NCBI RefSeq assembly: GCF_000686945.1
Contig: NZ_JMME01000002.1
Span: 298,121 to 362,120, forward strand
From: Selenomonas sp. AE3005
Lineage (GTDB): Bacteria; Bacillota; Negativicutes; Selenomonadales; Selenomonadaceae
DNA length: 64,000 nucleotides
Reading direction: 5' to 3'
Positions 1-64,000 of the stretch are shown piece by piece. Each line of letters opens with the position of its first letter. Position 1 is the first letter of the stretch. The notes beneath the pieces are model-generated. The model made no database searches, was not told the DNA's origin, and saw only the letters and a list, made by a program, of their open reading frames with translations. A program made the translations under genes and the position numbers.

Positions 1-448
1 TCAGCGTAGTTGCTTAGCGATTGACTACAGTGTGCCGGCCTTCGCTGCGCTCAGGCAGTCGCTCCCCGCATAAAAATCACTCCCCCGTTCGCCCCCAGCT
101 AAGGTATTTACAATTGCTACGAACCCGTTGCTCCCGTTACAAGAACATCGATGTACTTGTTCCCTGTCACTGCGAAATAATTCTTTTAAACGGACGACTC
201 TTAGGGCGGAGGTGGTGATGCTTTTCGCAGTGGAACGACCGTCCGAACGCAGTGAGGACTGGCCCACAAACAACAGTCCCTGGACACTGCGCTGAACAAT
301 CGCGCCGACTGCTTGCCGGCGCATGTAGCTAGAAAAACAATATTTTTGCTGGTGGGTCATTTAGTGCAACAGCGAAAAGTATTACCACCTCCACCCGACT
401 GAGCTGTAACAAATAAAAATAAGCACGCATTGACTGTCAGACTGCAAT
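1..448 (-). repeat. Structured non-coding repeat, copy 1 (inverted relative to copy 2)
   Basis: From about 72 to 448 this sequence matches the reverse complement of 13016-13455 by eye at roughly 85% with small indels. One terminus is the 22-base inverted-repeat end at 427-448 (GCATTGACTGTCAGACTGCA plus AT). The other terminus is not recognisable; the left part diverges and may run past the window edge. It contains nested inverted repeats: the GGTGGTGATGCTTTTCGCAG arm at about 211-230 opposes a related arm at about 370-395, and GCGCCG/CGGCGC forms a hairpin near 302-322. Positions 38-65 hold a further inverted, diverged copy of the 'CGACTGtCcGAaCGCAG' module found at 235-251. The reading frames crossing it differ between copies, so I treat it as non-coding. 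It lies about 20 bases past the stop of the minus-strand gene ending at 468. Confidence 0.8.
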
Positions 449-467
449 TTATATGCAGGGGCGCGTC

Positions 468-1745
468 TTATTTCCCAATCATAATGCTGATGATTTCCTT
501 ATCGGTTTCCTTCATGCCAATGCGGCCGAGGCGGCTGATGTTGCGGATGGTGTTTTCCACGCCTTTTTCTACGAGGCCGTCGCCACCGTAGAATTGCTGG
601 CCGTTGCGGTACATTTCAAAGCCCAGAATGCCGGCATCAACGGCAGCGGAAATTTTTGCGGCACAGGAGGCTTTGGCACCGTCGCAGACTATGCCGGAGG
701 TGATGGCCAAAGCATTGACGATGGTATGAATGATGGCCTTGTAGTCACCGCCGCAGAGCCAGGCAATGCCGGCACCGGCACCTGCCCCGGCACTGACTGC
801 ACCGCAGTAGGCGGAAAGGCGGCCAATGCCTTCTTTTTCATGCAGGGTGACGAGGTTGGAGAGCAGCAGGGCGCGGTATAGTTTTTCCTGGTCAGCACCC
901 GTTTCTTTGGCGTATTCGATGACCGGCAGGGAGACGGTCATACCTTGATTGCCACTGCCGGAATTGATGACTACGGGCAGCTCACAGCCGTTCATGCGGG
1001 CGTCAGAACCGGCAGCGGCTCTGGCCCGGGCCCGGATATGGACGTCCTGGCCATAGGCTTTGAGCAGCGTCTTGCCGATATTGGCACCATAGTCATTTTT
1101 TAAACCTTCGTCGGCGATGGCCGTGTTGTAGGCAATCTGCCGGTCAAGTATTTCCTGTACATCGGCAAGGTCACAGGTCATGGCAAAATCATAGATATCT
1201 GCAATAGTCAGGCATTCGTAGTCCGGCGTGTCTTTGTCAATGACATTGACAATTTCTTTTTCCAGCAGAACCTGCCCGTTGCGGGTGATTTTGACAATGT
1301 TCGTATGTTCGTTGACCACTTGAACTACAGCGTTGTCCTGTCCTTTGCTGACTTTGACGATAATGTCGAGAACATGGTCAGACTGAGCAAACTCTACATT
1401 TATTTCACTATGGCTGAGATATTCACCCAGCTTAGCTTTATCCGCCTCTTTAGCATGGGCAATGACTTCGAGGCCGGCAGTTTCGTCACCGGCAACAATG
1501 CCGATGGCCGCAGCAGCCTCAATGCCCTTGCGTCCTTCCGTGTTAGGGACGATAACGCTTTTGACATTTTTTATGATATTGCCGCTGGCGGCAACGGTGA
1601 CTTTATCCGGCAGGCAGCCCAGCACGGACCTGGCTTTGGCCGCGCAGTAGGCAATGGCAATTGGTTCGGTGCAGCCCATTGCCGGCACCAGTTCGCGGCG
1701 GAGTATTTCCACATAACTTTTGTAGATGGGGTTAGTCTTTTCCAT
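468..1745 (-). CDS. cyuA: L-cysteine desulfidase (CyuA/UPF0597 family)
   Basis: 425-aa cytosolic protein of the YhaM/CyuA (UPF0597) family, known as oxygen-sensitive [4Fe-4S] enzymes that break L-cysteine into pyruvate, ammonia and sulfide. The N-terminal AMGCTEPIAIAY motif carries Cys25; further conserved cysteines are Cys314 (AYCGAVSAGAG), Cys354 and Cys361 (VCDGAKASC), which fit cluster ligands. Glycine-rich segments (NSGSGNQGM, near residue 262) are typical. The length is usual for the family. It is transcribed away from the next gene; a -10-like TATAAT (minus strand, 1780-1785) lies 35 bases upstream of the ATG, with a poor -35. Use in cysteine catabolism by an anaerobe is inferred. Family assignment is firm; the substrate is by homology only. 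Confidence 0.88.
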   Translation of the reverse strand: MEKTNPIYKSYVEILRRELVPAMGCTEPIAIAYCAAKARSVLGCLPDKVTVAASGNIIKNVKSVIVPNTEGRKGIEAAAAIGIVAGDETAGLEVIAHAKEADKAKLGEYLSHSEINVEFAQSDHVLDIIVKVSKGQDNAVVQVVNEHTNIVKITRNGQVLLEKEIVNVIDKDTPDYECLTIADIYDFAMTCDLADVQEILDRQIAYNTAIADEGLKNDYGANIGKTLLKAYGQDVHIRARARAAAGSDARMNGCELPVVINSGSGNQGMTVSLPVIEYAKETGADQEKLYRALLLSNLVTLHEKEGIGRLSAYCGAVSAGAGAGAGIAWLCGGDYKAIIHTIVNALAITSGIVCDGAKASCAAKISAAVDAGILGFEMYRNGQQFYGGDGLVEKGVENTIRNISRLGRIGMKETDKEIISIMIGK

Positions 1746-1779
1746 ATATGTATCTCCATTTCGTATCTATAATAATCAT

Positions 1780-1808
1780 ATTATAGAGTATTTTACATTA
1801 GTTTACGA
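1780..1808 (-). promoter_or_regulatory. Possible sigma-70 promoter of the cysteine desulfidase gene
   Basis: On the minus strand a TATAAT (+ strand 1780-1785) is separated by 17 bases from TCGTAA (1803-1808). The -10 is perfect, the -35 matches only three of six positions. It sits about 35 bases upstream of the start at 1745. Confidence 0.4.
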
Positions 1809-1900
1809 GCCTTGGAGATGGTGAAAATTTTTTTTGCCAATGGGCATGGGGGAGAATGTGACTGGAAAAAAAGTCAAGACTGGTTAGGAAAAATTTCCCA

Positions 1901-1909
1901 TGCTATACT
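1901..1909 (+). promoter_or_regulatory. Extended -10 promoter for the 1968 gene
   Basis: TGCTATACT is an extended -10 (TGn + TATACT, 1904-1909), 59 bases before the start at 1968. The -35 position holds TGGTTA, a poor match, as is common for extended -10 promoters. Confidence 0.45.
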
Positions 1910-1967
1910 GACCAAGGTGTAAGCTTAGACAATTTATGGGGAATCTTTTGGCAGGAGGAAATTGTTT

Positions 1968-2192
1968 ATGACAATGGATACGCAGGGAAAAGAACTGGCC
2001 TGCATTGAGAGGTTGGGAACCCTCTGTGCGATGAGTGACTGGACGGAAACACAGCTGGAAGACATGCTGCGTCTGTTGCGCGATTATGGTGCCAGCTGCG
2101 AGTACGATGGCTATCAGGAGGGATATAGCGAAGGCTACAATATGGCATTGTCTGACGCGGTGGAAGCGGCGCAGCGTTCCAGTGTAGGCTGA
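1968..2192 (+). CDS. Small conserved-looking hypothetical protein
   Basis: 74-aa acidic protein of unknown function, beginning MTMDTQGKELACIERLG. The ATG at 1968 is chosen because AGGAGG at 1953-1958 is spaced nine bases ahead; a TTG at 1962 is too close. There is no signal peptide or membrane segment. The C-terminal half has a Tyr/Gly-rich stretch (YDGYQEGYSEGYNMA) with a repeated EGY unit. I do not recognise the family. It has its own extended -10 promoter and a strong hairpin right after the stop, so it looks like a monocistronic gene just upstream of, but separate from, the pfl transcription unit. Confidence 0.6.
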   Translation: MTMDTQGKELACIERLGTLCAMSDWTETQLEDMLRLLRDYGASCEYDGYQEGYSEGYNMALSDAVEAAQRSSVG

Positions 2193-2212
2193 TAAAGAAG
2201 GTTATATCATTA

Positions 2213-2252
2213 ACGGGAATCCTCTTGTCATGATATTGACAGGGAGGCCCGT
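2213..2252 (+). terminator. Strong interrupted hairpin overlapping the pfl promoter
   Basis: ACGGG, CCTC and TGTCA on the left pair with TGACA, GAGG and CCCGT on the right around the loop TGATAT. There is no following T-run, so it may end the 1968 transcript inefficiently. The inner arm TGACA is also the -35 hexamer of the pfl promoter, so an operator role is equally possible. Confidence 0.5.
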
Positions 2253-2264
2253 AATGGATATAAT
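2236..2264 (+). promoter_or_regulatory. Consensus sigma-70 promoter for pflBA
   Basis: A perfect TTGACA (2236-2241), 17-base spacer and perfect TATAAT (2259-2264). Transcription would start near 2271, about 13 bases before the riboswitch aptamer begins. This is the strongest promoter match in the window. Confidence 0.85.
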
Positions 2265-2283
2265 TAGTAGCAGGTAATAAATA

Positions 2284-2362
2284 GGTGCTGGACCGGCGGA
2301 TTAGTGGATTAACACAGGGAACTGCACCAACGCTTTTTCAAGAGCCAACCGCCTGGGCAGGG
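2284..2362 (+). ncRNA. ZTP (pfl-type) riboswitch aptamer
   Basis: The leader between the pfl promoter and pflB has the layout of the pfl/ZTP motif. Helix P1 is GGTGC (2284-2288) with GCACC (2324-2328), enclosing GACCGGCGG and CACAGGGAAC elements like the conserved internal-loop segments. A linker follows, then the signature CCGCCTGGGCA at 2349-2359. ZTP riboswitches sense the purine precursor ZMP/ZTP, a signal of 10-formyl-tetrahydrofolate shortage, and typically turn genes on. Location directly ahead of pyruvate formate-lyase, which makes formate for folate one-carbon units, is the classic context that named this motif. Recognition is from memory of the consensus; a covariance-model search was not run. 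Confidence 0.85.
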
Positions 2363-2394
2363 TGTGTATACGCCTTGCTCAGGCGGTTTACTTT
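2347..2394 (+). terminator. Riboswitch-controlled intrinsic terminator (attenuator)
   Basis: AACCGCCTG (2347-2355) pairs with CAGGCGGTT (2380-2388), followed by a T-rich tail. The left arm is the ligand-binding CCGCCTGGGC segment of the ZTP aptamer, so ligand binding would hold it and prevent terminator formation, allowing read-through into pflB. Confidence 0.8.
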
Positions 2395-2420
2395 GTCTAA
2401 GCGACAAACAGGAGGATTGT

Positions 2421-4655
2421 ATGATACAGGAAAATTGGCAGGGATTCCGTCCCGGCAAGTGGCAGACGAAAATTGATGTACGTGACTTTATTCAGAAAAA
2501 CTACACGCCCTATGAAGGGCAGGCAGACTTTCTGGCTGCAGCAACGGCAAATACCACGGCTGTATGGGAAGAATGCAAGCGCCTGCTGGCGGAAGAACGT
2601 CAAAAGGGCGGTGTGCTGGATGTAGATACGGAAAAGGTATCGACCACCATTTCCCACGGTCCCGGCTACATAGATAAGGCGCATGAGTCCATCGTGGGCT
2701 TGCAGCTGGACGCGCCGTTAAAGCGCGGCCTGATTGTCAACGGCGGTCTGCGCATGGCGCAGCAGGCTGCTGCTGAATACGGCTACAAGGTCAGCGATGA
2801 GATTACGGAAATCTATTCTAAGCATGTTAAGACGCACAATGAGGCTGTGTTTGAACTTTACACGCCGGAGATGCGCAAGGCACGTCACTTAGGTCTGTTG
2901 ACTGGTCTGCCTGACGCTTATGGCCGCGGCCGTATCATCGGTGACTACCGCCGTGTAGCGCTCTATGGCGTTGACTATCTCATTGAGCAGAAAAAGCAGG
3001 ACAAGGAAGAAATGTTCGGCGGCAGCATGGACCAGGAAAAAATGCGGTCCCGCAGTGAAATCTCCTGGCAGATTAAGGCCTTGCATGACCTCAAGACCAT
3101 GGCGGCCAGCTATGGCTTTGATATCAGCCAGCCGGCGAAAAATGCCCGGGAGGCTGTGCAGTGGGTGTACTTTGGTTATCTGGCGTCCGTTAAGGAACAG
3201 AACGGCGCGGCAATGTCTATCGGCCGTGTTTCCACATTCCTGGATATTTATATCGAGCGCGACCTGGCTGCCGGTAAAATTACTGAGGCTGAGGCGCAGG
3301 AACTCATGGACCAGCTCGTGATTAAACTGCGTATGGTGCGGATGCTGCGTACGCCGGAATACAATGAACTCTTTGCCGGTGACCCCATTTGGGTAACCGA
3401 ATCTGTAGGTGGTATGGGAGAGGACGGCCGTACGCTGGTGACGAAGAACTCTTTCCGTATCCTGCATACGCTGGAGAATCTCGGCCCGTCCCCGGAACCG
3501 AATCTGACGGTGCTCTGGTCCCAGCGTCTGCCGGAGGGCTTTAAGCAGTATGCGGCAGAAATTTCCATCAAGACCAGCGCTATCCAGTATGAAAACGATG
3601 AGGTTATGCGTCCGGCCTATGGTGATGATTATGGCATTACCTGCTGCGTGTCGGCTATGAAACTCGGCAAGATGATGCAGTTCTTCGGTGCCCGGGCCAA
3701 TCTGGCAAAATCCCTGCTGCTCGCTATCAATGGCGGTAAGGACGAAAAGACCGGCGAACAGCTGGCACCGGAAATCCCCCTGCCGCAGGGCGACGTACTG
3801 GATTACACAGAAGTGCGTAAAAAGTACAGTCAGGTATTGTCCTGGCTGGCCAGACTCTATGTGGATACGATGAATGTCATCCACTACTCGCATGATTTGC
3901 ATGCTTATGAGGCTGGTCAGATGGCCCTGCATGACAGTAAAATTGAACGTCTGATGGCTTTCGGTGTAGCCGGCCTGTCCTGCGCAGTTGATTCCCTGTC
4001 GGCTATCAAATTTGCCAAGGTTAAGCCGCTGCGCAACGAGCAGGGTGTAGCTGTGGATTTTGCCGTTGAAGGGGATTTCCCGAAATTCGGCAACAATGAC
4101 CCGCGTGTGGACGAGTTGGCACACGAACTGACGCATGAATTCATTACGGAGCTGCGCAAGCATAAGGCTTATCGCGGCGCGTCTCACACGCTGTCCATTC
4201 TGACTATCACATCCAATGTCATGTACGGCAAAAAGACCGGCACGACGCCTGATGGCCGTAAAATCGGCGAGCCGTTGGCACCGGGGGCTAACCCCATGCA
4301 TGGCCGTGATAAGAATGGTGCTTTGGCAGCCATGAAGTCCATTGCCCATCTTGATTATGCTGACTGCCGTGACGGTATTTCCTATACCTTCTCCATGATT
4401 CCGTCGGCTTTGGGCAAGACTGATGAAATCCGTGTGCAGAACCTGACGGCGATGCTGGATGGCTACAGCGGTTATGAGGCTCATCACATTAACATTAACG
4501 TACTCGACAGGGCTGTGCTGGAGGACGCTATGGAACATCCGGAAAATTATCCGCAGCTCACAATTCGCGTTTCCGGTTATGCTGTAAACTTTATCAAGCT
4601 GGACAGACCGCATCAGCTCGAAGTTATTCAGCGTACCTTCTACGAAGCAATGTAA
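2421..4655 (+). CDS. pflB: Formate C-acetyltransferase (pyruvate formate-lyase)
   Basis: 744-aa glycyl-radical enzyme that converts pyruvate and CoA to acetyl-CoA and formate in anaerobic fermentation. Start at ATG 2421 is fixed by AGGAGG at 2410-2415; a longer frame would run through the riboswitch terminator. The active-site pair Cys408-Cys409 lies in [10 protein letters not shown], and the radical glycine is Gly719 in the C-terminal [10 protein letters not shown]. Length matches true PflB (about 750 aa) rather than the longer glycyl-radical paralogues. The activase gene starts two bases after the stop. Expression is expected to be controlled by the ZTP riboswitch upstream, linking formate production to folate one-carbon demand. 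Confidence 0.97.
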
Positions 4656-4656
4656 G

Positions 4657-5394
4657 ATGGTACAGGGATATTATCATTCCAAGCTGACCTGTGGTACGGT
4701 AGACGGTCCCGGCATGCGCTATGTCCTGTTCCTGGCCGGCTGCAGGCTGGGCTGTGCCTTCTGTCATAACCCGGACACCTGGGCACAGGGGGAGCAGACC
4801 ATTACCGCGGCAGAGGTTTTACAGGAGGCCGAAGAGTACCGCCTGTTTTATGAAAACTCCGGTGGCGGCCTTACCGTAACCGGTGGCGAACCCTTATTGC
4901 AGCCGGAGTTTGTGGCAGGGCTCTTTGCGGAGGCACAGGCCCGCGGCTTGGATACAGCTCTTGATACCTGCGGTCTGGCCAGTAAAGAAACAATCATGCA
5001 GGTGCTGGCCCATACGGACAGGGTACTCTTTTCCTTGAAGGGCAGTACCGATGCCAGTTATCAGGCGCTGACGAATATTAAGTCTATAAGGCCTATACTG
5101 CAGAATCTGCAGCTGGTGGCGGCACGCCGTCCTGTAACGGTGCGCTATGTGCTAATCCCCGGCTATACGGACGGTAAAGACAGTCTGGCCGCACTTATCG
5201 GCATTATGAAAAGCCTGCCGCCGGCAGCGGAAATTGAAGTTCTGCCTTATCACACCATGGGCATTGCCAAGTGGGAAAAACTCAACTGGGAGTATCCGTT
5301 GCAGGGCGTACCCGAGGCCACAAAAGCACAGACAGAAATTTTCCGTCAAGGGTTACGTCAGGCCGGCATAAGGCTGGCGGCTACAGAGTCATAG
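4657..5394 (+). CDS. pflA: Pyruvate formate-lyase-activating enzyme
   Basis: 245-aa radical SAM enzyme that installs the glycyl radical on PflB. The CxxxCxxC cluster motif is Cys29, Cys33 and Cys36 (AGCRLGCAFCHNPDTW), preceded by the family signature TVDGPGMRYVLFLAGC. The glycine-rich SAM-binding stretch GGGLTVTGGEPL is at about residues 68-80. Length equals that of Escherichia coli PflA. It begins two bases after pflB stops, so it is co-transcribed and probably translationally coupled, and a long terminator hairpin follows. Confidence 0.96.
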   Translation: MVQGYYHSKLTCGTVDGPGMRYVLFLAGCRLGCAFCHNPDTWAQGEQTITAAEVLQEAEEYRLFYENSGGGLTVTGGEPLLQPEFVAGLFAEAQARGLDTALDTCGLASKETIMQVLAHTDRVLFSLKGSTDASYQALTNIKSIRPILQNLQLVAARRPVTVRYVLIPGYTDGKDSLAALIGIMKSLPPAAEIEVLPYHTMGIAKWEKLNWEYPLQGVPEATKAQTEIFRQGLRQAGIRLAATES

Positions 5395-5439
5395 CGATTT
5401 GACAAATTAAAGAGTATTACAAATAACATAGATTTTTTA

Positions 5440-5517
5440 AGGCTGATATGGTCTATCACTGAGCGCTTTACACGCTATGCGTGTGCTGGCGAAGGGATAT
5501 ATCATATCAGCCTCTTT
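5440..5517 (+). terminator. Terminator after pflA
   Basis: GGCTGATATG (5441-5450) pairs with CATATCAGCC near 5503-5512, with a smaller internal hairpin, followed by TCTTTG. Confidence 0.7.
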
Positions 5518-5625
5518 GTATATAGGTGTAAACTATGATTTTTATGTAATGTCATAACGATTTTCATTCCTTTTTCAAGAAAAGATGTCTATAATATAGA
5601 AGACGAAAATTGTGGAGGTGCCACT

Positions 5626-6303
5626 ATGCGAGTATTATTAGCTGAAGACGATAAACGTTTGGGTAAACTTATCCAGTACATGCTGGAACAGAATAAAATA
5701 AAAGTTGAATGGGTGACCAATGGCAGCGATATTTATGAGTATGCCATGTTCACCGATTATGATATTTTGATTCTCGACTGGATGATGCCGGGGGAAAATG
5801 GCGTGGATGCCTGCCGCCGCCTGCGTAGTGAAGGCTATTCCAAGGCTATCCTTATGCTGACGGCCCGTGATTCTGTTGAGGACCGGGTGACAGGCCTGGA
5901 CGCCGGTGCCGATGATTATCTGGTAAAACCCTTTGAATTTGCTGAGCTGTTAGCGCGTCTCAGAGCTTTGGGACGCCGCAGTACGCAGAAGATTCAGCAG
6001 GACCAGGTGGAAGTGGGTGAGTTCACCCTGAATCGTACCACGAAAGTATTGAAGAAGAAGGACGAAGTCATACAGCTTTCGCCGCGTGAGTTCCAGATTT
6101 TTGACCTCCTGGTACAGAATCTGGGGATTGTGGTGCCGCGTGATATTCTGCTCGACAGAATCTGGGGTATGGAGGCTGATGTAAGCTCCAATAACATTGA
6201 CTCTTACATAAAAATCCTGCGCAAAAAGCTGGACCTGGGCGATGGCGCTACGGCCATCAAGACCGTCCGGGGCATAGGCTATAAGCTGGAGGTTGCAGAG
6301 TAA
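5626..6303 (+). CDS. OmpR/PhoB-family response regulator
   Basis: 225-aa two-component response regulator. The receiver domain (about 1-118) has the acidic pair Asp8-Asp9, the phosphoacceptor Asp51 (ILILDWMMPGENG), and the conserved Lys101 in DDYLVKPF. The C-terminal winged-helix DNA-binding domain (about 125-223) ends with IKTVRGIGYKLE. ATG 5626 has GGAGG ten bases ahead. Its stop overlaps the start of the histidine kinase by one base, so the pair is one operon. Position ahead of an RND pump suggests it controls envelope-stress or efflux genes, but that is inference; a TATAAT lies at 5590-5595. Confidence 0.93.
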   Translation: MRVLLAEDDKRLGKLIQYMLEQNKIKVEWVTNGSDIYEYAMFTDYDILILDWMMPGENGVDACRRLRSEGYSKAILMLTARDSVEDRVTGLDAGADDYLVKPFEFAELLARLRALGRRSTQKIQQDQVEVGEFTLNRTTKVLKKKDEVIQLSPREFQIFDLLVQNLGIVVPRDILLDRIWGMEADVSSNNIDSYIKILRKKLDLGDGATAIKTVRGIGYKLEVAE

Positions 6304-7622
6304 TGGCGGAAAATCTCTTCGGCCAAAGCCGGTTCCGCCTGACCATGCTGTACTCGCTGGTCATGATTATCTTTTTGGCGGTGCTTATCTTTGCCATGCA
6401 CCAGTCCATGGACTGGTCAATTCGTTCCGAGCAGGCCCGGGAACTATGGGATACGGCAGACAATGTGGCTGAGGCACAAAAATATCTTAATCAGCACCCT
6501 GAACTGGTCATAGACGATACCCTGGCCTATAAAAATACCAATGACCGGTTATTTTTCTATGTGTTTGATGAAGAAGGACGCCTGCTTAATTTTGCCCGTG
6601 CCTCCTTCCGTATTGAGCCGTTTATTCTGGACGTCATGGCTCAGTGGCAGGCTCCCGATGGTGATGTGGTTGTCGTGACCAAGCCCCGGGAAAACGGCCA
6701 CAAGTCAGAAATCATGATGACCTCTCAAAAAATTACGGAAAGCAGCGGCAAGGTACAGCGGGTTTATGTGGGCAAGGACGTAACGGCCCTCTACAATGGT
6801 ATGGAAAAAGCCACCACCATCATGGCCGGCCTGGGCCTGCTGGCACTTATCATTGCCACTATTGTGGGGCATATCCTTTCCGGTAAGGCTATGGTGCCGT
6901 TAAAGGCAGCTTATGAAAAGCAGCGGCAGTTTGCCGCTGACGCCTCGCATGAGCTCAGAACGCCGCTGGCAGTGGTTATGGCCTCGGCAGAGCTGCTGCA
7001 GAATGACCCGTCAATTAAATCGCCTTTCCTCAAACAGGTTGTGGAAGATGTGCATGATGAAGTCAAAAAGATGACCAAGCTGGTGGGTGATTTGCTGGTG
7101 GTAGCCCGCAGCGATAACAAGGCGTTAAAGCTCAAACCGTCCAAGTTTGACCTCGGAGCGGTGGCGGCGCAGACAGCCCGGCTCATGCAGCCGCTGGCTG
7201 AACAGAAAAATATCGCGATTATCGCGGAAAATCTGCCCAAGACCATGATTCATGCTGATGAGCAAAAAATCCGGCAGCTGGTACTGATACTGGTGGATAA
7301 TGCCGTGAAATACACGCCGGACGGTGGCAAGGTCACTCTGGAATTCAGAAAGGCAGAAAAGGGCAAGGTATGCCTGGCTGTATCTGATACAGGAATTGGT
7401 ATTGCGCCGGAGGACCAGGAAAAAGTTTTTGACCGTTTCTATCGGGTGGATAAAGCCCGTTCCCGGGAAATGGGCGGCAACGGGCTGGGACTGGCCATTG
7501 CCCAGGAAATCGTGGAGCTGCACCATGGCACCATTGCTATTGACAGTGTTTTGGGGCAGGGGACAACCTTTACAATTACCTTGAAAACAAAAATAAAGGG
7601 CAAAACACTGCACATGTTTTAA
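6303..7622 (+). CDS. Sensor histidine kinase
   Basis: 439-aa membrane sensor kinase, partner of the response regulator just upstream (one-base overlap). Transmembrane helices are at about 13-31 and 173-192, enclosing a 140-residue extracytoplasmic sensor region. The dimerisation/phosphoacceptor motif is FAADASHELRTPL with His216, only about 24 residues after the second helix, so a full HAMP domain is not evident. The ATPase domain has N box VDNAVKYTPDGG, G1 VSDTGIGI, F box FDRFYRVD and G2 GGNGLGLAIAQEI. The signal is unknown. Kinase identity is certain, the pathway is not. Confidence 0.93.
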   Translation: MAENLFGQSRFRLTMLYSLVMIIFLAVLIFAMHQSMDWSIRSEQARELWDTADNVAEAQKYLNQHPELVIDDTLAYKNTNDRLFFYVFDEEGRLLNFARASFRIEPFILDVMAQWQAPDGDVVVVTKPRENGHKSEIMMTSQKITESSGKVQRVYVGKDVTALYNGMEKATTIMAGLGLLALIIATIVGHILSGKAMVPLKAAYEKQRQFAADASHELRTPLAVVMASAELLQNDPSIKSPFLKQVVEDVHDEVKKMTKLVGDLLVVARSDNKALKLKPSKFDLGAVAAQTARLMQPLAEQKNIAIIAENLPKTMIHADEQKIRQLVLILVDNAVKYTPDGGKVTLEFRKAEKGKVCLAVSDTGIGIAPEDQEKVFDRFYRVDKARSREMGGNGLGLAIAQEIVELHHGTIAIDSVLGQGTTFTITLKTKIKGKTLHMF

Positions 7623-7690
7623 TTTTTTGCAGGAAAAAAACGTTTCACAGCGAAATAAATTCTTATCGGATGTTTTCAGGGGGTATGCGT

Positions 7691-8131
7691 ATGAAACGTT
7701 CGGGTATGGATGAACGGCTGGATGCAATCTTGGTAAGGGCGGCTATGCGCCTGGAAGAACGGATGCGTCTGGCATATTTTCGCGGTAATTTATCCAGATA
7801 TCTGGAACGGGTAGGTTTGGCTCAGTATATAGATGAGGAAAAACTAATAAAGGGCAGTCTTTTGGATTTACAGGATGATGCAGCTTTGGCGATGGCTTAT
7901 GTTTTGCGCAAAGCCCGTAACAATGGGTATTTGAAAGAGGCCCTGGATAAGCTGAATATGGCAGAATTACTGCAAAAGGAAAACCGGATTAAAACGGTGT
8001 TGCCTTCATCTAAACGTCAGCCTAAGGTGAAAAAAGTGCGCCTGCAAATGGTCAAGGGAGAAAATAAGTGTTCTGCGTTGACTGATGAAGAAAAGAAAAA
8101 GTTACTAAAAAATTTCAAGGTTATAAAATGA
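7691..8131 (+). CDS. Hypothetical basic protein in the efflux operon
   Basis: 146-aa protein, strongly Lys/Arg-rich in its C-terminal third (SKRQPKVKKVRLQMVKG, then EEKKKLLKNFKVIK). The ATG at 7691 is preferred because AGGGGG at 7678-7683 is spaced seven bases from it; an ATG at 7685 is too close and one at 7670 precedes the ribosome site. No signal peptide or membrane helix is seen. The first 85 residues look helical (AAMRLEERMRLAYFRG). I do not recognise the family. It sits between the kinase and the RND adaptor, 10 bases ahead of the latter, so it is probably co-transcribed with them. Confidence 0.6.
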   Translation: MKRSGMDERLDAILVRAAMRLEERMRLAYFRGNLSRYLERVGLAQYIDEEKLIKGSLLDLQDDAALAMAYVLRKARNNGYLKEALDKLNMAELLQKENRIKTVLPSSKRQPKVKKVRLQMVKGENKCSALTDEEKKKLLKNFKVIK

Positions 8132-8141
8132 GGAAAAGATA

Positions 8142-9371
8142 ATGCATCGTTTTGCAGTAATGTCACGGAGACAGAAGCTGGCTGTCGGTGGGATTTGTTT
8201 AATCCTGCTGACAGTAGCTTTTTATTTTTATATGGGTGCCGGCAAGCAGAATGGACAGAAACAGCAGCGCAATCTGCCGGCTGTCAAGGTTCAGACGGTG
8301 GAACGGCAGGATATGCAGCGGCATATTGTCCTGTCCGGCCAAACGGTAGCTGATGCCAGTATCAACCTGGCACCGAAATACAGCGGCCGGATTGCGGCTG
8401 TATACGTTAAGCTCGGTGACCGGGTGGAGGCCGGACAGGTTCTGATGGCTCAGGATATGGAGGATTTGGATATCTCCATTGCCCAGAATACGGCGGCAGC
8501 AGGTGCGGCCTGGGCAGATACCAGGGAGGCGTCGGCCTCTTATAATGCCAACTATATCAGTAAGAAGAATGCTTATGAGCTGGCGAAAAGCAAATTTGAA
8601 CGTCAACAATATCTTTTTTCCATTGGGGCAATATCACAGGATACTTTGGACAGTGTGGAAAATGAGTACATGGCCAGCAAGGCGGCCTTTGAGATTTTAG
8701 CCAATCAGGTGGCGGGCGGTGAGGCGGCGTCCGTCCAGTCGAAGGAATACAATGCCATTAAGCAGGAACGGGCGGTAGAGGCCTTGCAGAAACAACGTGA
8801 GGATATGTTTCTGCGTGCTCCGCGCAGTGGTGTGATTGCCTACCGTAATGCCGAGGTGGGGGCGCTGGCTGCTGCCGGTACCAAGGCGTTTACACTGGTG
8901 GACAACAGCCATATCAACGTGGACTGCACCATCGGGGAAAATGACGCGGCCATTCTGCAAACGGGAATGGCGGTGAATATTACCATTGACGCACTGGGAC
9001 GTGATTATGCCGGCAAGATTATCTTTGTCAGCCCGGCCATGGAGGAAAACAGCAAGAGTTATCTGGTTCGTCTGGAAATTTCCGATGCTGATGAGGCCGT
9101 CAAAGCCGGCCTCTTTGCGCATACGACCGTTGATATTTTACAGCGGCCGCAGACCATTTTTGTGCCGCAGGAGGCTGTGCTGACGCGTAATGGGGTGACG
9201 TCGGTGTTTGTGCTGCGGGCAGATGGTACTGTTGAGCAGCGGGAAGTAAAAATCGGCCTGCTCAACGATAAAGAGGAAGAAATCATCGAGGGGCTCAGCG
9301 CAGGCGAACAGGTGGTACTATCCAATCAGGATAAACTGCAAACAGGCACGAAGGTGCAGGTGGTATCATGA
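8142..9371 (+). CDS. RND efflux periplasmic adaptor (membrane fusion protein)
   Basis: 409-aa AcrA/MdtA-type adaptor that bridges an inner-membrane RND pump to an outer-membrane channel, itself strong evidence for a two-membrane envelope. A single N-terminal helix (about 13-31) anchors or exports it. A lipoyl half-motif (GRIAAVYVKLGDRVEAGQVL, about 88-107) is followed by an alpha-helical hairpin to about residue 220, the second lipoyl half (LRAPRSGVIAYRNAEVGALA), a beta-barrel domain, and a membrane-proximal domain with VPQEAVLTRNG. Its stop overlaps the pump gene start by four bases (ATGA). No TolC-type outer-membrane gene is present in the window. Confidence 0.93.
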   Translation: MHRFAVMSRRQKLAVGGICLILLTVAFYFYMGAGKQNGQKQQRNLPAVKVQTVERQDMQRHIVLSGQTVADASINLAPKYSGRIAAVYVKLGDRVEAGQVLMAQDMEDLDISIAQNTAAAGAAWADTREASASYNANYISKKNAYELAKSKFERQQYLFSIGAISQDTLDSVENEYMASKAAFEILANQVAGGEAASVQSKEYNAIKQERAVEALQKQREDMFLRAPRSGVIAYRNAEVGALAAAGTKAFTLVDNSHINVDCTIGENDAAILQTGMAVNITIDALGRDYAGKIIFVSPAMEENSKSYLVRLEISDADEAVKAGLFAHTTVDILQRPQTIFVPQEAVLTRNGVTSVFVLRADGTVEQREVKIGLLNDKEEEIIEGLSAGEQVVLSNQDKLQTGTKVQVVS

Positions 9372-12300
9372 ATATCACCCGTTGGTCCATCAATAGGCCT
9401 GTAGGCATTTCCATGATAGTGGCCTTTTTTGTGGTGCTGGGACTTTACAGTTACTACAGAATCGGCGTGGAACTGCTGCCGGCGCTAAATACCCCTTATG
9501 TGACCGTGACAGTGCGTTATCCGGGGGCCAGTGCTGAGTCCGTGGAGCAGGAAATCCTCAAGCCTGTGGAGGACGCAGTATCTTCAGTGTCCAATGTTAA
9601 GACGCTGACATCTGTGGCCAGTTATGAACGCGGCCGGGTGATGATGGAGCTGAACTTTGATGCTGACGCGGATATGGCGGCGATTGAGGCGACCAAAAAA
9701 GTCGAGGCCATCAAAAGCAAGCTGCCCGATGAGGCTGACGCCCCCGTCGTCATCAAGCGGGATATCAACGCCAAGCCAATTATGGAACTGGCGGTCATGA
9801 GTCAGCACAGCCTGGGCATGACGTATTCCATGACGGAAAACGTCTTTCAGGACGTTTTGCAACAGGCCGGCGGTGTTTCGGAAATTGAGCTGCACGGCGG
9901 CCGTGACAAGGAAGTGGCGGTGGAAGTGGACAGGGAGAAACTGGCCGCTTACAAGCTGACACTGCCCAAGATTGCCAGTGCTATCCGCAACGAAAATCAG
10001 CTGATGCCGTCCGGGCCGGTCTATACAGAATCCACCAAGACAGACGTCCGCGTGCTGGCAGAATACAGCAGTGCCGCCGACATTGCTAAAATCCGGGTGG
10101 CCAATACCAGCGGTGAACTGATTCCGTTGACAGCGGTGGCTGCGGTCAAAGAACAGGACGCGCGGCAGCAGCGGTATGGACGGCTAAACGATGAACCGGC
10201 TATCAACGTGCTCATTTACAAAAATAGTGATGCCAATGTCGTGGAAACGGCACAGGAAATCATGAAATCGGTGGAAAAACTGCGCCGCGACTATCCGGAA
10301 TATCAGTTTGTCGTGGTGTCCAATGACGCCGATTATGTGGAAACGTCCCTGCACAGCACTTTGGGCACACTGGTGGAGGGGCTTATCACCACCGGGCTGG
10401 TGCTGTTTTTATTCCTGCGTGGCTGGCGTTCCACTGCCGCGGTTATGATTGCCATTCCTACTTCCCTGATTTCGACATTCTTTGTCATGTATCTGGCCGG
10501 GTTTACCTTCAACATGATGTCACTCATGGGTATGACCTTGTGTGTGGGAATTTTGGTAGATGATTCCATTGTTGTTCTTGAAAATATCATTCGTTATCTC
10601 AAAAATGGTGCGGCGCCTGAGGAGGCGGCCGAAAAAGGACGTATGGAAATCGGTATGGCGGCTGTGGCTATCACCCTTTGTGATGCAGCAGTATTTATGC
10701 CTATTGCTTTTATGGAAGGAATGACGGGCCAGTATTTCCGGCAGTTCGGCTTGACGATTGTCTTTGCCGGAGCGTTTTCCCTGTTTGTGTCCTTTACGCT
10801 GACGCCTATGCTTGCGGCCAAGTTCTTTAAAAAAGGTTACCATGTAAGTGATTCCCTGCTTTGGCAAATCATGGACAACCTGGAAGTGCGGGCAGTGGAA
10901 ATTTATCGGCGGCTGCTCTATTGGAGTTTAGGGCACCAAAAGAAACTGCTGCTGTCAATTTTAGGCATTTTTGCTGCTGTACTCGCGCTGATTCCGTTGG
11001 GGGCTGTCGGGACGGAATACATGCCGCAGACAGACGAGTCAAGTTTTACCATCAATATCGAGTGTCCGGTCAGGGCCTCTTCGGAAGAACCAAATAAGGT
11101 TGCCCTGCAACTGGAAGAAAAGCTGGCGCAGATTCCGGAGGTCAAGTATTATATGACGCAGGCCGGTGGTTCTTCGAGTGCTTATGAGGGCCGCATTAAG
11201 GTGGAACTGGTTGGCAGGCATGATCGCAGCCGTTCCATTTGGGAGATTACCAATGAGGTAAGGGATTTTGCCAAGGATATAAAGACGGCTGAAGTGCGCG
11301 TGACTGAGTCCCAGTCCAACGTGGCCGGTATTGCCGGCGGCGGTGGCGGCCGCGGGGGCGGCGGTGCCCTGCAGGTTGAACTCCGAGGCAGCAATATGAC
11401 GGAGTTAACGGCTGCGGCTGACAAAGTGGAGAAAATCCTGCGCCAAGATATCAAAGGTGTGGGTGATGTCAGCAGCTCCTATACCGAAGGCATGCCGGAA
11501 ATTCAGCTGACAGTCAACCGTGACAAGCTGAAGGCTTTTGACGCCTCCATTGCCGATATTGATACGGCGTTTAGTTCGGCCATCAGCGGTATATCGGCAG
11601 GCAGTTTAAAGAATGACCCGCTGAATGGGGGACAGGATACCGATATCAAAGTGCGTCTGACAGGTGCCGATGGTTACAAGGCCTCGGACGTGGCCAGAGT
11701 ACCGGTATGGTCAAACGGCAAACTGGTGTACCTGGGCGATGTGGCCAATGTCAAAGATGGCCGCGGCCCGGTAAGTATACGCCGCGTGGATAAGCAGCGT
11801 TCCATACAGATTGGTGCCAACCTCAGAGGCCGGCCCGTAGGTGACGTGGTGCGGGACGCCAAAAAGGCTTTGCAGCAGGCCGATTTAGGCGAAGGTATTA
11901 CTTACCGCTTTAAGGGGCAGGCCAACCGCATGAATGATACCTTTGCGGAATTGCTCAGTGCCTTATTCCTGGCGCTGATACTTATTTACATGTTGCTGGC
12001 GGTGCTTTATGAATCAGTGCTTACGCCTTTTATCCGCATGTTTTCCCTGCCCCTGGGGCTGATAGGTTCAGTGTTGCTGCTCTTCTTAACCCACAATACC
12101 CTTAATCTTTACTCAATGATTGGTATATTGGTAATGGATGGTATTGTGGCGAAAAACGGTACGCTGCTCATTGATTACACCCTGACTTTAATGGACAGGG
12201 GACGCAATGCGCTGGAGGCTATTGTGGAGGCTGGCTGTGTGCGGTTAAAGCCGATATTTATGACTACCATCACCATGATGGTGGGAATGATGCCGATGGC

Positions 12301-12448
12301 GCTGGCGCTCAGCGATGGCGCCGAAACGCGTGTATCCATGGCCTGGGTTATCATCGGCGGCCTGCTGACGTCCACCGTCTTTACATTGTTGGTGATACCC
12401 ATCATCTTCCTGTATTTTTATCGTGATAAGGCTGAAGGGCAGAGTTGA
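9368..12448 (+). CDS. RND (HAE1/AcrB-type) multidrug efflux pump
   Basis: 1026-aa proton-driven inner-membrane pump. It has the usual duplicated fold: a helix at about 13-30, a large periplasmic loop, helices 2-6 beginning near residue 335, then the repeat from about 525. Signatures include GVELLPALNTPYVTVTVRYPGAS near the N terminus and the TM4 motif GILVDDSIVVLENI, in which the paired aspartates of the proton relay are visible. A glycine run (GGGGGRGGGG, about residue 658) sits in the second periplasmic loop and is longer than usual. It is coupled to the adaptor by a four-base overlap. Substrates are unknown; drug or bile-like compound export is only a guess. Confidence 0.94.
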   Translation: MNITRWSINRPVGISMIVAFFVVLGLYSYYRIGVELLPALNTPYVTVTVRYPGASAESVEQEILKPVEDAVSSVSNVKTLTSVASYERGRVMMELNFDADADMAAIEATKKVEAIKSKLPDEADAPVVIKRDINAKPIMELAVMSQHSLGMTYSMTENVFQDVLQQAGGVSEIELHGGRDKEVAVEVDREKLAAYKLTLPKIASAIRNENQLMPSGPVYTESTKTDVRVLAEYSSAADIAKIRVANTSGELIPLTAVAAVKEQDARQQRYGRLNDEPAINVLIYKNSDANVVETAQEIMKSVEKLRRDYPEYQFVVVSNDADYVETSLHSTLGTLVEGLITTGLVLFLFLRGWRSTAAVMIAIPTSLISTFFVMYLAGFTFNMMSLMGMTLCVGILVDDSIVVLENIIRYLKNGAAPEEAAEKGRMEIGMAAVAITLCDAAVFMPIAFMEGMTGQYFRQFGLTIVFAGAFSLFVSFTLTPMLAAKFFKKGYHVSDSLLWQIMDNLEVRAVEIYRRLLYWSLGHQKKLLLSILGIFAAVLALIPLGAVGTEYMPQTDESSFTINIECPVRASSEEPNKVALQLEEKLAQIPEVKYYMTQAGGSSSAYEGRIKVELVGRHDRSRSIWEITNEVRDFAKDIKTAEVRVTESQSNVAGIAGGGGGRGGGGALQVELRGSNMTELTAAADKVEKILRQDIKGVGDVSSSYTEGMPEIQLTVNRDKLKAFDASIADIDTAFSSAISGISAGSLKNDPLNGGQDTDIKVRLTGADGYKASDVARVPVWSNGKLVYLGDVANVKDGRGPVSIRRVDKQRSIQIGANLRGRPVGDVVRDAKKALQQADLGEGITYRFKGQANRMNDTFAELLSALFLALILIYMLLAVLYESVLTPFIRMFSLPLGLIGSVLLLFLTHNTLNLYSMIGILVMDGIVAKNGTLLIDYTLTLMDRGRNALEAIVEAGCVRLKPIFMTTITMMVGMMPMALALSDGAETRVSMAWVIIGGLLTSTVFTLLVIPIIFLYFYRDKAEGQS

Positions 12449-12458
12449 GTCAAAAATT

Positions 12459-12487
12459 TTGCAATGTAGTTAATTTTGTGATACACT
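12459..12487 (+). promoter_or_regulatory. Sigma-70 promoter for the H1-like gene
   Basis: TTGCAA (12459-12464), a 17-base spacer and TACACT (12482-12487), 46 bases before the TTG start at 12533. Confidence 0.55.
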
Positions 12488-12532
12488 TTTTCCAAGTATA
12501 AAAATAGTGAATTTTTAGGGGAGGAATTCTAC

Positions 12533-12961
12533 TTGGCTACGACAAAAAAGACAACCGGTGTGAAGAAAACGGCAGCTACGGCTGCGAAAAAAGCGGTAAA
12601 GGGAGTTGCCAGCAAGGTAGTAGAGGCGGCAGTAACCAGCACCGCAGTCAAGGCGGCTAAGTCAGCTGCTAAAACCACAAAGGCGGCTGTTGCCAAAAAG
12701 AAATACATGTATATTTTCTTTAACTGCAACGATAATAAAGATGCACATTCGATGAATGCCCGTTATAACAACGAAGTGTTCTCGGATACGGTGGCCGGCA
12801 GAAAAGCCCTGCTGCAGAAGGTCAAAGATGAAGTGTCGGCCGGACGCGTAAACGTGTCTGATAAGGCGGCTGTGGAAAATGATATTTTAAAGGGGAATCC
12901 TGTTGAGGCCAGTGCCAAAATCCAATATGGTGATATTGAGCGCATGGTGGTTAGAGCTTAA
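12533..12961 (+). CDS. Small protein with histone H1-like Lys/Ala tail and a compact C-terminal domain
   Basis: 142-aa protein in two parts. Residues 1-57 consist almost only of Lys, Ala, Thr and Val (MATTKKTTGVKKTAATAAKK and following), resembling histone-H1-like tails that bind DNA or nucleic acid. Residues 58-142 start YMYIFFNCNDNKDAHSMN and form a mixed, non-repetitive domain I do not recognise. Start is TTG 12533, seven bases after the GGGGAGGA ribosome site at 12519-12526. It has its own promoter and a perfect-stem terminator, so it is monocistronic. An internal ATG at 12707 could give the C-terminal domain alone, but lacks a clear ribosome site. A nucleoid-associated role is inferred from composition only. 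Confidence 0.7.
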   Translation: MATTKKTTGVKKTAATAAKKAVKGVASKVVEAAVTSTAVKAAKSAAKTTKAAVAKKKYMYIFFNCNDNKDAHSMNARYNNEVFSDTVAGRKALLQKVKDEVSAGRVNVSDKAAVENDILKGNPVEASAKIQYGDIERMVVRA

Positions 12962-12975
12962 TTGCAGTTGACTAT

Positions 12976-13015
12976 AAAGTCCATTGACGAAATGAAGTGT
13001 CAATGGACTTTTTTT
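12976..13015 (+). terminator. Intrinsic terminator after the H1-like gene
   Basis: AAGTCCATTGAC pairs perfectly with GTCAATGGACTT across a ten-base loop, followed by a T-run. The repeat element begins immediately after the T-run. Confidence 0.92.
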
Positions 13016-13455
13016 ATTGCAGTTTGACGGTCAGTGCCTGCTTACTTTTAATTGTGACAACTCAGTCGGGTGGAGGTGGTAATACTTTTCGCTGTTGCAC
13101 TGAATGGCCCACCAGCAAAATTATGAACTTTTTTAGCTGCATGCGCCGGCAAGCAGTCGGCGCGATTGTTCATCTCAGTTTCCAGGAACTGTTGTTTGTG
13201 GGCCAGTCCTCACTGCGTTCGGACAGTCGTTCCACTGCGAAAAGCATCACCACCTCCGCCCCAAGTGACGTCCGTGTAAAATGATTATTTCGCAGTGACA
13301 GGTAACAAGCACATCGATGTTCTTGTAACGGGAGCAACGGGTTTTCGTGGCAATTGAATAGACTGTTGCTGGGGGCAGAAAAATTACTCCCCCGTGAACC
13401 CCATGCACGTATTGACGGGATACTTTTAATAACGCATTGACTGTCAAACTGTAAT
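13016..13455 (+). repeat. Structured non-coding repeat, copy 2, with terminal inverted repeats
   Basis: A 440-base element bounded by 22-base imperfect inverted repeats: ATTGCAGTTTGACGGTCAGT... (13016-13037) and ...TGACTGTCAAACTGTAAT (13434-13455). Internally the arm GGTGGAGGTGGTAATACTTT (from about 13068) faces GAAAAGCATCACCACCTCCG (about 13238-13257), so the left 250 bases can fold into one long arm. Smaller hairpins are GCGCCG/CGGCGC at 13143-13163 and GTCC/GGAC at 13206-13224. No credible coding frame or transposase is seen, so it resembles a MITE or an intergenic structured-RNA repeat. It is the inverted counterpart of 1-448. Target duplications are not clear. Confidence 0.85.
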
Positions 13456-13577
13456 ATATTTGAGTGGCTGAAACAGTTTTACAATATTTTATCCTGTCCG
13501 GCCGTGGAAAATTGCGTGTAAGCCCTTTTATTATGGCTTTTTTTTTGGTAAAATAGGAACGTTAGATTTGTAAATTA

Positions 13578-13598
13578 CAGCAGACATGTGTTCTGCTG
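13578..13598 (+). promoter_or_regulatory. Hairpin in the alaS leader
   Basis: CAGCAGA (13578-13584) and TCTGCTG (13592-13598) form a 7-bp stem about 15 bases before the alaS ribosome site. It has no T-run and no T-box features; a translational role is possible but unproven. A weak TTTTAT-17-TAAAAT promoter candidate ends at 13554. Confidence 0.35.
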
Positions 13599-13626
13599 CA
13601 AAATACCTATATGGGGGTAGATTTGT

Positions 13627-16254
13627 TTGAAGTATATGAGTGGTAACGAACTGCGTGAAGCATATTTGCAGTTCTTTGCAGAAAAGAAGGGGCATTTGCG
13701 CCTGCCGAGTTTCTCGCTGATTCCGCAGGATGACCCAACGCTGCTTTTGATCGGTGCAGGTATGGCACCGTTAAAGCCCTTCTTCACGGGCAAGATGAAA
13801 CCGCCCCGTACGCGTGTGACGACCAGTCAGCGCTGCGTGCGTACCGGCGATATCGAAAATGTCGGCCGTACTGCCCGTCATCAGACCTTCTTTGAAATGC
13901 TGGGCAATTTCTCCTTTGGCGATTACTTCAAAGGCGAAGCTATTCCCTGGGCATGGGAATTCCTGACGGAAGTCGTGGAACTGCCGAAGGACAAACTCTG
14001 GGTTACGGTTTATCCAGACGATGATGAAGCCATCGAAATTTGGAAATCCCAGCCTGGTTTCCCGCAGGACCATATCGTGAAGATGGACGATAACTTCTGG
14101 GAAATCGGCCCTGGCCCCTGCGGTCCGGACTCCGAAATCTATATTGACCTGGGCGAAGAACGCGGCTGCGGCTCGCCGGACTGTGCTGTGGGCTGTGACT
14201 GCGACAGATATCTTGAAATCTGGAACCTCGTGTTCACGCAGTACGACAAGCAGGAAGATGGTTCCTACAAGAACCTCGCTCATAAAAACATTGATACGGG
14301 CTGTGGTCTGGAACGTCTGGCCTCCGTTGTACAGGAGAAAAAGACCAACTTTGAAACCGACCTGTTGTACCCGATTATCGAATACGCTGCTGGTGTTGCC
14401 GGTGTGACCTATGGCGAAGATGCCGAAAAGGACGTTTCCCTTAAGGTTATCGCTGACCATGCCCGTTCCATGGCCATCATGATTATGGACGGCATTCTGC
14501 CCTCCAACGAAGGCCGTGGCTATGTGCTGCGCCGTATTCTGCGCCGTGCTATCCGTCATGGCCGTATGCTCGGCATCAAGGACAAGTTCCTCGAAGGTGC
14601 AGTTAATGCTGCTGTGGAAATTTACCGCGGTGCCAAGGACTTTGAAGAACTCGTCAACAAGGCCGATTACATCAAGAAGGTTATCAGCCTTGAAGAAGAT
14701 CGTTTTGCTGCTACCCTCAACCAGGGTATGGAACTTCTCGGTGCTGAAATCGCAAAGGTTAAGGCTGCCGGCAAGACGGCGCTCGACGGCGAAGTTACTT
14801 TCCGCCTTTACGATACCTTTGGTTTCCCCTGGGAACTGACGGAAGAAATTCTCCATGAAAATGGTTTGGAACTCGATAAGGAAGGCTTTGACAAGGCTAT
14901 GGATGAACAGCGCACGCGTGCCCGCAACGCCCGTGCTGAAAACACCCGTGTGGCTGTGCCCGACCTGTCCTCCATCGATGTCAGCAAGCTGACGGTTGAT
15001 GAAAAGGCAACGGCAGGCAAGGTTGTGGCTATCTGGCAGGATGGCAAGCTGGTGGACGAAATCACCGACGGCCAGGAGGCTGGTGTAATCCTCACGACGA
15101 CGCCGTTCTACGCAGAAGGCGGCGGACAGGTTGGTGATGAAGGTATTCTGACCTCGGAATTCGGTCATATCAGCGTCAGCAACGCCAAGAAACTGCCGGA
15201 CGGCACGGTTTACCATGTAGCTTATGTTGAAGAAGGTCAGCTTAAAGTTGGCGACGAAGTACAGATTGCTGTAAACAAGGCCCAGAAACTGGCCTCTGCC
15301 CGTAACCATACGGCTACGCATCTGCTGCAGGCTGCTCTCAAGAAGGTTGTTGGTGACCAGATCAGCCAGGCTGGTTCCTCCGTTACGCCGGAACGCCTGC
15401 GTTTTGACTTCACGAACTTTGAACCGGTGACGGCTCAGCAGCTCGCTGATGTAGAAGAACTCGTCAATAACGAAATCCTCAAGGGCCAGGATGTGGAAAT
15501 CTCCCACATGAGCCTGGATGAGGCTAAAGCCGCTGGCGCTATGGCTCTGTTCTCCGAAAAATACGGCGATGTGGTACGTGTGGTCAAGGTTCCTGATTTC
15601 TCCATGGAACTTTGCGGCGGCTCCCATGTAGCCAATGTTGGCCAGATTGGCATGTTTAAGATTGTCAGCGAATCTGGTGTAGCCTCCGGTGTGCGCCGTA
15701 TTGAGGCTATCACGGGGAAGGCTGCGCTGGACTATGCCAACGCTAAGATGGCAATTCTTGCTGACGCTGCTGGCAAGCTCAAGACCAAGGAAGAAGAAGT
15801 GCCGGCGCAGATTGAAAAACTGCAGGGCGAAATGAAGGCTATGCAGAAACAGCTCGACGAAGTAGCTGCTATGCGCGATAAGGCTGATGCGGCAAAACTG
15901 ATTGCTGGTCTGCAGGAAGTAAACGGCGTTAATGTTGTTTGCGGCAAGACAAATGCCGGCAGCATGGACGAACTCCGTGAAGTAGCTGATATGACCAGCT
16001 CCAAGCTCGATACGCCGAGCGTTGTGGTTCTGGCCTGCGCTAATGATGGCAAAGTCAACCTCGTGGTCAAGGCTACGAAAGAGGCCAATGCCAAGGGCAT
16101 TCATGCCGGCAAGATTATCAAGGAAGCAGCTGCTGTTGTCGGTGGTGGCGGCGGCGGCCGTCCGGACATGGCTCAGGCTGGCGGTAAGAATGCAGATGCT
16201 CTGCCGCAGGCTTTTGATAAGGCTGTAGAAGTGATTAAGGCTCAGCTGGGCTAA
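13627..16254 (+). CDS. alaS: Alanyl-tRNA synthetase
   Basis: 875-aa class II synthetase charging tRNA-Ala. Start is TTG 13627, nine bases after GGGGG at 13613-13617; an in-frame ATG at 13636 is too far from it. Class II motif 2 is seen around the tract beginning TSQRCVRTGDIENVG. The editing domain carries HTATHLL (about residue 560) and the zinc-binding CGGSHV (about 666). The C-terminal C-Ala domain ends with the glycine-rich VGGGGGGRPDMAQAGG. The length is standard. Codon use is noticeably biased (GAA, CTG, GGC), as expected for a highly expressed gene. Strong hairpin follows. No tRNA or T-box is next to it. Confidence 0.97.
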   Translation: MKYMSGNELREAYLQFFAEKKGHLRLPSFSLIPQDDPTLLLIGAGMAPLKPFFTGKMKPPRTRVTTSQRCVRTGDIENVGRTARHQTFFEMLGNFSFGDYFKGEAIPWAWEFLTEVVELPKDKLWVTVYPDDDEAIEIWKSQPGFPQDHIVKMDDNFWEIGPGPCGPDSEIYIDLGEERGCGSPDCAVGCDCDRYLEIWNLVFTQYDKQEDGSYKNLAHKNIDTGCGLERLASVVQEKKTNFETDLLYPIIEYAAGVAGVTYGEDAEKDVSLKVIADHARSMAIMIMDGILPSNEGRGYVLRRILRRAIRHGRMLGIKDKFLEGAVNAAVEIYRGAKDFEELVNKADYIKKVISLEEDRFAATLNQGMELLGAEIAKVKAAGKTALDGEVTFRLYDTFGFPWELTEEILHENGLELDKEGFDKAMDEQRTRARNARAENTRVAVPDLSSIDVSKLTVDEKATAGKVVAIWQDGKLVDEITDGQEAGVILTTTPFYAEGGGQVGDEGILTSEFGHISVSNAKKLPDGTVYHVAYVEEGQLKVGDEVQIAVNKAQKLASARNHTATHLLQAALKKVVGDQISQAGSSVTPERLRFDFTNFEPVTAQQLADVEELVNNEILKGQDVEISHMSLDEAKAAGAMALFSEKYGDVVRVVKVPDFSMELCGGSHVANVGQIGMFKIVSESGVASGVRRIEAITGKAALDYANAKMAILADAAGKLKTKEEEVPAQIEKLQGEMKAMQKQLDEVAAMRDKADAAKLIAGLQEVNGVNVVCGKTNAGSMDELREVADMTSSKLDTPSVVVLACANDGKVNLVVKATKEANAKGIHAGKIIKEAAAVVGGGGGGRPDMAQAGGKNADALPQAFDKAVEVIKAQLG

Positions 16255-16276
16255 AATAAAGTAAGTTAGGCTCGAT

Positions 16277-16350
16277 AAGGCCCGGCATAACCTTTTCTGG
16301 CGTTGAGGCGCTGCGCGTCAAACGCTCCCGAAAAGGTTACGCCGGGCCTT
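16277..16350 (+). terminator. Long terminator hairpin after alaS
   Basis: AAGGCCCGGCATAACCTTTT and AAAAGGTTACGCCGGGCCTT form a stem of about 20 bp with one mismatch, around a loop that itself contains GCGTTGAGGCGC-like pairing. Confidence 0.8.
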
Positions 16351-16389
16351 TGGATAGTCTGATGGTTATTATCCCAAGGGGGGATATAG

Positions 16390-17382
16390 ATGGAAGTAGA
16401 TGTTACAGAGAAAGCGAAGAATTTTATCCGCTTTGGCCTGCTGGGTTTGATTGTACTGGCGGCTCTGGCCGGTGGCGGCTTGTACCTCTATCAGCACAAC
16501 TCTCGCAGCTTTACCGTGAGCGACGCGCTGGTAGTGGGGCGTGAGTCTGTGATTACAGCCAAAGGTGATGGCAAGATTACGGAACTGTTGGTGCAGGACG
16601 GCGACTATGTGGAAGAAGGCGCTGTGATTGCCCGGGTGGAATCCAAGATTACGCCGGAAGATATTGCCCAGCTGGAACAGAATGTGCAGCTGGCTCAGCA
16701 AAGTTATGCGCAGCTGCAAAAGGGGACGACCGTGGCGCAGGCAGCAGCACCTGTCGTGGACAGCGGAGCTCAGCAGCGCGCTTCAAATGCGTATTCACGT
16801 ATGCAGCGTATGAATGAGTTGTTTGAGATGGGCGCTATCAGCGCGGCCAAACGTGATGAAGCCGCGGCGGCGTATGCTGCAGCCCAGGCAGCTGCCAATG
16901 CTGCGCCGTCCGCAGCTGCAATGCAGACAACGGTAGTTCCGACCAGCCCTGAGGTGTTAAAACAGGCTGAGTTACAGGTTAAGCAGGCTGAGGCTGCTTT
17001 AGCCAACGCGAAAAATGACCAGCAGGCAACGGAAATCCGAGCAGCAGCGGCTGGTGTAATTAGTCTGGCTGAGGGTATTGCCACAGGCAGCGAGTTAAAG
17101 AATGAACAGGAAGTTGTCCGCATTCAGGCCAGCAATGATGCCTGGCTGGAGGCCAAGCTGACAGCAAATCAGGCTGCCAAGGTACGGCTCGGGGAATTTG
17201 TCAATTACGAAATTGACGGTCATAAACTGCAGGGAACGGTACAGGATATCAGTACGCCGGAAAATGACGAGTCAGAAACTGACAAGTCAAAAATTCTGAC
17301 CGTTGTAAAAATTTCCCTGCCGGCTGACACGTCATTTACTCTCAAATCCGGTATGACCGGAAAAATTGAATTTAAAGAGTAA
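16390..17382 (+). CDS. HlyD-family membrane fusion protein, orphan
   Basis: 330-aa adaptor-type protein. A single transmembrane helix (about 17-34, GLLGLIVLAALAGGGLYLY) is followed by a lipoyl half-motif (GKITELLVQDGDYVEEGAVI), an Ala/Gln-rich coiled-coil hairpin (about 90-225, with AAAAYAAAQAAANAAPSAAA), the second lipoyl half (AGVISLAEGIATGSEL) and a beta-barrel domain. This resembles HlyD/EmrA-type adaptors. No transporter gene is adjacent and it is flanked by terminators on both sides, so it is transcribed alone. Its partner must be elsewhere or it acts otherwise. ATG 16390 follows GGGGGATAT. Positions 17280-17289 hold one of six TGACAAGTCA repeats. Confidence 0.8.
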   Translation: MEVDVTEKAKNFIRFGLLGLIVLAALAGGGLYLYQHNSRSFTVSDALVVGRESVITAKGDGKITELLVQDGDYVEEGAVIARVESKITPEDIAQLEQNVQLAQQSYAQLQKGTTVAQAAAPVVDSGAQQRASNAYSRMQRMNELFEMGAISAAKRDEAAAAYAAAQAAANAAPSAAAMQTTVVPTSPEVLKQAELQVKQAEAALANAKNDQQATEIRAAAAGVISLAEGIATGSELKNEQEVVRIQASNDAWLEAKLTANQAAKVRLGEFVNYEIDGHKLQGTVQDISTPENDESETDKSKILTVVKISLPADTSFTLKSGMTGKIEFKE

Positions 17383-17421
17383 TAAAGTATAAATGTTTGC
17401 TCTGAACTGACATTGGGATAC

Positions 17422-17466
17422 AAAAAGCTCAGGAAAGTGAAAAAATCTTTCCAGGGCTTTTTTTTT
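17422..17466 (+). terminator. Terminator after the HlyD-family gene
   Basis: AAAAGCTC..GGAAAG pairs with CTTTCC..GGGCTTTT, with a T-run. Confidence 0.85.
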
Positions 17467-17477
17467 GTTTACGTTTA

Positions 17478-17486
17478 TGCTATAAT
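17478..17486 (+). promoter_or_regulatory. Extended -10 promoter of the histidine operon
   Basis: TGCTATAAT is a perfect extended -10 (hexamer 17481-17486), 62 bases before hisR. The -35 would fall in the T-run of the preceding terminator and is not conserved. Confidence 0.6.
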
Positions 17487-17548
17487 GAGTGACATAATTT
17501 CACAAACTAAAGGATTAAAGACGAAAAGTATAAGAGGAGGGGACGGAA

Positions 17549-17854
17549 TTGGTTAATCCTAAACTGCGGGAGGATCAGAATGATATGCTGTTTAAAGCTA
17601 TCCTGTCACTGAAATCGATAGAGGAATGTTATCAGTTCTTCGAGGATATCTGCACTATCAGTGAACTTAAGGCGCTTTCCCAGCGGCTCGAGGTAGCCCG
17701 TATGCTGCAGGGTGGCCATATCTATGATGATATTGTGGCCCGTACCGGTGCCAGCACCGCCACTATCAGCCGGGTAAAACGCTGCCTGAATTACGGTGCG
17801 GACGGGTATAAAATCGTTTTGGACAGAATACCGGCTGATACAGCAGACAAATGA
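17549..17854 (+). CDS. hisR: TrpR/YerC-family repressor, probable histidine operon regulator
   Basis: 101-aa DNA-binding protein of the YerC/YecD branch of the TrpR superfamily. The helix-turn-helix is visible as QRLEVARMLQGG..YDDIVARTGASTATISRVKRCLNYGADGY. The TTG start at 17549 is fixed by AGAGGAGGGG at 17534-17543. It is the first gene of the his cluster, 29 bases ahead of hisZ, behind an extended -10 promoter. YerC homologues in Firmicutes have been predicted by comparative genomics to regulate histidine genes (called HisR), and this position agrees. The effector and operator are not visible; the symbol is given on family and context. Confidence 0.8.
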   Translation: MVNPKLREDQNDMLFKAILSLKSIEECYQFFEDICTISELKALSQRLEVARMLQGGHIYDDIVARTGASTATISRVKRCLNYGADGYKIVLDRIPADTADK

Positions 17855-17883
17855 TATAAACAAAGGCGAGGGGAGTAGTGCTC

Positions 17884-19068
17884 ATGGAAAAAGATATAAG
17901 CTTGTTAAAGATTCCCTATGGAACCCGGGATTTTCTGCCGGCAGAAGCGGCAGGCAAACGGGTGGTGGAAACCCGGCTGGCAGAATTATTTGCGCAGTGG
18001 GGCTATGAGGAAGTGGTTACACCTTCCATTGAATATTTGGATACGTTGAGCCTGGGCGGTAACCGCAGTATTGGCAATCATCTGTTCAAGCTCTTTGATA
18101 AGGAAAATAAAACCGTGGCCCTGCGCCATGAAATGACTACGCCCATTGCCCGGCTCGTCAGCACGCGCCTGCAGGACAGTCCCTTGCCGTTGAAACTATC
18201 CTATATCAGCAGTGTGTTCCGTTATGAGCAGGCACAGGCCGGCCGTCAGTGTGAATTCTATCAGGCCGGTGTAGAACTTATGGGCCCTGGCAGTCCGGCC
18301 ACGGACGCCGAGGTGGTGGCACTAGCCGTAACCGGGCTGCTGCGTTCCGGACTGACAGAGTTTACGGTCTGCCTGGGACAGGTGGAATTTCTAAACGGCA
18401 TACTCAATCAGTACCGCCTGAGCGAACAGGAACAGGCAGAGCTGAAGGAGGCTATGGAACGCCGAAATCTGGTGGAATTAAACCAGCTGGTGGAACAGCT
18501 GCAGCTGCCGGAGAATGCCAAGCAGGTCTTAAAGAAACTGCCGCTCTTAAATGGCGGCGAAGAGCTCTTAAAGAATGCGTACGATATTGCGCTTAATGAA
18601 CAAAGCCGCCGGGCACTGGACAATTTGGCAGAAATATACCGCCTGCTGAAAGCCTACAAGGTTGAGCAGTATGTGCGTTTTGACCTGGGCATAATCAGGG
18701 ACTTCAGCTATTATACCGGCATGGTCTTTGAAGTCTATGCACCGGGCCTGGGATATCCGCTCTGTGGCGGCGGCCGTTATGACCACCTGCTGGCCGACTT
18801 TGGTACGGCCTGTCCGGCCACGGGCTTTGCCCTGGGGATAGAGCGTATTCTGCTGGCCATTGAACGGCAGAAACTGCCCCGGCACAGCCTGCCCCGTGAT
18901 GTATATGTGGGTTACGCTGACGGCCGGGAAACGGCGGCCATTGAAAGGGCTGCAGTCTTGCGTGAGCAGGGTAAATCCGTGGAACTGGCAGTCAGCAGCC
19001 AGACAGAGGCGGCGGCCCAAGAAAGCCAGCAGCAGAAAAATTATGCGGCCTTAGAGTATATCTCATGA
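17884..19068 (+). CDS. hisZ: ATP phosphoribosyltransferase regulatory subunit
   Basis: 394-aa HisRS-like protein without tRNA-charging function, which binds the short HisG to form the active, histidine-inhibited first enzyme of the pathway. The class II core is visible: motif 2 region RYEQAQAGRQCEFYQAGVELMGP, and the HisRS-like RFDLGIIRDFSYYTGMVFEVYAPG and CGGGRYDHLLADFG. The anticodon-binding domain of true HisRS is reduced to about 70 residues. Start is ATG 17884, spaced eight bases from AGGGGAG at 17869-17875; the upstream GTG is too close. It overlaps the next gene by four bases. Confidence 0.92.
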   Translation: MEKDISLLKIPYGTRDFLPAEAAGKRVVETRLAELFAQWGYEEVVTPSIEYLDTLSLGGNRSIGNHLFKLFDKENKTVALRHEMTTPIARLVSTRLQDSPLPLKLSYISSVFRYEQAQAGRQCEFYQAGVELMGPGSPATDAEVVALAVTGLLRSGLTEFTVCLGQVEFLNGILNQYRLSEQEQAELKEAMERRNLVELNQLVEQLQLPENAKQVLKKLPLLNGGEELLKNAYDIALNEQSRRALDNLAEIYRLLKAYKVEQYVRFDLGIIRDFSYYTGMVFEVYAPGLGYPLCGGGRYDHLLADFGTACPATGFALGIERILLAIERQKLPRHSLPRDVYVGYADGRETAAIERAAVLREQGKSVELAVSSQTEAAAQESQQQKNYAALEYIS

Positions 19069-19577
19069 TACAGCGTATCAAACAGTTTTACCGGGCTTTG
19101 ACCGCACGGATTACGCCGGAAGATAAGGATTTGGTGGCCGAAAAACTGCCCCAGGCGGCACAGCAGCTCTTTTATGCCATGCACCCTGCTGACCAGTACC
19201 ACGCCTTGCATGTGGCCAGGACAGCCATGAAACTATGGCAGCAGCAGCCGTCAGGGGACAAAGCCTTGCTGCTGCGTGCCGCACTGCTGCACGATGTTGG
19301 ACGCGTGCAGGGGGATATGGATATTATGGGTAAGGTCGCAGCCGTACTGTTAAAACATTATTTCCCGGCTAAAGCCAAACAACTGGGGGAAACTGGTAAA
19401 GGCTGGCTTGGTCATATAATGTATGTATATTACAAACACCCGGAAATAGGTGCGATGAAACTGGAAAATATCGGCATGGCAGCTGAGGCCACGCTTATCC
19501 GCTGTCATCATGCTTCGGCTGCGGAAAATGAACCGCCGGAACTTAAACTGCTGCGTGCGGCAGATGAATTGAATTGA
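19065..19577 (+). CDS. HD-domain phosphohydrolase within the his operon
   Basis: 170-aa HD-superfamily protein. The metal-binding pattern is complete: a histidine in QYHALHVARTA (His46 or His49), His76-Asp77 in ALLHDVGRVQG, and a distal Asp167 in LRAADELN; His137/His138 (RCHHAS) are extra candidates. The family covers nucleotidases and phosphodiesterases; no specific substrate can be named. It is translationally coupled to hisZ (ATGA overlap) and 58 bases ahead of hisG, so it is a true member of the operon, although no classical histidine step needs an HD hydrolase. No membrane segments. Confidence 0.8.
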   Translation: MIQRIKQFYRALTARITPEDKDLVAEKLPQAAQQLFYAMHPADQYHALHVARTAMKLWQQQPSGDKALLLRAALLHDVGRVQGDMDIMGKVAAVLLKHYFPAKAKQLGETGKGWLGHIMYVYYKHPEIGAMKLENIGMAAEATLIRCHHASAAENEPPELKLLRAADELN

Positions 19578-19588
19578 CATTTGACCAT

Positions 19589-19611
19589 TGACCGGTCAGA
19601 CTGACTGGTCA
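19589..19611 (+). promoter_or_regulatory. Inverted repeat upstream of hisG
   Basis: TGACCGGTCA and TGACTGGTCA are near-perfect inverted copies (9 of 10) separated by GAC, 13 bases before the hisG ribosome site. It could be an operator or an RNA hairpin between the HD gene and hisG. Confidence 0.45.
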
Positions 19612-19635
19612 GTTTAGGGAATTGGAGGCTTGTGC

Positions 19636-20298
19636 ATGAAGTCTGAAATGGAATATCTTACCATAGCATTACCCAAGGGTAAACTCTTTGGCTTGTCGGC
19701 CAGATTACTGGAAAAAATCGGCTATACGGCCGAAGGTTTGTCGGATAAATCACGCAAGCTGATTATCAGCAACGAAGAAAAGAAAATCCGTTTTATCGTA
19801 TCCAAGACCGCTGATGTGCCGACTTATGTGGAATATGGGGCGGCAGATATCGGCGTGATTGGCAAGGACGTACTGCTCGAAACGGAAAAAGACGTCTATG
19901 AACTGCTCGATATGGGCTTTGGCAAATGTCATCTGATGATGGCTGTGCCCAAGGCGGAAAAACGGGCCAAACTCATGGATTACAACCACACGCGTGTCGC
20001 TACAAAATTTCCCCATATTGCCGAGAAATTTTTCCGTCAGCAGGGCATGCAGATGGAATACATCAAGCTGAATGGTTCCATTGAGCTTGGGCCGATTGTG
20101 GGCTTGTCGGAAAGTATCGTAGATATCGTGGAAACCGGTACGACACTTCGGGAAAATGATTTGGAGGAAATTGTTTCTATTCAGGAGGCGACGGCAAGGC
20201 TGATAGCCAACCGTGTCAGCTTTAAACTGAAGTTTGACAGAATACACAGTCTGGTGGAAGATTTACGTAAGGTCTTAGAAGCGGAGGCGGCACAATGA
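19636..20298 (+). CDS. hisG: ATP phosphoribosyltransferase catalytic subunit, short form
   Basis: 220-aa enzyme joining ATP and PRPP, the first committed step of histidine synthesis. It has the short HisG length, lacking the C-terminal ACT-like regulatory domain, so it needs the HisZ encoded upstream. Motifs include ALPKGKLFG at the N terminus, the GAADIGVIGKDVL segment and the PRPP-binding IVDIVETGTTLRENDL. ATG 19636 lies seven bases after GGAGG at 19624-19628; a TTG at 19630 is too close. It overlaps hisD by four bases. Confidence 0.96.
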   Translation: MKSEMEYLTIALPKGKLFGLSARLLEKIGYTAEGLSDKSRKLIISNEEKKIRFIVSKTADVPTYVEYGAADIGVIGKDVLLETEKDVYELLDMGFGKCHLMMAVPKAEKRAKLMDYNHTRVATKFPHIAEKFFRQQGMQMEYIKLNGSIELGPIVGLSESIVDIVETGTTLRENDLEEIVSIQEATARLIANRVSFKLKFDRIHSLVEDLRKVLEAEAAQ

Positions 20299-21632
20299 AG
20301 ATTGTCAAAGCAAGTGAACTGGGCGAGGCAGCCATCAATAAAATGTTACAGAAACCTGCTTTTGATACGGTGGAATTAAGCCCTAAAATCAGGGAGGCTA
20401 ATAAAATAACCTTCGGCAGGGATATGAGCGCCGCCGAATTGGTGGCCCAGATTGTCCATGATGTGCGCTTTGAAGGTGATAAAGCTGTCCTGCGCTATAC
20501 GAAACTCATTGACAAAGTAGAATGTAACATTGATGATTTACTGGTGACGGAGGCAGAATTTGCTGCGGCAGAGGCGCAGGCTGACCCCAAGGTGGTGGAA
20601 TCCTTAGAGAAGGCGGCGGCCAACGTACGCCGTTATCATGAGGAGCAAAAGCCTAATTCCTGGATGACTTACCGTGAACATGGTTCGCTGTTGGGACAGT
20701 CACTGATTCCGCTGGACAGGGTGGGCATATATGTACCCGGCGGTACGGCCGCCTATCCTTCCTCAGTGATTATGAATGCCATGCCGGCAGTTGTGGCCGG
20801 CGTGGGGGAAATCATCATGATGGTACCGCCGAAAAACGGCGCTATCAATCCTTATGTGCTGATTGCTGCTAAACTGGCCGGCGTACAGAAAATTTATAAG
20901 ATAGGCGGCGCGCAGGCCATTGCGGCTATGGCCTTTGGAACAGAAACCATTCCGCGTGTGGATAAAATTACCGGCCCGGGCAATATTTTTGTGACATTGG
21001 CCAAGAAAGAAGTTTACGGACACGTGGATATCGATATGCTGGCCGGCCCCAGCGAGATTCTCATTGTGGCTGATGACAGCGCTGACCCCGTTTATACGGC
21101 GGCAGATATGCTGAGCCAGGCAGAACACGACCCCCTGGCCTCCAGCATTGTCATTACTGACAGCGAAAAACTGGCCCGGCAGGTAGCCATGGAGGCTGAA
21201 AGCCAGCTGCAGAAACTGCCACGGCAGGAAATTGCCCGTGCCTCCATAGAACGGAATGGCCTGATTGTCATTGCAGAGGATATGGCGCAGGCCCTGCGAT
21301 TTGCCAACACTTCGGCACCGGAGCATTTGGAATTACTGACCAAAGAGCCTTTTAAACTCCTGCCGGAAGTAAAACATGCCGGCGCAGTGTTCCTTGGGGC
21401 GTATTCGCCGGAACCCTTGGGCGATTATTTTGCCGGCCCTAATCACGTTTTGCCTACAGGCGGTACTGCCCGTTATTACAGCGTACTGAATGTAGAAACC
21501 TTTATGAAACGCACGAGCCTGATTTCTTATAGTCAGGAGGCCTTGGCGGCCGTCAGTGATGATATTATCCGCCTGGCGGAAACGGAGGGGCTGCAGGCAC
21601 ACGCCAATGCCATTCGACTGAGGAGGAAATAA
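20295..21632 (+). CDS. hisD: Histidinol dehydrogenase
   Basis: 445-aa zinc- and NAD-dependent enzyme performing the last two oxidations of histidine synthesis. Signature segments are ADMLSQAEHDPLASSIVIT and NTSAPEHLELLTKEP, with DYFAGPNHVLPTGGTARYYS near the C terminus; these carry the catalytic His and zinc ligands of the family. An N-terminal extension of about 20 residues is ordinary. Four-base overlap with hisG and a three-base gap to hisC show tight coupling. Confidence 0.97.
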   Translation: MKIVKASELGEAAINKMLQKPAFDTVELSPKIREANKITFGRDMSAAELVAQIVHDVRFEGDKAVLRYTKLIDKVECNIDDLLVTEAEFAAAEAQADPKVVESLEKAAANVRRYHEEQKPNSWMTYREHGSLLGQSLIPLDRVGIYVPGGTAAYPSSVIMNAMPAVVAGVGEIIMMVPPKNGAINPYVLIAAKLAGVQKIYKIGGAQAIAAMAFGTETIPRVDKITGPGNIFVTLAKKEVYGHVDIDMLAGPSEILIVADDSADPVYTAADMLSQAEHDPLASSIVITDSEKLARQVAMEAESQLQKLPRQEIARASIERNGLIVIAEDMAQALRFANTSAPEHLELLTKEPFKLLPEVKHAGAVFLGAYSPEPLGDYFAGPNHVLPTGGTARYYSVLNVETFMKRTSLISYSQEALAAVSDDIIRLAETEGLQAHANAIRLRRK

Positions 21633-21635
21633 TTT

Positions 21636-22706
21636 ATGTTGAAATATCGTACCGGCTTAAAGGATATGCCGTCCTATGATGTGGTAGAGCGGGACTGGCA
21701 GATAAAAGTCAACGCCAATGAATGCAATATGAACCTGCCGCCGATGGTGGAGGACCGCCTGATGGGACGTTTGTCCCGGGTGGCATTTAACCGTTATCCC
21801 AATGAGGAATACGACTATCTGTGTGAGCAGATTGCGGATAATCACCGCCTGCAGAAGGAAAATGTTTTACTTGGCAATGGTTCCAGTGAAATAATTGAAA
21901 AGCTGTTCTATTGCTTTGGGGGAACGAAAGCGAAAAAAATCGTCTATCTGGTGCCGTCGTTTTCCATGTACAGCATTTATGCCAAAGCTGCCCAGGCTCA
22001 GGGAATTGAATTTCCGCTGAATAAGGATTATTCCCTGAATAAAGAAAAATTTGTAGCGATGGTAAATGAGGAAAAAGCCGGGCTGGCGGTAATCTGTAAT
22101 CCTAATAATCCTACGGGGACAGCGTATGACCTGGACACCATTGAGTACATAGCAGCCAATATTCACAGCAATTGTGCCCTGCTTATCGATGAGGCTTATA
22201 TAGAATTTTACGGCCGTTCGGCAGTCGGCCTGCTGGCTAAATATCCGAACTTAATTGTGGCCAGAACTTTCTCCAAGGCCTATGGCCTGGCGTCGGCCCG
22301 TGTGGGTTATATGCTGGCTGCCAAGGAAATCATAACGATGATTGGCAAGTCCTATATGCCCTATCACATGAATGTTTTATCACTCGTTACAGCCGATATT
22401 GTCTATCAGATGCGTCATGAATACGTGCCCCGCATTCAGATGATGATTGCCGAGCGCAAACGCATGACCACTTTGCTCGACAAACTGCCGGGGGTAACGG
22501 TTTATCCTTCGGAAACCAATTTTATTCTCATTAAATATGCCAAGGCTGTGAAACTTAATAAATACCTTGAAGAACAAGGCATTGGCGTCCGCAGCTTTGG
22601 GGATAAGCCGGGGTTAAAGAACTGCCTGCGCATTTCCATGGGACTGCGCGAGGAAAATGACACCTGGTATGAGGCGGTAAAAACGTTTGTGGAGGGTCGT
22701 ATATGA
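21636..22706 (+). CDS. hisC: Histidinol-phosphate aminotransferase
   Basis: 356-aa PLP enzyme of fold type I, converting imidazole-acetol phosphate to histidinol phosphate. The N-terminal VNANECNMNLPP and GNGSSEIIEKLF motifs bind substrate and cofactor, CNPNNPTGTAYD is the aminotransferase signature, and the PLP lysine is in RTFSKAYGLASARVGYM. Start ATG 21636 with AGGAGG ahead. It overlaps hisB by four bases. Confidence 0.95.
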   Translation: MLKYRTGLKDMPSYDVVERDWQIKVNANECNMNLPPMVEDRLMGRLSRVAFNRYPNEEYDYLCEQIADNHRLQKENVLLGNGSSEIIEKLFYCFGGTKAKKIVYLVPSFSMYSIYAKAAQAQGIEFPLNKDYSLNKEKFVAMVNEEKAGLAVICNPNNPTGTAYDLDTIEYIAANIHSNCALLIDEAYIEFYGRSAVGLLAKYPNLIVARTFSKAYGLASARVGYMLAAKEIITMIGKSYMPYHMNVLSLVTADIVYQMRHEYVPRIQMMIAERKRMTTLLDKLPGVTVYPSETNFILIKYAKAVKLNKYLEEQGIGVRSFGDKPGLKNCLRISMGLREENDTWYEAVKTFVEGRI

Positions 22707-23293
22707 GTGAGCGCAACGCGGAAATAAAACGGCAGACAGCAGAAACCAATATCACCCTGCAGCTGAATTTGGATGGAAAAGGGCAGGGAAAAATTTCCTC
22801 CGGTATCGGCTTTTTTGACCATATGCTCAATTTGTTTACGGCCCATGGCCAGCTGGATTTTACGCTTAACTGTCAGGGCGATTTGCAGGTCGACGGCCAT
22901 CATAGTGTCGAAGATATTGGCATTGCGCTGGGCGATGCCTTTAAACAGGCGATTGGCGATAAAAAAGGCATTTGCCGCTATGGGACGTTTTATCTGCCCA
23001 TGGACGAATCCTTAGCGTTTGTAACCCTCGATATCAGCGGCCGTCCATTTCTGGTTTATGACGGTGGCGAAATGGCACCACAGGTGGGCGGCTTTGATAC
23101 GGAACTTACGGAGGAATTTTTGCGGGCTTTTGCTATGCATGCCGGGATAACCCTGCATGTAAAAATCCTGTATGGCACGAATACCCATCATAAAATCGAG
23201 GCGATATTCAAGGCGCTGGGACATGCCTTGCGGCAGGCTGTATCATTTGACCCCAAGGTAACAGGTATTCCTTCAACGAAGGGCATGCTCTAA
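22703..23293 (+). CDS. hisB: Imidazoleglycerol-phosphate dehydratase
   Basis: 196-aa monofunctional dehydratase (no histidinol-phosphatase domain). The two manganese-binding HHxxED-type motifs are clear: GHHSVEDIGIALG and THHKIEAIFKALGHALR. The family signature GIGFFDHMLN is near residue 38. Length is typical. Start overlaps hisC by four bases; hisH begins 12 bases after the stop. Confidence 0.97.
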   Translation: MSERNAEIKRQTAETNITLQLNLDGKGQGKISSGIGFFDHMLNLFTAHGQLDFTLNCQGDLQVDGHHSVEDIGIALGDAFKQAIGDKKGICRYGTFYLPMDESLAFVTLDISGRPFLVYDGGEMAPQVGGFDTELTEEFLRAFAMHAGITLHVKILYGTNTHHKIEAIFKALGHALRQAVSFDPKVTGIPSTKGML

Positions 23294-23305
23294 GGAGGCC
23301 GGCAG

Positions 23306-23923
23306 ATGATTGCAATAATTGATTATGGTGTGGGCAATTTATTCAGCGTGGAAAAAGCCTTTGCCGCTTTGGGGGCAGAGGCAAAGATTACCAATAATCC
23401 CACGGAAATTAAAGCGGCAGAAAAACTGGTTTTGCCCGGCGTGGGGGCCTTTGGGGACTGCATGAAAAATTTGGAAGAAAGCGGTCTGATTCCCTTGCTG
23501 AAAGAGGAAGTGGTGGCAGGCAAGCCACTCTTGGGTATTTGTGTAGGGCTGCAGATTCTCTTTGACGGCAGTGAAGAATCGCCGGAAGCAAAGGGCTTGG
23601 GCTTTATACCTGGACAGGTGAAAAAGATTCAGGCCGAGGGCTTGAAGGTTCCGCATATGGGATGGAACAGGCTGCATATTGCTGAACCGCGCCAGGAGCA
23701 AGATTTGTTTGCGGGGCTGGAGCAGGATAAGGAATACGTTTATTTTGTGCATAGTTATTATGCGGTGCCGCAAGATAAATCCGTTATTACAGCTACAACG
23801 GATTATGGAGAAAAGCTTACGGCTTCGGTGCAAAAGGGAAATATATTCGCTACGCAGTTTCATCCGGAAAAATCCGGAGACGTTGGTTTGCATATAATTG
23901 ATAATTTCTGCAAGTTGAGTTAA
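23306..23923 (+). CDS. hisH: Imidazole glycerol phosphate synthase, glutaminase subunit
   Basis: 205-aa class I glutamine amidotransferase. The nucleophile is Cys79 in LLGICVGLQILFDGSEE, and the His/Glu pair lies in ATQFHPEKSGDVG. It delivers ammonia to HisF, but hisF is not in this window. ATG 23306 follows AAGGAGG. The downstream spacing to hisA is unusually long (about 150 bases) because a hairpin array is inserted there. Confidence 0.96.
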   Translation: MIAIIDYGVGNLFSVEKAFAALGAEAKITNNPTEIKAAEKLVLPGVGAFGDCMKNLEESGLIPLLKEEVVAGKPLLGICVGLQILFDGSEESPEAKGLGFIPGQVKKIQAEGLKVPHMGWNRLHIAEPRQEQDLFAGLEQDKEYVYFVHSYYAVPQDKSVITATTDYGEKLTASVQKGNIFATQFHPEKSGDVGLHIIDNFCKLS

Positions 23924-23934
23924 TGTGTATGTGT

Positions 23935-24050
23935 GTACTTTTCTTTGGCGCAAAGAAAAGTACCAAATACCCATAAGGGTACAGGCGAAAACAGCGGACT
24001 GAAATCACATCACGTGATTTACGTCCGCGAGCGCTCATCCTTGAGCGCTG
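23935..24050 (+). repeat. Four-hairpin array inserted between hisH and hisA
   Basis: Four consecutive inverted repeats fill the gap. (1) GTACTTTTCTTTG - GCG - CAAAGAAAAGTAC, a perfect 13-bp stem at 23935-23963. (2) TACCC/GGGTA, 23968-23981. (3) GCGGAC..AAATCAC with GTGATTT..GTCCGC, 23994-24029. (4) AGCGCTC/GAGCGCT, about 24030-24050. Sequences like the first hairpin are, from memory, dispersed repeats in other bacterial genomes. No other copy is visible in this window. A possible role as attenuator or mRNA-stability element is inference. Confidence 0.8.
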
Positions 24051-24073
24051 GGCTGGTGTTGGGGAGGATGTTT

Positions 24074-24799
24074 ATGATAATATTTCCGGCGATTGATATT
24101 CGGGGCGGTAAATGTGTGCGCTTGTTTAAAGGGGATTTTGCCCAGGAAACGGTTTTTTCGGACAGTCCTGCGGCTATGGCCCGTAAGTGGCAGGCGCAGG
24201 GGGCAGAGTATTTGCACCTTGTGGATTTGGATGGGGCACTTGCTGGCTCTTCGCAAAATTTAGCGGCCATAGAGGAAATTCTGCAGGCCGTAAATATTCC
24301 GACAGAGCTTGGGGGCGGAATCCGTACCATGGAGCAGATAGATAAATTACTGGCCATGGGAATTACCCGGGTTATTTTAGGTTCAGTCGCTGTCAAAAAT
24401 CCTGATTTGGTGCGTGAGGCCTGCGCTAAATACGGTGAGCGTATTGTCGTGGGCATTGACGCTAAGGATGGAATTGTCGCCGTGGAAGGCTGGGGCGAAT
24501 CCGGCAATGTCGGTGTTATTGAACTGGCACAAAAAATGAAAGACGCCGGCGTAAAAACCATAATTTATACAGATATTTCCCGTGATGGAACGTTAAGCGG
24601 TGTAAATGTTGACGCAACCGTAAAACTGGCACAGGAAAGCGGCGTAAAAATTGTCGCCTCCGGCGGAGTGAAATCCCTAGCTGATATAAAAGCATTAAAG
24701 GCACAGGAAAGCTGTGGAATTGAAGGTGTAATTGCCGGCAAATCGATTTATACAGGCAGTCTGGATTTGCAGGCAGCGATTGAAATTGCTAAGGCTTGA
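24074..24799 (+). CDS. hisA: Phosphoribosylformimino-AICAR-P isomerase
   Basis: 241-aa TIM-barrel isomerase of histidine synthesis. It starts MIIFPAIDIRGGKCVRLFKG with the N-terminal catalytic Asp, has the first phosphate-binding loop in ELGGGIRT, the second-half DISRDGTLSGVN and the second phosphate loop ASGGVKSLADI. ATG 24074 is six bases after GGGGAGG at 24061-24067; longer frames run back into the hairpin array. It is the last his gene here: hisF and hisI/hisE do not follow, so those functions must be encoded elsewhere. Confidence 0.95.
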   Translation: MIIFPAIDIRGGKCVRLFKGDFAQETVFSDSPAAMARKWQAQGAEYLHLVDLDGALAGSSQNLAAIEEILQAVNIPTELGGGIRTMEQIDKLLAMGITRVILGSVAVKNPDLVREACAKYGERIVVGIDAKDGIVAVEGWGESGNVGVIELAQKMKDAGVKTIIYTDISRDGTLSGVNVDATVKLAQESGVKIVASGGVKSLADIKALKAQESCGIEGVIAGKSIYTGSLDLQAAIEIAKA

Positions 24800-24825
24800 A
24801 ACAATAAAAAATTTTACCAAAATAC

Positions 24826-24854
24826 TTGCATAATGGTAAATTATTCGTTAAAAT
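24826..24854 (+). promoter_or_regulatory. Sigma-70 promoter for the 24893 gene
   Basis: TTGCAT (24826-24831), 17-base spacer, TAAAAT (24849-24854), 38 bases before the start. Confidence 0.75.
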
Positions 24855-24892
24855 AATAAAAGATAATTTTTATTTTAAAGGAGAAATGAACC

Positions 24893-25096
24893 ATGGCAAG
24901 AAAAGCAAATTACGAAGAGAAAATTAACGCTATCGAAGAAAAGATTTCCAAAAAGCAGGACGAGATTAAAGCTCTGAAAGCACAGCTGAGCGAAATTAAA
25001 GCTAAGAAAGCTCAGGACGATTACAAAGAACTGACGGAATACATGACGGCTAACAACCTGTCTGCAGCTGAAGTTTTGGCACGTATCAACGGCTAA
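24893..25096 (+). CDS. Small charged coiled-coil protein
   Basis: 67-aa protein of unknown function. Residues 8-46 form a continuous Glu/Lys heptad-rich helix (EEKINAIEEKISKKQDEIKA...), a clear coiled coil, followed by a short C-terminal segment, DDYKELTEYMTANNLSAAEV. The acidic/basic pattern recalls small nucleoid or oligomerisation modules such as the dimerisation part of H-NS-like proteins, but no DNA-binding motif is seen and I do not assign it. It has a good own promoter, an AAAGGAG ribosome site and a perfect terminator, with high-expression codon choice, so it is probably an abundant monocistronic product. Confidence 0.75.
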   Translation: MARKANYEEKINAIEEKISKKQDEIKALKAQLSEIKAKKAQDDYKELTEYMTANNLSAAEVLARING

Positions 25097-25125
25097 GATA
25101 AAGCAAATTAAAACTGTATGTTTTA

Positions 25126-25157
25126 GGGAGCATTGCCTTAGGGCAATGCTCCTTTTT
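25126..25157 (+). terminator. Terminator after the coiled-coil gene
   Basis: GGAGCATTGCC and GGCAATGCTCC form a perfect 11-bp stem (short TTAG-type loop) followed by six T. Confidence 0.93.
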
Positions 25158-25214
25158 TGCAGGATATTGTTTTTTTTTAGCGAATACATAAATTATTAAA
25201 GGGGGCGTTTAAAT

Positions 25215-26195
25215 ATGGATGCGCAGAGATTGCGTGATTTTTTGGCCACCAAACCGGAACAATGTCATGTGCTGGTTGTCGGTGACATAATGCTTGATAA
25301 ATATTATTATGGTGATGTTACGCGAATTTCCGGTGAGGCACCCGTACCCATAACAAGGGTTAATTCGTCATCAGAAAAACTCGGCGGCAGTGCCAATATC
25401 GCGTATAGTTTGGCTGTGCTGGGCTGCCGGGTAAGTATTGCCGGCTTTGTGGGACGGGATTCGCATTGTGAAAGTCTGGTGGAACGCTTTAAGAACTACG
25501 GTATTGATACCGACGGGCTTATCTATACAGAACGTCCCACGACCACCAAAGTGCGTATTATGAGCGGCAATCAGCAGATGTTCCGCCTGGACTTCGAAGA
25601 TGACCGGCCGATAGCTTTGCAGGATATGGCGCGCTATGAGCAGTACATTGGCGAAAAACTCAGCGAGAGTCTGGACTGTGTGATTATTTCTGACCATGCC
25701 AATGGTGCCTGCACGGACGCCTCCTGCAGCTGGATTATTGAAAAATGTCATAATCACGGTGTGCCGGTGGTGGTGGATATGAGTGCCGCGACCTGGGTTA
25801 ATTACCGCAAAGCTGATTATGTGGTAGCGAACTTAAAAAGAATCAATAAAGAACTGTTGCAGCCGGCAGAGAATGAGGACGGTGCTGTGGAAAAAGCCTG
25901 CCATTATCTCATGCGTAAATTCCATGTGAAAAACGTAATTGCCACCAGGTCACAGCAGGGCTTGTCACTAGTGCGGACTGATGAGACGGTGCATATTCCA
26001 ACCGAGGCGCAGGAATTATTCGATGTCCTGGGTGCTACAGACGCCGTGACGGCGGTGTTTGGCCTGGCTGTGGCCGGAGGACTGCCACCGGCTTTAGGGG
26101 CGTATTTGGCTAATTTGGCAGCCAGCCGCGTTGTGACCAGATTGGGTACTTATGCGGTCACGCGCGAAGAACTGGCTGACCTGCTTATTTCCTAA
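25215..26195 (+). CDS. HldE/RfaE-like PfkB-family protein with eroded catalytic motifs
   Basis: 326-aa ribokinase-fold protein that aligns end to end with the kinase domain of HldE (heptose-7-phosphate kinase of lipopolysaccharide synthesis); it has no nucleotidyltransferase domain. The N-terminal part is well kept: VVGDIMLDKYYYGDVTRISGEAPVP, GGSANIA and the RLDFED segment. The C-terminal catalytic part is not: E. coli SDYAKGAL is SDHANGAC, VLIDPKGTDF is VVVDMSAATW, and the anion-hole GAGDT is GATDA, though its aspartate remains. It may be a weak kinase with another substrate or a pseudokinase used in regulation. AAAGGGGG precedes the ATG. Fold assignment is firm, activity is doubtful. Confidence 0.75.
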   Translation: MDAQRLRDFLATKPEQCHVLVVGDIMLDKYYYGDVTRISGEAPVPITRVNSSSEKLGGSANIAYSLAVLGCRVSIAGFVGRDSHCESLVERFKNYGIDTDGLIYTERPTTTKVRIMSGNQQMFRLDFEDDRPIALQDMARYEQYIGEKLSESLDCVIISDHANGACTDASCSWIIEKCHNHGVPVVVDMSAATWVNYRKADYVVANLKRINKELLQPAENEDGAVEKACHYLMRKFHVKNVIATRSQQGLSLVRTDETVHIPTEAQELFDVLGATDAVTAVFGLAVAGGLPPALGAYLANLAASRVVTRLGTYAVTREELADLLIS

Positions 26196-26207
26196 ATAAT
26201 AACGCTG

Positions 26208-26237
26208 ACGCCTATGGTAAATTTTTGCCATAGGCGT
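26208..26237 (+). terminator. Hairpin after the HldE-like gene
   Basis: ACGCCTATGG (26208-26217) and CCATAGGCGT (26228-26237) pair perfectly around TAAATTTTTG; the tail TATAATTATT is only moderately T-rich. Confidence 0.65.
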
Positions 26238-26290
26238 TATAATTATTGAAGTGCAAAGTAAACTTATGTTTGATATACAGGAGTGATTTT

Positions 26291-29206
26291 GTGAAGATAA
26301 ATGACCGTATACATGGTTTTAAAGTAATAAATCGCAGTGAAAGCAAGGAGACGAGTTCAGTCGCATGGACTTTTGAGCACGAAAAAAGCGGCGCCCGTCT
26401 CTTTTTCTTGGAAAATGATGATGACAATAAAGTCTTTTCCATCAGTTTCCGTACGCCGCCGGTTGATGATACCGGTGTGGCGCATATCGTGGAACATTCC
26501 ACCTTGTGCGGCAGCCGCAAATATCCCCTGAAGGAACCATTTGTGGAACTGGTCAAGGGTTCTTTAAATACCTTCCTCAATGCCATGACCTATCCGGATA
26601 AAACGATGTACCCGGTGGCCAGCCGTAATGACAAGGACTTCCAGAACCTGATGGATGTGTATCTCGATGCTGTATTCTATCCCTATATGCTGGAAAATCC
26701 CCAGGTGCTGATGCAGGAAGGCTGGCATTATGAGATTGAAAAGCCGGAGGACCCTCTGGTGTACAGCGGCGTTGTATATAATGAAATGAAGGGCGCACTG
26801 TCGGCACCGGACGATTTGCTCGAAAGCCGGATTATGGCAGCCCTGTATCCTGATACTACCTATGGCTATGAGTCCGGTGGTGACCCCGAGGCCATTCCGT
26901 CCCTGACTTATGAGATGTTCAAGGACTTCCATCAGCGCTATTATCACCCGAGCAACAGCTATATTTACCTCTATGGTGATTTGGATATCGAGGAAAAACT
27001 TGCATATCTCGATAAGGAGTATCTGTCTAACTTTGAACGTATCGCGGTTACGTCGCAGATTGAAAAACAGCAGCCTTTTGCCGGTTTGCTGCGGCAGAAC
27101 CTGCAGTACCCGGCCAGCCCTGATGAGGACACGGCCGAAAAATCCTTCCTGTCCCTGAGCTGGGTTATGGGCGACTCCCTGAACCTGCAGGACGCTATGG
27201 GGCTGGAAATCCTGGAACACGCTTTACTGCGCACGCAGGCTGCGCCCCTGCGCAAGGCACTTATTGATGCTCAGCTGGGCAAGGATGTTGATTCCAATTA
27301 CGAGGAGGATATTCTGCAGCCGTTCTTCAGCATTGTCATCAATAATTCTGAAGTAGACCGTGCAGATAAGTTCTATAATATTGTTTTTGACACCTTGAAA
27401 AAACTGGCGGATGAAGGCATTGATAAAACTCTGCTGGAGGCCTCCATCAACCTGCTCGAATTCCGTTTGCGTGAGGCTGATTTCGGTTCTGCACCCAAGG
27501 GACTTATCTATGGTATCCGCATTATGCGTACCTGGCTCTATGATGGTACCCCGGAAGATGTACTGGCTTACGAAGATATCGTTAAGGCCATGAAGGAAGG
27601 CTTGAACAATGGTTATTTTGAAGACCTGATTCGCCGTTACTTCCTCAACAATCCGCATGCTGCCCTGCTGACTATGGCCCCGAGCACGACGATGGCCGCA
27701 GAACGGGAAAAGGCGCAAGTTGAGCTTTTGGCTAAGAAAAAGGAAAGCATGAGCGCTGACGAGCTGCAGGAACTGGTGGCCGCTAATAAGGCCCTCAAAG
27801 AACGCCAGCAGAGTGTGGATACGGAAGAGGCACTGGCCAAGATTCCTGTACTAAAACTTAGCGACGTGCGGCAGAAAATATATGACCTGCCGCTGGCAGA
27901 ACGTGATATCGCCGGCACTAAGGTTCTCTTTAGTGATGTAGATACGCATGGCATTACATATTTAAGTCTGTTGTTTGATGCAGCAACTGTGCCGCAGGAA
28001 GATATCCAATATGCTTTCCTGCTGAGTGAACTCCTGGGCAGTGTAGACACGGACAAGCACAGCTATGCGGAACTTGCTAATTTGAAAAATCTTCATACCG
28101 GCGGCATTGCTTACGATATCGTCACCTATACCAAAAAAGATGAACCTGATTCCAGCGTGCCCAAGTTTAAGATTAAGGCCAAGGTCCTGCGGGAAAAAAT
28201 GCCGCAGCTTTTGGAACTGCTGCAGGAGATTATTCAAGGCAGCTGTTATGGCGATGAAAAGCGTATCCGCGAACTGCTCGAGCAGGAACAGTCCACGATT
28301 GAGCAGAATCTGCAGCGTTCGGCCCATCAGGTGGTCAGCTCCCGTCTGGCCGGGTATCTGACTCCGGCCGGCCGTTATGCAGATGAAGGCGGCCTGCCGT
28401 TCTATCCCTTTATTAAGGAGCTGCTGGCTGATTATCCTGCCAAACTGCCGGAATTGCATGCAAAGGTTACGGAAGTTGCCCGTAAAATATTTACGACCAG
28501 CAACCTCATTGTGAGCGTAACTGACAATGAGGAGCATTATGAGGAATTTGCCGCCAAATTTGCCGCTTTCCAGGAACAGCTCAGCCATGAGGAATATCCG
28601 GCACAGGCATATCACTGGGATTTGCAGCCTAAAAATGAAGGTCTTACGTCCTCGAGCCGCGTGCAGTATGTGGGCAAGGGCGCAAACTTCCTGAAACTTG
28701 GCTACAAGTTTACGGGCACCATGCATGTATTGGAAACCATGCTGCGCTATGATTACTTCTGGACGCAGATTCGCGTTTTGGGCGGCGCTTACGGGGCCCT
28801 TACCAGCTTTAACCGCAACGGCATGATGTTCTTTGGTTCCTACCGTGACCCGAATCTTACTGAAACCTTGGCGGTCTTTGACGGAACAGCAGATTATGTA
28901 CGCAATTTCACCGCCTCGGAGCGTGAAATGGATAAGTATATCATTGGGACCATGAGTAACATTGATACGCCGCTTACGCCGCAGATGAAGGGCGCGGCAG
29001 CTGCAACCTGCTGGCTCCGCGGGATTACGGCCACTGACCGGCAGAAATCCCGTGACGAGATTTTGGCAACGCGGCAGGAAGATGTCCGCGCTATGGCTGA
29101 CCTCATCGACAGCTGCATGCATGAGAATGTCCTCTGTGTGTTCGGCGGCCAGGAAAAGATTAACGAGCATAAGGACGTTTTCGGTGAGGTGCGCCCGGCA
29201 CTTTGA
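26291..29206 (+). CDS. M16C-family zinc metallopeptidase (PreP/falcilysin type)
   Basis: 971-aa insulinase-family peptidase of the one-chain M16C group, which degrades peptides inside a closed two-halved chamber. The inverted zinc motif HIVEH gives His65, Glu68 and His69; the distal glutamate lies in GVVYNEMKGALS about 80 residues on. GTG 26291 is chosen because AGGAG at 26279-26283 is seven bases ahead and the protein then starts VKINDRIHGFKV like its homologues; an ATG at 26246 has no ribosome site. No signal peptide is seen, so it is probably cytosolic. Its physiological substrates are unknown. Confidence 0.92.
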   Translation: MKINDRIHGFKVINRSESKETSSVAWTFEHEKSGARLFFLENDDDNKVFSISFRTPPVDDTGVAHIVEHSTLCGSRKYPLKEPFVELVKGSLNTFLNAMTYPDKTMYPVASRNDKDFQNLMDVYLDAVFYPYMLENPQVLMQEGWHYEIEKPEDPLVYSGVVYNEMKGALSAPDDLLESRIMAALYPDTTYGYESGGDPEAIPSLTYEMFKDFHQRYYHPSNSYIYLYGDLDIEEKLAYLDKEYLSNFERIAVTSQIEKQQPFAGLLRQNLQYPASPDEDTAEKSFLSLSWVMGDSLNLQDAMGLEILEHALLRTQAAPLRKALIDAQLGKDVDSNYEEDILQPFFSIVINNSEVDRADKFYNIVFDTLKKLADEGIDKTLLEASINLLEFRLREADFGSAPKGLIYGIRIMRTWLYDGTPEDVLAYEDIVKAMKEGLNNGYFEDLIRRYFLNNPHAALLTMAPSTTMAAEREKAQVELLAKKKESMSADELQELVAANKALKERQQSVDTEEALAKIPVLKLSDVRQKIYDLPLAERDIAGTKVLFSDVDTHGITYLSLLFDAATVPQEDIQYAFLLSELLGSVDTDKHSYAELANLKNLHTGGIAYDIVTYTKKDEPDSSVPKFKIKAKVLREKMPQLLELLQEIIQGSCYGDEKRIRELLEQEQSTIEQNLQRSAHQVVSSRLAGYLTPAGRYADEGGLPFYPFIKELLADYPAKLPELHAKVTEVARKIFTTSNLIVSVTDNEEHYEEFAAKFAAFQEQLSHEEYPAQAYHWDLQPKNEGLTSSSRVQYVGKGANFLKLGYKFTGTMHVLETMLRYDYFWTQIRVLGGAYGALTSFNRNGMMFFGSYRDPNLTETLAVFDGTADYVRNFTASEREMDKYIIGTMSNIDTPLTPQMKGAAAATCWLRGITATDRQKSRDEILATRQEDVRAMADLIDSCMHENVLCVFGGQEKINEHKDVFGEVRPAL

Positions 29207-29308
29207 CGGGAGAAAAGCCCCATTGAAAAAGCTGTCTGTTAATGGTAGGATATTAAGGTGACAAGTCAGATTGACATGTCAAATTCAGGAGAGAAAAGAG
29301 AGAAAAAA

Positions 29309-30532
29309 ATGCTCAGGAATATTTGTGCAAGTGTGTTAGGTTCGCTTATCTTAGCCGGGAGTTTTACGCCCGGGGCTATGGCGGCAACGGCTGCCAGTGA
29401 GGTACCGACCTTTGCTGACGTTATGGTACAGCAAAAAGTCCCGGATACGGCCTCTCCCAAGATGGAGAATAAGAAACAGGAAAATGCTGCGCCTGCTGCA
29501 CCGGCTGCGGCCAATATGGAGGACCTGCGGATTTCCATAAATCTGGCAGCCCGTTCGCTGGCGGTGTTTGCCGGGGAGGAAAAAATCCGTTTGTATCCCA
29601 TAGGACCGGGGACGGCATATACGCCGACGCCGACCGGCTACTATAAAATCCGTTCCAAGGACGTAAATCCTTCGTGGATTAACCCGGAAAATGGCGATGT
29701 GATTCCTTCGGGGCCGTCCTGCCCCTTAGGCTATCGCTGGATGGAGCTGCAGGGCAACTATGGTATTCACGGCACCAATAAGCCGGAATCCATTGGCCAT
29801 TATGTGTCCAATGGCTGTATCCGCATGCTGGAAAGCGACGTTGAGGCCCTGTTTGACCTCGTGAAAATCGGCACGCCGGTAGAAATTACCTACAACCGCG
29901 TAGTGGTAGAAAAACTGGCCGATAACAACGTTGTTTACTATATCTATCCGGACGGTTATGGCTGGCAGAACATCAGCGTGGCAGACGTCAATAAGTGGCT
30001 GGCCGGCTATGGTGTATCCGGGTTTGTGACCAATGATGAAATCGAGGCTAAAATCAATGCCTCCGATGGGGAACCTACTTATGTTGGTCAGGTTTACCCC
30101 CTGTTCGTCAATGGTGTAAAAATGAAGAATAAGGCCGTCATCAAGAATGGTGTGACTTACCTGCCGGCAATTGACCTGGCTGACGCCACCCATATTGACC
30201 TGGGCTGGAACAACAAGACACAAAAACTTATCAGCACCGTGGGGGTAGCTGATGGTTTTGACAAGAAGGACGTTCTCTACTGCAAGCTCGATGGTGCAGC
30301 GACGCTCTTCAAACTGACCGGTCAGGTGGAAAATGGCAGCTTTATATTGAAGAACATGCCGCAGGCTGTGGAAAACAAACAGCAGCCGGCAGATAATAAA
30401 GCCGAAAAGCCGGCCGTCAAAGTGGTGACTGACCCTGTAGCTCAGGAAATGTCCCAGAACAAGAAAGCTGTTCAGGCTGACAGCCAGGCACAGGTCATTA
30501 AACAGGATAGCAGGAAACAAACGACCAAATAA
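29309..30532 (+). CDS. Secreted L,D-transpeptidase (YkuD domain)
   Basis: 407-aa exported cell-wall enzyme. A signal peptide (MLRNICASVLGSLILAGSFT, probable cleavage after GAMAA near 29) is followed by an Ala/Pro-rich linker and a YkuD domain (about 75-200) with the catalytic signature HGTNKPESIGHYVSNGCIRM, including the Cys nucleophile. The region to about 360 resembles a copper-amine-oxidase-N/stalk-like domain (VKMKNKAVIKNGVTYLPAI), and the tail is Lys/Gln-rich. It makes 3-3 peptidoglycan cross-links or attaches proteins. ATG 29309 starts the signal peptide; an upstream in-frame GTG at 29258 would add a charged 17-residue lead. Confidence 0.9.
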   Translation: MLRNICASVLGSLILAGSFTPGAMAATAASEVPTFADVMVQQKVPDTASPKMENKKQENAAPAAPAAANMEDLRISINLAARSLAVFAGEEKIRLYPIGPGTAYTPTPTGYYKIRSKDVNPSWINPENGDVIPSGPSCPLGYRWMELQGNYGIHGTNKPESIGHYVSNGCIRMLESDVEALFDLVKIGTPVEITYNRVVVEKLADNNVVYYIYPDGYGWQNISVADVNKWLAGYGVSGFVTNDEIEAKINASDGEPTYVGQVYPLFVNGVKMKNKAVIKNGVTYLPAIDLADATHIDLGWNNKTQKLISTVGVADGFDKKDVLYCKLDGAATLFKLTGQVENGSFILKNMPQAVENKQQPADNKAEKPAVKVVTDPVAQEMSQNKKAVQADSQAQVIKQDSRKQTTK

Positions 30533-30566
30533 TTAAACACAGGCAACAACCAAGGGAGGAATAGGC

Positions 30567-33179
30567 TTGAGCCAGCGTTTTGTGATTTTAGACGGCAGCA
30601 GCCTTATGTATCGTGCTTTTTATGCACTGCCGCCGTTGACGGATTCCCGTGGCGAACCAACTAATGCAATTTTTGGCTTTTCCAATATGCTCACCAAGAT
30701 TATGGGGGAGCTACAGCCGGATAAGCTGGTAATTGCCTTTGATAAGGGCCGCCAGACCTTTCGTACTGAGCGCTACGCTGAGTACAAAGGCACCCGGGAC
30801 AAAACACCGGAAGAGCTCCTCGCCCAAATTCCGCTGCTGCATGAATTTGCAGCAGCTTTTGGTATTTCATTTATCGAAAAAGAGCGCTATGAGGCCGATG
30901 ATATCATTGGTACGCTTAGCACTCAGGCGGCAGGAGCAGGTCATGAGGTAATGGTAATCACGGGGGACCGTGATGCCCTGCAGTTGGTGCGTCCTAATTT
31001 GCAGGTCCTTTTGACCAAGAAGGGCATTTCAGAGATGAAAACCTATGATGAGGCCGCCTTCAGGGAGGAATACGGCTTTGAACCTATCCGGCTGATTGAC
31101 TTAAAGGGGCTGATGGGGGATACGTCTGACAATATTCCCGGAGTGCCGGGAGTAGGGCCCAAGACAGCCAGCAAGCTGTTAATTGAATATGGTACGCTGG
31201 AGGAAGTACTGGCGCATATTGATGACATCTCCGGCAAAAAACTTAAGGAACGGCTGACGGAAAACAAAGAACAGGCCCTCATGTCCAAGGAACTGGCCAC
31301 TATCGAATGCAATGTGCCGGACCTTACGCTGGACTGGGAGGCTTATGCTGTTACCCCGGACCATGTGCGCATGCAGACATTCTGTGACCGTTATGAATTG
31401 CGGGCGGTCTGGAAAAATTTCGTCAAGCTCTATGGTGAAGGTGATACGGCCCCGGTCTTAGACTTTTCGCAGACGGCGCCGGAAACTATCGACCTGACCA
31501 GCAAGACCTGGACGGCAGCGGAAGTTACAGAAAAGCTGGCGGCAGCTGAGGCTTTGGCCATAAGCGGCATTTTTGCCGGCAAGGCTCCCTTTGCCAAACT
31601 AACCGGTGTGGCCTTATGCACCCTGCCGGCCCATGAACACGGTTTTGTAACCGCTGAGGGTGAACCCTATGAAAAACTGCTCGCCGTTTTAGGCAGTGTG
31701 CCAACAGTGGCACTTAGCGGCCTTAAGGCCTATTATCAGGCAGGCTGGCAGCCGGCAGAAAATTACCTCGATACGGAACTGGCAGCTTACCTGCTGCACC
31801 CCGAGTCCAACCGTTATCAGGTCGAGAATCTGGCGCAGGAATATCTGGGACAGACTTTGCCGGAAGGGTTGACAGACGCACAGGAAAAAGCTGTCTGGGA
31901 ATCTGATATTTTGGCTGAGGTACAGCAGATGCTGACAGCCAAATTGCAGGAACTTGGCATGCAGGAACTGTACAGCAAAATTGAACTGCCACTGGTAGAA
32001 GTACTGGCCAGCATGGAGCAGAAAGGCATTTATATCAACCGTCAGGAACTTGATAGCAAGGGGCAGGAATTAAGCGCCAGATTGGACAGCCTGCAGCAGG
32101 ATATTTACACGCTGGCCGGCCGGGAGTTTAATATCAATTCGCCCAAGCAGCTGGGGGAGGTCCTGTTTGAGGACTTGCAGCTGCCGCCGGTCAAAAAGAC
32201 GAAAACCGGTTATTCGACCAACGCCGAGGTTTTGGAAACACTGCGCGCTAAACATCCTGTGGTGGAACTGGTGCTTAATTATCGTACCCTTAGCAAGCTG
32301 AAATCCACGTATATCGATGGTATGCGTGACCTGATTGGTGATACCGGGCGTATCTACACCACTTTCAATCAGACGGTGACGGCAACGGGCAGACTGTCAA
32401 GCTCTGACCCGAACCTGCAGAACATTCCCGTGCGTACCGAAGAAGGCCGTACGATACGAGCCCTGTTCGAGCCGGGTGAGGGGTATGACTACCTGCTGTC
32501 GGCTGATTACTCGCAGATTGAACTGCGCATTTTGGCGCATATGTCTGCTGATGAGCGCTTTATCGACGCTTTTGTGCAGAATCAGGATATCCATGCACGG
32601 ACGGCCGCCGAAGTCTTTAATGTGCCGCTTAACGAAGTTGACAGCACTTTGCGCCGTCATGCCAAGGCCGTAAACTTTGGTATCGTCTATGGTATCAGCG
32701 ATTTTGGCCTGGCCAAGGATTTGCATATCGAAAAGAAGGAAGCCAAACGGTATATTGATAATTATTTTGCACGCTACACGGGGGTTAAGGCTTTTTTGGA
32801 CAAGACCGTGGAGCAGGCTCATCAGGACGGCTATGTAAAGACCATGTTTGACCGCCGCCGGGAACTGGCGGCCATTAACAGCCGCAACTTTATGCAGCGT
32901 TCGCTGGCTGAGCGCATGGCCATGAATACGCCGATACAGGGTACGGCGGCCGATATCATCAAGCTGGCCATGATAAGTGTGTATAAAGAACTGCAGGCAG
33001 CCGGGGTAAAAAGCCGGATTCTCCTGCAGGTGCACGATGAACTGGTACTGGAAGTGGTGGAGTCCGAAATGGACAAGGTGCAGGGCATATTGAAAAAGGC
33101 GATGGAGCAGGTAGTAAAACTCTCCGTGCCGCTGCTTATCGATATGCATGCCGGTAAGAATTGGGCGGAGGCGAAGTAA
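30567..33179 (+). CDS. polA: DNA polymerase I
   Basis: 870-aa repair and Okazaki-processing polymerase. The 5'-3' exonuclease domain (1-about 290) has the metal-binding YEADDIIGTL and VITGDRDALQL tracts. The middle domain has lost the proofreading acidic residues (AISGIFAG where a DxE motif would be), as in Bacillus PolA. The polymerase domain keeps motif A DYSQIELRILAHMS, motif B RRHAKAVNFGIVYGISDFGL and motif C QVHDELVLEV. Start is TTG 30567 after GGGAGGA. mutM begins one base after the stop. Confidence 0.97.
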   Translation: MSQRFVILDGSSLMYRAFYALPPLTDSRGEPTNAIFGFSNMLTKIMGELQPDKLVIAFDKGRQTFRTERYAEYKGTRDKTPEELLAQIPLLHEFAAAFGISFIEKERYEADDIIGTLSTQAAGAGHEVMVITGDRDALQLVRPNLQVLLTKKGISEMKTYDEAAFREEYGFEPIRLIDLKGLMGDTSDNIPGVPGVGPKTASKLLIEYGTLEEVLAHIDDISGKKLKERLTENKEQALMSKELATIECNVPDLTLDWEAYAVTPDHVRMQTFCDRYELRAVWKNFVKLYGEGDTAPVLDFSQTAPETIDLTSKTWTAAEVTEKLAAAEALAISGIFAGKAPFAKLTGVALCTLPAHEHGFVTAEGEPYEKLLAVLGSVPTVALSGLKAYYQAGWQPAENYLDTELAAYLLHPESNRYQVENLAQEYLGQTLPEGLTDAQEKAVWESDILAEVQQMLTAKLQELGMQELYSKIELPLVEVLASMEQKGIYINRQELDSKGQELSARLDSLQQDIYTLAGREFNINSPKQLGEVLFEDLQLPPVKKTKTGYSTNAEVLETLRAKHPVVELVLNYRTLSKLKSTYIDGMRDLIGDTGRIYTTFNQTVTATGRLSSSDPNLQNIPVRTEEGRTIRALFEPGEGYDYLLSADYSQIELRILAHMSADERFIDAFVQNQDIHARTAAEVFNVPLNEVDSTLRRHAKAVNFGIVYGISDFGLAKDLHIEKKEAKRYIDNYFARYTGVKAFLDKTVEQAHQDGYVKTMFDRRRELAAINSRNFMQRSLAERMAMNTPIQGTAADIIKLAMISVYKELQAAGVKSRILLQVHDELVLEVVESEMDKVQGILKKAMEQVVKLSVPLLIDMHAGKNWAEAK

Positions 33180-33180
33180 A

Positions 33181-34005
33181 ATGCCGGAAATGCCAGAGGT
33201 GGAAATAATCCGCCGCTATTTGGATAAAATGGTGCAGGGACAGCAGATTATGTCTGTGGATATTGTCCTGCCCCGTATGATAAAATGGCCGGAACCTGAG
33301 AAGTTCCGGTCGCTGGTAACAGGCCAGCGCATTGAGTCGATGGTCCGCCGGGGAAAATACCTGCTGATGGAACTCACCGGCGGCCGGGAAGTCGTTTTTC
33401 ACCTGCGCATGACAGGCCGGCTGGTTTACGAGCCGGAAGGCGTTAATCATGACAGCCATGCCAGGGTTATCTTTAAACTGGGCAACGGAGCAAGTCTAGT
33501 CTATGGTGATACCCGTACGCTCGGCACAATTCATGGCCTGCAGGCCGGGGAACGCTGGCGGCTTAAGGGCTTATCGGAAATGGGACCGGAGCCGTTAAGT
33601 GATGATTTTACTGCGGAATATCTGCAGGGTGTGGCCCAAAAACGCAAGGGTGCGATAAAATCATTTTTGCTCAATCAAAAATACATCAGTGGTATTGGCA
33701 ATATCTATGCCGATGAGGCCCTGTTTTTAGCCGGGATTCATCCCCAGCGTCCGGCCAATATGCTTACGGAAACGGAGTGCCGCAAGCTGGCAGCTGCAGT
33801 AAATGAAGTCATTGCTGCCGGCATTGCCGATGGCGGTACGACTTTCCGGGATTACCAGAATGGAGCCGGGGGCAAGGGCGGTCATCAGGAACATCTCTAC
33901 GCCTACGGCCGCACGGGGCAGCCCTGCCGTAAGTGCGGCACGCCTATGGAGCGTATTACCGTTGGCGGCCGGGGGACGCACTTTTGCCCCCAGTGCCAGG
34001 AGTGA
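33181..34005 (+). CDS. mutM: Formamidopyrimidine-DNA glycosylase
   Basis: 274-aa base-excision repair enzyme removing 8-oxoguanine and related lesions. It begins MPEMPEVEII: after Met removal Pro1 is the Schiff-base nucleophile and Glu2 the acid. The C-terminal zinc finger is CRKCGTPMERITVGGRGTHFCPQCQ with its four cysteines and the helix-two-turn-helix YISGIGNIYADEALF ahead of it. ATG 33181 is one base after the polA stop. Confidence 0.96.
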   Translation: MPEMPEVEIIRRYLDKMVQGQQIMSVDIVLPRMIKWPEPEKFRSLVTGQRIESMVRRGKYLLMELTGGREVVFHLRMTGRLVYEPEGVNHDSHARVIFKLGNGASLVYGDTRTLGTIHGLQAGERWRLKGLSEMGPEPLSDDFTAEYLQGVAQKRKGAIKSFLLNQKYISGIGNIYADEALFLAGIHPQRPANMLTETECRKLAAAVNEVIAAGIADGGTTFRDYQNGAGGKGGHQEHLYAYGRTGQPCRKCGTPMERITVGGRGTHFCPQCQE

Positions 34006-34010
34006 TGAGT

Positions 34011-34619
34011 ATGGCGAAAATAATTGGCCTGACCGGCGGCATTGCCAGTGGCAAGAGCACAATTGCGGCATATTTTCAGTCCAAGGGCGCAGCCGTCCTT
34101 AGTGCCGATGACCTGGCCAGAACCCTGGCAGAGCCCGGAGGCGAGCTTTATCAAAAGTATGTCGCGCATTTCGGCCAGGGGATATTGCTGCCGGAAGGGA
34201 CGCTGGACCGCCGGGCTATCGGCAATATCGTCTTTAGTGATGAGCAGCAGCGCCGCTGGCTGGATGAAACGAGTCATCCGGTTTTACAGGCGGCAATGGT
34301 AGAACAGATACAGGCGGCCCGGCAGAAAAATTTTCCTGTAATTATCCTTGATGTTCCATTGCTCTTTGAGGCCGGATGGGATAAAATGACAGAGGTAAGT
34401 TGTTTGGTTTTTGTGGACGCCGCTGTACAGCTTGAACGGCTGATAAAACGCAATGGCTACACAAAGGCAGAGGCCTTAGGACGCATTGCTGCCCAGATGC
34501 CGCTGGCTGAAAAAAAACAACGGGCCGACAGCTTGATTGATAATAATGGCAGCCTGGCCGAATCATACAACCAGGCTGATAAACTTTGGAAGGAGTGGAC
34601 CCATGCAGGACTTTCGTGA
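34011..34619 (+). CDS. coaE: Dephospho-CoA kinase
   Basis: 202-aa P-loop kinase for the last step of coenzyme A synthesis. The Walker A motif is GLTGGIASGKST near the N terminus, followed by LSADDLAR; the substrate-lid region is VVHP-like (ETSHPVLQ) and DVPLLFEAGWDK is family-typical. ATG 34011 is eight bases after AGGAG at 33998-34002; an ATG at 34005 overlapping the mutM stop is too close. polA-mutM-coaE order is common in Firmicutes. Its 3' end overlaps the next gene by 17 bases. Confidence 0.95.
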   Translation: MAKIIGLTGGIASGKSTIAAYFQSKGAAVLSADDLARTLAEPGGELYQKYVAHFGQGILLPEGTLDRRAIGNIVFSDEQQRRWLDETSHPVLQAAMVEQIQAARQKNFPVIILDVPLLFEAGWDKMTEVSCLVFVDAAVQLERLIKRNGYTKAEALGRIAAQMPLAEKKQRADSLIDNNGSLAESYNQADKLWKEWTHAGLS

Positions 34620-35214
34620 CAGGGTCCAGCGTAACAGACGCATTCAGCGACGCATGGCAACCTGCTTTTGCGTTGCTTTATTTATTTTAGGTATAAGCCT
34701 TAGTGCTTTTTGTATCCTGCAGTTTGAGCCGGTGCAGCGCAAGTATTTCTATGTCTATCCCTATCATGATACGGTGATGAAATATGCGGAACTATATCAT
34801 GTGGACAGCAATCTGACGGCGGCGGTAATCAAAAGCGAGAGCAAATTCAAGCACACGGCCAAATCCCATCGCGGCGCGGTGGGGCTGATGCAGCTCATGC
34901 CGGAAACGGCGGCATGGATTGCTGACCAGCTGGATGATAAAAACTACAGCGTGGAGAGCCTTCATGAACCGGACCGCAATATCCGCTATGGAACCTGGTA
35001 TCTGGCGGAATTGCAGCGGGAATTCAAGGGTAATGATGTACTGGCACTGGCCGCTTACAATGCCGGCCGGGGCAATGTGCGTGCCTGGATGGAGGAACGC
35101 CATTGGACGCTGAATTTTCATGATATAGATGCTATTCCCTATAAGGAAACCAGGGATTATGTACGTCAGGTAATTGGTGACCGTAAGAAGTATAAAGAGT
35201 TGTATCCGGAGTAA
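34603..35214 (+). CDS. Lytic transglycosylase (SLT family)
   Basis: 203-aa membrane-anchored murein hydrolase. A basic N terminus and a helix (about 18-39, CVALFILGISLSAFCILQF) serve as signal anchor. The SLT domain follows with the catalytic Glu in AVIKSESKFK, then GAVGLMQLMPETAAW and ALAAYNAGRGNVRAW, the classic motifs of Slt/MltC-type enzymes. It cleaves glycan strands to 1,6-anhydro products. The start (ATG 34603, AAGGAG ahead) lies inside coaE. This coaE-slt neighbour pair is common in Firmicutes. Confidence 0.92.
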   Translation: MQDFRDRVQRNRRIQRRMATCFCVALFILGISLSAFCILQFEPVQRKYFYVYPYHDTVMKYAELYHVDSNLTAAVIKSESKFKHTAKSHRGAVGLMQLMPETAAWIADQLDDKNYSVESLHEPDRNIRYGTWYLAELQREFKGNDVLALAAYNAGRGNVRAWMEERHWTLNFHDIDAIPYKETRDYVRQVIGDRKKYKELYPE

Positions 35215-35222
35215 GTGAGTAT

Positions 35223-38200
35223 ATGCAGAAGTATCGCATAGTTCCGCAACAAGATAATATGTTTTGGCAGCTGGTGCAGGGCATGACGCTCGATGATGAG
35301 GAAAAGACCTTGCTGAAAAATGCGGTTATCCGTCATGTCGAAGTCAGTGTCAAAAACAGCGCCTGGGAAATTGCTTTGACAAGTCAGACGCTTATTCCTG
35401 ACGCGCTGTTAAAAGCAGCTGCGGCGCAGATTTGCAGCAAGTGTAATTTGCAGGACGTCATTTTCTATCAGGACGTCATTGACATTGAGGATGGCATTCA
35501 TAAGGTGTGGGCCAAGCTCGTAACGCAGGTGGCCGAGGGGAATCCCACGGTTTTTCAACTGCTCAAGCGTTCCAAGTACACCGTAGACGGCAGCAAACTC
35601 ATCCTGCATGTGCCCGGGGAACTGGGCGGCGAAATCATGCGCGCGCATGCCGTGACACAGTTGATGAGCCGGGCTATTAAGGACATGCTGGGCTATCGCT
35701 GCCCCGTAGTCTGCGAGGCCAGTGAAGAGGTACTGCAGAATCTGGAAGTAGACGACAGCTTTAATACTCCCGAATATCAGGCGGCCGTGCATAAGGAACG
35801 CGTGGCTGAATCCCGGGCCGAGTCGGCCAAAGCCACCGATAAGAAACCGGCGGCAGAAAAAGCTGCCCCCAGGAAACGCGAGGACTTGTCCCGGCCAGTG
35901 GTGGTACAAAGTGCCGGCAATACCATCTTTGGCACTGGTGTCATGGGCGAGCGCAAACTTATCGACGAGCTGGACGGCGAGACGAAAAACGTCATCTTGG
36001 AAGGCTTTATCGGTGAAGGTGCCGGTTCCGGCCTGAAAACCATTGAGTTTAAGACGGGTACCAAACTCCTGACCTTTTGCCTGTCGGATGAGTCTAACGG
36101 CATTGCCTGCAAGAAATTCTTCAAAACTGGCAAGGGGCGCAACGGCAAGGAAGAAAACTATGACGAAATAATGAGCCAGCTGAAGGACGGCATGTCTGTC
36201 CGCGTGCGGGGCTCGGTGCGTTTTGATACCTATATGAACGAGTACGTGCTCTTTGTGGACTCACTGGCTAAAAAAGAGCAGAAAAAGCGTACCGATGAGG
36301 CCGAAGTAAAGCGGGTGGAACTCCATGCGCATACCACCATGAGCGCCATGGACGCGGTGGTATCGGTTAAAGACCTCATAAAGACAGCTGACAGCTGGGG
36401 CTGGCCGGCTATTGCCATCACTGACCACGGCGTGGTTCAGGCCTATCCGGACGCGGCCAAAACGGCAGAAAAACTCAATATCAAGGTTATCTACGGCATG
36501 GAAGGCTATCTTACCGGGGATGATTTTGAGCAGAAAAGAGCTAATCATATTATCTTCCTGGCCAAGAATCCCAACGGCCTGCGCAATCTCTACCAGCTGG
36601 TATCCCTGTCCCATGTCAAATATTTCCATCGTCAGCCGCGCCTGCCCAAGAAAATCATTCAGGAATACAGGGACGGTATAATCATCGGCTCGGCCTGTGA
36701 GGCCGGCGAACTGATTCGTGCCATTGTGGAGGGGCAGTCTGAGGAAAAACTGCTTGAGATAGCAGATTTCTATGACTACCTGGAGATTCAGCCCATCCAT
36801 AACAATGACTTCCTGAAACGCAGCGAAAAATTTCCTAATATCACGACTGATGAAGATTTAATCAATATCAACCTCAAAGTGGCAGAATTGGCCAAAAAGC
36901 TGGGGAAAATGCTGGTGGCTACCTGCGATGTACATTTCCTCAATCCCGATGACAGCATTTACCGCGCCATTCTCATGAAAGGCAAGGGCTTTGATGACGC
37001 AGAAATGCAGCCGCCCCTGTACCTGAGGACGACGGAAGAAATGATGGCCGAATTTGACTACCTCGGCGAAGAGGCAGCTTACGAGGCTGTGGTCACCAAT
37101 CCCCGGAAAATAAATGACATGATTGAAAAGTTCAAGCCGATTCCTGATGACTTGTACTCACCGATGATTCCCGGAGCCGACGAAGAAATTCAATCCATGT
37201 CCTACAACCGGGCCAAGGCCATGTATGGGGAAAACCTGCCGGAAATCGTTGAGGCACGTCTGCAGCAGGAGCTTAAGCCCATTATCGGCCACGGCTTTTC
37301 CGTGCTTTATCTTATCTCCCAGCGTCTGGTGAAAAAATCAAATGACGATGGATATCTGGTAGGTTCCCGTGGTTCCGTAGGTTCGTCCTTTATCGCCACG
37401 ATGACGGGGATAACGGAGGTTAACCCCCTGCCGCCGCACTGGCGTTGCCCGCATTGCCAGTACAGCAAATTTATTACCGATGGTTCCTACGGCTGCGGCT
37501 ATGACCTGCCGGATATGGACTGTCCTGTCTGCGGTACACCGCTTATTAAGGACGGCCACGACATACCATTCGCCGTATTTCTGGGGTTCGATGGGGACAA
37601 GGTGCCTGATATCGACTTGAACTTCTCCGGTACATACCAGCCCGTGGCGCATAAGTACACGGAAATTCTGTTTGGCAAGGACAACGTATACCGTGCCGGT
37701 TCCATTCAGACCGTGGCTGATAAAACGGCCTTTGGCTATGTGAAGAAATTCTTTGAGGAAAAGGGTGTTAAAAAGCACATTTCCTATATCGACCGGCTGG
37801 CACACGGCTGTATGGGCGTAAAGTCCACAACCGGCCAGCACCCGGCCGGCATCATGGTTGTGCCCCGGGATATGGACGTACATTTCTTCACACCCATTCA
37901 GCACCCGGCTAATGATATGAACTGCGGCACGATTACCACGCATTTCGATTACCATTCCATCAGCAGCCGTTTGGTTAAGCTCGATATTCTCGGACACGAT
38001 GACCCGACCGTAATCAAAATGCTGGAGGACCTGACCTGCCGCGATCCGAAAACGATTCCCTTCGATGATGTGGCCACGATGTCGCTCTTTTACTGTACTG
38101 ACGCGCTGGGCGTGACACCGGAGGAACTCGGAGCAACTTCCGGCACCTTCGGCATACCGGAGTTCCGTACACCGTTTACGCGGCAGATGATTGACGACAC

Positions 38201-39035
38201 CAATCCCGACGTGTTCTCGGACCTCGTGCGTATATCAGGGTTCTCCCATGGTACCGACGTGTGGCTGGGCAATGCTCAGGACCTTATCCGCAGCGGTCAG
38301 TGTACCATTAAGAATGCTATCTCGGCCCGTGATGATATCATGATGTATCTTATCCATCACGGCATTGACCCGCTGCTGTCCTTTAAGACCATGGAAAAGG
38401 TGCGTAAGGGCAAGGGCATTGACCCGGAAGTGGTGAAGAAACTGCAGGACGGCGATATACCGCAGTGGTATATTGATTCCTGTCAGAAGATAAAATACCT
38501 CTTCCCTCGGGCGCATGCCACGGCTTACGTTATGATGGCTTACCGCATTGCGTTCTGCAAGGTTCATTATCCATTGGCTTATTATGCGGCTTATTTCTCA
38601 ATCCGCGCCGATGAATTTGACGCCAACGTCGTTGCCAGGGGGCAGGAATATGTTGGGCAGCAGATAAAGGAACTGGAGGAGATTTCCAAGGAGAAAAAAC
38701 TCGACGCCAAGCAAAATGCTACGCTGATTGTTCTGCAGCTGGCCTGGGAAATGTACCTGCGTGGTTACGACTGCGAAAAGGTGGATATCTACACCTCGGA
38801 TGCAGAAAAATTCGTTATCCACGAAAAATCCCTGCTGCCGCCGCTCGCCAGCCTGGCCGGCATGGGCACAAAAGCCTCCCAGAGCATTGTCGAGGCCAGA
38901 AAAGATGGTATTTTCACCAGTATCGAAGACCTGCGCCGCCGTACCGGTATTTCCAAGACCAATATCGAAATACTCCGCGACCACGGCTGCCTCGACGGCA
39001 TGGGCGAATCCGACCAGATTGCCTTGTTTTGCTGA
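35223..39035 (+). CDS. polC: PolC-type DNA polymerase III alpha subunit lacking the exonuclease domain
   Basis: 1270-aa replicative polymerase. Order: N-terminal domain (1-about 200), a Lys/Ala-rich linker (about 200-222), OB domain (about 235-350), PHP domain from RVELHAHTTMSAMDAVVS, then a polymerase core with DIDLNFSGTYQ and LDILGHDDPT, the PolC zinc motif CPHCQY...CPVCG, and a helix-hairpin-helix tail. In standard PolC (about 1440 aa) a DnaQ-like 3'-5' exonuclease is inserted in the PHP domain after the EGYxxxD segment; here YLTGDDFEQKRANHIIFLAK runs straight through and no DxE exonuclease motif is present. Proofreading must come from a separate protein. The lost length of about 170 residues agrees. 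Confidence 0.95.
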   Translation: MQKYRIVPQQDNMFWQLVQGMTLDDEEKTLLKNAVIRHVEVSVKNSAWEIALTSQTLIPDALLKAAAAQICSKCNLQDVIFYQDVIDIEDGIHKVWAKLVTQVAEGNPTVFQLLKRSKYTVDGSKLILHVPGELGGEIMRAHAVTQLMSRAIKDMLGYRCPVVCEASEEVLQNLEVDDSFNTPEYQAAVHKERVAESRAESAKATDKKPAAEKAAPRKREDLSRPVVVQSAGNTIFGTGVMGERKLIDELDGETKNVILEGFIGEGAGSGLKTIEFKTGTKLLTFCLSDESNGIACKKFFKTGKGRNGKEENYDEIMSQLKDGMSVRVRGSVRFDTYMNEYVLFVDSLAKKEQKKRTDEAEVKRVELHAHTTMSAMDAVVSVKDLIKTADSWGWPAIAITDHGVVQAYPDAAKTAEKLNIKVIYGMEGYLTGDDFEQKRANHIIFLAKNPNGLRNLYQLVSLSHVKYFHRQPRLPKKIIQEYRDGIIIGSACEAGELIRAIVEGQSEEKLLEIADFYDYLEIQPIHNNDFLKRSEKFPNITTDEDLININLKVAELAKKLGKMLVATCDVHFLNPDDSIYRAILMKGKGFDDAEMQPPLYLRTTEEMMAEFDYLGEEAAYEAVVTNPRKINDMIEKFKPIPDDLYSPMIPGADEEIQSMSYNRAKAMYGENLPEIVEARLQQELKPIIGHGFSVLYLISQRLVKKSNDDGYLVGSRGSVGSSFIATMTGITEVNPLPPHWRCPHCQYSKFITDGSYGCGYDLPDMDCPVCGTPLIKDGHDIPFAVFLGFDGDKVPDIDLNFSGTYQPVAHKYTEILFGKDNVYRAGSIQTVADKTAFGYVKKFFEEKGVKKHISYIDRLAHGCMGVKSTTGQHPAGIMVVPRDMDVHFFTPIQHPANDMNCGTITTHFDYHSISSRLVKLDILGHDDPTVIKMLEDLTCRDPKTIPFDDVATMSLFYCTDALGVTPEELGATSGTFGIPEFRTPFTRQMIDDTNPDVFSDLVRISGFSHGTDVWLGNAQDLIRSGQCTIKNAISARDDIMMYLIHHGIDPLLSFKTMEKVRKGKGIDPEVVKKLQDGDIPQWYIDSCQKIKYLFPRAHATAYVMMAYRIAFCKVHYPLAYYAAYFSIRADEFDANVVARGQEYVGQQIKELEEISKEKKLDAKQNATLIVLQLAWEMYLRGYDCEKVDIYTSDAEKFVIHEKSLLPPLASLAGMGTKASQSIVEARKDGIFTSIEDLRRRTGISKTNIEILRDHGCLDGMGESDQIALFC

Positions 39036-39044
39036 TGTCTGACA

Positions 39045-39073
39045 TAGACAAAAAAGAAGGCTTTTGCTAAAAT
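39045..39073 (+). promoter_or_regulatory. Sigma-70 promoter for miaB-mutS-mutL
   Basis: TAGACA (39045-39050), a 17-base spacer ending TGC, and TAAAAT (39068-39073), 43 bases before miaB. Good -35, extended -10. Confidence 0.65.
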
Positions 39074-39116
39074 ATAGTATTGGGTAACAATTTACTAAAG
39101 GACTGAATGATTTAAG

Positions 39117-40466
39117 ATGAAGATAATAAATGGCAAAGCTCAGCGCTATGTCAAGTTTTTGGTTTACGGCTGTCAGATGAATGTGGCGGATGCGGAACGC
39201 ATGGCCGGGCAGCTGGCGGATATTGGTTATGAGCGGCTGGCTGATGATGCGGATATGGCAGAGGCCGATCTGCTGATCATCAATACCTGTGCTGTCCGGG
39301 AAACGGCTGAGGATAAGGTTTACGGTAAAATCGGTGAGATAAAGAATCTCAAACGTAAGAATCCGCAGCTGATTTTCGGCATTACCGGTTGTATGGCGCA
39401 GAAGGAAAGCGACAAGCTTATCAAACGGGCGCCGCATATTGATTTTGTGCTGGGGACCGGCAAGGTGCATGAGCTCAATCAGGTTGTACAGGAAATTGAG
39501 CAGGAGCACGGTCATGTGGTCAATACGGCACTGGACGATAAGACAGCGCCGGCGATTGCCGAGGACAGCCGTGTGGCCCGTGACGGTAAACTTTCAGCCT
39601 GGATTCCCATCATGTATGGGTGCAACAATTTTTGTACCTATTGTATAGTGCCCTATGTGCGTGGCCGCGAACGCAGCCGCCGTCCCGAAGATGTGGTGAA
39701 AGAAGTGGAGCAGGCTGTGGCGCAGGGATATAAGGAAGTTACCCTGCTCGGCCAGAATGTTAACTCCTACGGCAAAGACCATAAGCTGGCCACGTTTGCG
39801 GAACTGCTGCAGATGGTGGATAAGGTGCCGGGCATTAAGCGTGTGCGCTTTATGACTTCGCATCCCAAGGATTTGAGTGATGAGGTCATTGAGGCTATTG
39901 CCACAGGTGAGCATCTTTGTGAGCATATTCATCTGCCGGTACAGTATGGCAGCAATCATCTATTAAAGGCCATGAATCGTGTTTATACGGTGGAAAGCTA
40001 CAAGGAACTCGTGAAGAAGATTCGGGCGCGTATTCCTGAGGCGTCACTCACTACGGATTTGATTGTGGGTTTCCCCGGCGAAACGGCAGATGACTTTGCG
40101 CAGATGCTCGCGTTCTTAAAGGAAATCCGCTATGATTCGGCCTATACGTTTATCTATTCCAAGCGCTCCGGCACGCCGGCGGCCACGATGGACAATCAGG
40201 TGGACGATGCGGTGAAGAAAGAACGTCTGAACGCCCTCATGGAGGTGCAGAATCAGATAAGCCTGGAAAAGAATCAGGCTCTGCAGGACGCTGTTATGGA
40301 AGTTATGGTCGAAGGCCCCAGCAAGAATGACGCGGCTGTATGGACGGGGCATACCCGTACGAATAAAATCGTGCTCTTTAGTCATCAGGATGAGCAGCCT
40401 GGTGATTTCATCAATGTTAAGATTACTCACCCTCAGACCTGGGTGTTAAAAGGCATGCGTGTATAA
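39117..40466 (+). CDS. miaB: tRNA-2-methylthio-N6-isopentenyladenosine synthase
   Basis: 449-aa radical SAM methylthiotransferase that modifies A37 of tRNAs reading U-starting codons. The N-terminal UPF0004 domain holds the auxiliary-cluster cysteines (YGCQMNVADAE, INTCAVRETAEDK, GITGCMAQKE), the radical SAM motif is MYGCNNFCTYCIVPYVRGRE, and a TRAM domain closes the protein (VMVEGPSKND.....). Length is standard. It is 81 bases after polC behind its own promoter. Confidence 0.96.
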   Translation: MKIINGKAQRYVKFLVYGCQMNVADAERMAGQLADIGYERLADDADMAEADLLIINTCAVRETAEDKVYGKIGEIKNLKRKNPQLIFGITGCMAQKESDKLIKRAPHIDFVLGTGKVHELNQVVQEIEQEHGHVVNTALDDKTAPAIAEDSRVARDGKLSAWIPIMYGCNNFCTYCIVPYVRGRERSRRPEDVVKEVEQAVAQGYKEVTLLGQNVNSYGKDHKLATFAELLQMVDKVPGIKRVRFMTSHPKDLSDEVIEAIATGEHLCEHIHLPVQYGSNHLLKAMNRVYTVESYKELVKKIRARIPEASLTTDLIVGFPGETADDFAQMLAFLKEIRYDSAYTFIYSKRSGTPAATMDNQVDDAVKKERLNALMEVQNQISLEKNQALQDAVMEVMVEGPSKNDAAVWTGHTRTNKIVLFSHQDEQPGDFINVKITHPQTWVLKGMRV

Positions 40467-40475
40467 TTTTGCGGA

Positions 40476-40500
40476 GAGCTCCCTCAAGGTGAGGGAGCTC
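40476..40500 (+). terminator. Perfect hairpin between miaB and mutS
   Basis: GAGCTCCCTC and GAGGGAGCTC form a perfect 10-bp stem around AAGGT. There is no T-run, so it may stabilise the upstream mRNA rather than terminate. Confidence 0.6.
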
Positions 40501-40547
40501 CTGCCGTTATTTATAGTTTTTTAGATTTGTGGAGGTGCAGCGCTTAC

Positions 40548-43136
40548 ATGGAACTTACGCCCATGATGCAGCAATATCTGGCCACCAAGGAACAGCATCC
40601 CGAGGCCATTCTCTTTTTCCGGTTGGGTGATTTCTATGAAATGTTCTTTGACGATGCGCGAATTGTGTCAAAGGAGCTCAGTCTGACCTTGACCAGCCGC
40701 AGCGGCGACACGGATAAGTCACCTATGTGCGGCGTGCCCTATCATGCGGCTGAGGGGTATATCAACAAGCTCGTGAGCCGTGGTTACAAGGTGGCTATTG
40801 CCGAGCAGATTGGTGACCCCAAGGCCAAAGGGCTGACCAAGCGTGAGGTCATAAAAATCATCACTCCGGGAACGGTGCTGTCGGAGTCGGCCCTGAAGGA
40901 CGCGGCCAATAATTATATTGCGCTGGTTTATGAAAAGGGCGAGGCCATTATTCTGGCTGGTGCGGATATTTCCACGGGCGAATGTTTCTATGGCATATAT
41001 GACGGCGGCAGCCGGGAGCAAATGCTATATGATGAGCTTTACCGTCTGGCCATGCCGGAACTGCTGGTGGTGGGGCAGCCGTCCTTTATGGACAATTTAA
41101 AGGAGTTCACCGACCTGCGCCTGCCGGCTGTATCGTACACGCGTATTGAGGACGTTTCCCCTGCGGTGGAGGACAGGATTATTGAGCATTTTGCCGCAGA
41201 TGTGCGTCCCTGCGATGAAGGGGCCAAGGAGGCCGTGGCTACGCTGCTCGATTATCTCCATGCTACGGTGATGACGGATTTAACGCATCTCAATCAGTTG
41301 AACTTTTTGGATGCCTCGGAAAATCTGGTCATTGATACCTATACCCTGCGTAATCTGGAAATCACGCGCAACCTGCGTGATGGCGGCAAGAAGGATACGT
41401 TGCTCGATGTATTGGATTTTACGCAAACAGCTATGGGCAGCCGCCTGCTGAAAAAATGGCTGGAGTACCCGTTGTTAAATATCCTGCCCATCAACCAGCG
41501 GCTTGACGCGGTGGAAGAGCTGACCAAGGACTTTGCTCTGCGTGGCGGCCTGCGTGCCGGCTGCAAGGAAGTGCATGACTTCGAGCGTCTGTTGACGCGT
41601 ATTGAGGTGGGGACGGCCAATGCCAGGGATTTGATTGCGCTTAAAATATCGCTGATGTGCCTGCCACAGATTAAAGGCCAGCTGGCCAAGGCACAGTCGC
41701 AGGTACTTAAGGGCTGTCATGAAAATATGCAGGTCTTTGATGACTTGGTAGATTTATTGCAGCGTTCCATTGTGGACGAGCCGGGAATTTCCCTGCGTGA
41801 TGGCGGCATTATTAAAGCAGGTTACAACGCTGACCTTGACGAGTACCGCCGGATTGCCCATGACAGCAAGTCCATGCTGCAGGAAATCGAGGAACGGGAA
41901 AAGGAAGAAACGGGCATTCGTTCACTGAAAATCGGCTATAACAAGGTGTTTGGCTATTATATTGAGGTGCGCCACAGCGGTGCTGACCTGGTGCCTGACC
42001 GCTATATCCGCAAGCAGACACTGGCCAATGCGGAGCGCTATATCACCGAAGAACTGAAAGAGTTTGAGACAAAAATTCTCGGCGCACAGGAAAAAATCGT
42101 CAGCATTGAGTACAATCTCTTTACGGAAGTCCGCGAAGTCATTAAGACCAGACTGACGGAAATTCAGGGCACAGCCCATGAAATTGCCATTGTGGACGTA
42201 CTGACGGGACTGGCTGAGGCAGCGGTAGCTTATAACTACGTGCGGCCGCGCATGACCACCAACGGCGAGATTGACATAAAGGACGGCCGCCATCCTTTGG
42301 TGGAGCGCATTCTTACGCGTGATTTGTTTGTTCCCAATGATACAAAGCTGAATCATAATGACTGCGAAATCATGCTGATTACCGGGCCGAACATGGCCGG
42401 TAAATCCACCTACATGCGGCAGACGGCGTTGCTCACGTTGATGGCGCAAATTGGCAGCTTTATCCCGGCACGGGAGGCGGCAATTTCGCCGGTTGACCGC
42501 ATATTTACCCGTATTGGTGCCAGTGATGACTTAGTCAGCGGCCAAAGTACCTTTATGGTGGAAATGAATGAAGTGGCGCAGATTTTAAAATATGCGACCA
42601 AGAACAGTCTGGTTATTCTCGATGAAATCGGCCGCGGTACCAGCACTTTTGATGGCATGAGTATTGCCCGGGCCGTGATTGAACACATCGAGCAGAAGGT
42701 GCATGCCAAGACGCTCTTTGCGACACACTATCATGAACTGACGGATTTGGAAAACAAAATCGTCAGGAATTACTGTGTAGCGGTCAAGGAACGCGGTACG
42801 CAGGTAGCTTTCCTGCGGCGCATTGTACCGGGGGCGGCGGATAAGTCCTACGGTATCCATGTAGCACGGCTGGCTGGCCTGCCCAAGTCCGTAACCAAAC
42901 GGGCAGAGGATATTCTGGCAGAACTTGAGGCAGACGCGGCTGTTATGCAGGAAAATACCGGCAGTGCAGCTCCGGCACCGGCAGAAAAGCCCGTGGACAT
43001 GATGGGCTCGTTGTTTGCTAACAGCCTTAGCGACAAATTGTTGGCTTTGGACGTTATGACCATGACACCGTTAGAGGCCATGAATGAACTTTATAAATTA
43101 CAGGCACAGGCCAAGAGGGAGGCAGGACAAGCATGA
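40548..43136 (+). CDS. mutS: DNA mismatch repair protein MutS
   Basis: 862-aa mismatch sensor. The N-terminal mismatch-binding Phe-x-Glu is in GDFYEMFFDDA, the ATPase Walker A is GPNMAGKSTYMRQTAL, with Walker B VILDEIGRGTSTFDG and the GATHYHELT-like FATHYHELTD. A C-terminal tail after about 780 is Ala/Pro-rich before a short helix, as usual. ATG 40548 is ten bases after GGAGGTG at 40531-40537. Stop overlaps mutL start by four bases. Confidence 0.97.
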   Translation: MELTPMMQQYLATKEQHPEAILFFRLGDFYEMFFDDARIVSKELSLTLTSRSGDTDKSPMCGVPYHAAEGYINKLVSRGYKVAIAEQIGDPKAKGLTKREVIKIITPGTVLSESALKDAANNYIALVYEKGEAIILAGADISTGECFYGIYDGGSREQMLYDELYRLAMPELLVVGQPSFMDNLKEFTDLRLPAVSYTRIEDVSPAVEDRIIEHFAADVRPCDEGAKEAVATLLDYLHATVMTDLTHLNQLNFLDASENLVIDTYTLRNLEITRNLRDGGKKDTLLDVLDFTQTAMGSRLLKKWLEYPLLNILPINQRLDAVEELTKDFALRGGLRAGCKEVHDFERLLTRIEVGTANARDLIALKISLMCLPQIKGQLAKAQSQVLKGCHENMQVFDDLVDLLQRSIVDEPGISLRDGGIIKAGYNADLDEYRRIAHDSKSMLQEIEEREKEETGIRSLKIGYNKVFGYYIEVRHSGADLVPDRYIRKQTLANAERYITEELKEFETKILGAQEKIVSIEYNLFTEVREVIKTRLTEIQGTAHEIAIVDVLTGLAEAAVAYNYVRPRMTTNGEIDIKDGRHPLVERILTRDLFVPNDTKLNHNDCEIMLITGPNMAGKSTYMRQTALLTLMAQIGSFIPAREAAISPVDRIFTRIGASDDLVSGQSTFMVEMNEVAQILKYATKNSLVILDEIGRGTSTFDGMSIARAVIEHIEQKVHAKTLFATHYHELTDLENKIVRNYCVAVKERGTQVAFLRRIVPGAADKSYGIHVARLAGLPKSVTKRAEDILAELEADAAVMQENTGSAAPAPAEKPVDMMGSLFANSLSDKLLALDVMTMTPLEAMNELYKLQAQAKREAGQA

Positions 43137-45091
43137 GCCTAATCCACGTTTTAGATGACAACACCATCAATAAAATTGCCGCCGGTGAGGTGGTGGAGCG
43201 GCCGGCATCAGTAATCAAGGAACTTATTGAAAATGCCATGGACGCCGGGGCAACCCGTATCGAAGTGGAAATCATGGCCGGTGGCACCTCTTTTATGCGC
43301 GTGACGGACAACGGCAAGGGCATGAGCAAGGAAGACGCACAAATGGCGATTTTGCGCCATGCTACCAGTAAGATACAGGCGGTTTCAGACCTTAATACCA
43401 TTTCCACGATGGGATTCAGGGGCGAGGCTTTGCCGACGATTGCCTCTGTGTCGCGGTTCACCATGCTGACCAGGGAGCAGGGGGCAGACCTGGGAACCAA
43501 GGTGGAGATAACTGGCGGCAAGACGCCGGATATTATTGAAATGGGCTGCAATGTGGGGACGACCATTAAGGTGGAGGACTTGTTCTTCAATACCCCGGCC
43601 CGGAAGAAATTTTTGAAAACCAATCATACGGAAGGCTCGAAGATAAATGATTTTATCATCAAACTGGCCTTGTCCAGGCCGGATATTGCCTTTCAGTTTA
43701 TCAACAACAACAAAACGGCGGTGGTAACGCCGGGCAATGGCAATCTGTTTGATACGGTGCAGGCCATTTACGGCGGGCAGGTAGCCGATTCCCTGTTGAC
43801 GCTGCAGTTAGAGGACGACGACCTGAAGATTGCCGGTTTTATCACCAAGCCGTCTATGCTGAAAAGCAGCCGCAGCTGGCAGACCTTCATTGTCAACGGG
43901 CGCATTATCCAGAATCGAGCCATTGCCAAAGCCATTGACAACGCCTATCGTTCATTGATTCCTAAAAGCGGTTTTCCCCTGACGGTGCTTAAAATCACCG
44001 TGCCGCAGCGCACGATTGATGTCAATGTTCATCCGCAGAAAAGCGAGATGAAGTTTGAAGATGAAAGCCGTATTTTTAAGGCCGTGTATAAGTCGGTGTT
44101 GGACGCTATCCGCCCCAGTGCCGGCGGCGCGTTGCAGGACGTAGCGGCGGTGGTGGAAAAGCCCCGGGCGCAGCAGTACACGATGGAGCCGATGGAGTTT
44201 GTACCAGCCACGGCTCCGGCACCGCAGACAGCACGGCAGCCGCTGACTGCAAATCATCAGCCGGCGTATCAGCCGAAAACCATTTACGAGGCTGTCAGCC
44301 GGCCGGCGGTAAAACCGGCGGTGAGCTTTGCGGAGGCACAGGCCCAGCTGCAGCAGGAGCGGCAGGTTCATTATCAGCAGGCCGAACATCGGGAGGCCGT
44401 AGCTGACAGTCAGCAGCTTGACAAGTCAAAATCTGACCTGTCAAATACAGACATGTCAACGGCCGCCCACAATAACGATTTGTCAGCCGCAGAACCGGCC
44501 GGGGAAAACACGGGGCGCATGATTCCTATCGGGCAGGTGGACCTGACCTATATTATCGCGCAGGACTTAAAGGGACTATATATCATTGACCAGCATGCCG
44601 CCCATGAACGTATACTGTTTGACAAGTTGTCAGCCATGGTGGACGGCATTCCCTCACAGCAGCTGTTAGTACACCAGCTCCTGACCTTTGACCGCAAAGA
44701 GGCGGCTCTGGTGGAGGAGAACAAGGAACTGTTTGCTAAACTGGGCTTTCAGTTAGAGGCCGCTGGTGACTTTGACTACCGCCTGATGGAAGTGCCGGCA
44801 GATGTGCCAGTCAGTGAGGCGGAGGATATTGTCCGGGAAATTCTGACGGATTTGAGCAATATGCATGAAACCACTGCCAAGGAAATCCGTCAGGCCTGCC
44901 TGGCCACGACCGCCTGCCGCGCGGCTATCAAGGCCGGGGAAGAGCTCAATATGCGGCAGATGGAAATACTGCTGGATGAACTGGCGGTAACGGCATTTCC
45001 CTACACCTGTCCCCACGGACGTCCGACCATTTTAAAGTTCAGCAGTGAGGATTTAGCCAAGATGTTCAAGCGGACAGGCTTTGGTTTTTGA
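43133..45091 (+). CDS. mutL: DNA mismatch repair protein MutL (endonuclease type)
   Basis: 652-aa GHKL ATPase acting after MutS. N-terminal motifs are KIAAGEVVERPASVIKELIE, DAGATRI, DNGKGM and GFRGEAL. A Gln/Ala-rich linker (about 340-450) precedes a C-terminal domain with DQHAAHERILFD and CPHGRPT, the zinc-dependent endonuclease motifs of MutL proteins from bacteria lacking MutH; the last acidic residue of the DQHAx2Ex4E motif is Asp instead of Glu. The linker stretch LDKSKSDLSNTDMS is encoded by a run of TGACnnGTCA-type repeats (44419-44458). ATGA overlap with mutS. Confidence 0.95.
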   Translation: MSLIHVLDDNTINKIAAGEVVERPASVIKELIENAMDAGATRIEVEIMAGGTSFMRVTDNGKGMSKEDAQMAILRHATSKIQAVSDLNTISTMGFRGEALPTIASVSRFTMLTREQGADLGTKVEITGGKTPDIIEMGCNVGTTIKVEDLFFNTPARKKFLKTNHTEGSKINDFIIKLALSRPDIAFQFINNNKTAVVTPGNGNLFDTVQAIYGGQVADSLLTLQLEDDDLKIAGFITKPSMLKSSRSWQTFIVNGRIIQNRAIAKAIDNAYRSLIPKSGFPLTVLKITVPQRTIDVNVHPQKSEMKFEDESRIFKAVYKSVLDAIRPSAGGALQDVAAVVEKPRAQQYTMEPMEFVPATAPAPQTARQPLTANHQPAYQPKTIYEAVSRPAVKPAVSFAEAQAQLQQERQVHYQQAEHREAVADSQQLDKSKSDLSNTDMSTAAHNNDLSAAEPAGENTGRMIPIGQVDLTYIIAQDLKGLYIIDQHAAHERILFDKLSAMVDGIPSQQLLVHQLLTFDRKEAALVEENKELFAKLGFQLEAAGDFDYRLMEVPADVPVSEAEDIVREILTDLSNMHETTAKEIRQACLATTACRAAIKAGEELNMRQMEILLDELAVTAFPYTCPHGRPTILKFSSEDLAKMFKRTGFGF

Positions 45092-45111
45092 GAAAGAGTG
45101 ATTGATAGATA

Positions 45112-45906
45112 GTGTTGGAAAATAAATTGCAGGCCATAGCGACTACAGGCCGTAAGTGGAACCGCCCCAGTGAAAAGCTGGCCCGGGAAATGGCAGAAAA
45201 ACTCTCCATTCCCTATGCGGAACGGGGGCGCACGAATATCCCCGAACTTTGCCAAAGCTATAACGCTAAATTTGCGCTGGTGGCCAAAAAAGGTCTGCTG
45301 ACACTGGTAACGCCGGAGGCAGAATTGTTTTTTCACCCCAATATGGCACATCTGCGCATGAAAAACCTGCGCTTTGGTGACGGTGACCGCATGGCCGAGG
45401 CCATGGGGCTGGAGCCGGGAATGGATGTGCTCGACTGTACACTGGGCTTTGGTGCTGATGCCATTGTGGCGAGTGCTGTGGTCGGTGACAGCGGCAGTGT
45501 TACCGGTCTGGAGTCGCAGCCGCTGATTGAGGCGGTAGTGGGCTATGGACTGGCCAATTACGAAAATGATACTGAGCAGATTATTGCGGCCATGCGCCGG
45601 GTAAAGACGCATGCTATAGAGGCTTATGACTATCTCAAAGCACAGCCGGATAATTCTGTAGACGTCATTTATTTTGACCCGATGTTCCGCCACCCCTTCG
45701 CTGAGAGCAAAAACATTGCGCCCCTGCGCCCTGTGGCCAACAAGAATCCGCTGACCGTGGAAACGATTGCCGAGGCTAAACGCGTTGCCCGGCAGAGGGT
45801 AGTTCTCAAAGAATCCAGCAAAAGTCTGGAATTTGCCCGACTGGGATTTTTAGAGCGCGCCGGCGGACGTTACAGCAAAGTACAGTATGGCGTTATACGC
45901 CTGTGA
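45112..45906 (+). CDS. Class I SAM-dependent methyltransferase (RsmJ-like)
   Basis: 264-aa methyltransferase. The SAM-binding motif I is MDVLDCTLGFGADAIVAS, and the catalytic-type motif IV is DVIYFDPMFRHPF, an N6/N2-methylating DPxF pattern like that of the rRNA methyltransferase RsmJ, which it resembles overall. The first 90 residues form a distinct RNA-binding-like domain (RGRTNIPELCQSYNAKFALV). Start is GTG 45112 or TTG 45115; no strong ribosome site is visible. It directly follows mutL, where miaA would often be found. The substrate is unproven. Confidence 0.75.
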   Translation: MLENKLQAIATTGRKWNRPSEKLAREMAEKLSIPYAERGRTNIPELCQSYNAKFALVAKKGLLTLVTPEAELFFHPNMAHLRMKNLRFGDGDRMAEAMGLEPGMDVLDCTLGFGADAIVASAVVGDSGSVTGLESQPLIEAVVGYGLANYENDTEQIIAAMRRVKTHAIEAYDYLKAQPDNSVDVIYFDPMFRHPFAESKNIAPLRPVANKNPLTVETIAEAKRVARQRVVLKESSKSLEFARLGFLERAGGRYSKVQYGVIRL

Positions 45907-45914
45907 AAATTCAG

Positions 45915-45950
45915 CCGCTGACAAGTTGTTTCTGACCTGTCAGCGGTTAT
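45915..45950 (+). terminator. Terminator after the methyltransferase gene
   Basis: CCGCTGACA (45915-45923) and TGTCAGCGG (45938-45946) form a 9-bp stem followed by TTATTATT. The arms contain the TGACA/TGTCA motif that recurs in this window. Confidence 0.75.
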
Positions 45951-46076
45951 TATTATGTAAAATCTAGGTGGTTTTGCCTATGGCAAAGCTGGAACAATGG
46001 CGTTATAATGAAAGCAGTGAGCAAGTGTCTGTTTTATGTTTAATCGTGGAAAATGGTCAATGATAGGAGCAGAAAT

Positions 46077-46595
46077 ATGAAGAAAATAGTTGTAGTTGTG
46101 GATATGCAAAACGATTTTATCGATGGCAGCCTCGGAACAAAGGAGGCACAGACGATGCTGCCCAGGCTGAAAGAAAAGCTGCAAAAAATAACAGCGTCTG
46201 GTGAGGCTGACCTCATTTTCACCATGGACACGCATGGCGAGAATTATCTGAGTACGCAGGAGGGGCAGAATCTGCCGGTGGAACATTGTATTAAGGGCAC
46301 GCAGGGCTGGGAGATAACGCCGGAACTGCAGGCGTTTGTCGAAAAGGCCCGGACGGTGGTGGAAAAGCCGACCTTTGGCTCCATGGAACTTATTAAATAT
46401 GTGGGCGACGCGGCAGAAGTGGAGCTCGTGGGGCTGTGTACGGATATCTGTGTAATCAGCAATGCTATGCTCATCAAGGCAGCTTACCCGGAAATCAAGG
46501 TCAGCGTGGACAGCAGCTGCTGTGCCGGTGTTACGCCGGAAAGCCACGACAATGCCCTGGCCGCTATGAAGATGTGTCAGATTAAGGTACAGTGA
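46077..46595 (+). CDS. Isochorismatase-family cysteine hydrolase
   Basis: 172-aa member of the nicotinamidase/isochorismatase superfamily. The Asp-Lys-Cys triad is visible: Asp9 in VVVDMQNDFIDG, Lys in EHCIKGTQGWE, and the nucleophilic Cys in VGLCTDICVISNAML. Compact size and the VDMQNDFIDG start resemble nicotinamidase-type enzymes acting on amides, but the substrate cannot be fixed and metal-ligand residues are not obvious beyond TMDTHGENY. ATG 46077 follows TAGGAG at 46063-46068; an upstream ATG at 46053 lacks a site. Confidence 0.85.
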   Translation: MKKIVVVVDMQNDFIDGSLGTKEAQTMLPRLKEKLQKITASGEADLIFTMDTHGENYLSTQEGQNLPVEHCIKGTQGWEITPELQAFVEKARTVVEKPTFGSMELIKYVGDAAEVELVGLCTDICVISNAMLIKAAYPEIKVSVDSSCCAGVTPESHDNALAAMKMCQIKVQ

Positions 46596-46616
46596 CAAGT
46601 CAAAGGAGAGGACTGC

Positions 46617-47957
46617 ATGAGGAATCGGTGGCAAAAGGGGCTGGCAGCAGCGGCGGCAGCTATGATGTTATGGGGCTGTGGGGATAACCGCCTGCAAGCT
46701 GAACCGCTGGCTGTGGTGCAGGAACATGATTTATGCGGTGTTATCAATGCGCAGGGAAATTTTCTGGTGCCGTTGGGTTATGATAGGATTATTCCCTGGG
46801 ACAACGGCGCTTTGCTGGTGAAGAAGGGGGATAAGTGCGGTGTTTTGAACCGGGAGGGAAAGGTAATAGTCCCGGTGGAATACCTGACTATCTTGATTCC
46901 TAATCATGGCAAAACATATCTGGTAGAAAATAATGAGGCGCACTGGGGCGCTTATAATAGTGAAGGACAGCAGCTGCTGCCGGCTGTTTATGATGAAATA
47001 ACGGCAGCAGCGGAAAATAATGACAGCTTTGCTGTACGGCAGGGGACGGAATGGCGGCTCGTGCGGCGTGACGGTTCTCCACTGGGTAATGAGGTTTTTG
47101 ATTATATCGGCGAATTCAATGAAGAAATGCTGGCCCCTGTTAAGAAAAAAGATAAGTGGGGCTATGTTAGTGACAGCGGTAAAATCGTTATCGACTTGCA
47201 GTTTGATGGCGCAAAAGAATTTTCCGGCGGACTGGCCGCAGTAAAACAGCAGGGCAAATGGGGCTTTATTGATAAGCTGGGCATTATGAAAATACAGCCG
47301 CAGTTCAGTGAGGTGTTTTCCGGTTTTGCCGAGAGCCTGGCAGCGGTGCAGTCGCCACAGGGGAAAGGCTATATAGACAAGCACGGGATTTTGCTGCTGC
47401 CGCGTGACTCGCGCTATATCGGCCCCTTTAAAAATGGTGTGGCGGAAATTCACGAAGTGAAGAAAAAGCTGAATATCTGGAGCTCACTGGCTTATGGTGC
47501 CAGTATTGCCCTGGGCAGTATCGGTCTGCCACCGAAAAATGCCTTGAAGAGCAATGAAAAGCGCGGTTTCATCAATCGTCAGGGCAAGGAAATCGTCCCC
47601 ACCAGTTATGATGAGGTATTGCCGTTTAAAGAAGATATGTCCTTGGTCCGCCGTGATAAGAAGTGGGGAGCAATTAGTGTAGACGGCAAACATGATATCA
47701 GTCCGCGATACTTAATGCTGCGCCCCTTTGGCGAAGGCGTAGCCGCGGCCTATACGGGTGCAGGCTGGTACTTGATTGACAAGTCAGGGCAGACGGTAAA
47801 GGAACTGCCGGCAGAAGTTACGGACGCCGGCATAATGGCTGAAGGCTTGCTGCCGGTTTGTATCGGAGAAAAATGGGGCTATATGAATAAAGATGGCGCC
47901 GTAGTCATCGCGCCCAATTTTGCGCAGGCAGGGAGTTTTTGGGAAAAACACAAATAG
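46617..47957 (+). CDS. WG-repeat protein, probably exported or lipid-anchored
   Basis: 446-aa protein made of about ten WG-type beta repeats of some 35-45 residues with the core K-W-G-[YF]-[IV]-[DN]-x-x-G-K, for example DKWGYVSDSGKIVI, GKWGFIDKLGIMKI and EKWGYMNKDGAVVI. The N terminus is a signal peptide ending LWGC, a possible but imperfect lipobox (Trp at -2), so it may be a lipoprotein. The WG fold probably forms a propeller or solenoid for binding; no enzyme activity is indicated. A hydrophobic interruption (SSLAYGASIALGSIGL, about 285-300) splits the repeats. ATG 46617 begins 21 bases after the hydrolase gene. One TGACAAGTCA lies at 47777-47786. Confidence 0.8.
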   Translation: MRNRWQKGLAAAAAAMMLWGCGDNRLQAEPLAVVQEHDLCGVINAQGNFLVPLGYDRIIPWDNGALLVKKGDKCGVLNREGKVIVPVEYLTILIPNHGKTYLVENNEAHWGAYNSEGQQLLPAVYDEITAAAENNDSFAVRQGTEWRLVRRDGSPLGNEVFDYIGEFNEEMLAPVKKKDKWGYVSDSGKIVIDLQFDGAKEFSGGLAAVKQQGKWGFIDKLGIMKIQPQFSEVFSGFAESLAAVQSPQGKGYIDKHGILLLPRDSRYIGPFKNGVAEIHEVKKKLNIWSSLAYGASIALGSIGLPPKNALKSNEKRGFINRQGKEIVPTSYDEVLPFKEDMSLVRRDKKWGAISVDGKHDISPRYLMLRPFGEGVAAAYTGAGWYLIDKSGQTVKELPAEVTDAGIMAEGLLPVCIGEKWGYMNKDGAVVIAPNFAQAGSFWEKHK

Positions 47958-47969
47958 TATGCTCGCAAT

Positions 47970-47998
47970 TTGACGAAAAAAAAGAATCGTAGTATACT
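47970..47998 (+). promoter_or_regulatory. Sigma-70 promoter for yebC
   Basis: TTGACG (47970-47975), 17-base spacer, TATACT (47993-47998), 65 bases before the yebC start. Confidence 0.8.
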
Positions 47999-48063
47999 AT
48001 CAGAGTTATTAACGATAATTTCTTCAATAATGAAGGTAAATAAGCAAAAGGAGCGAATTTTGC

Positions 48064-48795
48064 ATGTCAGGACATTCTAAATGGGCCAATATCAAACGTA
48101 AAAAGGGTGCTAACGACGCTATCCGCGGCCGTATCACCACGAAAATCGGCCGTGAAATCACCATTGCCGTACGTATGGGCGGTGGCGACCCCACTGGTAA
48201 TATGCGTTTGAAACTGGCTCTTTCCAAGGCTAAGGCCAATAATATCCCGAAGGATAACATTAACCGTGCTATCCAGAAAGGTCTCGGCGCTTCTGAGGGC
48301 AGCAACTACGAAGAACTCACTTACGAAGGCTATGGCCCGGCTGGTACTGCCGTTATGCTCGATATCCTCACGGATAACCGCAACCGTACGGCAGCAGATG
48401 TACGCCATCTGTTCTCCAAGTTCGGCGGCAACCTCGGTCAGGATGGCTGCGTAGGCTGGATGTTCAACAAGAAGGCTATCTTCGTTGTAGAAAAAGAAGT
48501 TTTCGGTGATGAAGACGAACTCATGGAAATCGTACTGGAGGCCGGTGCAGATGACATGAAGGACGAAGGCGAAGTATTTGAAATCACGGCTGAGCCGGAG
48601 GCTTTCGACGCCATCGAGGCAGCACTGGCTGAGAAGGGCATTGAAACCGCCTCGGCTGAAATCACCATGGTTCCGGAGAATACGGTAAAACTTTCCGGTG
48701 AAGATGCCGAAAAGATGCTGAAACTCGAAGAGGCACTCGAGGACAACGACGACGTGCAGAACGTGTACAGTAACTACGAAACTGACGAAGACTAA
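48064..48795 (+). CDS. yebC: YebC/PmpR (TACO1) family protein
   Basis: 243-aa protein of the YebC/TACO1 family, long annotated as a transcriptional regulator and more recently linked to translation of proline-rich stretches. The N terminus MSGHSKWANIKRKKGAND is diagnostic, as are GGGDPTGNMRLKLAL and NNIPKDNINRAI. Length is standard, and codon use is biased as in alaS, suggesting high expression. It has its own good promoter and is followed by a terminator; ruvC comes next, a common Firmicutes neighbour. Confidence 0.95.
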   Translation: MSGHSKWANIKRKKGANDAIRGRITTKIGREITIAVRMGGGDPTGNMRLKLALSKAKANNIPKDNINRAIQKGLGASEGSNYEELTYEGYGPAGTAVMLDILTDNRNRTAADVRHLFSKFGGNLGQDGCVGWMFNKKAIFVVEKEVFGDEDELMEIVLEAGADDMKDEGEVFEITAEPEAFDAIEAALAEKGIETASAEITMVPENTVKLSGEDAEKMLKLEEALEDNDDVQNVYSNYETDED

Positions 48796-48802
48796 CAGGT
48801 AT

Positions 48803-48832
48803 AAAAAATGGGCTCGTAACGAGCCCATTTTC
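48803..48832 (+). terminator. Terminator after yebC
   Basis: AAAATGGGCTCG pairs with CGAGCCCATTTT around TAA. Confidence 0.9.
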
Positions 48833-48865
48833 TGTATCTGAAATTGTTTTATGAAAGGATAAATG

Positions 48866-49360
48866 ATGTTAGCACTAGGCATAGACCCTGGCACGGCCAT
48901 CTGCGGTTATGGTTTCGTGGAGGCCAGAGGCAGCCGCCTGATTCCCCACGCCTATGGTTCGATTTTTACCACGCCGAATATGCGGATGGAGGACCGGCTG
49001 CTCAAAATATACGATGAACTGGACCGGCTTATTAAGGAATACAAACCAGATGTGATGGGCGTAGAAAAGCTGTTTTTTAACCGTAATGTCACGACCGCCA
49101 TTCCTGTAGGCCAGGCCCGCGGTGTGGTGCTCCTGGCAGCTGCCAAGAACAACCTGCAATTGGTAGAGCGTACGCCTATGCAGATAAAGCAGGATGTAAC
49201 CGGCTACGGCAAGGCAGATAAGAAACAGGTTATCTATATGGTAACCAAGCTGCTGCACCTGCCGGAGCCGCCAAAACCTGATGATACAGCCGATGCCTTA
49301 GCCATCGCCATTTGTACCACCTATTGCATGAATAATGCTGTGTGGCGTAATAAACTGTAA
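48866..49360 (+). CDS. ruvC: Crossover junction endodeoxyribonuclease RuvC
   Basis: 164-aa Holliday-junction resolvase of the RNase H fold. Acidic active-site residues are in GIDPGTAICGYG (Asp near the N terminus), GVEKLFF (Glu) and the C-terminal DDTADALAIAI (Asp pair). Two adjacent ATGs (48863, 48866) are possible; 48866 is better spaced from AGGA at 48856-48859. ruvA and ruvB do not follow; the next gene is convergent, with only one base between stops. Confidence 0.95.
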   Translation: MLALGIDPGTAICGYGFVEARGSRLIPHAYGSIFTTPNMRMEDRLLKIYDELDRLIKEYKPDVMGVEKLFFNRNVTTAIPVGQARGVVLLAAAKNNLQLVERTPMQIKQDVTGYGKADKKQVIYMVTKLLHLPEPPKPDDTADALAIAICTTYCMNNAVWRNKL

Positions 49361-49361
49361 G

Positions 49362-50780
49362 TTAGTCCTTATCTACACCCCAAGCGTGAATACCGCTTTC
49401 ACTGGGCAGAACTGACGGGGCAAAGACCGGTTCAGCAATGCCCTTATTTTTTTGCTCCAGATAGCTGTTGAGAGCAACATGAGCATATTTGTACAGGCGG
49501 ATGATGGCGTACAGGTTAGTCAGGCAGAGGAAACCCATAAAGAGGTCAGCCAGATTCCAGACGAGCGAAAGTTCAGCCATGCTGCCAAATACTACCATGA
49601 AGATAACGAGGGCGCGGAACAGGAACAGCCCGGCTTTTGACTTAGACTCGAAGAAGGCAATGTTGATTTCGCCGTAGTAGTAGTTGCCGACAATGGAGCT
49701 GAAAGCGAACATAAGAATCATAAAGGAAACAGCGGCAGGGGCAAAGCCACCGAAAATGCTGGCCAGGGAGGCCTGGGCCAGGGCGATACCCGTGAGTTCA
49801 CCGCCGATGGTATACTGACCGGTCAGCAGTACGATAAAGGCCGTAGCAGAGCAGACGAGCCACGTATCAACATAAACACCGAAGGACTGAATAAGGCCCT
49901 GTTTTACCGGATGGGTAACGTCTGCCGTAGCTGCAGCATTTGGTACAGAACCTTCACCGGCCTCGTTGGAGAACAGGCCGCGTTTTACACCGGTGAGAAT
50001 GGCGGAACCGAGGCCACCGCCGACAGCTGCCTGCGGCGAGAAAGCGTCATGAATAATGAGCGCCAGCATGCCGGGAACTTTGTCGATGTTCATAATCGTA
50101 ATGATGATGGCTACTAGAATATAAAGACCGGCCATGATGGGAACCAAAAATTCTGTGAACCGGGCAATGCGCTTTACGCCGCCGCAGATAACCAGAGCGG
50201 TGAAAACTGCCAGGAAACCGGCGGTGATAGCCGGGGAAATGTTAAAGGCGGTCTGGGCCGACAGGGCGATGGTGTTGGCCTGTACGGAGCAATAGATAAG
50301 ACCGAAGGTTACAGAAATAAGAATAGCAAAGAGTTTGGCTACGCCCGGCTGATGCAGGGCATTTTTAATGTAGTAAGCAGGGCCGCCGTGAAAAGAACCA
50401 TTTTTGCGGGGCAGCTTGTAAATCTGTGCCAGGGTGCTTTCCACAAAACCCGTAGCGCAGCCGATAAAAGCTATAACCCACATCCAAAAGACAGCACCAG
50501 GACCGCCGGTCACGATGGCGATGGCTACGCCGGCAATATTGCCAACACCGACACGGGAGGCTGTGCTGACACAGAATGCCTGAAAGGAGCTGACAGCGTG
50601 GCCTTCGGTTTTTGTGCCGACGCCGTCAGTGAGCAGGCGTATCATCTCCGGCAGGAGCCGCAGCTGTACAAAACGAGTGGACAGGGTAAAGTAAATACCG
50701 GAGCCCACGAGGACGATAATCAACACATAGGACCAAAGAATGTTGTTGATTTCATTGACGATGGTGTTCAATAGTTCCAT
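49362..50780 (-). CDS. Sodium/alanine (glycine) symporter, AGCS family
   Basis: 472-aa inner-membrane amino-acid:cation symporter with about eleven hydrophobic helices. AGCS signatures include TRFVQLRLLPEMIRLL near the N terminus, VSSFQAFCVSTASRVGVGNIAGVA, and GLFSNEAGEGSVPNAAATADVTHPVKQG. It imports alanine or glycine with Na+ (or H+). Transcribed divergently from the Dcu gene, with a consensus promoter and an unusual 71-base structured leader ahead of it. The C-terminal 25 residues are hydrophilic. Confidence 0.94.
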   Translation of the reverse strand: MELLNTIVNEINNILWSYVLIIVLVGSGIYFTLSTRFVQLRLLPEMIRLLTDGVGTKTEGHAVSSFQAFCVSTASRVGVGNIAGVAIAIVTGGPGAVFWMWVIAFIGCATGFVESTLAQIYKLPRKNGSFHGGPAYYIKNALHQPGVAKLFAILISVTFGLIYCSVQANTIALSAQTAFNISPAITAGFLAVFTALVICGGVKRIARFTEFLVPIMAGLYILVAIIITIMNIDKVPGMLALIIHDAFSPQAAVGGGLGSAILTGVKRGLFSNEAGEGSVPNAAATADVTHPVKQGLIQSFGVYVDTWLVCSATAFIVLLTGQYTIGGELTGIALAQASLASIFGGFAPAAVSFMILMFAFSSIVGNYYYGEINIAFFESKSKAGLFLFRALVIFMVVFGSMAELSLVWNLADLFMGFLCLTNLYAIIRLYKYAHVALNSYLEQKNKGIAEPVFAPSVLPSESGIHAWGVDKD

Positions 50781-50809
50781 GGATATCCTTCTTTCATATA
50801 ATAATTAAA

Positions 50810-50880
50810 CGCCTTTTGTTTCTGCCCTTTCCAAAAGTTACAGTTATCCTGCTGTCCTAAAAGGGGAGTAGCAAAAGGCG
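50810..50880 (-). ncRNA. Structured leader of the alanine symporter gene, possible cis-regulatory RNA
   Basis: Between the promoter and the start codon the transcript folds into nested helices: outer CGCCTTTTG/CAAAAGGCG (9 bp), middle CCCTTT/AAAGGG, inner ACAG/CTGT around CAGGATAA, with asymmetric internal loops. It is followed by TTTAATTATT, so the outer helix may also act as a terminator. It does not show the glycine, lysine, SAM, T-box or ZTP consensus motifs I know. Riboswitch or protein-binding attenuator is inference. Confidence 0.5.
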
Positions 50881-50912
50881 CCGTTGCCTAAATATATTAT
50901 AAATACATAGTA

Positions 50913-50942
50913 ATTATACCCAAAAGGTTTACAACGTGTCAA
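50913..50942 (-). promoter_or_regulatory. Consensus promoter of the alanine symporter gene
   Basis: On the minus strand TTGACA (+ 50937-50942), 18-base spacer, TATAAT (+ 50913-50918). This gives a 5' untranslated leader of about 125 bases. Confidence 0.8.
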
Positions 50943-51041
50943 GTGAAGGGGGATTTTAGACATTTTGCCAGTATGTTTATTAACTGTGATTAAGGTAACA
51001 TAAAAATAAATAATTATTAAATATTTTTATGATAAATAGTA

Positions 51042-51071
51042 TTTACTTATATATAAGCTGTGTAGTATAAT
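51042..51071 (+). promoter_or_regulatory. Promoter of the Dcu transporter gene
   Basis: TTTACT (51042-51047), 18-base spacer, TATAAT (51066-51071). The leader to the start codon is about 150 bases, A/T-rich, without a recognised riboswitch. Confidence 0.6.
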
Positions 51072-51228
51072 AGGCAAGTATTTAAGACCAACTCATGTAT
51101 GTGCGATATTTTAAAAGGTTTTGAAAATTTTTTACAGAGGGTTGCAGGAATTTCAAGGGCTATGAAGAATATCACACCTAAGGGGTAAGTCTTTAACAAC
51201 TATATTTAAGGAAAGGGAGATTAAGATT

Positions 51229-52569
51229 ATGGAAATGTTAATCGGTCTTTTGGTACTATTGGCCTGCTTAATCGTCGGTGTTCGCCATGGCGGCATTGGC
51301 TTGGCAGTAATCAGTGGTATTGGTCTCATTATTTTTACCTTTGTTTTCGGTTACAAACCGGGCAATCCGCCTATTGATGTAATGCTGACAATCCTGGCAG
51401 TTGTTACCTGCGCAGGTTTCCTGCAGACGTCCGGCGGTCTTACGGTTATGCTGAAATATGCAGAAATCTTCCTGCGCAGCAACCCGAAGCAGGTTACGAT
51501 TTTTGCTCCACTGACCACTTGGTTCCTGACGGTGCTTTGTGGTACTGGTCACGTTGTTTACACGATGTTCCCGATTATTTATGATATCGCTATCAAGCAG
51601 AATATCCGTCCGGAACGTCCGATGGCTGTAGCTTCCGTGGCATCGCAGATGGCAATTTGTGCTTCCCCTGTATCGGTTGCTGTAGTATCCATCGTTGGTT
51701 TCTTTGCTGCTCATAACTTTAACTACACGGTTCTGCAGATTCTGGCAGTATCCATTCCGGCAACGGGCTTTGGCGTACTTTGCGCAGCTCTCTGGTCTTA
51801 CCGCCGTGGTAAGGAACTGGCTGATGATGAACGTTTCCAGGAATTCATCAAGGACCCGGAAAACCGCAACTATGTTTATGGTGATACGGAATCCCTGATG
51901 GACAAGGAACTGCCGGCTACTTATTACCGCGCTATGTACATCTTCTTTGCTGGTATTTTCGTCATTGCCTGCCTGGGCAATTTCCCGGATTTGCTGCCGC
52001 ATTTCCCGAATGCCAAGGGCGCTATGAAGCCGATTTCGATGACGATTGTTATCCAGATGGTAATGCTCTTTGTAGCAGCTATGATTTTGATTTCCTGCAA
52101 AATCAAGGCAAAAGACGTGGGTAACAGCCAGGTATTCCGTTCTGGTATCGTTGCTCTCGTATCCGTTTACGGTGTTGCTTGGATGGCCAGCACGTACTTC
52201 GGTGCCCATATGACCTTCCTCAAGCAGAGCCTTGGTGCCGCTGTAACGACTTATCCCTGGGCATACGCTATCATCGCGTTCCTCACTTCCAAACTGGTTA
52301 ACTCTCAGGCAGCAGCCATCGCTATCGTTGTACCGCTGGCACTGTCTGTAGGCATGGATCCGGTGATGATCATGTCCTTCATCTCCGCCTGCTATGGTTA
52401 CTTCTTCCTGCCGACTTATCCCTCCGACCTGGCCTGCATTGGTTTCGACCGTTCTGGTACCACGCGTATCGGTAAGTACATTCTTAACCACAGCTTTATG
52501 ATTCCTGGTCTTATCGGTGTAGCAACTGGTTGCTGCATGGGTTTCGTGATGGCACATATCGTTATGTAA
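51229..52569 (+). CDS. Anaerobic C4-dicarboxylate transporter, DcuA/DcuB family
   Basis: 446-aa inner-membrane carrier with about ten to twelve helices. The sequence is Dcu-like throughout: GIGLAVISGIGLIIFTFVFG, ILAVVTCAGFLQTSGGL, CGTGHVVYTMFPIIYDIA and SQMAICASPVSVAVVS. These carriers exchange fumarate, malate or aspartate for succinate in anaerobic fumarate respiration. I cannot separate DcuA from DcuB by sight. Codon bias suggests strong expression. It is monocistronic, with its own promoter and a bidirectional terminator shared with the convergent LysR gene. Confidence 0.93.
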   Translation: MEMLIGLLVLLACLIVGVRHGGIGLAVISGIGLIIFTFVFGYKPGNPPIDVMLTILAVVTCAGFLQTSGGLTVMLKYAEIFLRSNPKQVTIFAPLTTWFLTVLCGTGHVVYTMFPIIYDIAIKQNIRPERPMAVASVASQMAICASPVSVAVVSIVGFFAAHNFNYTVLQILAVSIPATGFGVLCAALWSYRRGKELADDERFQEFIKDPENRNYVYGDTESLMDKELPATYYRAMYIFFAGIFVIACLGNFPDLLPHFPNAKGAMKPISMTIVIQMVMLFVAAMILISCKIKAKDVGNSQVFRSGIVALVSVYGVAWMASTYFGAHMTFLKQSLGAAVTTYPWAYAIIAFLTSKLVNSQAAAIAIVVPLALSVGMDPVMIMSFISACYGYFFLPTYPSDLACIGFDRSGTTRIGKYILNHSFMIPGLIGVATGCCMGFVMAHIVM

Positions 52570-52580
52570 TAACGGTTAGT

Positions 52581-52625
52581 AAGACAATAAAAAAGACGGC
52601 GTGCAGCCGTCTTTTTTATTGTCTT
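52581..52625. terminator. Bidirectional terminator between dcu and the LysR gene
   Basis: AAGACAATAAAAAAGACGGC pairs with its inverted copy ending TTATTGTCTT at 52625; T-runs occur on both strands. It overlaps the stop of the minus-strand gene. Confidence 0.92.
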
Positions 52626-53514
52626 ACTGTTTGTTTTTCCGTTCTTTGAGCAAATCCTTGCAGAAGTCGATGAAGGACTGAGCCGCCTTGGAGATATAGC
52701 GGTCTTTTTTCCAGGCCAGGCCCACGTCGACAACCAACGGGTCAGCAAGGGGGATAGCCTTGACACCAGGCGTGTCTTCCACTACCATATTGAGAAGGAA
52801 GGCAATGCCGACACCGCTGGCAACTAATCCCTTAAGGGTTACAACCTGATTGGATTCCAGCACGATATTGGGTGTGATATTTTCCTCTTTCATCTGCGAG
52901 AGGATCGTCTGACGCAGGAAGGAACCCTCTTTAAGCATGATGATGTTTTCCTCGGCAATATCATGGAGGGAAATGCTGCTCTTGCTGGCCAGCGGGCTGT
53001 CCTCGGGGACACAGCAGACAATCTGGTCTTTCGTCATGGGCAGGAGCTGCAGATGGCTGCTGGCGCCGGAGATGATGATGATGCCGAAATCGAGTTCATC
53101 CCGTTCCAGCTGTTCGCGGATAGACATGGAACCTTCTTCATGCATGAAGATTTCCAGATGGGAGTAGCGGCGTTGGAAACTGGAGAAGATTTTGGGGAAG
53201 AGATAGGCACCCATCATGGGCGGAATGCCGATTTTAATGGTGCCTTTTTGCAGTTGCTTGTAATCGTTGACCTCAAGGACGGCGTCTTGAATGTTGCGCA
53301 GAGCCAGTTCCACGCGGTTGAGAAAGACTGCTCCTTCTGGGGTAAGAGACAGCTGCTTTTGGCTGCGGTCAAAAAGCTGGATACCAAGTTCGGCCTCGAG
53401 CTTTTTAATCGCTACGGTGATGTTCGGTTGGGAAACACGGAGTCTCTCAGCCGCTCTGGTGATATTTCGCAGACGACTGGCCATCTGGAAATATTCAAGT
53501 TGTCGTAATTCCAT
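52624..53514 (-). CDS. LysR-family transcriptional regulator
   Basis: 296-aa regulator. The N-terminal helix-turn-helix is MELRQLEYFQMASRLRNITR then AAERLRVSQPNITVAIKKLE; the effector-binding domain (about 90-290) has LFPKIFSSFQRRYSHLEIF and the usual two-lobed periplasmic-binding-protein pattern. Start is set at 53514 by homology to the MELRQLxYF start of the family; a 13-residue upstream extension exists in frame. It converges on the Dcu gene. A perfect 13-bp inverted repeat 41-77 bases upstream fits an autoregulatory operator. Target genes and effector are unknown; the neighbouring dcu and motAB are candidates only by position. Confidence 0.92.
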   Translation of the reverse strand: MELRQLEYFQMASRLRNITRAAERLRVSQPNITVAIKKLEAELGIQLFDRSQKQLSLTPEGAVFLNRVELALRNIQDAVLEVNDYKQLQKGTIKIGIPPMMGAYLFPKIFSSFQRRYSHLEIFMHEEGSMSIREQLERDELDFGIIIISGASSHLQLLPMTKDQIVCCVPEDSPLASKSSISLHDIAEENIIMLKEGSFLRQTILSQMKEENITPNIVLESNQVVTLKGLVASGVGIAFLLNMVVEDTPGVKAIPLADPLVVDVGLAWKKDRYISKAAQSFIDFCKDLLKERKNKQ

Positions 53515-53554
53515 CGTATCGCTTCTTTCTCTATAAACTTGTTTTATCCTCATC

Positions 53555-53591
53555 TATTATATCATACTTTTAATGAATGTATGATATAATA
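53555..53591. promoter_or_regulatory. Perfect 13-bp inverted repeat, candidate LysR operator
   Basis: TATTATATCATAC (53555-53567) and GTATGATATAATA (53579-53591) with an 11-base spacer, so ATAC-N11-GTAT contains the T-N11-A core of LysR-type sites. Both arms contain -10-like TATAAT/TATATT sequence. It is 41 bases upstream of the LysR gene. Confidence 0.65.
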
Positions 53592-53748
53592 ACAAAAATT
53601 TATTATAAAAAGTTAAAATTTTTTTCCGGCGCTATAGTAGGATTTTTTGTATCGGCATGGAATTATATAAACTAAGGTTAGGTGCAATTAAAAATTGAAA
53701 TCTTTAGATGCTCTTTGATGGCAACGGAAGGTTAGGAGGGCTTTTATT

Positions 53749-54522
53749 TTGGAAACGTCAACAATTATTGGTGCAGTAGGTGGTCTTATCTCGGTATTCG
53801 TAGGTATGATCATCAAGGGTGCGCCTATCAGTTCGCTGAATAACCCGGCAGCATTCCTGATTATTATCTGCGGTACATTCTCCTGTTTGTTTACTGCATT
53901 CAATATGAATCAGTTGAAAAATTTGCCTAAGCTGATTAAGATGGCTTTTTTCAAACCGGCGCTGCATGAGAAGTCAGAGCTGCTGAATATGTTCATCGAG
54001 CTTTCGCAGATTGCACGCCGTGAAGGTATTCTGGCGCTGGAAAGTAAGGTACAGGATATTGAGGACCCGTTCTTCCGCACTGGTCTGGGCATGGTCATCG
54101 ATGGTATGGACCCTGAATTCGTGGGTGACGTACTGGACGCAGAACTGGCGATTATGCAGGAACGTCATGCTGAAGGCCGTGCAATGCTGGAGCAGGCAGG
54201 TCTGTATGCTCCTACCCTCGGTGTGTTGGGCGCCGTTATCGGTCTTATCGCCGCCCTGGGTAACTTGAACGACGTTAACAAACTGGGTCACGCTATTGCA
54301 GCAGCATTCGTTGCTACGATTCTGGGTATTTTTACCGCATACGTTGTGTATCTGCCCCTGGCTAACAAACTGAAACTTTTGTCCAAGGCCGAAGTCAGTG
54401 AGAAACGTATGATTATTGAAGGTATTTTGTCTTTGCAGGCTGGCGATTCGCCAACGGCAATTGAAGCTAAGCTGATGGTATTCATTCCTCAGTCCGCACG
54501 TGAAGGCTTGAAGAAGGAGTGA
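53749..54522 (+). CDS. motA: Flagellar motor stator protein MotA
   Basis: 257-aa stator subunit that with MotB channels ions to turn the flagellum. Four helices are visible at about 4-24, 31-50, 148-170 and 180-202. The cytoplasmic loop has the conserved RREGILALESKVQDIEDPFFRTGL with its charged residues for rotor contact, and EQAGLYAPTLGVLGAVIGL is the third helix with the conserved Pro. The TTG start at 53749 is eight bases after AGGAGGG. No flagellar genes other than motB are adjacent. A sigma-28 promoter was looked for but not found. Confidence 0.94.
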   Translation: METSTIIGAVGGLISVFVGMIIKGAPISSLNNPAAFLIIICGTFSCLFTAFNMNQLKNLPKLIKMAFFKPALHEKSELLNMFIELSQIARREGILALESKVQDIEDPFFRTGLGMVIDGMDPEFVGDVLDAELAIMQERHAEGRAMLEQAGLYAPTLGVLGAVIGLIAALGNLNDVNKLGHAIAAAFVATILGIFTAYVVYLPLANKLKLLSKAEVSEKRMIIEGILSLQAGDSPTAIEAKLMVFIPQSAREGLKKE

Positions 54523-54526
54523 TTTA

Positions 54527-55396
54527 ATGGCTAGAAAGAAACATGCCGCTCCCCACGAGGAGCATGAAGGCGAGCCTTGGCTTTTGCCTTATTCTGACCT
54601 GATGACACTTCTGTTGGCATTGTTCATTGCATTGTTCGCTATTTCGCAGACAGACCAGAAAAAGATGGCTGACCTGGCGCAGGCTTTTTCTGCAGCCTTT
54701 AATATGGGCGGTCCTTCCTTCTTTGATAAGGCTGGTCCGAATGTGGGACGGCGTTCGGAACTGATTTCTGACGAGGACCAGGGTAATCATGCCTATCTGG
54801 CGGAAAATCAGCAGCTTGAGGAACTGCAAAAGAAAATGCAGGAATATATCGAGCAGAATAATCTCGACGAGCAGCTGAGCACGCAGCTGGCCGAAGAGGG
54901 GCTGATGATTCGCATTAAAGAACGGGCTTTATTCCCTTCGGGGTCAGCACAGCTGGTGGGACAGGCTAAATCCATTGTTCCGGTGGTGTCAGGGCTGTTG
55001 GCGTCTGTTCCGGAACGCGTGGTCATTTCCGGTCATACGGATAATGTGCCGATTAGTACGCCGCAGTATCCTTCCAACTGGGAACTTAGTTCTTCCCGTG
55101 CCCTGAATCTGATGAAGGCGCTCCTGGCTGCCAATAACGGGCTTAATCCGGCCAGATTTAGTGCTATCGGTTACAGTGAGTATCGTCCGATTGCTGACAA
55201 TAAAACCGAGGCAGGCAAGGCGCAGAACCGCCGGGTAGAAATTTTTATTGCCCGCAATTACCGGTTCAATCCTGAAGAAGGAAAGGCCAGCAAGCAGGAG
55301 GGGTCCACTGACACTACGCCGGCAGGCAGTATGACCAATAATACGCCGTCAACCAGCGGCAGTGCAGGCAGCGGCATTCAGACAACGTCCTATTAA
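54527..55396 (+). CDS. motB: Flagellar motor stator protein MotB
   Basis: 289-aa stator subunit. The single helix (about 20-42, WLLPYSDLMTLLLALFIALF) carries the ion-binding Asp24. A plug/linker region follows, then the OmpA-like peptidoglycan-binding domain with VVISGHTDNVPISTPQYPSN and NRRVEIFI (about 165-245). The C-terminal 40 residues are low-complexity Ser/Thr/Gly and longer than in many MotBs. It starts four bases after motA stops. Whether Na+ or H+ is used cannot be told by sight. Confidence 0.94.
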   Translation: MARKKHAAPHEEHEGEPWLLPYSDLMTLLLALFIALFAISQTDQKKMADLAQAFSAAFNMGGPSFFDKAGPNVGRRSELISDEDQGNHAYLAENQQLEELQKKMQEYIEQNNLDEQLSTQLAEEGLMIRIKERALFPSGSAQLVGQAKSIVPVVSGLLASVPERVVISGHTDNVPISTPQYPSNWELSSSRALNLMKALLAANNGLNPARFSAIGYSEYRPIADNKTEAGKAQNRRVEIFIARNYRFNPEEGKASKQEGSTDTTPAGSMTNNTPSTSGSAGSGIQTTSY

Positions 55397-55409
55397 ATCA
55401 ATAAGATGG

Positions 55410-55436
55410 GCCGGCTTAAACTAGCCGGCTTATTCT
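55410..55436 (+). terminator. Terminator after motB
   Basis: GCCGGCT and AGCCGGC pair around TAAACT (7-bp stem), followed by TTATTCT. Confidence 0.75.
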
Positions 55437-55462
55437 ATGTCTATAGATACAGGAGGTAAGTT

Positions 55463-55840
55463 TTGCTAGTAGGAATAGGGACAGATATTGTAGAAGTGGC
55501 GCGTATGGCCAAGGCTGTTGACAGTCAGCACTTTCAGCAGAGGGTGTTTAGCGCCCGGGAAGTAGAGTATTGTAAGAGCCGGGGCAAACAGGCTGCGCAG
55601 AGCTTTGCCGCCCGTTTTGCGGCCAAGGAAGCTGTGCTGAAGGCTTTTGGAACAGGGCTGCGCGGTGGTTCGCTGTTGGAGATAGAAGTCGTTAATGATG
55701 AACTGGGGTGTCCGCAGGTCAATTTGCAGGGCTTTTGGGCAGCAATGGCCAAAGAAAAAAATGTGAGCAAGGTCTGGCTGTCTTTGACTCACACCAAAGA
55801 ATATGCGGCAGCACAATGTGTAATGGAGGCAGAGAAATGA
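55463..55840 (+). CDS. acpS: Holo-[acyl-carrier-protein] synthase
   Basis: 125-aa 4'-phosphopantetheinyl transferase that activates acyl carrier protein. It opens MLVGIGTDIVEVARM with the metal-binding Asp8, and has FAARFAAKEAVLKAFGTG with the second metal ligand Glu. Start is TTG 55463 after AGGAGGT at 55451-55457. It overlaps the next gene by four bases; acpS-nnr is a common arrangement. Confidence 0.95.
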   Translation: MLVGIGTDIVEVARMAKAVDSQHFQQRVFSAREVEYCKSRGKQAAQSFAARFAAKEAVLKAFGTGLRGGSLLEIEVVNDELGCPQVNLQGFWAAMAKEKNVSKVWLSLTHTKEYAAAQCVMEAEK

Positions 55841-57408
55841 AAATAGCTTTAAGTGAGGAAATGCGTAATATCGACAAAGCTGCAGCAGAAGTATACGGTC
55901 TGCCGGAGTTGCTGCTGATGGAAAGTGCAGGCCACCGTACGGCACAGGCAATGGCCTCTCTGCTGCAGGGCGTGCGTGACAAGTCTATCTGCGTGCTGGC
56001 TGGCAGCGGCAATAATGGCGGCGACGCTCTGGCGGCCTCCCGGTACCTGCAGAATATGGGCGCGAAGGTAAAAGTCTTTCTTACCTGTGAAGAGGCGCAT
56101 TTAAAACCGGCCGCTGCCCGCATGGAAAAAACAGCGGCTCAGATGGGAATCGAGATTCACAAGCTGGAGGAGGACAGGGACTGGAACCGGCTGCACCTGG
56201 CGCTGAAATTCACTGATGCTGTGCTGGACGGATTGCTTGGAACCGGGTTCAAGGGTGAGTTAAAAAAGAAGATTCTGCGTATTATTGAAGAAGTTAATGA
56301 GTCGCAGAAAAAAGTACTGTCCATTGATATTCCCAGCGGCGTGGAGGCTGATACGGGCAGAATTTCCACTGTGGCTGTAGCAGCTGATATGACGTTGACC
56401 CTGGGCCTGCCCAAGGTGGGGCATTTGCTGAGCCCTGGCACGGAAATGACCGGGGAGCTGATTGTGGACGATATTGGTATACCGCAGACGTTGCTGCAAA
56501 GTGACAGCATTCAGCAGGAATTGCTGGACGACAGTCTGGCCACAACACTTTTGCCCTTACGCGGCCATGCCGTGCATAAAGGTGATTGTGGTAAAATCCT
56601 GGTGATTGCCGGCAGTCTGGGGATGACGGGGGCGGCGGCGCTGTCAGCTACGGCGGCGCTCCGGGCCGGAGCCGGGGTTGTGACTCTGGCAGTGCCGGCA
56701 AGTCTGCAGCCGGTGCTGGCGTCACAGCTGCTTGAAGTTATGGTGCAGCCTGTGCCGGAAAAAGAAAAATCAGAGGGTGTTATGGGCGGTGAGGCGGCCT
56801 TAAAGACGCTCTTAGCACTGGCAGAAAAACATGATGCGGTGCTTATTGGACCGGGACTTGGACGAGCCATGGAAACGCAGGAACTCGTGCGTATGTTTGT
56901 CAGCCGGGTTAATAAGCCCTTGATTATGGACGCCGATGCAATCTATGCATACCGCAGTCAGGTGGACGACTTAAGCAAATTGCCCCAGGTGCCGGTGCTG
57001 ACACCCCACTTAGGGGAAATGGCCGGGCTTTTGGGTGTATCTGTGGATGATTTACGTACTTCCCTGCTGCCAATTGTCAGGGAGGCTGCTGCGGAGTATC
57101 AATGTGTGCTGGTGGTGAAAAGCGAGTGTACGATGGTGGTTTATCCTGATGGCATGGCGTTTTTCACGACGAAAGGCAATTCCGGTATGGCCACCGCTGG
57201 CAGCGGCGATGTATTGGCAGGAACAATTGCCGGCCTGACCATGCAGACGGAAAGCGGCCTGGCACCTTTAGCCGGGGTATATCTCCACGGTCTGGCCGGT
57301 GACCTGGCGTATGAGGAGAAAGGTGAGGCCCTGCTGGCCAGTGATATTCGTGAAAAACTTGCCGGAGCCAGAATGGAACTGCGCAAACTGCAGAGTCAAT
57401 TAAAGTAA
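55837..57408 (+). CDS. nnr: Bifunctional NAD(P)H-hydrate epimerase / ADP-dependent dehydratase
   Basis: 523-aa two-domain repair enzyme for damaged nicotinamide cofactors. The N-terminal YjeF_N epimerase domain (1-about 215) has AGSGNNGGDALAASR and SIDIPSGVEADTG. The C-terminal ribokinase-like dehydratase (about 235-523) has HKGDCGKILVIAGS, PVLTPHLGEMAGLLG and the catalytic NSGMATAGSGDVLAGTIAGL. ATG 55837 overlaps the acpS stop; the longer frame upstream is inside acpS. Confidence 0.95.
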   Translation: MKIALSEEMRNIDKAAAEVYGLPELLLMESAGHRTAQAMASLLQGVRDKSICVLAGSGNNGGDALAASRYLQNMGAKVKVFLTCEEAHLKPAAARMEKTAAQMGIEIHKLEEDRDWNRLHLALKFTDAVLDGLLGTGFKGELKKKILRIIEEVNESQKKVLSIDIPSGVEADTGRISTVAVAADMTLTLGLPKVGHLLSPGTEMTGELIVDDIGIPQTLLQSDSIQQELLDDSLATTLLPLRGHAVHKGDCGKILVIAGSLGMTGAAALSATAALRAGAGVVTLAVPASLQPVLASQLLEVMVQPVPEKEKSEGVMGGEAALKTLLALAEKHDAVLIGPGLGRAMETQELVRMFVSRVNKPLIMDADAIYAYRSQVDDLSKLPQVPVLTPHLGEMAGLLGVSVDDLRTSLLPIVREAAAEYQCVLVVKSECTMVVYPDGMAFFTTKGNSGMATAGSGDVLAGTIAGLTMQTESGLAPLAGVYLHGLAGDLAYEEKGEALLASDIREKLAGARMELRKLQSQLK

Positions 57409-57418
57409 CAATCATTCC

Positions 57419-57447
57419 TTGACATTTGTACACTGTAGGAATAAAAT
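57419..57447 (+). promoter_or_regulatory. Sigma-70 promoter of ilvE
   Basis: TTGACA (57419-57424), 17-base spacer, TAAAAT (57442-57447), 34 bases before the start. Confidence 0.85.
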
Positions 57448-57481
57448 AAAGTTACTTTGATGATAGAAAAGGGGTTTTAGT

Positions 57482-58504
57482 ATGGCAAGTGTAAATGTTG
57501 ACTGGTCAAATTTAGGGTTTAGCTATCGTCCGATTTCTAAGCGCTATGTGGCTAATTTTAAAAATGGCAAGTGGGAGCAGGGTGGCCTGACTGAGGATGC
57601 TAATATTGTCCTCAATGAATGTGCCGGTATCCTGCAATACTGCCAGGAAGTGTTTGAAGGACTCAAGGCTTATAGGACAAAAGACGGCCGTGTAGTGACC
57701 TTCAGACCGGACCTCAATGCCAAGCGTATGATGGATTCTGCTAAGCGTCTGGTTATGCCGCCGGTTCCTGAGGAGATGTTCCTGGAGGCTGTTGACCAGG
57801 TCGTTGCTGCCAATAAAGACTGGATTCCCCCCTTTGAATCTGGCGGTGCCCTGTATCTGCGTCCGTATCTTTTTGCTACGGGCCCTGTTATCGGTGTAAA
57901 GCCCTCTGATGAATATCAGTTCCGTCTGTTTGGTACGCCGGTAGGCTCTTACTTCAAAGATGGCATTAAGCCCATCACAATTTGTGTCAGTGACTTTGAC
58001 CGTGCTGCTCCACACGGTACCGGTGATATCAAGGCCGGCCTGAACTATGCAATGAGTCTGCACCCGTACATTCTCGCGCATGAAAAGGGCTTTGATGAAA
58101 ATATGTATTTGGATGCAGCTACCCGTACTTATGTTGAGGAAACCGGCGGCGCTAACTTCCTCTTTGTGACGAAGGACAATGTCATTGTTACGCCGAAATC
58201 CGATTCGATTCTGCCGTCCATTACGCGCCGTTCGCTCGTAGCGTTGGCGGAAAAACTGGGCTACAAAGTTGAGCATCGTCCGGTTAAGTTTACGGAACTC
58301 GAAGACTTTGCCGAGGCTGGTCTTTGCGGTACGGCTGCCGTTATCTGTCCTGTAGGCCGGGTTGTGGACAAGGATAAGACGATTTCCTTCCCGAGCGGCA
58401 TGGAAGAAATGGGCCCGGTTCTGACCAAACTCTACAACACGCTGCGTGGTGTACAGCTCGGTACGGTAGAGGCGCCGGCAGGCTGGATTCGCGAAATCAA
58501 ATAA
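57482..58504 (+). CDS. ilvE: Branched-chain amino acid aminotransferase
   Basis: 340-aa fold-type IV PLP aminotransferase making valine, leucine and isoleucine from their keto acids with glutamate. It has QEVFEGLKAYRTKDG, RPYLFATGPVIGVKPSDEY, the catalytic-lysine segment GTGDIKAGLNYAMSL, and the signature EETGGANFLFVTKDNVIVTPKSDSILPSITR. The length (about 340-360) fits the longer IlvE group. Monocistronic with a strong promoter and perfect terminator. Confidence 0.95.
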   Translation: MASVNVDWSNLGFSYRPISKRYVANFKNGKWEQGGLTEDANIVLNECAGILQYCQEVFEGLKAYRTKDGRVVTFRPDLNAKRMMDSAKRLVMPPVPEEMFLEAVDQVVAANKDWIPPFESGGALYLRPYLFATGPVIGVKPSDEYQFRLFGTPVGSYFKDGIKPITICVSDFDRAAPHGTGDIKAGLNYAMSLHPYILAHEKGFDENMYLDAATRTYVEETGGANFLFVTKDNVIVTPKSDSILPSITRRSLVALAEKLGYKVEHRPVKFTELEDFAEAGLCGTAAVICPVGRVVDKDKTISFPSGMEEMGPVLTKLYNTLRGVQLGTVEAPAGWIREIK

Positions 58505-58518
58505 ATACAGTTAACATT

Positions 58519-58553
58519 AGGATTTGTCCTTTTAGGAGGACAAATCCTTTTTT
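58519..58553 (+). terminator. Terminator after ilvE
   Basis: AGGATTTGTCCT pairs with AGGACAAATCCT, followed by seven T. Confidence 0.94.
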
Positions 58554-58617
58554 GTAAATGATTTTCATAAAAATTTTAGAAAAAAGGATTAAAATTACTT
58601 ATTGTGACAAGGAGTTC

Positions 58618-58646
58618 TTTACAAGGAACACGAATATTTTTATAAT
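58618..58646 (+). promoter_or_regulatory. Sigma-70 promoter of cdaA-cdaR
   Basis: TTTACA (58618-58623), 17-base spacer, TATAAT (58641-58646), 39 bases before cdaA. Confidence 0.85.
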
Positions 58647-58685
58647 GAAAATAGTGACTGCAGTTTATTTGAGGAGTTTTGTTTT

Positions 58686-59525
58686 ATGCCGATTGATATC
58701 ACATTGCCAACACAATTCCATGGCATCCTGTCCACGATTGGATGGTTTGATGTTCTGGATATCCTGATTGTGGCGGTAATTTTGTATAAAGTATATGAAA
58801 TGTTGCAGGATACGCGGGCCATCACCCTGGTGAAGGGGATATTGGTGCTGCTGGGTGTGACCATGGTGTGCAGCTGGTTTGACCTGCATGTTATATCCTG
58901 GCTGCTGCAAAAGGCTGTGACGCTGCTGTTTGTGGCTTTGCCGATTGTTTTTCAGCCGGAACTCAGGCGTGCCCTGGAGCATTTGGGGCAGGGAACATTT
59001 TTTGCGTCGTCAAATCTGTTGAATGATGAAGAGGCCAGAAATGTGGCCAAGGAGATTACCAAGGCAGTAAAGCAGCTGGCAGCAACGAAAACAGGGGCGC
59101 TTTTGGTTATCGAACGTGATATGGGGCTCAATGATGTCTGCGACACAGGTATTCAGATAGAAGGACTTATTTCCGCAGAATTTCTGCTTAATGTATTTAT
59201 TGTCAATACGCCGCTGCATGATGGGGCGTCCGTAATTCGCGGCAACCGTCTGATTGCCGCCGGCTGTCTGCTGCCGCTGACGGAAAATCGGCGCTTGTCC
59301 ACGGAACTTGGTACCCGTCATCGGGCGGCAATTGGTCTGTCGGAACAGTGTGATGCCCTGATTGTGGTAGTCAGTGAGGAAACCGGTACGATATCCATTG
59401 CGGAAAATGGCCATATCATGCGTCATCTCAGCCCTGAATATCTGCAGGAACTGCTGATGCCGGCTTTTGAGGCGCCCAAAACAAATATCAAGGATATGGT
59501 ACGGAGCTGGAGGGGTAAGGTATGA
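58686..59525 (+). CDS. cdaA: Diadenylate cyclase CdaA
   Basis: 279-aa membrane enzyme making cyclic di-AMP from two ATP. Three hydrophobic helices span about 18-85 (VLDILIVAVILYKVYEML, LVKGILVLLGVTMVC, WLLQKAVTLLFVALPIVF), followed by the DAC domain with the two catalytic signatures LHDGASVIRG and GTRHRAAIGLSE. The second messenger controls potassium and osmolyte transport and wall homeostasis in Firmicutes. Its regulator CdaR overlaps by four bases, but glmM, the usual third gene, does not follow. Confidence 0.96.
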   Translation: MPIDITLPTQFHGILSTIGWFDVLDILIVAVILYKVYEMLQDTRAITLVKGILVLLGVTMVCSWFDLHVISWLLQKAVTLLFVALPIVFQPELRRALEHLGQGTFFASSNLLNDEEARNVAKEITKAVKQLAATKTGALLVIERDMGLNDVCDTGIQIEGLISAEFLLNVFIVNTPLHDGASVIRGNRLIAAGCLLPLTENRRLSTELGTRHRAAIGLSEQCDALIVVVSEETGTISIAENGHIMRHLSPEYLQELLMPAFEAPKTNIKDMVRSWRGKV

Positions 59526-60469
59526 TTGCTAGATTTCGCAACCTCGTGCAGCATAATTTAGCCGCCAAGATTGTGGCGGTTTTAGTAGCCGTAATTCTTT
59601 GGGGCTACGTGATGAATGACCAGAATCCTTCGATTGAAGGTTCCTTTAATGCTCAGGTAAAGCTGATAAATGTGCCGGATGGTTATAAGGTTATCCAGAG
59701 TACAGAGACCATCAAAATAACAGTAAAGGGGCCGCGTTCGCTGTTTGCTGCCAATGGGGACAAAAACTTCCAGGCGCATGTGGATATGCAGGAGGCCAAA
59801 AGCGGTAAAGGCAGTTATAAGGTCAAGGTGGACATGCCGCAGGGCTTTGAACTCGTAGAAGTTCAGCCGGACACTGTGGACGTGGAGCTGGACCCCATTG
59901 TACGCCGTAAGGTCCGGGCTGATATTAGCGTGAATGGTTCGCCGGCGTCCGGCGTGACGGTGGCCAAGGTCAGCCAGGCCAGTGCGGAGGTCATGATTGA
60001 AGGACCGTCCAAAGCCGTAAGCGAAGTGGAACGGGTTATCGGCTATGTGGGGCTTACCAACAAGAATGATGTTGACTTTGCCCTGCAGGTGCCGCTGACG
60101 GCTATCAACAACGATGGCCGTGAGGTTCAGGGAATCACGATACAGCCGGCGACGATGTATGTGGCGGTACAGATGGCCAGGGGTCTGACCAAGAAAATAG
60201 TATCTATTCGTCCTGTTACGGATAATGACCTGCCACAGAATTTAGAACTGGTAAGCATGAAACCGAATCCGCTGCAGATTGAAATAGCTGGTGCGGAGAA
60301 TATCATTTCCAATCTTACCACGGTAGCTACGGAAAAGATTTCCCTGGCTGATGTGGTGGGCAATACGGATAAGACCGTTAAACTAGCGCTGCCACCGGGA
60401 GTGACCGTTACCAATCACGATGTGCTGGTACGTATTGTGGTGAAGGAAAAACAAAACACTAAAAGTTAA
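59522..60469 (+). CDS. cdaR: CdaA regulatory protein CdaR (YbbR domains)
   Basis: 315-aa protein with one N-terminal helix (about 15-32, AAKIVAVLVAVILWGYVM) and an extracytoplasmic region of about four YbbR repeats of some 80 residues, recognisable by spaced V-x-I-x-x-P patterns such as IKITVKGPRSLFA, VTVAKVSQASAEVMIEGPSK and LQIEIAGAENIIS. It binds and modulates CdaA. ATGA overlap with cdaA shows translational coupling. Length and domain number are usual for a diderm or monoderm Firmicute. Confidence 0.93.
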   Translation: MIARFRNLVQHNLAAKIVAVLVAVILWGYVMNDQNPSIEGSFNAQVKLINVPDGYKVIQSTETIKITVKGPRSLFAANGDKNFQAHVDMQEAKSGKGSYKVKVDMPQGFELVEVQPDTVDVELDPIVRRKVRADISVNGSPASGVTVAKVSQASAEVMIEGPSKAVSEVERVIGYVGLTNKNDVDFALQVPLTAINNDGREVQGITIQPATMYVAVQMARGLTKKIVSIRPVTDNDLPQNLELVSMKPNPLQIEIAGAENIISNLTTVATEKISLADVVGNTDKTVKLALPPGVTVTNHDVLVRIVVKEKQNTKS

Positions 60470-60489
60470 TAATGGAGTGAAGGTTACAA

Positions 60490-62103
60490 GTGATTAGAAT
60501 AAAAAATATGCAGGTGCCCTTTGATGAACAACGGTCACTTGCACAGCTTGCAGCCAAACGCTTGCAATTACCACCTCAGGCCGTTACTGAGGTGGTAATT
60601 GTGCGTAAGGCTGTGGACGCCCGCCGGTATCATGGTGCGCCTGTGCAGTTTGTCTATATGCTGGACGTGAAGATAAATATGCCGGAAAAAGATGTATTAA
60701 AAAGACTGCGCAAGGATAAAAATCTCGAACAGGTAAAGCCGGCAAAACGCCCCGAGGTACAGACACGCCAGCGCCGGGCAGAAGATTTGCGCCCCGTGGT
60801 CGTGGGCTTTGGCCCAGCCGGGATGTTTGCTGCACTGACACTGGCCAAGGCCGGCTGGCAGCCGTTGGTACTCGAACGGGGCGGCGACGTGGACAGCCGG
60901 CAGGCAGCGATAGAACGTTTTTGGCAGACGGGCGTACTCGATGAACGCTCGAATGTACAGTTTGGTGAAGGTGGCGCCGGCACTTTTTCGGATGGTAAAC
61001 TAACCACCAGAATCAGCGATGTGCATATTCAGGATGTGCTGTCGGCCTTTATTGCTGCCGGTGCTCCGGCGGAGATTCGTTACCTGCATAAGCCGCATAT
61101 CGGAACAGACCTGCTACGCGGTGTAGTGAAAAACATCCGGCAGGAAATAATCCGCCTGGGCGGTGAGGTGCGTTTTAATGCTCAAGTGACGGATATGGAA
61201 ATTGAGCAGGGACGCATACAGGCACTGCTGGTCAATGATGAAGAACGCATACCCTGTGCGGATGTATTCTTAGGTATCGGTCATTCGGCCCGTGATACAT
61301 ACCGTATGCTGCTGGCCAAAGGCCTTAGAATGGAGGCCAAACCTTTTGCGATGGGAGTGCGGATAGAACATCCGCAGGAATTTATCGACAGGGCACAGTA
61401 TGGCGAAGATGCCGGCAATCCGCTGCTGCCGGTAGCAGATTATGCCCTTACCTATAAAGACCCGAAAACGGGACGGGGGGCGTATTCCTTCTGTATGTGT
61501 CCCGGTGGTCAGGTGGTGGCAGCCACTTCTTTACAAGGACATGTATGCACAAATGGTATGAGCAATTACCGGCGTGATTCGGGAACAGCTAACAGTGCGC
61601 TGCTGGTGCAGGTAGGACCAGAGGATTTTGGTCAGGAAGTACTGGCCGGCATGGCTCTGCAGGATAAGCTGGAACAGCTGGCCTTTACTTTGGGCGGCGC
61701 AAATTACTGCGCGCCGGCGCAGACAGTGGGCGACTTTTTAGGCGGTACCAGCGGTTCTACGCAGTTTTTGACGGCACCGACATATCAGCCCGGGGTTAAG
61801 GCTGCTGACCTGCATAAATGTCTGCCGGCTTTCATTACAAAGACACTGGAGGGGGCGCTGCCGTACTTTGATGGCAAGATAAAAGGCTTTGCCAATCCCG
61901 GCGTGGTAATGACTGGTGTTGAGGCCCGTTCCTCGGCTCCCTGCCGCATACGCCGTGAACGGGAGTCAATGCTGGCCGAAGGTTTGTCAGGCCTTTATCC
62001 GATGGGTGAGGGGGCTGGCTACGCCGGCGGCATAATGAGTGCGGCTGTCGATGGCATGAAGGCGGCGCTGGCATTTTTACAGGTAAACGCAGTAAAGCAG
62101 TAG
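60490..62103 (+). CDS. FAD-dependent oxidoreductase of the COG2509 type
   Basis: 537-aa flavoprotein of uncharacterised function. The first about 95 residues form a separate small domain (VTEVVIVRKAVDARRYHGAP), then the FAD-binding Rossmann motif VVGFGPAGMFAALTLAKAGW, the GGxGT-type GEGGAGTFSDGKLTTR, and the C-terminal FAD motif GLYPMGEGAGYAGGIMSAAVDG. Homologues are annotated as uncharacterised FAD-dependent dehydrogenases. Start is GTG 60490 with GTGAAGG upstream. It follows cdaR by 20 bases where glmM is usual, so it may share that transcript; any link to c-di-AMP is speculative. Confidence 0.85.
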   Translation: MIRIKNMQVPFDEQRSLAQLAAKRLQLPPQAVTEVVIVRKAVDARRYHGAPVQFVYMLDVKINMPEKDVLKRLRKDKNLEQVKPAKRPEVQTRQRRAEDLRPVVVGFGPAGMFAALTLAKAGWQPLVLERGGDVDSRQAAIERFWQTGVLDERSNVQFGEGGAGTFSDGKLTTRISDVHIQDVLSAFIAAGAPAEIRYLHKPHIGTDLLRGVVKNIRQEIIRLGGEVRFNAQVTDMEIEQGRIQALLVNDEERIPCADVFLGIGHSARDTYRMLLAKGLRMEAKPFAMGVRIEHPQEFIDRAQYGEDAGNPLLPVADYALTYKDPKTGRGAYSFCMCPGGQVVAATSLQGHVCTNGMSNYRRDSGTANSALLVQVGPEDFGQEVLAGMALQDKLEQLAFTLGGANYCAPAQTVGDFLGGTSGSTQFLTAPTYQPGVKAADLHKCLPAFITKTLEGALPYFDGKIKGFANPGVVMTGVEARSSAPCRIRRERESMLAEGLSGLYPMGEGAGYAGGIMSAAVDGMKAALAFLQVNAVKQ

Positions 62104-62161
62104 GAATTAAAGTTAAAATATGATAAAATAGTATGTGATAAATTGTGCGGGAGGGATTATT

Positions 62162-62413
62162 ATGGTCAGCGAAGAAACTATGATGTTTAAAATCGGTGCT
62201 GATGAAAATAAAGCGGAGTCTATTATCCGTCAGGCCAGCATGGCAATGGAGGAAAAAGGCTACAATCCGGTAAATCAGCTGGTAGGTTACCTGCTGTCCG
62301 GTGACCCGGCTTATGTAACCAGTTACAAGGAGGCACGGAGCCTGATTCGTAAACTGGAAAGAGATGAATTGTTGGAGGAACTGGTGCGTTCCTATCTGGA
62401 GAGACTTAAATGA
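62162..62413 (+). CDS. ireB: IreB family regulatory phosphoprotein (UPF0297)
   Basis: 83-aa small helical protein of the UPF0297/IreB family, which in Enterococcus is phosphorylated by the IreK serine/threonine kinase and affects cephalosporin tolerance. The sequence [40 protein letters not shown] and [18 protein letters not shown] is highly characteristic. ATG 62162 follows GGGAGGG; a TTG-type extension upstream is not needed. It overlaps ruvX by four bases, in the standard ireB-ruvX-DUF1292-mltG order of Firmicutes. Confidence 0.94.
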
Positions 62414-62826
62414 AACGTTATATGTCCCTGGATATCGGTGACAGAACCGTAGGCATTGCCGTTAGTGACCTGCTTGGGCTTACCGCCCAGGGGGTGGAAA
62501 CAATTCGCCGTAAATCACTGGAAGAGGATTTACAGCGTCTTGATGAGCTCATTGCGGAGTATGAGGTAGATGAACTGGTTTCCGGTTATCCTAAGAATAT
62601 GAATGGTACGGAAGGAGAACGCTGCGAAATCGTTAAGGATTTCATGGCTGAAGTCAGCAAGCGCCACCCCGATTTACCGGTGCATTTTTGGGATGAGCGT
62701 CTGTCTACGGTGGCAGCTGCGCGCTCACTAATCGAGGCTGATGTGTCAAGGAAAAAGCGCCGCAAAGTCATTGATAAGATGGCTGCAGTATTTATCTTGC
62801 AGGGCTGGCTTGACAGCATCCGCTAA
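62410..62826 (+). CDS. ruvX: RuvX/YqgF Holliday junction resolvase-like nuclease
   Basis: 138-aa RNase H-fold protein involved in pre-16S rRNA 5' maturation and classed as a putative Holliday junction resolvase. Acidic catalytic motifs are [15 protein letters not shown] at the N terminus, a central [16 protein letters not shown] and [15 protein letters not shown], with a C-terminal [14 protein letters not shown]. Length is standard. It is coupled to ireB through ATGA. Confidence 0.95.
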
Positions 62827-62873
62827 AATAGGCTAAACTACATTTGACTTATTTTTACAAGAGGTGAACGAAT

Positions 62874-63200
62874 ATGGCAAATAAAGAAAATGGTGTTCAG
62901 GATGAAGGAGTAGTCGTTGTAATGACTGACGACCAGGGCAATGAATACTACTATGAAGAAGAAATGATTATTCCCGTGGGCGAAGAAAAATACGCACTGC
63001 TGGTAGGCATTCACAATGAGGAAGATGGTCATGACCATTGTGGCTGTGGCTGCGGTTGTGAAGATGATGAAGATGTAATCATTGCCAAAATCGTCATTGG
63101 CGAAGATGGCGAAGAAGAGTATGTTGAGCCTACAGACGAAGAATTCGAGGCGGTACAGAAGGCCTACGATGCTCTGGTTGAGGAGTCGGAACAAGAGTAA
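62874..63200 (+). CDS. DUF1292 protein with a His/Cys-rich insert
   Basis: 108-aa very acidic protein of the DUF1292 (YrzB-like) family, function unknown, in its canonical place after ruvX. The family core is VVVVMTDDQGNEYYYEEE and YALLVGI, then a second half with EEEYVEPTDEEFEAVQKAYD. Between them residues 53-62 read HDHCGCGCGC, a run of alternating cysteines with two histidines flanked by acidic residues, which looks like a metal-binding loop. ATG 62874 follows AGAGGTG. A hairpin follows the gene. Confidence 0.88.
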   Translation: MANKENGVQDEGVVVVMTDDQGNEYYYEEEMIIPVGEEKYALLVGIHNEEDGHDHCGCGCGCEDDEDVIIAKIVIGEDGEEEYVEPTDEEFEAVQKAYDALVEESEQE

Positions 63201-63215
63201 TAGGTACATGATGAT

Positions 63216-63249
63216 TGCCATTTCCTTTGTGAAATGGCAGTTTCTTTTA
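63216..63249 (+). terminator. Terminator after the DUF1292 gene
   Basis: GCCATTT and AAATGGC pair around CCTTTGTG, followed by AGTTTCTTTT. Confidence 0.7.
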
Positions 63250-63278
63250 TGTACGGAAATATGACAGGAGATGTTGGT

Positions 63279-64000
63279 GTGGGGGATAAGTTCGGGAAAC
63301 TGAAGGAGTACAAGGAGCAATTATCTCGCTGGCTTAGTGGCGATGAGATGGAACTGTCTGTTATCAGCGATTGGCAGGAAAAAGGGAAGGAATTCCTGTC
63401 ATCATTCTCATGGAAACAGTGGGCAGCTGCCGGCACAGGTCTGTTCGTTGTTTTTGCTCTGCTATTGGTAGTTATGTTCTCTTCAGGAACACCGCAGAAA
63501 AAAACAGCCCCTGACCAGGTCATTTTTCTGACGGTTAAGAGTGGTATGACGGCTGATGATATCAGTCAAAAACTTCTGCAGAATGGTATCATCGACAGCA
63601 AGTGGGCCTTTTGGTGGCAGGTAAAGAAAAGCGGTGCGGCTGATAAGTTCCAGTCGGGTAATTACGCGTTCAATCCCCATACGGCACCGGAAGAAGTTAT
63701 CCGCAAGCTGGTGAATGGCGAAACGAGCAAGGTTACATTTACCATTCCTGAGGGCTTTGGCGTCAAGGAAATAGCCAAACGGCTGTCTGATGAAGGTCTG
63801 GTGGATGAAAAGGAGTTTCTGGCTAAGGCCAAAACGTTTGCCCCCTATTCCTACATTGAACGCAATAAGGATATACGCTATGCGTGTGAGGGCTTTTTGT
63901 TTCCTGATACGTATGAGCTGCATGAAGAACCCAGCGTGGACGGTATCTTAAATATGATGGCAGAGGATTTGGACACGCGCTTGACACCGAAAATGCGGCG
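63279..64000 (+). CDS. mltG: Endolytic murein transglycosylase MltG, cut by the window end
   Basis: At least 240 residues of an inner-membrane lytic transglycosylase that ends nascent glycan strands. A hydrophilic N terminus of about 45 residues precedes a helix (about 50-69, WAAAGTGLFVVFALLLVVMF), a LysM-like subdomain (VIFLTVKSGMTADDISQKLL, then QSGNYAF), and the start of the YceG catalytic domain (TFTIPEGFGVKEIAKRL, YACEGFLFPDTYEL); the Glu of EGFLFPDTY is the catalytic residue of the family. GTG 63279 has AGGAG eight bases ahead; an in-frame ATG at 63261 lacks a site. The gene continues beyond base 64000. Confidence 0.93.
   Translation, partial: MGDKFGKLKEYKEQLSRWLSGDEMELSVISDWQEKGKEFLSSFSWKQWAAAGTGLFVVFALLLVVMFSSGTPQKKTAPDQVIFLTVKSGMTADDISQKLLQNGIIDSKWAFWWQVKKSGAADKFQSGNYAFNPHTAPEEVIRKLVNGETSKVTFTIPEGFGVKEIAKRLSDEGLVDEKEFLAKAKTFAPYSYIERNKDIRYACEGFLFPDTYELHEEPSVDGILNMMAEDLDTRLTPKMR

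Follow-up and report, generated by a model that had tools for sequence, protein, structure and literature searches.

The open reading frame at 25215..26195 (+) of the window, by which we mean the whole stretch of 64,000 nucleotides analysed here (G000:C2:298121-362120, from a genome of 2.82 Mb), raises the question of whether a protein with the sugar-binding side of a heptose-7-phosphate kinase and a strongly altered phosphate-donor side can still be a kinase. A first-pass annotation had described it as an HldE-like kinase with eroded ATP and phosphate motifs in an intact frame, possibly a pseudokinase that senses a sugar phosphate, or else an enzyme with a changed phosphodonor. The frame is indeed intact, running from the ATG at 25215 to the stop codon at 26193-26195 and encoding 326 amino acids. 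The Pfam PfkB model recognizes the protein with 100.5 bits, and the top NCBIfam model is TIGR02198 (heptose-7-phosphate kinase) with 282.7 bits, below the cut-off of 345, although this cut-off says little by itself because an E1-type kinase from the same genome (see below) also falls short of it with 318 bits. By sequence the closest solved structure is HldA of Burkholderia cenocepacia (4e84), and the AlphaFold model of our protein (mean pLDDT 90.3) superimposes on 4e84 with a Z score of 40.8 and an rmsd of 2.1 over 312 residues at 33% identity. We conclude that the gene encodes an intact paralogue of HldA/HldE-N with a PfkB fold nearest to that of HldA and a rewritten donor site. In the following “P” denotes this gene and its orthologues in Selenomonas; matches to P at 70-87% identity in named records come from Selenomonas, chiefly S. 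ruminantium. Annotation by similarity may label P-like genes as heptose kinases; the TIGR02198 cut-off keeps P out.

The residues reported to be changed and those reported to be kept are all found in P: SDHANGA, VVVDMSA, VANLKRINKE and GATDA on the donor side, and RISGEAPVP, GGSANIA and RLDFE on the sugar side, where P has the RISxEAPVP, GGxAN and RxDFE of HldA/HldE-N. We aligned 18 P rows, 69 canonical rows and 22 rows of a second group of HldA-like copies named Q (see below), 109 rows in all. SDHANGA (residues 159-165, 25689..25709, +) takes the place of canonical SDYGKGA, with His161 and Asn163 in 18/18 P rows and the corresponding Tyr and Lys in 69/69 canonical rows. DMSA (residues 188-191, 25776..25787, +) stands for DPKG, Ser190 being present in all 18 P rows and Lys in all 69 canonical ones, and VANLKR (residues 204-209, 25824..25841, +) stands for TPNxxE, which holds the Mg-binding NxxE motif. 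The alignment is gap-free at this position and places Arg209 of NLKR (codon 25839-25841, +; Arg in 18/18 P rows) opposite the Glu of 69/69 canonical rows; the Glu of INKE further downstream is not the motif Glu. Finally, LGATDA (residues 272-277, 26028..26045, +) replaces SGAGDT, so that P does not have a GxGD with both glycines: Thr275 is found in 18/18 P rows in place of the second Gly of 69/69 canonical rows, and the catalytic Asp276 is kept in 109/109 rows. Outside these motifs Arg305 (26127..26129, +) is fixed in 18/18 P rows at a position where 66/69 canonical rows have Val or Ile. The same five donor positions are altered in all 18 full orthologues, which places the changes beyond chance or sequencing error. 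Taken alone, the change from DPKG to DMSA proves nothing, since the alignment shows DxS at the same position in the active LacC-type PfkB kinase 2jgv. The 69 canonical rows are counted without the E1-type kinases, the HldE-like L066, the 23-residue fragment L112 and the repeats L113-L120; a further 12 rows (L168-L179) stand outside the 69 and, read apart, are canonical. The 18 P rows are counted without repeats of the same genes and without the split copy of genome G016 (L025, L100, L109), the readable part of which carries the same motifs as the other P.

The alterations are concentrated on the donor side. When 38 canonical rows were compared with 11 P rows, 16/90 near-invariant canonical columns were lost in P, 9/20 of those inside the four donor motifs and 7/70 of those elsewhere (Fisher p 0.001, a value that is only a guide because the tested motifs were those that the first-pass annotation had named), and 20 residues fixed in the 11 P rows were absent from the 38 canonical rows. 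Identity in the donor motifs is 89% within P and 48% between P and HldA of the same genus, while canonical groups show 94-96% among themselves. In the lid segments 25-57 and 98-127, P is 77% and 67% identical to HldA of the genus, compared with 78% and 70% for distant canonical groups. Asn206, Asp24, Asp28, Gly57, Asn61, Asp126 and Asp160 are invariant across 109/109 rows, and P retains the Asn of NxxE, the TRS residues and Asn300.

Orthologues of P were sought in 60 genomes of relatives and in 22 genomes of the genus. P is complete in 18 of the 22, its own genome included, and split over two contigs in one more (G016); the three genomes of the genus without P are 68, 81 and 82% complete. Canonical HldA is found in 18/19 P-bearing genomes, the exception being G015, where HldA may have been lost to assembly since the E1-type gene of this genome sits at a contig end. 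The frame is open in 18/18 full P orthologues, and the median pairwise dN/dS (NG86) of P is 0.042. For HldA, compared over the same pairs of genomes, the median is 0.048; both values come from the 21 of 136 pairs with dS between 0.02 and 1.5 in both genes, pairs which share branches. P is under purifying selection and is not eroding. The description of the motifs as eroded has to be corrected on this point, because the donor site was rewritten and afterwards preserved, as seen from the identity within P and the low dN/dS.

A heptose-making genome with no other heptose kinase had been named as the case that would speak against a pseudokinase. This case does not apply here: among the genes outside the window is an intact HldA at C5:18432-19400 (L002/L114), which has all canonical motifs and scores 357.8 bits, above the TIGR02198 cut-off. 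It is flanked by a heptosyltransferase-like gene and by HldD (419.3 bits, cut-off 274.6), and the same cluster contains the E1-type kinase mentioned above, adjoining a heptose 1-phosphate adenylyltransferase (211.5 bits, cut-off 181.5). A GmhA-like protein encoded elsewhere in the genome reaches 141.7 bits, below its cut-off of 209.45, and both heptosyltransferase-like proteins fall below their cut-offs. The heptose route is thus largely present together with an intact HldA, and therefore P is not needed as its kinase. There are six PfkB-family loci in this genome, and two types of heptose kinase, HldA and E1, coexist in it. The E1-type kinases (L003 at G000:C5:12883 and its relatives L070-L076) have VDSR and VKQNxxE for DPKG and TPNxxE, and keep GAGDT; the Glu of NxxE is kept in 8/8 E1-type kinases read.

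A loss of the same Glu is found outside Selenomonas. According to a family search of 189 genomes, most genomes of the genus g13 hold two HldA-type copies. Q comprises 22 second copies from 21 genomes, namely 20 of the 21 g13 genomes examined and G211 of genus g51 (rows L132-L150 and L152-L154); G120 contributes two copies, and the second copy of G162, cut by a contig end, was left out. For g13 beyond these 20 of 21 genomes Q was assigned by scores alone, among the matches listed. In 22/22 Q rows the Glu of NxxE is replaced, by Lys in 21 and by Arg in one; likewise, in 22/22 rows Tyr stands for the Lys of DPKG, Ala stands for the Ser that precedes GxGD, and Asp276 is kept. The second Gly of GxGD is retained in 4/22 (L138, L144, L146 and L153, all with GAGD). 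L138 and L153 branch first within Q and look like intermediates, and L152 is the most diverged. The other copy in Q genomes (8 rows read) has canonical motifs save for DPKC or DPKS instead of DPKG in two, L157 and L158 from two g13 genomes, and 12 sequences from ten further genera of the family all have canonical motifs. Q thus resembles P in being a second HldA-like copy that has lost the Glu of NxxE, the Lys of DPKG and the Ser before GxGD and has kept Asp276; it differs in having ADYEKG, MPYG and SAGAxD, other neighbours, and no sigma-H element in 21 upstream regions (see below). The neighbours of Q vary and include, as named by eye, a HAD phosphatase, a deformylase and a purH-like gene, among others.

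P and Q are each monophyletic at 100/100 and are joined at 98/94 when all columns are used. The join is retained at 92/93 after removal of the changed columns and their neighbours. These trees contained 11/18 P rows and, of the 22 Q rows, 14 (all columns) or 13 (reduced, where L152 and some canonical rows were omitted); another tree contained 18 P rows and one Q row. Since the join survives removal of the motif columns, P and Q are likely to stem from one old duplication, with long-branch attraction as a possible cause of the grouping. P as a recent in-genus copy of HldA was also considered and rejected: in the trees P stands apart from the HldA of its own genus, and a tree constrained to hold the two together was rejected only marginally, with a p-AU of 0.047 (11 P rows, no Q).

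What the changes should mean for catalysis can be judged from the ribokinase family, where NxxE takes part in Mg binding, the phosphates of the donor are recognized by both glycines of GxGD, and the Asp of this motif is the catalytic residue (PMC5931981). In mammalian (CHO) adenosine kinase a Glu-to-Lys change in NxxE gave an enzyme inactive in cells, the result with recombinant protein being given as “not shown” (PMC3118340). Q bears that same Glu-to-Lys change, and the Arg of P is a change of the same kind. Measured by loss of the residues for phosphoryl transfer, P qualifies as a pseudokinase at positions 209 (Glu) and 275 (Gly), though its catalytic Asp is retained. Judging from these residues P is probably incapable of normal Mg-ATP phosphoryl transfer; we do not put this higher because the Asp is kept and LacC shares the DxS. 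Of the first-pass proposals the pseudokinase is therefore the one that fares best, with the charge reversal at the Glu, the lost Gly, the joint replacement and later preservation of several canonical invariants, the intact HldA and the purifying selection in its favor and the kept catalytic Asp against it. There would be no need for a wholly inactive protein to retain this Asp, or the Asn of NxxE, the TRS residues and Asn300. Our preferred reading is that P is a kinase-dead, conserved HldA pseudoenzyme, controlled by sigma-H, that would bind heptose phosphate and/or HldA; as a whole we place this combination just short of an even chance. If true, P provides a simple test case of a sugar kinase that loses catalysis under full constraint.

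Because the catalytic Asp is kept, P could instead be a changed enzyme. The main rival explanation accordingly is an active, re-tooled enzyme that still uses the catalytic Asp to phosphorylate a sugar phosphate resembling that of heptose, but has a new donor geometry, metal or substrate. The presence of Asp276 in 40/40 P and Q rows, the low dN/dS at which P holds its new donor-site residues, as in a working site, and the resemblance of DMSx to the DxSG of LacC are all in agreement with such an enzyme. It would, however, have to work with a charge-reversed Mg-binding Glu, a lesion lethal to adenosine kinase activity, and with the second Gly of GxGD lost, and there is no pathway context around P. 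We find this explanation somewhat unlikely, yet worth serious consideration. An ordinary second HldA, which despite the changes would be an active heptose-7-phosphate kinase, is distinctly less credible given the loss of 16/90 near-invariant canonical columns, even if the sugar side, Asp276 and the overall fold are kept and the level of constraint equals that of HldA; the TIGR02198 score below the cut-off also speaks against it, but the E1-type kinase with its 318 bits shares this property.

A changed phosphodonor, in the form of pyrophosphate, finds its model in the TM0415 group, whose members are, like P, of the ribokinase family and have an altered donor site. According to PMC5931981 the PPi-dependent TM0415 has a signature of RXGRGD and an additional Lys two residues before the Asn of NxxE, and keeps the Glu of NxxE; kinases of this type also have two large hydrophobic residues that obstruct the ATP pocket. 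P does have an altered donor site with the catalytic Asp kept, and it has gained basic residues at 209 and 305, but none of the three basic residues described there as recognizing PPi is present: Val271, Ala274 and Val204 stand for Arg, Arg and Lys, and the Glu that TM0415 retains is gone. Judged by these residues, PPi as the donor is very improbable. That P is a decaying duplicate about to become a pseudogene would explain the missing donor motifs but is practically excluded by the 18/18 open frames, the dN/dS of 0.042, the genus-wide identical replacements and a conserved promoter element.

This promoter element is the basis for including sigma-H in the kinase-dead reading of P. A pattern match between an upstream hairpin and the start codon gave a sigma-H-type element, GCAGGATAT-N11-AGCGAAT, at 25159..25185 (+). 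The two boxes of sigma-H promoters are about 11-12 bases apart. PMC8510167 gives them as RNAGGAWWW and RNNGAATWW, and the element in the window fits both save for the last base. One broad pattern applied to the 200 bases upstream was found for 18/18 P, 0/21 Q, 0/11 HldA of the genus and 0/24 other HldA genes, where 21 of the 22 Q rows could be scanned because L149 starts at a contig end. A tighter form of the pattern gave identical counts and matched just once when both strands of the window were scanned in full. The strict sigma-H consensus was found before 9/18 P and had three matches in the window overall; it also occurs before 4/35 HldA genes, at 156-191 bases from the start and apparently within the preceding gene. 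Taken as a whole, the region upstream of P is poorly conserved, with 39% mean column identity (14 rows).

SigH itself is encoded in the genome (377.4 bits, cut-off 294.8). Genome-wide, GCAGGANNTT-N8-22-GCGAATA has 3 matches including the one at P, compared with 0 for the reversed pattern, and a related pattern, which does not fit the window's own copy, has 7 matches against 0 reversed. All seven of the latter lie 10-81 bases before a frame on the same strand, a placement that lends weak support because 46% of random window positions meet the same rule. Such elements (L187, L188, L192-L198) precede frames whose products, judged by eye, look like an oxidoreductase, an acetyltransferase, an anion symporter, a secreted nucleotidase and a CheV-like protein. 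The scan listed no sigma-70 promoter on the + strand in the interval from the upstream hairpin to the start of P. P thus looks like a monocistronic member of a small sigma-H set. In spore formers sigma-H serves as the transition-state sigma factor; Selenomonas, to our knowledge, does not sporulate. If P does belong to such a set, sigma-H gains a possible outer-membrane target in bacteria without sporulation.

For the kinase-dead P the following mode of action can be proposed. The sugar pocket and the lid, both retained from HldA, may serve P for binding either heptose phosphate or the HldA protein, and this binding would take place while sigma-H is active. As a partner contacting HldA via the lid, or by holding substrate, P could then reduce or gate the entry of heptose into LPS. 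The role of the pocket and lid is suggested by their conservation and the timing by the promoter element. Whether the sugar pocket that P has retained can still accommodate heptose phosphate, or a closely related compound, we consider close to a toss-up, leaning slightly to the negative. A contact between P and HldA is suggested by the conserved lid residues, which substrate binding could explain as well. It is rather unlikely that P regulates HldA, as its partner or as a decoy, in a sigma-H-active growth state, lowering or gating the flow of heptose into LPS. Still more speculative, and rather improbable as it stands, is the wider scheme of an old Selenomonadaceae pseudoenzyme lineage comprising P and Q, in which the Mg-binding Glu turned basic with the catalytic Asp kept and in which P, a dead heptose kinase put under sigma-H, tunes LPS heptose as growth slows. 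If true, P represents a possible control point for the supply of the LPS core in diderm Firmicutes.

With its closest active relatives, HldA/HldE-N (4e84), which are D-glycero-beta-D-manno-heptose-7-phosphate kinases acting at O1 of their substrate, P shares the fold, the sugar-side motifs, the lid and the catalytic Asp, and differs from them by replacement of the Glu of NxxE, the second Gly of GxGD, the Lys of DPKG, and the Tyr and Lys of SDYxKG. We found no paper on the contact residues of HldA and nothing useful on Selenomonas and heptose, and no bacterial heptose-kinase pseudoenzyme in the literature searched, in which few subscription papers were represented. WcbL belongs to another kinase superfamily. 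Parallels to a regulatory role are known from eukaryotes. For the plant FLN1 and FLN2, which are pfkB-type proteins belonging to the RNA polymerase of plastids, PMC3409070 reports that no substrate was found and discusses a role as sensors; by this description they resemble P as PfkB-type proteins with a possible sensor role, and differ from it in being eukaryotic, fructokinase-like and part of a polymerase complex. The same paper tells of yeast Gal3p, an inactive galactokinase-like sensor that binds sugar and regulates. Gal3p has, as a kinase-like protein, the sugar-binding regulatory role proposed for P; it belongs to another kinase family and acts on an inhibitor of transcription.

The sequences surrounding P show nothing indicating heptose. 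Upstream, at 24870-25100 between hisA and P, lies a small lysine-rich, coiled-coil-like frame with a strong terminal hairpin; neither hisF nor hisI was seen directly 3' of hisA. The hairpin with its T-run that closes this small gene (25128..25158, +), identified by eye and absent from the scan listing, ends just before the -35 element, and AGGGGG at 25200..25205 (+) is the probable ribosome-binding site of P. A terminator-like hairpin was found by the scan at 26206..26239 (+), 3' of P, and TATAAT at 26238..26243 (+) is a possible -10 box of the next gene's own promoter; TATAAT occurs at most 60 bases past the P stop codon in 12/16 loci. This next gene, at 26291..29206 (+), encodes an M16C/PreP-type peptidase (Pfam M16C_assoc, PreP_C and Peptidase_M16_C) and is a constant downstream neighbour, located 3' of P in 25/25 P loci, in which several genomes are counted twice. 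We do not claim a functional link between P and the peptidase from this neighbourhood, because the TATAAT after the P stop codon may belong to a promoter of the peptidase gene itself. At L084/L092 in genome G014 the peptidase gene after P looks frameshifted, since it reads as three pieces that overlap.
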